Below are positions 1 through 23,159 of a DNA stretch of 23,159 nt, piece after piece. The position numbers were made by a program, and so were the translations under genes. Source of the stretch: a virus; the IMG/VR virus record IMGVR_UViG_3300044302_000999, positions 1 through 23,159 of that record; one strand, 5' to 3'. Numbering within the stretch: position 1 is the first letter of the stretch; each line of letters opens with the position of its first letter. Under the pieces are notes generated by a model. The model searched no databases. It saw nothing but the letters and a program-made list of their open reading frames with translations, and was not told where the DNA came from.

Positions 1-1
1 A

Positions 2-745
2 AAACTGCAAAAAAAGTTAGGTTCTGATAAACAAGAATCTAAAGAAGACGTTACTGAAGATTCACCTGAATCTACAGATAAAGAACAAGAGAAACCTGAA
101 GCTTCAGAAGATCCTGATTATAAAGATGGTTATCTTGAAGATGGTAAGGTTAATTATGAAAGAGTTAACGAAGTTTACGGTGATAAACTTGGTAAGGTAT
201 TTGAAGATGCTGAGTTAGATCCTTTTTCTATCAGTAAAGAATTCCATGATAATAAAGGTTCTCTTTCTGAGGAAAGCAAACAAAAACTTATAGATAGTGG
301 ACTATCTGAAGCTAGTGTTGACTCTTATTTAGCAGGTAGAGCCGCTGAATCAGGTTATGATAAATCAGGTAGTATAGAAGATCTTACAGATAAAGAAGCT
401 ATGGACATCTACAATTCTGTAGGTGGACAAGATGAATACAACAAAATATTAAAATGGGCTGTAGATAATATACCGGAAAAAGAAGCAGAAGCTTTTGATT
501 CCATTGTAAATACTGGCAAACCAGATGCTATACAACTATTAGTATCAGGATTAAAAGCTAGATATGAAGAAGCAAATGGTTATGAAGGACGTATGTTAAC
601 AGGCAAAGCCGCTCAAGCTAATACAGATGTATTCCGTAGTCAAGCTGAAGTAGTAAGGGCTATGAATGACCCACGCTATGAAAGCGATCCGGCTTACAGA
701 CTAGATGTATTTGAAAAATTAGATAGATCTGACATCAATTTCTAA
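2..745 (+). CDS. Capsid assembly scaffolding protein, T7 gp9-like (5' end missing)
   Basis: The frame is open from base 2, so the N-terminus lies before the window; about 247 residues are present. In T7-like phages this protein is an internal scaffold that guides capsid protein into procapsids and leaves before DNA fills the head. The visible part fits: the first 60 residues are strongly acidic and probably disordered (many E, D, K, S). The rest is predicted helical and charged. The C-terminus has VFRSQAEVVRAMNDPRYESD, close to the ending of podovirus scaffolds. An internal ATG at 401 only gives a shorter reading frame and is not taken as the start. It lies upstream of psbA and seven other small genes rather than directly next to the capsid gene. 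The family call is by eye but agrees with the gene order. Confidence 0.85.
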   Translation, partial: KLQKKLGSDKQESKEDVTEDSPESTDKEQEKPEASEDPDYKDGYLEDGKVNYERVNEVYGDKLGKVFEDAELDPFSISKEFHDNKGSLSEESKQKLIDSGLSEASVDSYLAGRAAESGYDKSGSIEDLTDKEAMDIYNSVGGQDEYNKILKWAVDNIPEKEAEAFDSIVNTGKPDAIQLLVSGLKARYEEANGYEGRMLTGKAAQANTDVFRSQAEVVRAMNDPRYESDPAYRLDVFEKLDRSDINF

Positions 746-752
746 CGTATAA

Positions 753-795
753 TGGCGGCTCGAATCATATCGTAACCGCCAGTTATTTTATTTTT
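753..795 (+). terminator. Hairpin with T-rich tail between scaffold and psbA
   Basis: TGGCGG (753-758) pairs with CCGCCA (776-781). An inner CGA (761-763) / TCG (770-772) pair may extend it. A T-rich run follows at 783-795. This looks like a weak intrinsic terminator or a 5' leader hairpin for psbA. An exact TATAAT lies at 748-753 just before the stem, but no good -35 box is seen at the usual spacing. The hairpin may therefore be part of a promoter/leader instead. Confidence 0.45.
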
Positions 796-800
796 AAACA

Positions 801-1877
801 ATGACAACAGTAACATTAACGAACCAAAATAAAAACTGGCAGAGTTTCTGTGACTGGGTTACAAGCACCGACAATCGACTTTATGTTGGTTGGTTCGGTG
901 TCTTAATGATTCCCGCACTATTAACAGCAACTACAGCATTTATTATAGCTTTCATTGCAGCTCCTCCAGTTGATATAGATGGTATTCGTGAACCCGTAGC
1001 TGGGTCTCTACTCTATGGAAACAACATCATCTCAGGGGCTATCGTCCCGTCATCTAATGCAATCGGTCTTCACTTCTACCCAATCTGGGAAGCTGCAACC
1101 CTCGACGAGTGGTTGTATAACGGAGGACCATATCAACTTATTGTATTCCACTTTCTCATCGGGATCGCCGCCTACATGGGACGACAATGGGAACTTAGTT
1201 ATCGACTCGGAATGAGACCATGGATAACAGTAGCTTATTCCGCACCAGTATCCGCAGCATTCGCTGTGTTCTTAGTGTACCCATTTGGTCAGGGGAGTTT
1301 CTCTGATGGTATGCCTCTTGGTATTTCCGGTACTTTCAATTTTATGTTCGTCTTTCAAGCCGAGCACAATATCCTCATGCATCCATTCCATATGCTTGGT
1401 GTTGCTGGGGTTTTCGGGGGAGCTTTATTCGCTGCTATGCACGGAAGTCTCGTTACTTCCTCGATTATTAAAGAAACTACTGATAACGAATCACAGAATT
1501 ATGGTTATAAGTTTGGTCAAGAGGAGGAAACGTATAACATCGTTGCCGCTCATGGCTACTTCGGCCGTTTGATTTTCCAATATGCGTCTTTTAATAATTC
1601 TCGTTCTCTTCATTTCTTCCTTGCTGCTTGGCCAGTGGCTTGCATATGGCTCACCTCCATGGGAGTCTCAACTATGGCTTTCAATTTAAATGGTTTTAAT
1701 TTTAATCAGTCTGTACTTGATACAAATGGTAAAGTAGTACCTACTTGGGCAGATGTATTAAATAGAGCTAATTTAGGTATGGAAGTAATGCATGAAAGAA
1801 ATGCTCATAATTTCCCATTAGACTTAGCTTCAGTTGATTCAACACAAATCGCTCTAACAACCCCTTCAATAGGTTAA
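801..1877 (+). CDS. psbA: Photosystem II D1 reaction-centre protein
   Basis: The 358-residue product is a full-length D1, one residue shorter than usual near the N-terminus, so canonical positions are shifted by one here. D1 binds the PSII electron-transfer cofactors in the thylakoid and turns over quickly under light; phage copies keep PSII repaired during infection. Canonical landmarks are present: Tyr161 (YZ) in VYPFGQG, Asp170 in FSDGMPLG, Glu189 and His190 in [13 protein letters not shown] with the P680 ligand His198, His215 in AMHGS, Ser264 in YASFNNSR, His272 in SLHFF, and His332/Glu333/Asp342 in [15 protein letters not shown]. The processing site after Ala344 is kept (LDLA|SVDS). Position 130 is Gln (YMGRQW), as in the low-light D1 form. 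There is no intron. GC content drops sharply near 1680 within the gene, which suggests recombination. No Shine-Dalgarno is seen; the start follows a T-rich AAACA leader. Confidence 0.99.
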
Positions 1878-1879
1878 TT

Positions 1880-1978
1880 ATGCCATACGTTAATGGAAAA
1901 AAATACCCATATACTCCAAAGGGTAAGGCAGCAGCGGCTAAAGCAGCTAAAGCTAAGAAAAAAATAAATAAAAAATAG
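1880..1978 (+). CDS. 32-residue Lys/Ala-rich basic peptide
   Basis: ATG at 1880 starts two bases after the psbA stop and reads 32 codons to TAG. The product begins MPYVNGKKYPYTPKGKAAAA and continues with alternating Ala and Lys to an INKK end. About 13 of 32 residues are Lys and none is acidic, so it is extremely basic. The Tyr-rich head (MPYVNGKKYPYT) plus Lys/Ala tail resembles short peptides I associate with marine phages, but no function is known to me. A DNA-binding or protamine-like role is inference from charge only. Its spacing suggests translation by ribosomes finishing psbA. Base composition alone does not prove coding, but the codon-clean, strongly biased product makes chance unlikely. 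Confidence 0.7.
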   Translation: MPYVNGKKYPYTPKGKAAAAKAAKAKKKINKK

Positions 1979-1987
1979 TTAGTTCGT

Positions 1988-2012
1988 GCCGACCTGACCT
2001 ATCATCCTCGGC
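1988..2012 (+). promoter_or_regulatory. Leader hairpin upstream of hli
   Basis: GCCGA (1988-1992) pairs with TCGGC (2008-2012) across a 15-nt loop. An AT-rich stretch then runs up to the hli ATG. Placement matches the hairpin plus AT-rich leader seen before psbA. The stem is short, so this is tentative. Confidence 0.3.
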
Positions 2013-2037
2013 CATTAACCTAATTTATTTTATCTTA

Positions 2038-2223
2038 ATGACTACAACAACTGAACAAGGCGGAAGACAAAACAGATTCGCAACTGAACCACCAGTAGAA
2101 ATACTCGATGTAGATTACATGGAGAATGCTGAACGTGTTAATGGTCAGCTAGCTATGATTGGATTCATTGCAGCTCTTGGTTCTTACTTGTTCACAGGTC
2201 AAATCATACCTGGATTATTCTAG
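2038..2223 (+). CDS. hli: High-light-inducible protein (Hlip)
   Basis: The 61-residue product is a single-helix chlorophyll-a/b-binding-like protein. These sit in the thylakoid membrane, bind chlorophyll and carotenoid, and protect PSII assembly and D1 under stress. Residues 1-28 form a polar head. Residues 29-52 carry the pigment-binding helix, with E32, N35, G36, A39, M40 and GF at 42-43 (AERVNGQLAMIGF). The C-terminus TGQIIPGLF is typical of marine cyanobacterial and cyanophage Hlips. The usual Arg two residues after the binding Asn is Gln here. Placement downstream of psbA is the common pairing in cyanophages and points to a shared role in keeping PSII alive during infection. Confidence 0.97.
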   Translation: MTTTTEQGGRQNRFATEPPVEILDVDYMENAERVNGQLAMIGFIAALGSYLFTGQIIPGLF

Positions 2224-2319
2224 GTCGATCGACACACAACGTCGCGTCCGTTCATCCATGAATTATGGACGCATGAAACCACATCATGGAACGGGGGTGT
2301 GGTACTAAGGAGAAGATCC
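2224..2319 (+). promoter_or_regulatory. Structured leader between hli and the YRG peptide, with a tiny ORF
   Basis: This 96-nt gap is richer in GC than its surroundings and holds several structures. GTCGATCGAC (2224-2233) is a perfect palindrome. GCGTCC (2244-2249) pairs with GGACGC (2267-2272), and TTCA/TGAA (2251-2254/2259-2262) nests inside. A 16-codon ORF (ATG 2258, TAA 2306-2308, starting MNYGRMKP) ends exactly where the AAGGAG ribosome site (2307-2312) for the next peptide begins. That arrangement would suit a leader peptide or translational control, but no regulatory class is recognised. Confidence 0.35.
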
Positions 2320-2376
2320 ATGCAAAAAAAGATCCAACTAAAGTATCGCGGCGTGCCTTACACGAAACTTACTTAA
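2320..2376 (+). CDS. 18-residue peptide with a YRGxxY motif
   Basis: ATG at 2320 lies 7 nt after a strong Shine-Dalgarno AAGGAG (2307-2312), the best ribosome site in the accessory island. The product is MQKKIQLKYRGVPYTKLT. The LKYRGVPY core matches the start of short cyanobacterial proteins of the DUF4278 type (a 'LTYRGxxY' opening), which also occur as small proteins in cyanophages. The gene ends 9 nt before the next start. Function is unknown. The ribosome site and motif make translation likely despite the small size. Confidence 0.6.
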   Translation: MQKKIQLKYRGVPYTKLT

Positions 2377-2385
2377 ATTATTTCA

Positions 2386-2751
2386 ATGAAAAAAATAGCC
2401 TTGATCCTGGCTTCGGTATTAACAAGCACAGGCGCTGCAATCGCCGGACCCTACGTGAATGTAGAAAGCAACGCATCCTATACAGGATCTGACTATAAAA
2501 GCCGTACTACCGATTTCCACGTTGGTTGGGAAGGTGGTAACGACTCCTTTGATTATTATGTGCAAGGAGGTCCAGCTGTATCTGCAGAAGACGGCGTAGA
2601 TTCTGAGAGTAATCTTTCAGGAAAAGTCGGTGTTAACGTAGCAGCTACAGATAAACTTGGTCTCTATGGAGAAGTCAGCGTACTCACTAATTCAGATGAC
2701 GACGTTGATAATGCTTGGGGAACCAAAATTGGAGCTAAATATAGCTTCTGA
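2386..2751 (+). CDS. Secreted outer-membrane beta-barrel-like protein
   Basis: The 121-residue product starts with a classical signal peptide: MKK, a hydrophobic core IALILASVLTSTGAA, and a cleavage site AIA|GPY near residue 20. The mature part of about 100 residues is acidic, rich in Gly, Ser, Asp and aromatics, and reads as alternating beta strands with Asp/Ser-rich turns. It ends KIGAKYSF, a terminal-Phe beta signal typical of outer-membrane barrels. A barrel of this size would be small (perhaps four to six strands). Comparable small secreted proteins occur in cyanophages, but their role is not established; altering the host envelope late in infection or blocking superinfection are guesses. 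It sits 9 nt downstream of the YRG peptide. Confidence 0.8.
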   Translation: MKKIALILASVLTSTGAAIAGPYVNVESNASYTGSDYKSRTTDFHVGWEGGNDSFDYYVQGGPAVSAEDGVDSESNLSGKVGVNVAATDKLGLYGEVSVLTNSDDDVDNAWGTKIGAKYSF

Positions 2752-2753
2752 TA

Positions 2754-2885
2754 ATGAAGTTAAATGAACTGTGGCTAGGAGTCTTCGGTCTCTTAGCCCT
2801 TTTTATTTTTATAGAGGGTCTACACATGACTGAACATCAGCATTGTAGATCCTGCCCACCGTGCGAAACCACGGAAAACTATTGA
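2754..2885 (+). CDS. Possible 43-residue membrane peptide with CxxCxxC tail
   Basis: ATG at 2754 lies two bases after the preceding stop (TGATAATG), which suggests coupling. Residues 6-20 (LWLGVFGLLALFIFI) would form one transmembrane helix. The tail holds HQHCRSCPPCE, a CxxCxxC pattern that could bind metal or act in redox chemistry. The hydrophobic stretch is encoded by the same bases as a terminator-like hairpin at 2773-2798. The frame could therefore be partly accidental. A second ATG at 2826, with GAGGG nine nt upstream, would give a 19-residue soluble version. No family recognised. Confidence 0.4.
   Translation: MKLNELWLGVFGLLALFIFIEGLHMTEHQHCRSCPPCETTENY
2773..2810 (+). terminator. 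Rho-independent terminator after the secreted protein gene
   Basis: GGCTAGGAG (2773-2781) pairs with CTCTTAGCC (2790-2798), nine pairs with one G-U. The loop is 8 nt and the T-rich tail is CTTTTTATTTTT. By shape this is one of the two best terminators in the window. It lies inside the possible 43-residue reading frame, so either the frame is not real or termination is partial. Confidence 0.75.
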
Positions 2886-2951
2886 TGATCACAGTATGGC
2901 GGAACCATACATAGATTAAGTCTTTTTATACATTTTATTTTTTTTAAACAA
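2886..2951 (+). promoter_or_regulatory. Leader of the 166-residue gene: hairpin plus T-rich AAACA
   Basis: GTATGG (2894-2899) pairs with CCATAC (2905-2910) around loop CGGAA. A T-rich stretch ending TTTTTTTTAAACAA then runs straight into the ATG at 2952. The same layout and near-identical final bases precede psbA (785-800). No Shine-Dalgarno is present. The shared TATGGCGG-like bases may mark a phage promoter or a conserved 5' leader. Confidence 0.4.
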
Positions 2952-3452
2952 ATGGCTTTTAACACTAATACAGCACAAGGAACTGTTGTTTATACATCAG
3001 GTGAATGGAAAAGTGGAAACGTACTTGCTAATGATCTTGCACTAGTAAGTAATACTACACTTACCGCAATACCTGAGTTATCAATTCCTGTTGCTAAGTA
3101 TGAAAGAGTAGCTTTCCGTTTATGGGTAGATGTAGATAACAAAGCAGCTGGTGACTTCTCATGGTCAGTAACAGTACCTGCTAGTGCTACATCCTTTAGA
3201 GCTAGAAGAGTAACTCCAGAAATTCCTATCTCTGGTGATATTACTGAAAAAGTAACATTTGAAACCACTGGTACTGGTATCGCCGCACAAGATGCTGTTG
3301 GTACTGACAGTGCTTACTACATCCAACTTGAGGGTGTATTCCAGAATGGTGCCAATATTGGTGCTATTGACATTAAAGTTGCACAGAAGACAAGTTCTGG
3401 TACTGCAACAACTGTCAAAGCTGGTTCATATGTTGAATACCAACGCTACTAA
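2952..3452 (+). CDS. Probable virion structural or head decoration protein, 166 aa
   Basis: The product has 166 residues and no signal peptide or membrane segment, and it is rich in Thr, Val, Ala and Ser with regular beta-strand spacing. It opens MAFNTNTAQGTVVYTSGEWK and ends with a strand-rich segment (GAIDIKVAQKTSSGTATTVKAGSYVEY) typical of beta-sandwich phage surface proteins. The gene directly precedes the major capsid gene, has its own leader, and is followed by a hairpin, so it seems to be an independently controlled, probably abundant protein. Head decoration or fibre is the best guess; family not firmly recognised. Confidence 0.65.
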   Translation: MAFNTNTAQGTVVYTSGEWKSGNVLANDLALVSNTTLTAIPELSIPVAKYERVAFRLWVDVDNKAAGDFSWSVTVPASATSFRARRVTPEIPISGDITEKVTFETTGTGIAAQDAVGTDSAYYIQLEGVFQNGANIGAIDIKVAQKTSSGTATTVKAGSYVEYQRY

Positions 3453-3462
3453 AGAGCGTAGG

Positions 3463-3500
3463 AGGAGAGGCACCTCAGAGTCGGACCTCTCTTTCATTGG
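3463..3500 (+). terminator. Hairpin after the 166-residue gene
   Basis: AGGAGAGG (3463-3470) pairs with CCTCTCTT (3486-3493), eight pairs including one G-U, with a 15-nt loop. The T tail is short and interrupted (CTTTCATT). It could end the transcript of the upstream gene or act as a processing site. Confidence 0.5.
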
Positions 3501-3609
3501 CTTTTGGCCCGATACGTCGGATACCCTTTAGCCGTCTAGACGGTGGGATAGACCACAAAAATTTTTCAATCGATTGGAAGTAAGTTGATAATACACACTA
3601 TTCAAATTA
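3501..3609 (+). promoter_or_regulatory. Capsid gene leader with nested palindromes
   Basis: CCGA-TACG-TCGG (3509-3520) is a small hairpin with a UNCG-type loop. CCGTCTAGACGG (3532-3543) is a perfect 12-bp palindrome. It is flanked by CCC (3524-3526) and GGG (3545-3547), which could lengthen the stem. The remainder to the ATG is AT-rich. A GATAAT at 3587-3592 resembles a -10 box, but the -35 region is poor. A late promoter or an mRNA-stabilising leader for the capsid gene would fit; not proven. Confidence 0.35.
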
Positions 3610-4620
3610 ATGGCTAATTTAACCCAATCCGTAGTCGGTACCTTAAATAAAGCTGCAGCATCTACTTCAGCTGCTAACGCTTATGATACCAAATATGGAA
3701 CCTACCTTAAACTGTTCTCAGGTGAGCTGTTCAAAGCTTATGAGTCAGCCACGGTAGCAAAAGGAACTGTACAATCTCGTAGCTTGAAAAACGGCAAGAG
3801 TATGCAGTTCATATTCACAGGTCGTATGCAAGCGGCTTACCATACCCCTGGTACTCCAATACTAGGATCTGGTGATCCTCCAGTAGCAGAGAAGACCATC
3901 GTAATGGATGATTTGCTGATTAGTTCAGCTTTCGTTTATAATTTAGATGAAACTCTTGCTCATTACTCTTTGAGATCAGAGATCTCTGCTAAGATTGGTC
4001 ACGCTCTTGCAGAAGCATATGATAAAAAAATCTTCCGTACAATAGCAAAAGCTGCTCGTGAGTCACATCCAATTACTGCTGCTCCTGGACCAGAACCAGG
4101 TGGTACTCAGATCCAACTTGGAGCTGGTAACCAATATAATGCACAGGCATTGGTTGATGGTTTCTTCGAAGCCGCTGCTGTTCTTGATGAAAAAAATGTT
4201 CCTCAGAATGGACGTACTGCTGTACTAAATCCACGTCAATATTATGCGTTGGTATCTCAAGTAGATACAAATATTCTCAACAGAGATTATGGTAATAGTC
4301 AGGGTAATTTAACTTCTGGCCAAGGTCTATATGAAATCGCTGGTATCCAGATCAAGCGTTCTAACAACCTACCTTTCTTGGCAGGTACTGTTAATTCACA
4401 AGCTGGTGAAAACAACGATTACTCTGCTGACTTCACTAATAGCTGCGGTCTTATCTATCAGAAAGATGTAGCTGGTGTTGTAGAAGCAATTGGCCCACAA
4501 GTCCAAGTTACAAGTGGGGATGTATCAGTTATGTACCAAGGTGATCTAATTGTAGGTCGTCAAGCAATGGGTGCAGGTACTCTAAACCCAGCTGCTGCTA
4601 TTGAATTCCTGAATACATAA
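3610..4620 (+). CDS. Major capsid protein, T7 gp10A-like
   Basis: The 336-residue product is close to T7 gp10A in length (345). It forms the icosahedral head shell with the HK97 fold. The N-terminal arm is MANLTQSVVGTLNKAAAS. Family-typical segments follow: LKLFSGELFKAYESATV, SRSLKNGKSMQFIFTGR, the motif around MDDLLISSAFVYNLDETLAH, the helix AKIGHALAEAYDKKIFR, and LNPRQYYALVSQVDTNILNRD. The C-terminal part carries GLYEIAGIQIKRSNNLP and a final domain with QVQVTSGDVSVMYQGDLIVGR. Position downstream of the scaffold, after the accessory island, and before the tail tube genes agrees. There is no Shine-Dalgarno; the start is set by homology-like length and the preceding leader. Confidence 0.96.
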   Translation: MANLTQSVVGTLNKAAASTSAANAYDTKYGTYLKLFSGELFKAYESATVAKGTVQSRSLKNGKSMQFIFTGRMQAAYHTPGTPILGSGDPPVAEKTIVMDDLLISSAFVYNLDETLAHYSLRSEISAKIGHALAEAYDKKIFRTIAKAARESHPITAAPGPEPGGTQIQLGAGNQYNAQALVDGFFEAAAVLDEKNVPQNGRTAVLNPRQYYALVSQVDTNILNRDYGNSQGNLTSGQGLYEIAGIQIKRSNNLPFLAGTVNSQAGENNDYSADFTNSCGLIYQKDVAGVVEAIGPQVQVTSGDVSVMYQGDLIVGRQAMGAGTLNPAAAIEFLNT

Positions 4621-4633
4621 GGAGGTATAATCT

Positions 4634-5007
4634 ATGCCTATAGTACCAGGAACTTCTCATACAGTTACACAAAATTCTGGTGTAGGTAGTGCTATTTCCG
4701 CAACAAAAGATCCTTCACAAGGTATTGAAGTAGGTAGATCTATTCTAGCTGATGATTATACAACATTAACTGTTGCTCAATCAGCTATAACAGTTTAGTT
4801 ACTTATCATTCCGAAGGTGGTACTTCATTAGTAACATCCGTAGGAACCGTTGCTGACGGAACTGAGTACTATGTTGAAAGAATGTCAGCTGATACTTTTG
4901 AATTAGCAACTTCTGCAGCCAATGCGACTGCAGGAACTACATTACAAATCACCAATGATGGTAATGATAGTCAGACATTTAGAAGACCAATTGGAAAAGT
5001 AGTTTAA
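4634..5007 (+). pseudogene. Small structural-type gene split by a -1 frameshift
   Basis: ATG at 4634 follows a strong AAGGAGG site (4619-4624) right after the capsid stop. The first frame gives 54 residues (MPIVPGTSHTVTQ to TVAQSAITV) and stops at TAG 4796-4798. A second frame, shifted by -1 and open from 4756, continues VTYHSEGGTSLVTSVGTVAD to the end RRPIGKVV at TAA 5005-5007. This second half has a GTxYYV..ADTFELA pattern common in repeated domains of marine phage structural proteins, and it lacks a good start of its own. Joined with one extra base, the two give a 124-residue protein. One lost T in the TTT run near 4794-4796 would explain it. A sequencing error, a real mutation, or programmed recoding are all possible; T7 also makes a -1 product at its capsid gene, but no clear slippery heptamer is seen here. 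Confidence 0.65.
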
Positions 5008-5026
5008 AATACAAAAGTAAAAACAC

Positions 5027-5194
5027 ATGGCAGTTTCCGTAGCAAAAGGTAATGCTGGTGTATGTACTACAGATGCTGTTCGTAGTTCTGTCTGCCGTTC
5101 GGAAGGCGGAGCTACTGGCATACGTCCCTCACCTGTTACCTCAACAACAAAAAATCTCCGCATAGCTTATCCAGCTGTGGAGTGTAATATTTAA
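5027..5194 (+). CDS. 55-residue hypothetical protein with three cysteines
   Basis: ATG at 5027 starts 19 nt after the split gene and reads 55 codons. The product begins MAVSVAKGNAGVCTTDAVRS and has Cys at 13, 23 and 53 and several Arg; there is no signal peptide or membrane segment. GC content in the middle is higher than in neighbours, with an imperfect TCTGCC/GGCGGA hairpin inside the coding sequence. It is the last gene before a strong terminator, so it belongs to the capsid transcript and may be a minor head protein. No family recognised. Confidence 0.6.
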   Translation: MAVSVAKGNAGVCTTDAVRSSVCRSEGGATGIRPSPVTSTTKNLRIAYPAVECNI

Positions 5195-5201
5195 TTATAA
5201 T

Positions 5202-5231
5202 AAGGGAGGTTATTCTATCTCCCTTTTTCTT
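5202..5231 (+). terminator. Rho-independent terminator closing the capsid transcript
   Basis: AAGGGAG (5202-5208) pairs with CTCCCTT (5219-5225) around a 10-nt loop, followed by TTTTTCTT. It sits between the capsid gene cluster and the tail genes. In T7 the main late terminator likewise follows the capsid gene, so this would let capsid protein be made in excess over tail proteins. Confidence 0.85.
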
Positions 5232-5250
5232 AACCTTTCATTATTGAATT

Positions 5251-5889
5251 ATGACATTAAAAATCGATACCGAACTATCCGCAGTTAATTCAATATTGGG
5301 AGTGATCGGTCAAGCACCAGTTACAGCGATTAATGCTTCAAACCCTCAAACAGCTTTAATCAAACAAATATTAGATGAATGCATTTTAGAAGTATTAACA
5401 GAAGGTTGGCATTTCAATGTTGAAGAGCACTATGAATTAGTACCAAATGTTAATGATGAAATACTTATATCTGAAGACATGTTACGTGTTGATATTAATG
5501 ACGATAACATATATAGATCTGAAGATATAGTAAGAAGAAATGGGAAACTTTATGATAAAGTTGATCATACTTATACTTTTACAGAAAACATTGATGCTGA
5601 TATAACTTGGTTCTTCCCATTCTACCCTGACCCTACCTCTCAAGTTACTGTAACTGATTATATACCACCAATATTTAGGCGTTATATTATACATAAAGCA
5701 GCTACTAGAGCTGTAGCACAGATGGTATCTAATCCTCAATTATATCAGATACAGCAACAACAAGAGGCATCAGCTAGGGCTGCCTGTATGGAATATGAAT
5801 GTAATCAAGGAGATCACTCATTCTTTGGTACTCCACATAATAATTCATATAGACCATATCAACCATATCATGCATTATTGGTACGCTAA
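5251..5889 (+). CDS. Tail tubular protein A, T7 gp11-like
   Basis: The 212-residue product is close to T7 gp11 (196). It forms the gatekeeper ring between portal and nozzle. Typical features are the N-terminal LSAVNSILGVIGQAPVTAI helix-turn, the segment ILDECILEVLTEGWHFNVEE, and the C-terminal FRRYIIHKAATRAVAQMVSN helix. This matches the conserved order in gp11 proteins. The stop overlaps the next start by one base (TAATG), so the two tail-tube genes are translationally coupled. No Shine-Dalgarno; it begins just downstream of the terminator, so an unrecognised promoter or read-through must supply it. Confidence 0.93.
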   Translation: MTLKIDTELSAVNSILGVIGQAPVTAINASNPQTALIKQILDECILEVLTEGWHFNVEEHYELVPNVNDEILISEDMLRVDINDDNIYRSEDIVRRNGKLYDKVDHTYTFTENIDADITWFFPFYPDPTSQVTVTDYIPPIFRRYIIHKAATRAVAQMVSNPQLYQIQQQQEASARAACMEYECNQGDHSFFGTPHNNSYRPYQPYHALLVR

Positions 5890-8879
5890 TGGGATCTATA
5901 ACACAAACAGTACCTTATTATATCCAAGGTATATCTGAACAGCCAGATCAAATTAAAAAGAAAGGCCAAGTAAGAGATGCATTAAATGTATTACCAGATA
6001 TTACGCAAGGTTTATTAAAGCGTCCTGGTAGTCAATATTTAAATGAATTAAAAGCTAAAAATTTCAGTGCTGCTGATATTACATTAAATACTGAAGCTGC
6101 TTGGTTTTCTATAGATCAAACAGATAAGTTTATTGGAAGAGTACATACGGATGGTAGTTTTGCTGTATGGAGTGCTCAAAATGGTAATGCTCAAAATGTT
6201 TCATATACAGCTAATAATACAAATGGTAGTGGATGTGGATGTTCTGCAAAATATTTAGCACATTCTGACCCAGAATCTATACAATTTTTAACTATTAACG
6301 ATGCTACATTTGTAGTTAATAGAGAAAAAACAGTCAGAATGCTACCTGTAGATGACTGTAGGTATTATGATAATGCCATGTTTAAGGGTTATACTAATCC
6401 AAACTGGGGTAGATTTCATGAAGCCTTTATAGATTTAAAACATATAAAACGTAATCAACAATATCCTTTAGATCTTGTAAGCTCTCAAGCTGGTTTAGCA
6501 CCTTCAACAGGTACTAGCTATACAAGAGCTACTAAACTTGAAGCTACATGGATATCAGGACCTGGTGGATCTCCAAATAATATGGAGATTAGAAATGTAG
6601 GAAGTACAAAATATACATTTAGAAAAACATTTGATATTAACCCATCACCAACTCCTACAGGTGGATCTATACTAGCAGGAACTACAGCAGCTCAAAGGAA
6701 TTTAAGATTTGAGTTAACCATGACAGGTATGCCTTATTCAGAAGGTACTGATTATCACTCAGTTTACAGATTAGAGTGGGATCTAATGCATGGTGGATAC
6801 GGCTGGCAAGTAGGTGATCATTTTGAAGTTAGTATGGGAGATACAGGTTCTGTTGGTTATTATAAAATAACAATTAAAGAAACAGAAACTATTAACCATA
6901 AGCATACTATAGGAATAGGCCCTGTAAGACCTATGCCTACTAGCGCTGTTGCTGGCAGTACAGTATCTGCTGATTCTATTTTAGATCAATTAAAAATAGA
7001 AATAGAACAAAAAACTAATAATTATTTTAGTGTTACTAAAATAGGTACAGGTTTATATTTAAAATTAGCTAGTTTACCACCTACTGGTAGTACTTGTAGA
7101 TCAGGCGATCAGTTCAATGTACTTACATCTGAACCTCAAGTTATGAATATACTAACTCATGAAGTCAGCGATGTCAGTGAGTTACCTAATGTTTGTAAAG
7201 ATGGTTATTTAGTTAAAGTTGTTAATAGTACAGAAGATGATGATGATCACTGGTTGAAATTTGTATCTGATACTCCTGGTCAAGATGGTAGTGGGCATTG
7301 GGAAGAAACATGGGACCCTTGTGTGGAAATTGATTTCGATCCATGTACCATGCCTCATAAAATTGTGAGGTTATCTAATAATGTTTTTGATTTACAAACT
7401 ATACCATGGGAAGCTAGAAAAGTAGGTGATGAGAATACTAATCCAAAACCTAGTTTTGTTGATAAAACAATTAATAATTTATTATTCTATAGAAATAGGC
7501 TGACATTTTTAAGTGAAGAAAATGTTATACTTTCACAAGCAGGTGATTACTATAATTTCTGGGTTGAATCAGCAACTGCTGTAGCTCCAATAGATGTAAT
7601 AGATATTGCTGCTAGTTCTGATAGACCTACTATATTATATGATGGTTGTGAAATCAATGAAGGTTTGGCCATATTCTCTCCTTACGAACAATTTTTAGTT
7701 ACAACTGAAGAAACAGCTTTCACGTCAACATCTGCATCAGTTAGATTTATATCATCTTATGATTATAATATAGGTATTAAACCGTTTGTTATTGGAAGTA
7801 GTGTTGGATTCACAAGTAATAGTGGATCACACAGTAGATTCTGGCAAATGGGGAATATATCTAGAACTAGACAAGCTACTACAATTGAACAAAGTAAATC
7901 CGTAGCTAATTCGTTACCTTCTAATTTATTAACAGCTGCACCGTCTAGAGATAATAATATCATATTATTCCATGGTTGGGATCCTGTACCTGGTACAAGT
8001 TATGGTGCATGTAAAAACCCTTATTCAGATATATGGGGGTATCGTTATTTTTCTGATGGTGAACAATTAATTCAAAGTGCTTGGTTTAGATGGGATTTCT
8101 ATGGTGATGTTATATGGCATACTATCATGGATAATACTTATTATGTTGTTGTCTATTTTAATAGTAAAGCTCATTTTCTAGCTGTAGATTTAGAACAACA
8201 ATCAGCTACATTTAATTTAGATGATCAAAATACTTGTAATAAACATTTGATTCATTTAGATAATGCTAGTACTGCAACTATAGTAAGTTATAATGCCACT
8301 ACAAATAAAACTACAATTACCTTACCTGCAAATCATTATAGGCAACCTGCTACACATGGTCAAGCTAGTGGGGGATCCCAGATTTTATATGGACTAACTG
8401 GTGCAATGAAAGGTCAAGTCGGTTTAATCGATGCTTTCACTGCTAATACTGTTACACAAGCTACTGTAGAAGGTAATTGGGTTGGTAGTACAGCAGTTAT
8501 AGGATTTACTTATGATATGTCTGTTGAATTTCCCTCTGTTTATGTAACAAAACCTGCTGGAGATAAAGAAATAGCAGATTTAACTGCTAGTCTTAATATA
8601 CATAGAGTTAGATTTACTTTTGGACCAACTGGATATCACTCTACAGTTTTATCTAGAAAAGGAGTTGCTGATTATACAGAAAATCATCCATCTTCAATGA
8701 CTCATACTTTCAAATTAAATCAGTATAATGTATTATTAGATACTGAATCTGCAGTACCTGTATATGCTGATAGTAATGATTATAGATTGAAATTATTAGC
8801 TACTCACCCTACCCCTTGTACTTTATATTCACAGACATGGGAAGGTAATTATAATCCTAATTATTATCAACGTGCTTAA
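5889..8879 (+). CDS. Tail tubular protein B (nozzle), T7 gp12-like
   Basis: The 996-residue product forms the tail nozzle through which DNA leaves and to which fibres attach. The N-terminus is characteristic: QTVPYYIQGISEQPDQIKKK, then DALNVLPDITQGLLKRPGSQ, found near the start of gp12 proteins. The middle has IPWEARKVGDENTNPKPSFV followed by LLFYRNRLTFLSEENVILSQ, another hallmark. A propeller-like strand-rich region follows with SGSHSRFWQMGNISR. It is longer than T7 gp12 (794), with the extra length mostly before the hallmark middle segment (roughly residues 200-480). The start shares a base with the tail tube A stop. Confidence 0.94.
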   Translation: MGSITQTVPYYIQGISEQPDQIKKKGQVRDALNVLPDITQGLLKRPGSQYLNELKAKNFSAADITLNTEAAWFSIDQTDKFIGRVHTDGSFAVWSAQNGNAQNVSYTANNTNGSGCGCSAKYLAHSDPESIQFLTINDATFVVNREKTVRMLPVDDCRYYDNAMFKGYTNPNWGRFHEAFIDLKHIKRNQQYPLDLVSSQAGLAPSTGTSYTRATKLEATWISGPGGSPNNMEIRNVGSTKYTFRKTFDINPSPTPTGGSILAGTTAAQRNLRFELTMTGMPYSEGTDYHSVYRLEWDLMHGGYGWQVGDHFEVSMGDTGSVGYYKITIKETETINHKHTIGIGPVRPMPTSAVAGSTVSADSILDQLKIEIEQKTNNYFSVTKIGTGLYLKLASLPPTGSTCRSGDQFNVLTSEPQVMNILTHEVSDVSELPNVCKDGYLVKVVNSTEDDDDHWLKFVSDTPGQDGSGHWEETWDPCVEIDFDPCTMPHKIVRLSNNVFDLQTIPWEARKVGDENTNPKPSFVDKTINNLLFYRNRLTFLSEENVILSQAGDYYNFWVESATAVAPIDVIDIAASSDRPTILYDGCEINEGLAIFSPYEQFLVTTEETAFTSTSASVRFISSYDYNIGIKPFVIGSSVGFTSNSGSHSRFWQMGNISRTRQATTIEQSKSVANSLPSNLLTAAPSRDNNIILFHGWDPVPGTSYGACKNPYSDIWGYRYFSDGEQLIQSAWFRWDFYGDVIWHTIMDNTYYVVVYFNSKAHFLAVDLEQQSATFNLDDQNTCNKHLIHLDNASTATIVSYNATTNKTTITLPANHYRQPATHGQASGGSQILYGLTGAMKGQVGLIDAFTANTVTQATVEGNWVGSTAVIGFTYDMSVEFPSVYVTKPAGDKEIADLTASLNIHRVRFTFGPTGYHSTVLSRKGVADYTENHPSSMTHTFKLNQYNVLLDTESAVPVYADSNDYRLKLLATHPTPCTLYSQTWEGNYNPNYYQRA

Positions 8880-9315
8880 GTATACTATTCATCCATTAAC
8901 TAAAGAAGCTGCTTTTGAAGTGGCTTCTAATTTACGTGAAGAAGATCACAGAGAACTTACAGAAGGGCATGGGATTGATCCTGTGCCTTTTTTAACTAAA
9001 GATGTTCATACAGGTGATCAAATTTATTTTATTGCACCAAACGGCAAGACTGCCGGAATTGCAGGTGTATATAAAACAGGAAATATTTGGATGGTAACAA
9101 CTCCAATTATTTACGATAGCCCTATTTCTTTTATACGAGAAGCTAAAAGATTTATTGATTCTAGAAAAGAACCTATTCTTTGGAATATAATCGATAAAAG
9201 AAATACAATACATTTAAGACTTATCAAATTTTTAGGTTTTAAATTTATCCGAGAGATCAAATATGGTCCTCACAATTTGTCCTTTATAGAGTTTTGCCGT
9301 GTGCGCAGGTATTAG
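8872..9315 (+). CDS. GNAT-fold protein at the gp13 position
   Basis: GTG at 8872 overlaps the end of tail tube B by 8 nt and gives 147 residues (MLKYTIHPLTKEAAF...). The layout is that of an N-acetyltransferase fold: strand-helix start, central strands QIYFIAPNGKTAGIAGVYK, a helix with REAKRFIDSRKEP, and the C-terminal N-x-x-x-H-x-R-L-I-K-F-L-G-F-K-F pattern. T7-like phages have a small protein of this size here (gp13 position), needed for proper assembly of the internal core. Whether it acetylates anything is unknown; the acetyl-CoA loop is not obvious, so a structural use of the fold is as likely. It overlaps the next gene by 17 nt. Confidence 0.75.
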   Translation: MLKYTIHPLTKEAAFEVASNLREEDHRELTEGHGIDPVPFLTKDVHTGDQIYFIAPNGKTAGIAGVYKTGNIWMVTTPIIYDSPISFIREAKRFIDSRKEPILWNIIDKRNTIHLRLIKFLGFKFIREIKYGPHNLSFIEFCRVRRY

Positions 9316-10084
9316 TGGTTTTTCTTCCCCAGCAGGGGGACCTATGAATATGCTTGGATTAGGATTAAAAATAGGTGGTGCCTTTTTGGGTGGTGATCCT
9401 AATGCTAATTATAGAGCTCAACAATTTGAATCAGCGAAGGCTCAATATAAACGAGCTGAAGTAGCTATGAAAGCTAGGAGAGCACTAGGTAAAATACAAT
9501 ACCTTACAGGTATAAACAAGAACCTAGAGGCTGCTAGTAGAGCTGTTAGTCAGAATCAAGCTAAATATAATGAATTGCTTGCAGAGTGGAAATGGAAACA
9601 ATATGAAATATATAAAAAAGGTATTGCAAAAACTGGTGCTTATGCTGCTAAAGGTATGATAGGTAAGAGTGCAAAACGTGCAGCAGTAGTAGCAAAAGGT
9701 ATGGACGGTGTAGAACAAGCACAGTTAGTACAATTATTAACTAGTAGTCGTTGGAGATTAAATGATAGTAATAAAGATATTTGGTCAGAATATGAAGCTG
9801 CTAATCGTGAAACCTATGATAGAAGTGGTATAGGTAGACCAGATAGTATCGGAGCTCCTCCAGTCAAACCAAAAGGTCCAAGTACATTTTCAAGAATTGC
9901 TCCTGTATTAGGTGTTTTAGGTAATTATTTTGTTAATAAGTACCAAGCACCTGAGAAAACAGTAGGAGATTTAATACCTTCTTCTAATAGAAACTCATTA
10001 GGATTCTCTTGGAATACTCAATGGGATCCAATGACCTACGGAACTAATTATGGTAGTAATACTGGTGTAAGTTATTTTAACTGA
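9299..10084 (+). CDS. Internal virion protein, T7 gp14-like
   Basis: The GTG start at 9299 is preferred over ATG at 9343 because it gives the MC-Ala/Gly-rich opening (MCAGISGFSSPAGG) usual for gp14 proteins. The 261-residue product has a small hydrophobic Gly-rich head (residues 1-38), then a long charged helical region with heptad character from about 43 to 175 (AQQFESAKAQYKRAEVAMK onward), then a polar Pro/Asn/Gly tail. In T7, gp14 is ejected first and forms a pore in the outer membrane. It is longer than T7 gp14 (196). Overlap with the gp13-position gene shows a coupled operon. Confidence 0.82.
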   Translation: MCAGISGFSSPAGGPMNMLGLGLKIGGAFLGGDPNANYRAQQFESAKAQYKRAEVAMKARRALGKIQYLTGINKNLEAASRAVSQNQAKYNELLAEWKWKQYEIYKKGIAKTGAYAAKGMIGKSAKRAAVVAKGMDGVEQAQLVQLLTSSRWRLNDSNKDIWSEYEAANRETYDRSGIGRPDSIGAPPVKPKGPSTFSRIAPVLGVLGNYFVNKYQAPEKTVGDLIPSSNRNSLGFSWNTQWDPMTYGTNYGSNTGVSYFN

Positions 10085-10112
10085 TATTCACTTCTCTATG
10101 GAATTTTAAAAA

Positions 10113-12653
10113 ATGGTACAAGCACGATTTACTAAACAGTATAATACAGATTTAGTTTCTCTATTTAATCAAGGTTGGCAACGTAACGAATCAGTTGGAC
10201 AACTTAATGAAGTTATAAAGCTAGGAAATGCAAAACAAGCCGATGCTGATATATTGGCATTATCTGCATTTTCTACAACTTTAGGTGGTTATGCCGAGCA
10301 GATTCATGAAAAAAATGAAAAAGCAAAACTAGCTGAAGAGAAAATGACTGTATTTTTAGACATGCTTTTCGATGAAAATGATCATCTAGCAATGTCTAAT
10401 TCAGCAGAAGAAGACGAAGCTTTTATAGGTATTTTAAATCAGGAGAATTTTGAACGGTCAAAATATCTACAAGAAGAAAAGGGTGCTTCTTTTGAGGTAG
10501 CATCTGATAGTAGAGTAGCTCAAGGTGTCAGAGGTTATGAAATAGCAAAACTACATGTTTTTAATGAAGTTTCAAATTTTTCGCAATTTATGGATGGAAT
10601 GAACGATCCTGATGAAGTTTTTGCTATGCCAGGCGCTGCTCCATTTAAGATGTCTGATGCTAATCTAACTATGCAGCAAAAGACCTATGCTAGAATGAGT
10701 CAATTAAGAAAGTTCTTTTCACAAGAGGCTATATCATCAGCACCTGTTAGTGCGTTAGTAGGATATATGCCAAATCTAGTAACAGCAGAGAAAGCTTGGA
10801 GAAGGCAAGCTCAAATTGCTACAGATTACGAAAAGAGTGAAAATGAAAGAGGTGTAGATATAGCATCTTATTTTGCTGGAAATAAAAGTATGGCAGAAAC
10901 TCTCGCAGAGATAAGTATTACCAGAAATAATAAGGGTAAGATGTTAGGGCATGATGGTGCTATGGTTTATATGGCAAAATATTTTGAAAATAGTATTGAT
11001 AATTCCCCATTAGATGGAAAAAGTGGTATTGAGAATTATAATAAAGCACTTAAATTTTTGACTGAGAAAATACCAGAAGGATATAAAGATGCTGGTAAGA
11101 CTTATGGAGAGGCTTATCCAACTAGATTTGGGATGGAATTTAGAGGACTTATCGATGATAAATTTAAAGAATGGCGAACTGCAAATAATAAATTCCAAGG
11201 ACAAGCTGAAAATGAAGCACAATTTACAAGTGTAACTGAGATTAAAAAGGCATATCAAAATGGCGAGATTGATATCGAGGAAATGATAATTAGGGCAAAA
11301 CGTGAAGAAGAAAAGATTAAGGAAAAGTTTGGAATTCATTATAATGACGAGGGTCCTATTAATAAATTTATAGAGAAGATAATCAATCCAACAGACACTA
11401 CGAGCATTCGTGTAGCAGAACACTTCTTGAATACCTTACAGAGCCGAGAGCAATTACATACTGAAGATGCTCAAGAGTGGATAGATAGATTACCACCAGA
11501 CTTAGCAAAAACATGGAATGGACGTAGAAAGGAGGAAATAGCAAATCAATATGGTGGTGCTGTTCAACTTTTCGAGAAAGACATAGGGAACGATATATTA
11601 AATAGTGCGATTGCGAAGATGCCATTTGGTACGTACGAAATCCCACCAAAAGATCTAAATATATCACAAACCCATATCGTCAAGGAGCTAGGAAACTACT
11701 TTAGAGAGCAAATAAAAAATGAGCTAAATCTGCTAGATAGAGATCCAACTGACGCTGATATGCTTAGAGTTAAAAGAGTAGCGAAAAAAAATACTCTGGC
11801 CTATTTTAAAGAGAATGGTGGTTATTTACAGCAATGGGATGAATCCCTTTTTAGGGATACACATATTCATGGCAAGAAGAAATTTTTTACAAATTTTGAA
11901 GAAAAACTAGTAGACTACCCAAATTTACTAGAAGTTGAGAGTAAACCTGCTTCGTCTGAATCGAATGGAGAATTAAACCAAAATCCAATTGTTGTATCAT
12001 ATAGAGCTTTAAAAGGACCACCTAATGCTAATAGGACGATGGACGACGTTTTTAATGATGAAGATTCCTTAAAGGTTCTATTTAAGAAACAGGAAGCTAA
12101 GAATTGGGAGAGGACTTGGGGCCCATACAACCAAGAAATACCAGTAAGAGTAAGAGCGTTAGCAAAGGAATTAAACCTAAATCCTATTAAATTAATGAAT
12201 ATAATAAGAGATAAATATAAATTTAAACCATTAAAAGATACTAAGAAATACCATGTTAATAATCCTGTCATTGATGAAGAGCGTAATAAAACTGAACATA
12301 CACCGAGTAAAGATAATGTAATAAGCTTAAGTTCAGCTTATCTTAGAAATGGTCTGGGATTTACATCGGTAGTACCTAATGGTCCTAATGGCTTTGGAGT
12401 TCTACTTGATGAAGGTGACTATCCAAATCCTAATTTAGCTGCAGCTATATTCGATTCAATAACAGAAGGATATACAAAATTTGAACCAGAAATGTTATGG
12501 CAATTAGATGATATACTTTCTCTATCAGATAATGATGCTGAAACATATTTAAATACTTTACCTGATGAGGAGAGAATTAAAATGGATTCTCTTTTTTGGA
12601 TGTATGGTATAGCAGAAGGTCCTCAAATAAGGAAAAACTTAATTAACGTTTAA
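10113..12653 (+). CDS. Internal core protein, T7 gp15-like
   Basis: The 846-residue product lies between gp14- and gp16-like genes and has the size expected of gp15 (747 in T7). It is almost entirely helical by composition, rich in Glu, Lys, Asn and Ala, with no membrane segment. The N-terminus (MVQARFTKQYNTDLVSLFNQ) and repeated charged helices resemble gp15 proteins of cyanopodoviruses. With gp16 it forms the ejected tube across the periplasm. ATG at 10113 is 28 nt after the previous stop. Call rests on order, length and helical character more than on a named motif. Confidence 0.78.
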   Translation: MVQARFTKQYNTDLVSLFNQGWQRNESVGQLNEVIKLGNAKQADADILALSAFSTTLGGYAEQIHEKNEKAKLAEEKMTVFLDMLFDENDHLAMSNSAEEDEAFIGILNQENFERSKYLQEEKGASFEVASDSRVAQGVRGYEIAKLHVFNEVSNFSQFMDGMNDPDEVFAMPGAAPFKMSDANLTMQQKTYARMSQLRKFFSQEAISSAPVSALVGYMPNLVTAEKAWRRQAQIATDYEKSENERGVDIASYFAGNKSMAETLAEISITRNNKGKMLGHDGAMVYMAKYFENSIDNSPLDGKSGIENYNKALKFLTEKIPEGYKDAGKTYGEAYPTRFGMEFRGLIDDKFKEWRTANNKFQGQAENEAQFTSVTEIKKAYQNGEIDIEEMIIRAKREEEKIKEKFGIHYNDEGPINKFIEKIINPTDTTSIRVAEHFLNTLQSREQLHTEDAQEWIDRLPPDLAKTWNGRRKEEIANQYGGAVQLFEKDIGNDILNSAIAKMPFGTYEIPPKDLNISQTHIVKELGNYFREQIKNELNLLDRDPTDADMLRVKRVAKKNTLAYFKENGGYLQQWDESLFRDTHIHGKKKFFTNFEEKLVDYPNLLEVESKPASSESNGELNQNPIVVSYRALKGPPNANRTMDDVFNDEDSLKVLFKKQEAKNWERTWGPYNQEIPVRVRALAKELNLNPIKLMNIIRDKYKFKPLKDTKKYHVNNPVIDEERNKTEHTPSKDNVISLSSAYLRNGLGFTSVVPNGPNGFGVLLDEGDYPNPNLAAAIFDSITEGYTKFEPEMLWQLDDILSLSDNDAETYLNTLPDEERIKMDSLFWMYGIAEGPQIRKNLINV

Positions 12654-12657
12654 TATT

Positions 12658-15600
12658 ATGGCAGATTTTTTATTTCCTGATGATGAATTAACTGATAAGG
12701 ATGATGAAACTATTGGAGTAGATGAAGAGTTATTAAAAAAAATACTAGAATCTAGACAAAAAGATGAATCAGTCCAAGAAGAATCAGGAGAAACCCAGCA
12801 AAACACACAAATAACTACTGGAGAGACTGAACAGCCTAAACAAACTGAACAGCCTGAACAAACTGATACACAACCATCAGCTATAGAACCAGAGTCTCCA
12901 GAAGTACCAGATCAAGAAGTTTCTACTGCAATTACACCTGAAGTAGTAGATGATGATGACTCAGCTAAGAGTAAGTTTAAAAATAGATGGACAGAGTTCA
13001 CAGCTATTAACAACCAATTTCCAAATAAATCAGGTGAAGAATTTGAGAGGGCTCTAGATGAATGGTCATTTAAATATAATAATAAATCATATGAAGATTA
13101 TAAATTAGAACAATCTAATAAATCTCTTCAACGACATGCTTTAGAACATACAGGTAAAACAGCTTATAATATATTAGCTGGTACTACTGATTTTGCCGTA
13201 AATACTCTTAATTTAGGTGGAGATATTATCAATTGGTCTACAAGAGGTCCTATTGGTGGGCATATACCAGATATACCAGATATACCTAAAATGCCTATGG
13301 TTGGTGGGGAAGGCTATCAAGTTGTACGAGGAGCTTCAGAAATTATAGTGCCAAGTTTAGTAGGTGGTTGGTTGATTAAAGGTGGTGTTGCAACCTATCA
13401 CGCTGGTCGAGTAAGTTTAGGTTCTAAAGCTGCGCTACCTAAATTAACTGCCATTGGACAGAAAATTTCTAAAAAGCCTGTATATAAATTTATAGCTGAA
13501 AATACTTTAGATGCTGGAGTTTCAGTAGGAGTTGATTTTATAGCATCAACACCATCAGCGCATGATAATCCACTATATCAAGGCCAAACTCTGACTGGAA
13601 AAATTAAACGATTTTCAGCAAAAGATAATTGGCTACCAAATTGGTTTGGCTTCTTACCAGATAATGCTGTAGTACAAAATGGTGATGATCCTGCTGATGT
13701 AAGAGCAGCTCATATAACGGAAGGTTTTTATTTACATTGGGCCATTACAAGTGTTAGAGCAGGAGGTATGCTGTGGGGTTTATCTAAAACTAATGAAGTC
13801 ATACAACCAGTTACAAAGGCTAATAAAAAATATAGAATAACTAATACTTCAGATAAATTTGACACTCAAGTATTTGATGAAAATAATCCTCTTTCAGATG
13901 CTGTATTAAGAGAACTTGCTCGTGTCGATGAAGCTTATGATCTTTTAGGTAAAGCTGAATTAGAATTAAATCCAAGTTATATTAAAAATCCTCCAAAGAA
14001 AGCTATTACAGGACTTACTGAAGGTATAGATATAGATGCACAAGCTGTTACCCCTAAAGGTAGAGGTGGTATTACAGGCGCACAGATTGATGCAGCTCGT
14101 ATAGCTGATAATATTGACACCTACGCTGACGGTAATATAAGAACTGTTATTGATGAATATACTAGAAAAATCGGATTAACACTAGAAAATTTAACTGATC
14201 AGCAAATAGTCAAAAAACTAGCAAAAGAAATTGAAAATATTGGTCCTTTTGATGCAAAAACTACTCTAGGTACTCTAATTCCAGAAAGTAAAATTGATAA
14301 GGCAGCTGCTACTTTAGCTGAAATCCTTGTTGATCCAAGAATGAATGCTGGAGATTTAAAAAAAGTTGTAAATGAATTCAAGGATACTACAGAACTGGGA
14401 GTTAAAAAATTAACTAATATTGGAAATAAAGCTGCAATAAAAGCCGTAGATTATTTACAAAAAACAATAAACGATTTCAATTTTGAGAAAGCTCGTGGAT
14501 TATTAGTAACTTCAGAAGCAGGTGAATTATCTACTATTGCTAATGCTACTATGGAACTACCGACAGGTCATCCTGCGATACCAAGAGCACTAGAGCGAAT
14601 GATAGATCGTACAAAACTTTTAATGGCTGAAGTTGAGTTTGCAAAGTTTGAAAATAACTTAAGAACTAAACATCTATCTGCCTTTAAAGGCGCTATAGAA
14701 AAAAATATACCAGAAGATATTCTTAAAATTAAAACAGAGATTCGACAGTCTTTAAGGAAGCCACTTAGAAATCGATTGCAAGAGATAGAAAATTATACTA
14801 ATGAGTTAAAAGCTATAAGTGAAGTCAACCCTGAGTGGCTAAAACCTATGATAGCTGCATGGGCAACGAGTGGAGGTAATGTAGATACATTACATAAACT
14901 TAATGCAAATATAAAAGGTAGGCTCGGTGTATTTGCAAAAGCTTTCCATGCTGGAGACACAAATACACAATCTATTATAGTAGAACAATTACAAGGTATA
15001 TCATTCAACAATATGCTATCTGCACCTAGTACTATATCACATGCTACTATAGGTAACTTGACAGGTCTGGCATCTTCTCCTATAACTAAAATGCTTGGAT
15101 CAGGAGCTAATTTCAAAAATATGCAAAGAACTTGGGTTCAATATACAGGATTTCGAGATGCCTTTAGTCATGGTCTAGATTATATGGGTCAAATGTATAA
15201 GAGAGCTGCTAAGAATGATCCAGTAGGTGTAGGTTCGTTAATGAGAGACGATTTACATGTAAGAAAAGCATTTGAATTACAAGAACTAGAAGCCTATGCT
15301 AAACTTATGGCAAAGCAAGGTGATTATGGACCTCAAACATTATTAGGTATTTATGCAGACTTACATGAATTAGCCCAAACACCTTGGTTAAAGTATGGTA
15401 CTAATTCCATGATTGGTTTAGATGGTTTTAATAGAGCCATGATTGCTACAGCAACGGCTAGAGGTGAAGCTTGGGATGATATGATAAGAGAAGGTGTGGA
15501 AGTTACAAAAGGTGAATTGAAAAGAAGAGGAGATATTATTTATAATAAGATGTTTGACAAAGACACTGGTTTGCTCACAGACGAAGCTGTAGAATTTATG

Positions 15601-17157
15601 TCTAGTGAAACAGCGTTAAACTTGAATACTAACCTATCAAAAGGTATAAGTGATTTCGTTAAGAAATGGCCTGTAGCTAGACTACTTTTCTGGTTCCCTA
15701 AAACACAAGCAAATATGATGGAACTAACTGGTAAATATTTACCTGGTCCTACAGCTCATTATGCGAATGAATTGCATCTATTATCAAGAGGTTGGCGAGA
15801 TTGGAAAAATGGATTAGGATGGGTAGAAAGTTACGATACATTGCTAAAGGAGAATCCAAATGGATTAAGAGAGTTTTTAGCTAGAAGAGGAATAAAGTCT
15901 GGTGATCCAAATGTTAAAGCTAAATTCGCATCGATAGCATCTGAAATAAGAGGACGACAAATTGCTGGTGGTTTCGTAATCCTTGGTACTAATAACTTAG
16001 TTGCTAATAATATGATAAGAGGTAATGGCCATTGGGATCCGCGTAGACAAGAGCTAAGAAGACGTACAGGTTGGCAGCCTATGACATATTATGATCCTAT
16101 TTTTAAAAAGTGGAGAGATTATTCATGGATGGGTCCAATAGCTAGAATTATAGCAGCTAACGTTGATTTATGGGATAATTTTGATGGTATAAGTACTAAA
16201 CGATTTGAGCAATGGCAGTTAAAATTAGGAACTGTACTATCTGCATCTATTATTAATGAAACTGCTTTACGAGATATAGAACCAATACAAGCTCTAATAG
16301 CTGGAGATTATAAGAAACTAAATAGGTTTATAGCTAGTAATGTAATCAACCCTCTTGTACCTCTAACAGGACTTAGAAGAGATATGGGTAAGATAATATC
16401 ACCTGAATTAGATGCACATAATCAGAGTATATTAGAGTATACAAGATCTAATAATAAATGGCTAAATGCTATTGATAAAGCTAATGCACAGGCTAAAAAA
16501 ATAAATCCATTTACTAATAAAGAACTAGGATATGCAGAGAATTTTTGGACTAGAGTTGCTAATGTAGCAAAAACTCCATTAAAAAGCCATGATAAACAAA
16601 CTGATATTGAAGAATGGCTAACAGAAATAGAGTATGATCTTTTTACAAAATTAACTAGTCCTAGGGGTTTAAAATTAAGTGTTGAGCAACAAGAAGCTAT
16701 TTTAGCTAAAATAGGTGAAGGTGGCCTTCCAAAAAGTGAGGGAGGTTATGGAGATAAAGATTCATATCAGTCGCAACTAAGAGAAATCATGAATAAAGCT
16801 AATAGAATAAAAATCACTTCTAAAACTGGTGAGGAAATAACAGGCTTTATAAATGTCATGAAATATCATAGAGCAAATTCGGTACAAGTTGGACAGAAAA
16901 AGCTGGATTATGAGTCCCAGTACAAACAATATTATGGGGTTATAACTGATTTAGATAAAGTTTTAAAATATCAGATAGAAAGAGCTTGGGGTAGAATAGC
17001 ACGCGAAGGAGATCCATTATTCTTGGATATTCTGCAGCTGGATGCAACAGCTCCTATATTACAGGACTTAATAAAACAAGGACGCCGTGAAGAGGCTGAT
17101 CTGAGAAAGATAGAACTAAATAAAAACCGACAGAACATTCTAGAACTCAACAAATAA
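12658..17157 (+). CDS. Large internal core protein, T7 gp16-like
   Basis: The 1499-residue product is the largest in the window (T7 gp16 is 1318). Residues 1-105 are acidic and disordered, with a short TEQPKQTEQPEQTDT repeat. Hydrophobic segments lie near residues 165-190, 220-250 (IIVPSLVGGWLIKGG) and 355-375, and another near 1100 (GGFVILGTNNLVANNMI), which may insert in the host membrane. The middle and C-terminal half is helical, with WPVARLLFWFPKTQANMMEL near 1005-1025, a gp16-type region. Unlike T7 gp16, no lytic transglycosylase domain is visible at the N-terminus. Role: inner-membrane part of the ejection channel. The start is 4 nt after the gp15-like stop. Confidence 0.82.
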   Translation: MADFLFPDDELTDKDDETIGVDEELLKKILESRQKDESVQEESGETQQNTQITTGETEQPKQTEQPEQTDTQPSAIEPESPEVPDQEVSTAITPEVVDDDDSAKSKFKNRWTEFTAINNQFPNKSGEEFERALDEWSFKYNNKSYEDYKLEQSNKSLQRHALEHTGKTAYNILAGTTDFAVNTLNLGGDIINWSTRGPIGGHIPDIPDIPKMPMVGGEGYQVVRGASEIIVPSLVGGWLIKGGVATYHAGRVSLGSKAALPKLTAIGQKISKKPVYKFIAENTLDAGVSVGVDFIASTPSAHDNPLYQGQTLTGKIKRFSAKDNWLPNWFGFLPDNAVVQNGDDPADVRAAHITEGFYLHWAITSVRAGGMLWGLSKTNEVIQPVTKANKKYRITNTSDKFDTQVFDENNPLSDAVLRELARVDEAYDLLGKAELELNPSYIKNPPKKAITGLTEGIDIDAQAVTPKGRGGITGAQIDAARIADNIDTYADGNIRTVIDEYTRKIGLTLENLTDQQIVKKLAKEIENIGPFDAKTTLGTLIPESKIDKAAATLAEILVDPRMNAGDLKKVVNEFKDTTELGVKKLTNIGNKAAIKAVDYLQKTINDFNFEKARGLLVTSEAGELSTIANATMELPTGHPAIPRALERMIDRTKLLMAEVEFAKFENNLRTKHLSAFKGAIEKNIPEDILKIKTEIRQSLRKPLRNRLQEIENYTNELKAISEVNPEWLKPMIAAWATSGGNVDTLHKLNANIKGRLGVFAKAFHAGDTNTQSIIVEQLQGISFNNMLSAPSTISHATIGNLTGLASSPITKMLGSGANFKNMQRTWVQYTGFRDAFSHGLDYMGQMYKRAAKNDPVGVGSLMRDDLHVRKAFELQELEAYAKLMAKQGDYGPQTLLGIYADLHELAQTPWLKYGTNSMIGLDGFNRAMIATATARGEAWDDMIREGVEVTKGELKRRGDIIYNKMFDKDTGLLTDEAVEFMSSETALNLNTNLSKGISDFVKKWPVARLLFWFPKTQANMMELTGKYLPGPTAHYANELHLLSRGWRDWKNGLGWVESYDTLLKENPNGLREFLARRGIKSGDPNVKAKFASIASEIRGRQIAGGFVILGTNNLVANNMIRGNGHWDPRRQELRRRTGWQPMTYYDPIFKKWRDYSWMGPIARIIAANVDLWDNFDGISTKRFEQWQLKLGTVLSASIINETALRDIEPIQALIAGDYKKLNRFIASNVINPLVPLTGLRRDMGKIISPELDAHNQSILEYTRSNNKWLNAIDKANAQAKKINPFTNKELGYAENFWTRVANVAKTPLKSHDKQTDIEEWLTEIEYDLFTKLTSPRGLKLSVEQQEAILAKIGEGGLPKSEGGYGDKDSYQSQLREIMNKANRIKITSKTGEEITGFINVMKYHRANSVQVGQKKLDYESQYKQYYGVITDLDKVLKYQIERAWGRIAREGDPLFLDILQLDATAPILQDLIKQGRREEADLRKIELNKNRQNILELNK

Positions 17158-17163
17158 AATAAC

Positions 17164-18492
17164 ATGGCACTTCCTCCAATTGAATATACAGGTAATGGTT
17201 CAAATACAGATTTTACATTTGCATTTGGCTATTTAAAAGAAGCTGACATTTTAGTTTATGTCTGGAGTGGTTCAGCTTGGGCTTTAAAAACAACACCCAC
17301 ACATTATACTTTTCATAATCCTACAACAATTAGGTTTACGGCAGGTAATATACCAGGATCTACACCAGTAGATAGTTCTGGTAAAAATATAAGAATAACT
17401 AGATCTACTGATTATAATAATATTAGTCATACATTTAATGCTGGTACACCTTTAGCAGCAGGTGATTTAAATACTAATTTTGACCAAGCATTAAAATGTT
17501 TACAAGATCTACAAGGCAGTATACTTAGTGGAGCTATAACTGGTACTCCTGGCGCTACAGGTGCTACAGGTGCTACTGGACCAGCAGGACCAGCAGGTGC
17601 AACAGGAGCTACAGGAGCTACAGGATCAACTGGAGCTGCAGGTGCAACTGGTGCTACTGGTGCCACAGGAGCCACTGGAGGTACTGGACCAGCAGGACCG
17701 GCAGGACCTACAGGACCAGCAGGTACAGGTATTACAACAGATGCACAAAGTAATACAGTAGCTGGTACGAATGCTGGTGATAGTTTTACAGGTACTAGTG
17801 CTACACATAACAGTTTATATGGTGCTAATTCAGGTACTGCAATTACTACTGGAGATTATAATACATCAATAGGTTCTGGTTCTTTAATTACTATTAGTAC
17901 AGGATCTAATTCATCCGCTCTTGGTTATCAAAGTTTAGCTGTGGCAACAGGTTCAGGTAATACTGGATTAGGTTATCAAGCAGGTAAATCGATCAGTTCA
18001 GGTGATAATAATATATGTATTGGACAAGGCGCAGGTGAAGCTGGAAGTCCTTCAGGTGCTATTACAACAGCTAGTAATAAAGTTGTTATAGGTAATAATA
18101 GTATTACTGATTTTTATTGTGCTGATACTTCTATATCATCTTCTGATGAACGAGATAAAGCAGATGTAACTTCATTTGATCATGGTTTAGAATGGATTAA
18201 AAAATTAAAACCAGTAACTTATCGTTGGGATAAAAGAGCTTGGTATGCATCTAATAGACCTGATGGAAGTAAAAAACGTACTAAATTACATATAGGTTTC
18301 TTAGCACAAGAAGCTTTAGAAGTTGAAAAAGAATTTGGATATGGCAAAACAAAAGATGATATGTTAATTGCTAATCTAAATGAAGATGAAAGTGCATTCG
18401 GACTTAAGTATGAACGACTTGTTCCTGTTTTGGTAAATGCTATTAAAGAGCTATCTGCTAAAGTAGAGAAATTAGAGGCGTTACAAAAATGA
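17164..18492 (+). CDS. Tail fibre: T7 gp17-type adaptor, collagen-like stalk, S74 chaperone
   Basis: The 442-residue product has four parts. Residues 1-115 match the T7 gp17 N-terminal adaptor that docks fibres to the tail ([19 protein letters not shown] at 7-25, and [14 protein letters not shown] with [10 protein letters not shown] before residue 110). Residues 127-186 are 20 uninterrupted Gly-X-Y triplets, a collagen-like trimer stalk. Residues 190-326 repeat TG-N-x-(S/G)-x-(A/G)-x-G-Y-Q type turns similar to trimeric head repeats. Residues 327-442 are a peptidase S74 intramolecular chaperone, with SDERDKAD at 327-334 (Ser-Asp at the predicted self-cleavage site), then [21 protein letters not shown] and a C-terminal coiled coil. 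The domain trims itself after trimer folding. Stop and next start overlap (ATGA). Confidence 0.93.
17542..17721 (+). repeat. Collagen-like Gly-X-Y repeat tract
   Basis: Twenty 9-nt units encode GAT, GPA, GST, GPT and similar triplets without a break. Codons for Gly vary (GGT, GGA, GGC), so the DNA repeat is imperfect and selection acts on the protein pattern. Such tracts can change length by slippage, altering fibre length. Confidence 0.9.
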
Positions 18493-21005
18493 CTAATGTT
18501 ATAATAAAAGCAGCCGATGGTACTGGTTCATGTCAATTACATCATAATACAGATAAAAAATTAGAAACTACTGCTACTGGAGTTACTGTTACAGGCACAG
18601 CTGCAGCTACTACATTTGAAGGTAATTTAACTGGTAATGTTACAGGAAATGTGTCTGGTTCTTCAGGTAGTGTAAGTGGTAATGCAGCTACAGCAACAGC
18701 ATTACAAACTGCAAGGACTATAGGAGGAGTATCATTTGATGGAACTTCAAATATAACTCTTCCTGGTGTAAATGCAGCAGGTAATCAGAATACCACTGGG
18801 AATGCAGCTACTGCTACAGCATTAGAAACTTCTAGAAATATAGGTGGTGTAGCTTTCGATGGAACTAGTAGTATCAATTTACCTGGAGTTAATACTGGAG
18901 GTACTCAAGATACTTCTGGTAATTCAGCTACAGCAACTGCTTTAGAAACTTCTAGAAATATAGGTGGCGTAGCTTTTGACGGTACTAGTAGTATAAATTT
19001 ACCTGGGGTTAATACTGCAGGGAATCAGAATACATCAGGCAATGCAGGCACAGCAACAGCTTTAGAAACACCTAGAAGTATCGGTGGGGTTTCTTTTGAC
19101 GGTACTAGTAGTATTAATCTACCTGGAGTTAATACTGCGGGTAATCAAAATACATCAGCTAATGCTGGTACAGCAACAGCTTTACAAACACCTAGAACTA
19201 TTAATGGTGTATCTTTTGATGGTACAGGTAATATAACTGTAGCTGATTCGACCAAAATGCCTTTAGCAGGCGGTACTTTCACTGGTGATATAACTTTTGA
19301 TAATGCTACTCATGCTGGAGATGATTTGGCATGGGATATGTCAGATAAAGCTCTAGAGTTTAATGATAGCGTTAAAGCTACATTTGGTGATAGTAGTGAT
19401 CTAGAAATCTATCATAATAGTCATTCATATATAGATAATAATACAAGTCATCTTTATATTAGAAATAATGTAGATGATGATGACGGTGGTAATATTTATA
19501 TACAAGCCAAATCAGGTGAAAATAGTATTGTTATAAACGATGATGAAGGTGTTAATCTCTATTATGATTCTGCTCATAAAGCAGGTACAACTGCGACAGG
19601 ATTCCAAGTAGTTGGTGTATGTGCTGCAACCTCTTATTCAGGTGATGGTTCAGGATTATCAGGAGTTACCGGTACTGTTTTTGATGATAATAATATTATA
19701 AACGATCTATCTAATTTAGCTTTAAAAATAAGTAATTTAGAAAATTCTACTAAATATAATACTAATTCTACTTATGTAGACACATATCAAGATAGTGCTG
19801 GTGTGGCTTCTTTTACAAACTGTGCTAGAGATTCAAGTGGTGAATATATAGCATCAGTTGTTGATGCTAATGTAACATTCGATTGGAGTGGCTCAGGTGC
19901 ACATGATCAACCAGCATTAATTGGTATTAACCCTCATAATATTGTATCTAGTTCTGGAGCAACAGGTGGTTGGTCTAATGATAGATGTAAAGTATCTAAT
20001 AATGTTGAAGATAATTACCTTGCTTGTTATCCTAATTTTTATTTCGATTTAGAACATGATTTTACTCATTATTCACGTTGCGAAGTAAATTCTAGTAATG
20101 CTTCTGCAGCTGGTGGAGGTTATCAAACAATAGGAATATTAGTAGATAGAGGTACAGAAGCTACAGCAGGTAAAGATCCACAATGGAATGGTTCTTCTAT
20201 TTTTAGAAATGCATCCATTTCGGGTTGGAATACTTATTTAAGGAATTTAGCACATACTAATTTAGACGACACAGTTTATACTTCAGCATATGCCACTCAA
20301 CGTACTAGTGATAGTTTTGCTAATCATGCTAGTAATACAGGGAATAGTTCCACTACAACTATAAATATGTCAAGTGATAGTGGTAATGGTACGTTTGCTA
20401 AATTATATTGGAATAGTGGTGATCATACTAATTCTCGTGGTATTAAAGTTACTTATGATAAATCTGCTAATACATTGACTGGTATTTGGGTAGGTAATAG
20501 TAATTCCGCATGTACAGGTTCACCAACTTTAAGTATTACTAATGTACCAACTAGTGGACGTGTTTTAGTTTTACAAGGTGCTGTACATACTGGTGGTGGG
20601 GTTAGTGCAAATTATTGTACTATATCTAACACTGGTTATGCAGAGAGTAATGGTACAGTAAGTAGTACAACAACTAATGCAACTGGTAATTATATAAGTA
20701 ATGCAATAACTGCAGCTTCTACTATTACTAAAATGGGTGCTGTAATAACTTATACAGATGCTTCAGGAACAAATACATTAAATACAGATATTAAATTATA
20801 TTTATCTTCTGATGGTGGTTCTAATTGGACACAAGCAACTCTTGCAGCATTACCAGATTTTTCAACTGGAATTAAGCAAGCTAAAGCTAATGATGTAACA
20901 ATAGCAACTGCTCAAGGTACTAGTTTAAAATATAAAATAGAATTTGCTAATCAATCTGCAGGTTCAAAAGTGGCACGTATAAATGGTGTATCACTTCAAT
21001 TCTAA
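18489..21005 (+). CDS. Repeat-containing tail fibre protein, 838 aa
   Basis: It starts in an ATGA overlap with the adaptor fibre. Residues 1-40 hold a short beta module ([19 protein letters not shown]). Residues 66-225 are four 40-residue repeats plus a partial fifth, each with ATAL-x-T-x-R-x-I-x-G-V-x-FDGT and LPGVN, like phage tail-fibre repeats. A second beta module ([16 protein letters not shown]) lies near 355-370, then a short coiled coil near 397-420 ([17 protein letters not shown]). The C-terminal half is Ser/Thr/Gly/Asn-rich and ends in a beta domain ([18 protein letters not shown] near 775), the likely receptor-binding end. It lacks a gp17-type adaptor, so it should attach through the upstream fibre or another protein. 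Confidence 0.88.
18684..19253 (+). repeat. 120-nt tandem repeat within the fibre gene
   Basis: Four full 120-nt units start at 18684, 18804, 18924 and 19044; a partial fifth runs from 19164. Units 2 and 3 are nearly identical in protein ([20 protein letters not shown] in both) but differ at silent positions. This implies duplication followed by drift, and possible length variation among relatives. Confidence 0.9.
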
Positions 21006-21028
21006 ATAAATAAAAAGAGGAATTTTAA

Positions 21029-21424
21029 ATGGCAGCAACAGTTATAGCAATCACTAAAGGAAGATATTCAGAAGAAGTTACAGGTACCTTTGATGGTGCT
21101 GATGTTTGGGGTACTGGTGCATTAAATTTACCCAAAGGAACTACTGCTCAAAGAACAGCTTCTCCTGAAACAGGTGATATGCGTTATAATACTACAACAA
21201 ATGAATTCGAAGGTTACTCAGGAGCATCCCCTGCTTGGGGAGGTTTAGGTGGCGGAGGAGCTACTGGAGCTAGCAGTAATGCTGTATTCTGGGAAAACGA
21301 TCAGAATGTCACCGCCAATTATACTATAACAAATGGTAAAAATGCAGGAACATTTGGTCCTGTTACAGTAGATGCTGGGGTCACAGTAACTGTGGGCGCT
21401 GGTGAAACATGGACAATTGTATAA
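21029..21424 (+). CDS. Short tail fibre-like protein, 131 aa
   Basis: ATG at 21029 lies 8 nt after AGAGGA (21015-21020). The 131-residue product has two recognisable fibre modules. The first is around LPKGTTAQRTASPETGDMRY with NEFEGYSGASPAWG (residues 34-70), found in many phage fibres. After a Gly-rich linker (71-82), the second runs from FWENDQNVTANYTI to VTVGAGETWTIV at the C-terminus, a small beta domain common as a fibre ending. Probable accessory piece of the receptor-binding apparatus. Confidence 0.78.
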   Translation: MAATVIAITKGRYSEEVTGTFDGADVWGTGALNLPKGTTAQRTASPETGDMRYNTTTNEFEGYSGASPAWGGLGGGGATGASSNAVFWENDQNVTANYTITNGKNAGTFGPVTVDAGVTVTVGAGETWTIV

Positions 21425-21427
21425 ATT

Positions 21428-22006
21428 ATGCCAATAGCAATAGACGGAAATGGTACCATTACAGGTATCTCAACAGGTGGCATAGATGTCACAGAATCTA
21501 TTACCGCACAATCGTTAGGTAATGGAGCAATAATTCAAATAGCACATGTACGTAAATCAGATACTTGGACTGGATCGACAGCAGAAGGTGCATTTAGTTC
21601 AATAATAACTGGATTAACTCAGTCTTTTACATGTAGTAGTGCATCGAATAAAGTTTTAATTTTAGGTTGCCTTCATGTCGAAAACCCTATTGGAGGTGGC
21701 TGGGGTGTTGGTGCTGTATTAACAGCTGATGGTAGTGATATAACTGCTTCAGCTGGAGATGCTAGAGGTAGTAATAGAGTTCGAGTGACTGGGCATATGC
21801 CAACAGGATACTTAGGCGGCCCATTACAAATTGAATATCTTCATTCTCCATCTTCTACAAGTGCAGTTACATATGGAGTGAAACTTTGGAACGGCCATAC
21901 ATCTACACAAACGCTGGCTTTAAATCATGGTACTTCCTGGTCTTCAGATGTAAATAATGACTATACTTGTGCTTCAAGCTTTACATTTATGGAGGTAGTA
22001 GCATGA
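21428..22006 (+). CDS. Fibre-like or tail appendage protein, 192 aa
   Basis: ATG at 21428 follows the previous stop by 3 nt. The opening MPIAIDGNGTITGISTGGID is a usual start for marine phage appendage proteins. Residues 35-192 form a strand-rich domain ending SSFTFMEVVA, which resembles C-terminal beta-sandwich domains of fibres. No enzymatic motif was seen. The stop overlaps the next start (ATGA at 22003-22006). Confidence 0.72.
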   Translation: MPIAIDGNGTITGISTGGIDVTESITAQSLGNGAIIQIAHVRKSDTWTGSTAEGAFSSIITGLTQSFTCSSASNKVLILGCLHVENPIGGGWGVGAVLTADGSDITASAGDARGSNRVRVTGHMPTGYLGGPLQIEYLHSPSSTSAVTYGVKLWNGHTSTQTLALNHGTSWSSDVNNDYTCASSFTFMEVVA

Positions 22007-22512
22007 GTAACGTAAAACTCGTACATAGTACTGGAAATGGAACAAGTATAGCTGCACCAGCTGCTAATCCATCTTCTAATATAACTTTAAAAGTACCATC
22101 AACAACTGGATCAGCAGGTCAAGTTCTTAAAGTTGCTTCTGCTAATCACAGTGCAACAAATGCAGAACTTGAATGGGGTACAGGAGGTATCACTGCAGCA
22201 AATGATGGAGTTGTAAAGGCATGGGTCAATTTTAACGGTACAGGTACTGTTGCAATAAGAGATCATTTAAATGTCAGTTCTATAACTGATAATCATACTG
22301 GAACTTATACTGCAAATTTTACTACTAGTTTTGCAACTGTTAACTATGTTGCTCTTGTTTCATCTGGACATTCTGGTAATAGTTCAGCTCCAAGAGGTTT
22401 TGAAACTGCTTATAATTATGCAACTGGTTCTGTAAAATTTGATTTTAGAGATGATACTGGTAATGAAGCAGATCCTCAAGTTGCTTGTTTATTATGCATA
22501 GGAGATCAATGA
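22003..22512 (+). CDS. Fibre-like protein with KAWVNFNGTG domain, 169 aa
   Basis: The start at ATG 22003 is chosen because GGAGG (21991-21995) precedes it and it overlaps the previous stop; the frame extends 12 codons upstream but without support. Residues 1-60 form a repetitive leader (SNITLKVPSTTGSAGQVLKV). From residue 72 the segment KAWVNFNGTGTVAIRDHLNV followed by SSITDNHTGTYTANF is a very common C-terminal fibre domain in marine phages. The product ends in CLLCIGDQ. The next gene overlaps by ATGA. Confidence 0.77.
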   Translation: MSNVKLVHSTGNGTSIAAPAANPSSNITLKVPSTTGSAGQVLKVASANHSATNAELEWGTGGITAANDGVVKAWVNFNGTGTVAIRDHLNVSSITDNHTGTYTANFTTSFATVNYVALVSSGHSGNSSAPRGFETAYNYATGSVKFDFRDDTGNEADPQVACLLCIGDQ

Positions 22513-22916
22513 GTAAAATTATTTATACAGAACCATCTGGTTCAGTTTCAGTCATACATCCAACAGGAGATGTTAAAGATGCAATCAAAGATGTTCCTTC
22601 TGGTCTTTCATACGAAATAGTAGATGACAACAAAATCCCTACAGATCGTGAATTTAGAGGTGCTTGGACTATTAGCTCAGGTGCAGTTATAGAAGATGTA
22701 ACGAAAGCAAAAGTTATAGCTCATGGCAGAAGAAGAGATAAAAGATCTACTGAATTTAAACCTCATGATGATGTTATATCTTTGAATATCCCTGGATCAG
22801 ATGCTACTGCAGCTGAGACAGCTAGAGCTGCTATTCGTACAAAATACGCAACTATGCAAACAAATATTGATAATGCAACCAATATAGCTGGTATTAAAAC
22901 AGCTTTAGGAGGTTGA
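22509..22916 (+). CDS. Fibre-associated small protein, possibly fibre assembly, 135 aa
   Basis: ATG 22509 is preceded by GGAG (22501-22504) and overlaps the previous stop; an in-frame ATG upstream lies inside the preceding gene and is not preferred. The 135-residue product is mixed alpha/beta and charged, unlike the Ser/Thr-rich fibre genes around it. FRGAWTISSGAVIED followed by an Arg/Lys segment (AHGRRRDKRSTEFKPHDD) and a C-terminal helix resembles small proteins that sit beside fibre genes and may help fold or attach them. That role is inference from position. Confidence 0.68.
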   Translation: MSKIIYTEPSGSVSVIHPTGDVKDAIKDVPSGLSYEIVDDNKIPTDREFRGAWTISSGAVIEDVTKAKVIAHGRRRDKRSTEFKPHDDVISLNIPGSDATAAETARAAIRTKYATMQTNIDNATNIAGIKTALGG

Positions 22917-22917
22917 T

Positions 22918-23159
22918 ATGAGTACATTACAAGTAACAGATCTTACCCATGTAGGTAATACAGGTACATCTAATATTGTATTAGATAGTTCAGGTAACGC
23001 TACAATTAATGGTAACTTAACAGTAACAGGTACATCACCTGGGATTACACAAACAGTTGGTACTTGGACCCCTATTGATTCATCTGGAGCAGGTTTAACC
23101 TTTTCTTCTGCGACAGGTCACTATGTATTGACAGGTAAAATATGTACGGTATTTTGTCA
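22918..23159 (+). CDS. Fibre-like protein, 3' end beyond window
   Basis: ATG 22918 follows a strong AGGAGG (22907-22912) one base after the previous stop. Eighty residues are visible: a short beta module with SGNATINGNLTVTGTSPG, then TVGTWTPIDSSGAGLTFSSA and a strand. Both are usual for marine phage fibre or appendage proteins. The gene continues past the end of the window. Confidence 0.75.
   Translation, partial: MSTLQVTDLTHVGNTGTSNIVLDSSGNATINGNLTVTGTSPGITQTVGTWTPIDSSGAGLTFSSATGHYVLTGKICTVFC

Follow-up and report, generated by a model that had tools for sequence, protein, structure and literature searches.

What does it mean when a phage gene, lying immediately behind the major capsid gene, is split between two reading frames? 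The question arises from a linear, metagenomic IMG/VR virus contig of 23,159 bases (the window, by which is meant here the whole stretch of DNA analysed). The original prediction took the two frames to be one broken gene and offered ways in which they might be rejoined, a T lost from a run of three or a short ribosome hop between two GTT codons; it also mentioned the -1 frameshift at the T7 capsid gene. Comparison with relatives supports the idea of one broken gene and points to a different cause, a deletion of 52 bases, which we take to underlie the split in this sequence with a probability of about 0.87.

A gene in two frames behind the capsid gene

By its gene order (psbA, small genes, capsid, tail tube A, tail tube B, internal virion proteins, fibre) and by its capsid gene, which finds its best DNA match in cyanophage NATL1A-7, the window is a T7-like cyanopodovirus. 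The stretch from the capsid stop codon to the next recognised gene, a small gene of the family PHROG_23669, is called here the slot, and it was read in all fetched loci. The features of the slot in the window and of its surroundings are collected in Table 1. Ahead of the capsid gene (2952-3452) lies a gene of 166 amino acids with a marginal family match (phrog_24062, E=0.017); at the same place NATL1A-7 has a gene of unknown function, of 184 amino acids, and a tRNA-Gly. A tRNA search of the window found none.

Table 1. Features of the capsid gene and the slot behind it, in window coordinates
Feature	Position	Strand	Evidence
Major capsid protein gene, 336 aa	3610..4620	+	phrog_267/27239 E=5e-80/2e-54; 76% DNA identity to NATL1A-7
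Ribosome site AGGAGGT of the slot gene	4620..4626	+	sequence; identical in L002
ORF A, 54 aa: N-terminal segment of the slot gene and new junction TAG	4634..4798	+	N-terminal profile E=9.7e-31
Deletion junction; 52 bases of L002 (2308-2359) absent between these positions	4793..4794	+	alignment to L002
C-terminal fibre-type domain remnant, -1 frame, without usable start	4795..5007	+	
PHROG_23669 gene, 55 aa, which follows the slot in relatives	5027..5194	+	E=3.3e-19
Terminator-like hairpin and T run, closing the capsid-slot-PHROG_23669 group	5202..5225	+	same place in L095, L035, L110, L096

Much of what had been read from the letters alone stands. The first frame begins with an ATG behind a good ribosome site and ends, after 54 codons, in GTT TAG (stop codon 4796-4798). 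The -1 frame is open from 4756, after a TGA at 4753-4755, to a TAA ending at 5007, and it indeed has no good start, its first ATG coming only at 4882. The YYV..ADTFELA stretch within it, described as a fibre-type domain, matches PHROG tail/fibre profiles (phrog_32294, E=4.6e-05, and phrog_38233, E=2.3e-04). In relatives a single continuous protein corresponds to both halves, which puts the split beyond chance.

The gene behind the capsid gene was found in 16 orthologous contigs, in every case in a single frame. It is complete in 15 of them (135-142 amino acids) and cut by the contig end in the other. A search of bacterial genomes for the slot protein found none, and tblastn with the two window halves joined (X at the junction) found nothing among cultured phages. 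The intact protein of the nearest relative, compared with cultured phages, gave only tail/fibre-type matches, all below 60% identity. Pfam gave no match for that protein or for the window halves, and for a few relatives only weak matches (best E=0.012). The AlphaFold model of the long form has a pLDDT of 42, too low for use, and a search of solved structures yielded no significant match, the best being an antibody chain (E=0.043); a faint match to structures of the ubiquitin-activating enzyme E1 domain (E=0.72) is likewise not significant.

A probable deletion of 52 bases

Scans of IMG/VR with either half of the gene reached the same contig, IMGVR_UViG_3300030107_001532 (locus L002), in which the N-terminal half is 100% and the C-terminal half 99% identical and both lie within one intact gene of 141 codons (2148-2573). 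The two sequences are about 99.5% identical over the block, and their alignment shows that the window lacks exactly 52 bases of L002, the gap falling after window position 4793. The rest of the slot gene differs by two substitutions, one silent and one T/I, and at the latter site the window has the residue of another long-form locus, L003. Over window positions 2952-8003 the gap is the sole coding indel between the two. Since 52 is 17 x 3 + 1 (17 codons and one base), the frame shifts and a TAG arises at the junction. The 52-base block is found also in the other relatives, and its presence in all of them suggests that it was the window that lost the bases rather than L002 that gained them. The deletion sits near the boundary between the N-terminal segment and the C-terminal fibre-type domain.

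The comparison disposes of the single-base explanation. The gene had been said to be one base short of a whole number of codons, and modulo 3 this is correct; the actual shortfall against L002 is 52 bases, of which one is the remainder. Adding one base would restore the frame, as a sequencing error that lost one T would predict, but the nearest relative differs by 52 bases, and the chance that such an error accounts for the split is negligible.

The recoding explanations fare no better. GTT does occur at 4793 and again at 4798, the stop codon directly follows the first, and the second is in the downstream frame, as a hop would have it. The first GTT, however, is created by the deletion junction itself, and the pair is a chance-level coincidence: the last codon is repeated at the same spacing at 16 of 1450 ORF ends (1.1%), and 171 of the same 1450 (11.8%) offer some landing in the -1 frame within 25 nt. 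That there is no standard slippery heptamer had been noted already, and no X XXY YYZ occurs in 4741-4830; slippage and hopping are both rejected on these grounds. A capsid fusion of the T7 10B type is ruled out by an in-frame TAA at 4628-4630, directly upstream of the ATG at 4634, which removes the ground for the T7 analogy. The absent block encodes EASPGVLTSTAHGLATGD, which includes the invariant positions A55, P57, G58, V59, T61, S62, H65, L67, and D71 and has a mean conservation of 0.84, against 0.74 for the whole protein (15th among 124 stretches of equal length). Because these residues are among the better conserved and are missing, recoding could not rebuild the protein: a hop or shift would still leave out 17-18 conserved residues. 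Moreover, the two-frame arrangement is found in 0 of the 16 relatives. Taken together, a programmed -1 frameshift or ribosome hop that joins the frames is vanishingly improbable.

Could the gap instead be an artefact of amplification or assembly, the population being intact and the contig built on a wrong join or a chimeric read? A search of viral_contigs for the junction found no second copy; the allele is thus known from a single contig, and a junction seen once calls for caution about the allele's reality. The contig is metagenomic, and at about 2940 and 9300 there is a sharp change in its identity to L002, as a chimera could cause. On the other side, the ends of the deletion have no repeat or k-mer in common that an assembler might have joined, which argues against a simple wrong join; over 5 kb the window shows no further coding indel when compared with L002, and its remaining large genes are open. 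An artefact appears unlikely on balance.

The block that bears these sharp edges is worth describing in its own right. Window 2945-9300 is about 99-100% identical to the same contig (here locus L120) over roughly 6.35 kb, which cover the 166-aa gene, the capsid gene, the slot, tail tubes A and B, and an internal virion protein, while the flanks are only about 65-90% identical. The block may be either a recently exchanged head-tail cassette or the mark of a chimeric contig.

As to how the bases might have been lost, the deletion ends have only an imperfect AGA in common, with no repeats and no strong hairpin. Neither a hairpin-driven nor a repeat-driven deletion finds support (DNA fold z-scores -0.6 to -1.0). 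The window keeps an undecayed remnant of about 209 bases, and the natural short forms described below have no domain remnant behind them at all. An undecayed remnant implies a deletion that is recent or artefactual; apparently it is recent.

The slot across cyanopodoviruses

The contents of the slot are of four kinds: (i) a short gene, made up of nothing but the N-terminal segment (48-64 codons); (ii) a long gene of 135-142 codons with a single domain of the HGL/ADTF type, or of 233-241 codons with two; (iii) a gene of 109-128 codons with another beta-type module (GGDGYRVGD); and (iv) no gene. The alignment of homologous loci answers the possibility that two separate genes are the rule here: they are not seen consistently, relatives having one long gene or the short N-terminal gene only. 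Of the surveyed loci, 12 have no gene in the slot, including those of Syn5, P-SSP7, and S-CBP3 (P-SSP7 and Syn5 have no annotated gene there). A search with one short form brought up no further kind of content.

When a profile is built solely from residues 1-50 of one-domain long forms, it picks up the natural short forms (48-64 aa) at E values from 8e-12 to 2e-4; for kind (iii) genes the values run from 2e-5 to above 1. By this measure the N-terminal part is common to short and long forms, and kind (iii) genes likely have it as well. The C-terminal parts differ; the GGDGYRVGD-type module, like the HGL/ADTF module, matches the profile of a large baseplate wedge protein (phrog_32294), and relatives of the C-terminal domain occur in fibre, tail, and baseplate proteins.

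Where does the window stand among these kinds? Like the long forms, its gene is flanked by the capsid gene and the PHROG_23669 gene and has the N-terminal segment (PGTS...GVG...S.T..P...E.GR). It has no in-frame C-terminal HGL.TGD...ADTF domain, the first 17-18 residues of the domain being deleted and the rest out of frame. At 54 amino acids, with the N-terminal segment alone, it has the makeup of a short form, reached through a deletion and with a remnant left behind.

Several single loci add to the variety. Behind one capsid gene, L051 (2094-2970) carries two slot genes in tandem, a short one of 48 aa and a two-domain one of 241 aa. Genes of the GGDGYRVGD type (109-128 aa) occupy the slot in L055, L057, L061, L062, L065, L066, L075, L076, L078, L079, L083, L086, and L088-L091. 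S-CBP3 has an apparent, unannotated PHROG_23669-type gene between its capsid and tail tube A genes (L096, 3535-3720).

The history of the slot was followed on a tree of 61 capsid proteins, in which the window groups with the long-form loci L002 and L003 (SH-aLRT 100). The slot's content changes 22 times if all labels are counted and 19 times if the long kinds are merged and the window is left out; the tree is a quick one with 18 open forks, and the exact count is soft. Such numbers imply that the content has often been gained, lost, or switched.

In the window, as in four other loci, a terminator-like hairpin precedes the tail tube A gene by a short distance. The three genes ahead of it (capsid, slot, and PHROG_23669) may accordingly form one group, perhaps a strongly expressed one, and a strongly expressed capsid group would fit a role of the slot gene in the virion. 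A literature search found no paper describing this slot; one may still exist.

The 54-residue piece and its known counterparts

If the deletion is real, the shifted frame and the new TAG would convert a long form into a 54-residue look-alike of the short form. With a strong ribosome site in front, the N-terminal piece alone would presumably be made, the rest of the gene being an untranslated remnant, and the piece might be equivalent to a short form, since it has the same segment and falls in the same range of lengths. Perhaps the N-terminal segment attaches to the capsid or to some other part of the virion, and the C-terminal domain, given the company its relatives keep, points outward. The deleted allele would then act as a short-form, capsid-associated anchor without an outward domain rather than as a plain null, a reading that is possible at somewhat less than even odds. 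It is also quite conceivable, if short of probable, that a real deletion destroyed the gene, leaving a piece that is unstable or useless and a phage that lives without the protein. The loci with an empty slot show that the gene is dispensable in such phages; against a plain null, what is left agrees with natural short forms both in length and in sequence, and the strong ribosome site has been kept. Generalised to cyanopodoviruses, the slot would house a companion of the capsid, with a constant N-terminal anchor and exchangeable outward domains or none, and deletions at the boundary would be one route from long to short. This broader picture is offered tentatively, and we think it rather doubtful in its entirety.

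As a case of recoding the locus has no weight: the deletion is an ordinary one, and the accessory gene it struck is variable. Its interest is that the little-annotated and highly variable post-capsid genes of marine cyanopodoviruses come together as a single family, constant in the N-terminal part and varied in the C-terminal domains, whose repeated gain, loss, and switching are seen on the capsid tree. It also makes available a pair of alleles, intact and deleted, in an otherwise about 99.5% identical block. Should the protein prove to sit on the capsid, abundant marine phages would have here a way of changing their outer surface, and one open to test.

Known systems resemble the locus to different degrees. 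T7 produces gp10B from its capsid gene, gp10A, by a -1 frameshift, so that extra protein is encoded behind the capsid gene and before a terminator. The window too encodes an extra protein behind the capsid gene and ahead of a terminator, but as a separate gene with its own ribosome site, and the in-frame stop excludes a fusion. The bypass of T4 gene 60 likewise has a stop flanked by matching codons; here, however, the pair is at the level of chance, and the gene of the relatives is unbroken and contains the missing residues. Capsid decoration proteins such as T5 pb10 and the Ig-like protein of N4 are encoded by accessory genes adjoining the capsid gene, and their layout would fit a short constant part with exchangeable outer modules, but they have no sequence link to the slot protein. 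The capsids of P-SSP7 and P-SCSP1u have no decoration protein, and Syn5 has knob-like proteins (PMC10575957); in P-SSP7 the slot gene is absent.

The closest counterparts are the short genes of NATL1A-7 (CYIG_00004, 55 aa) and S-CBP4 (SVPG_00024, 53-63 aa), which lie at the same place and have the same N-terminal segment (E values 9.5e-12 and about 3e-08). The latter is annotated in one record as "minor capsid protein 10B." The two GenBank records of S-CBP4, a phage sequenced by 454, differ by one base near this gene (L109, 1501-1692, and L110, 1501-1662), which alters its annotated end to give 63 or 53 amino acids. Neither short gene has a C-terminal domain or a remnant of one, whereas the window, with a piece of nearly the same length, keeps a remnant of 209 bases in another frame.
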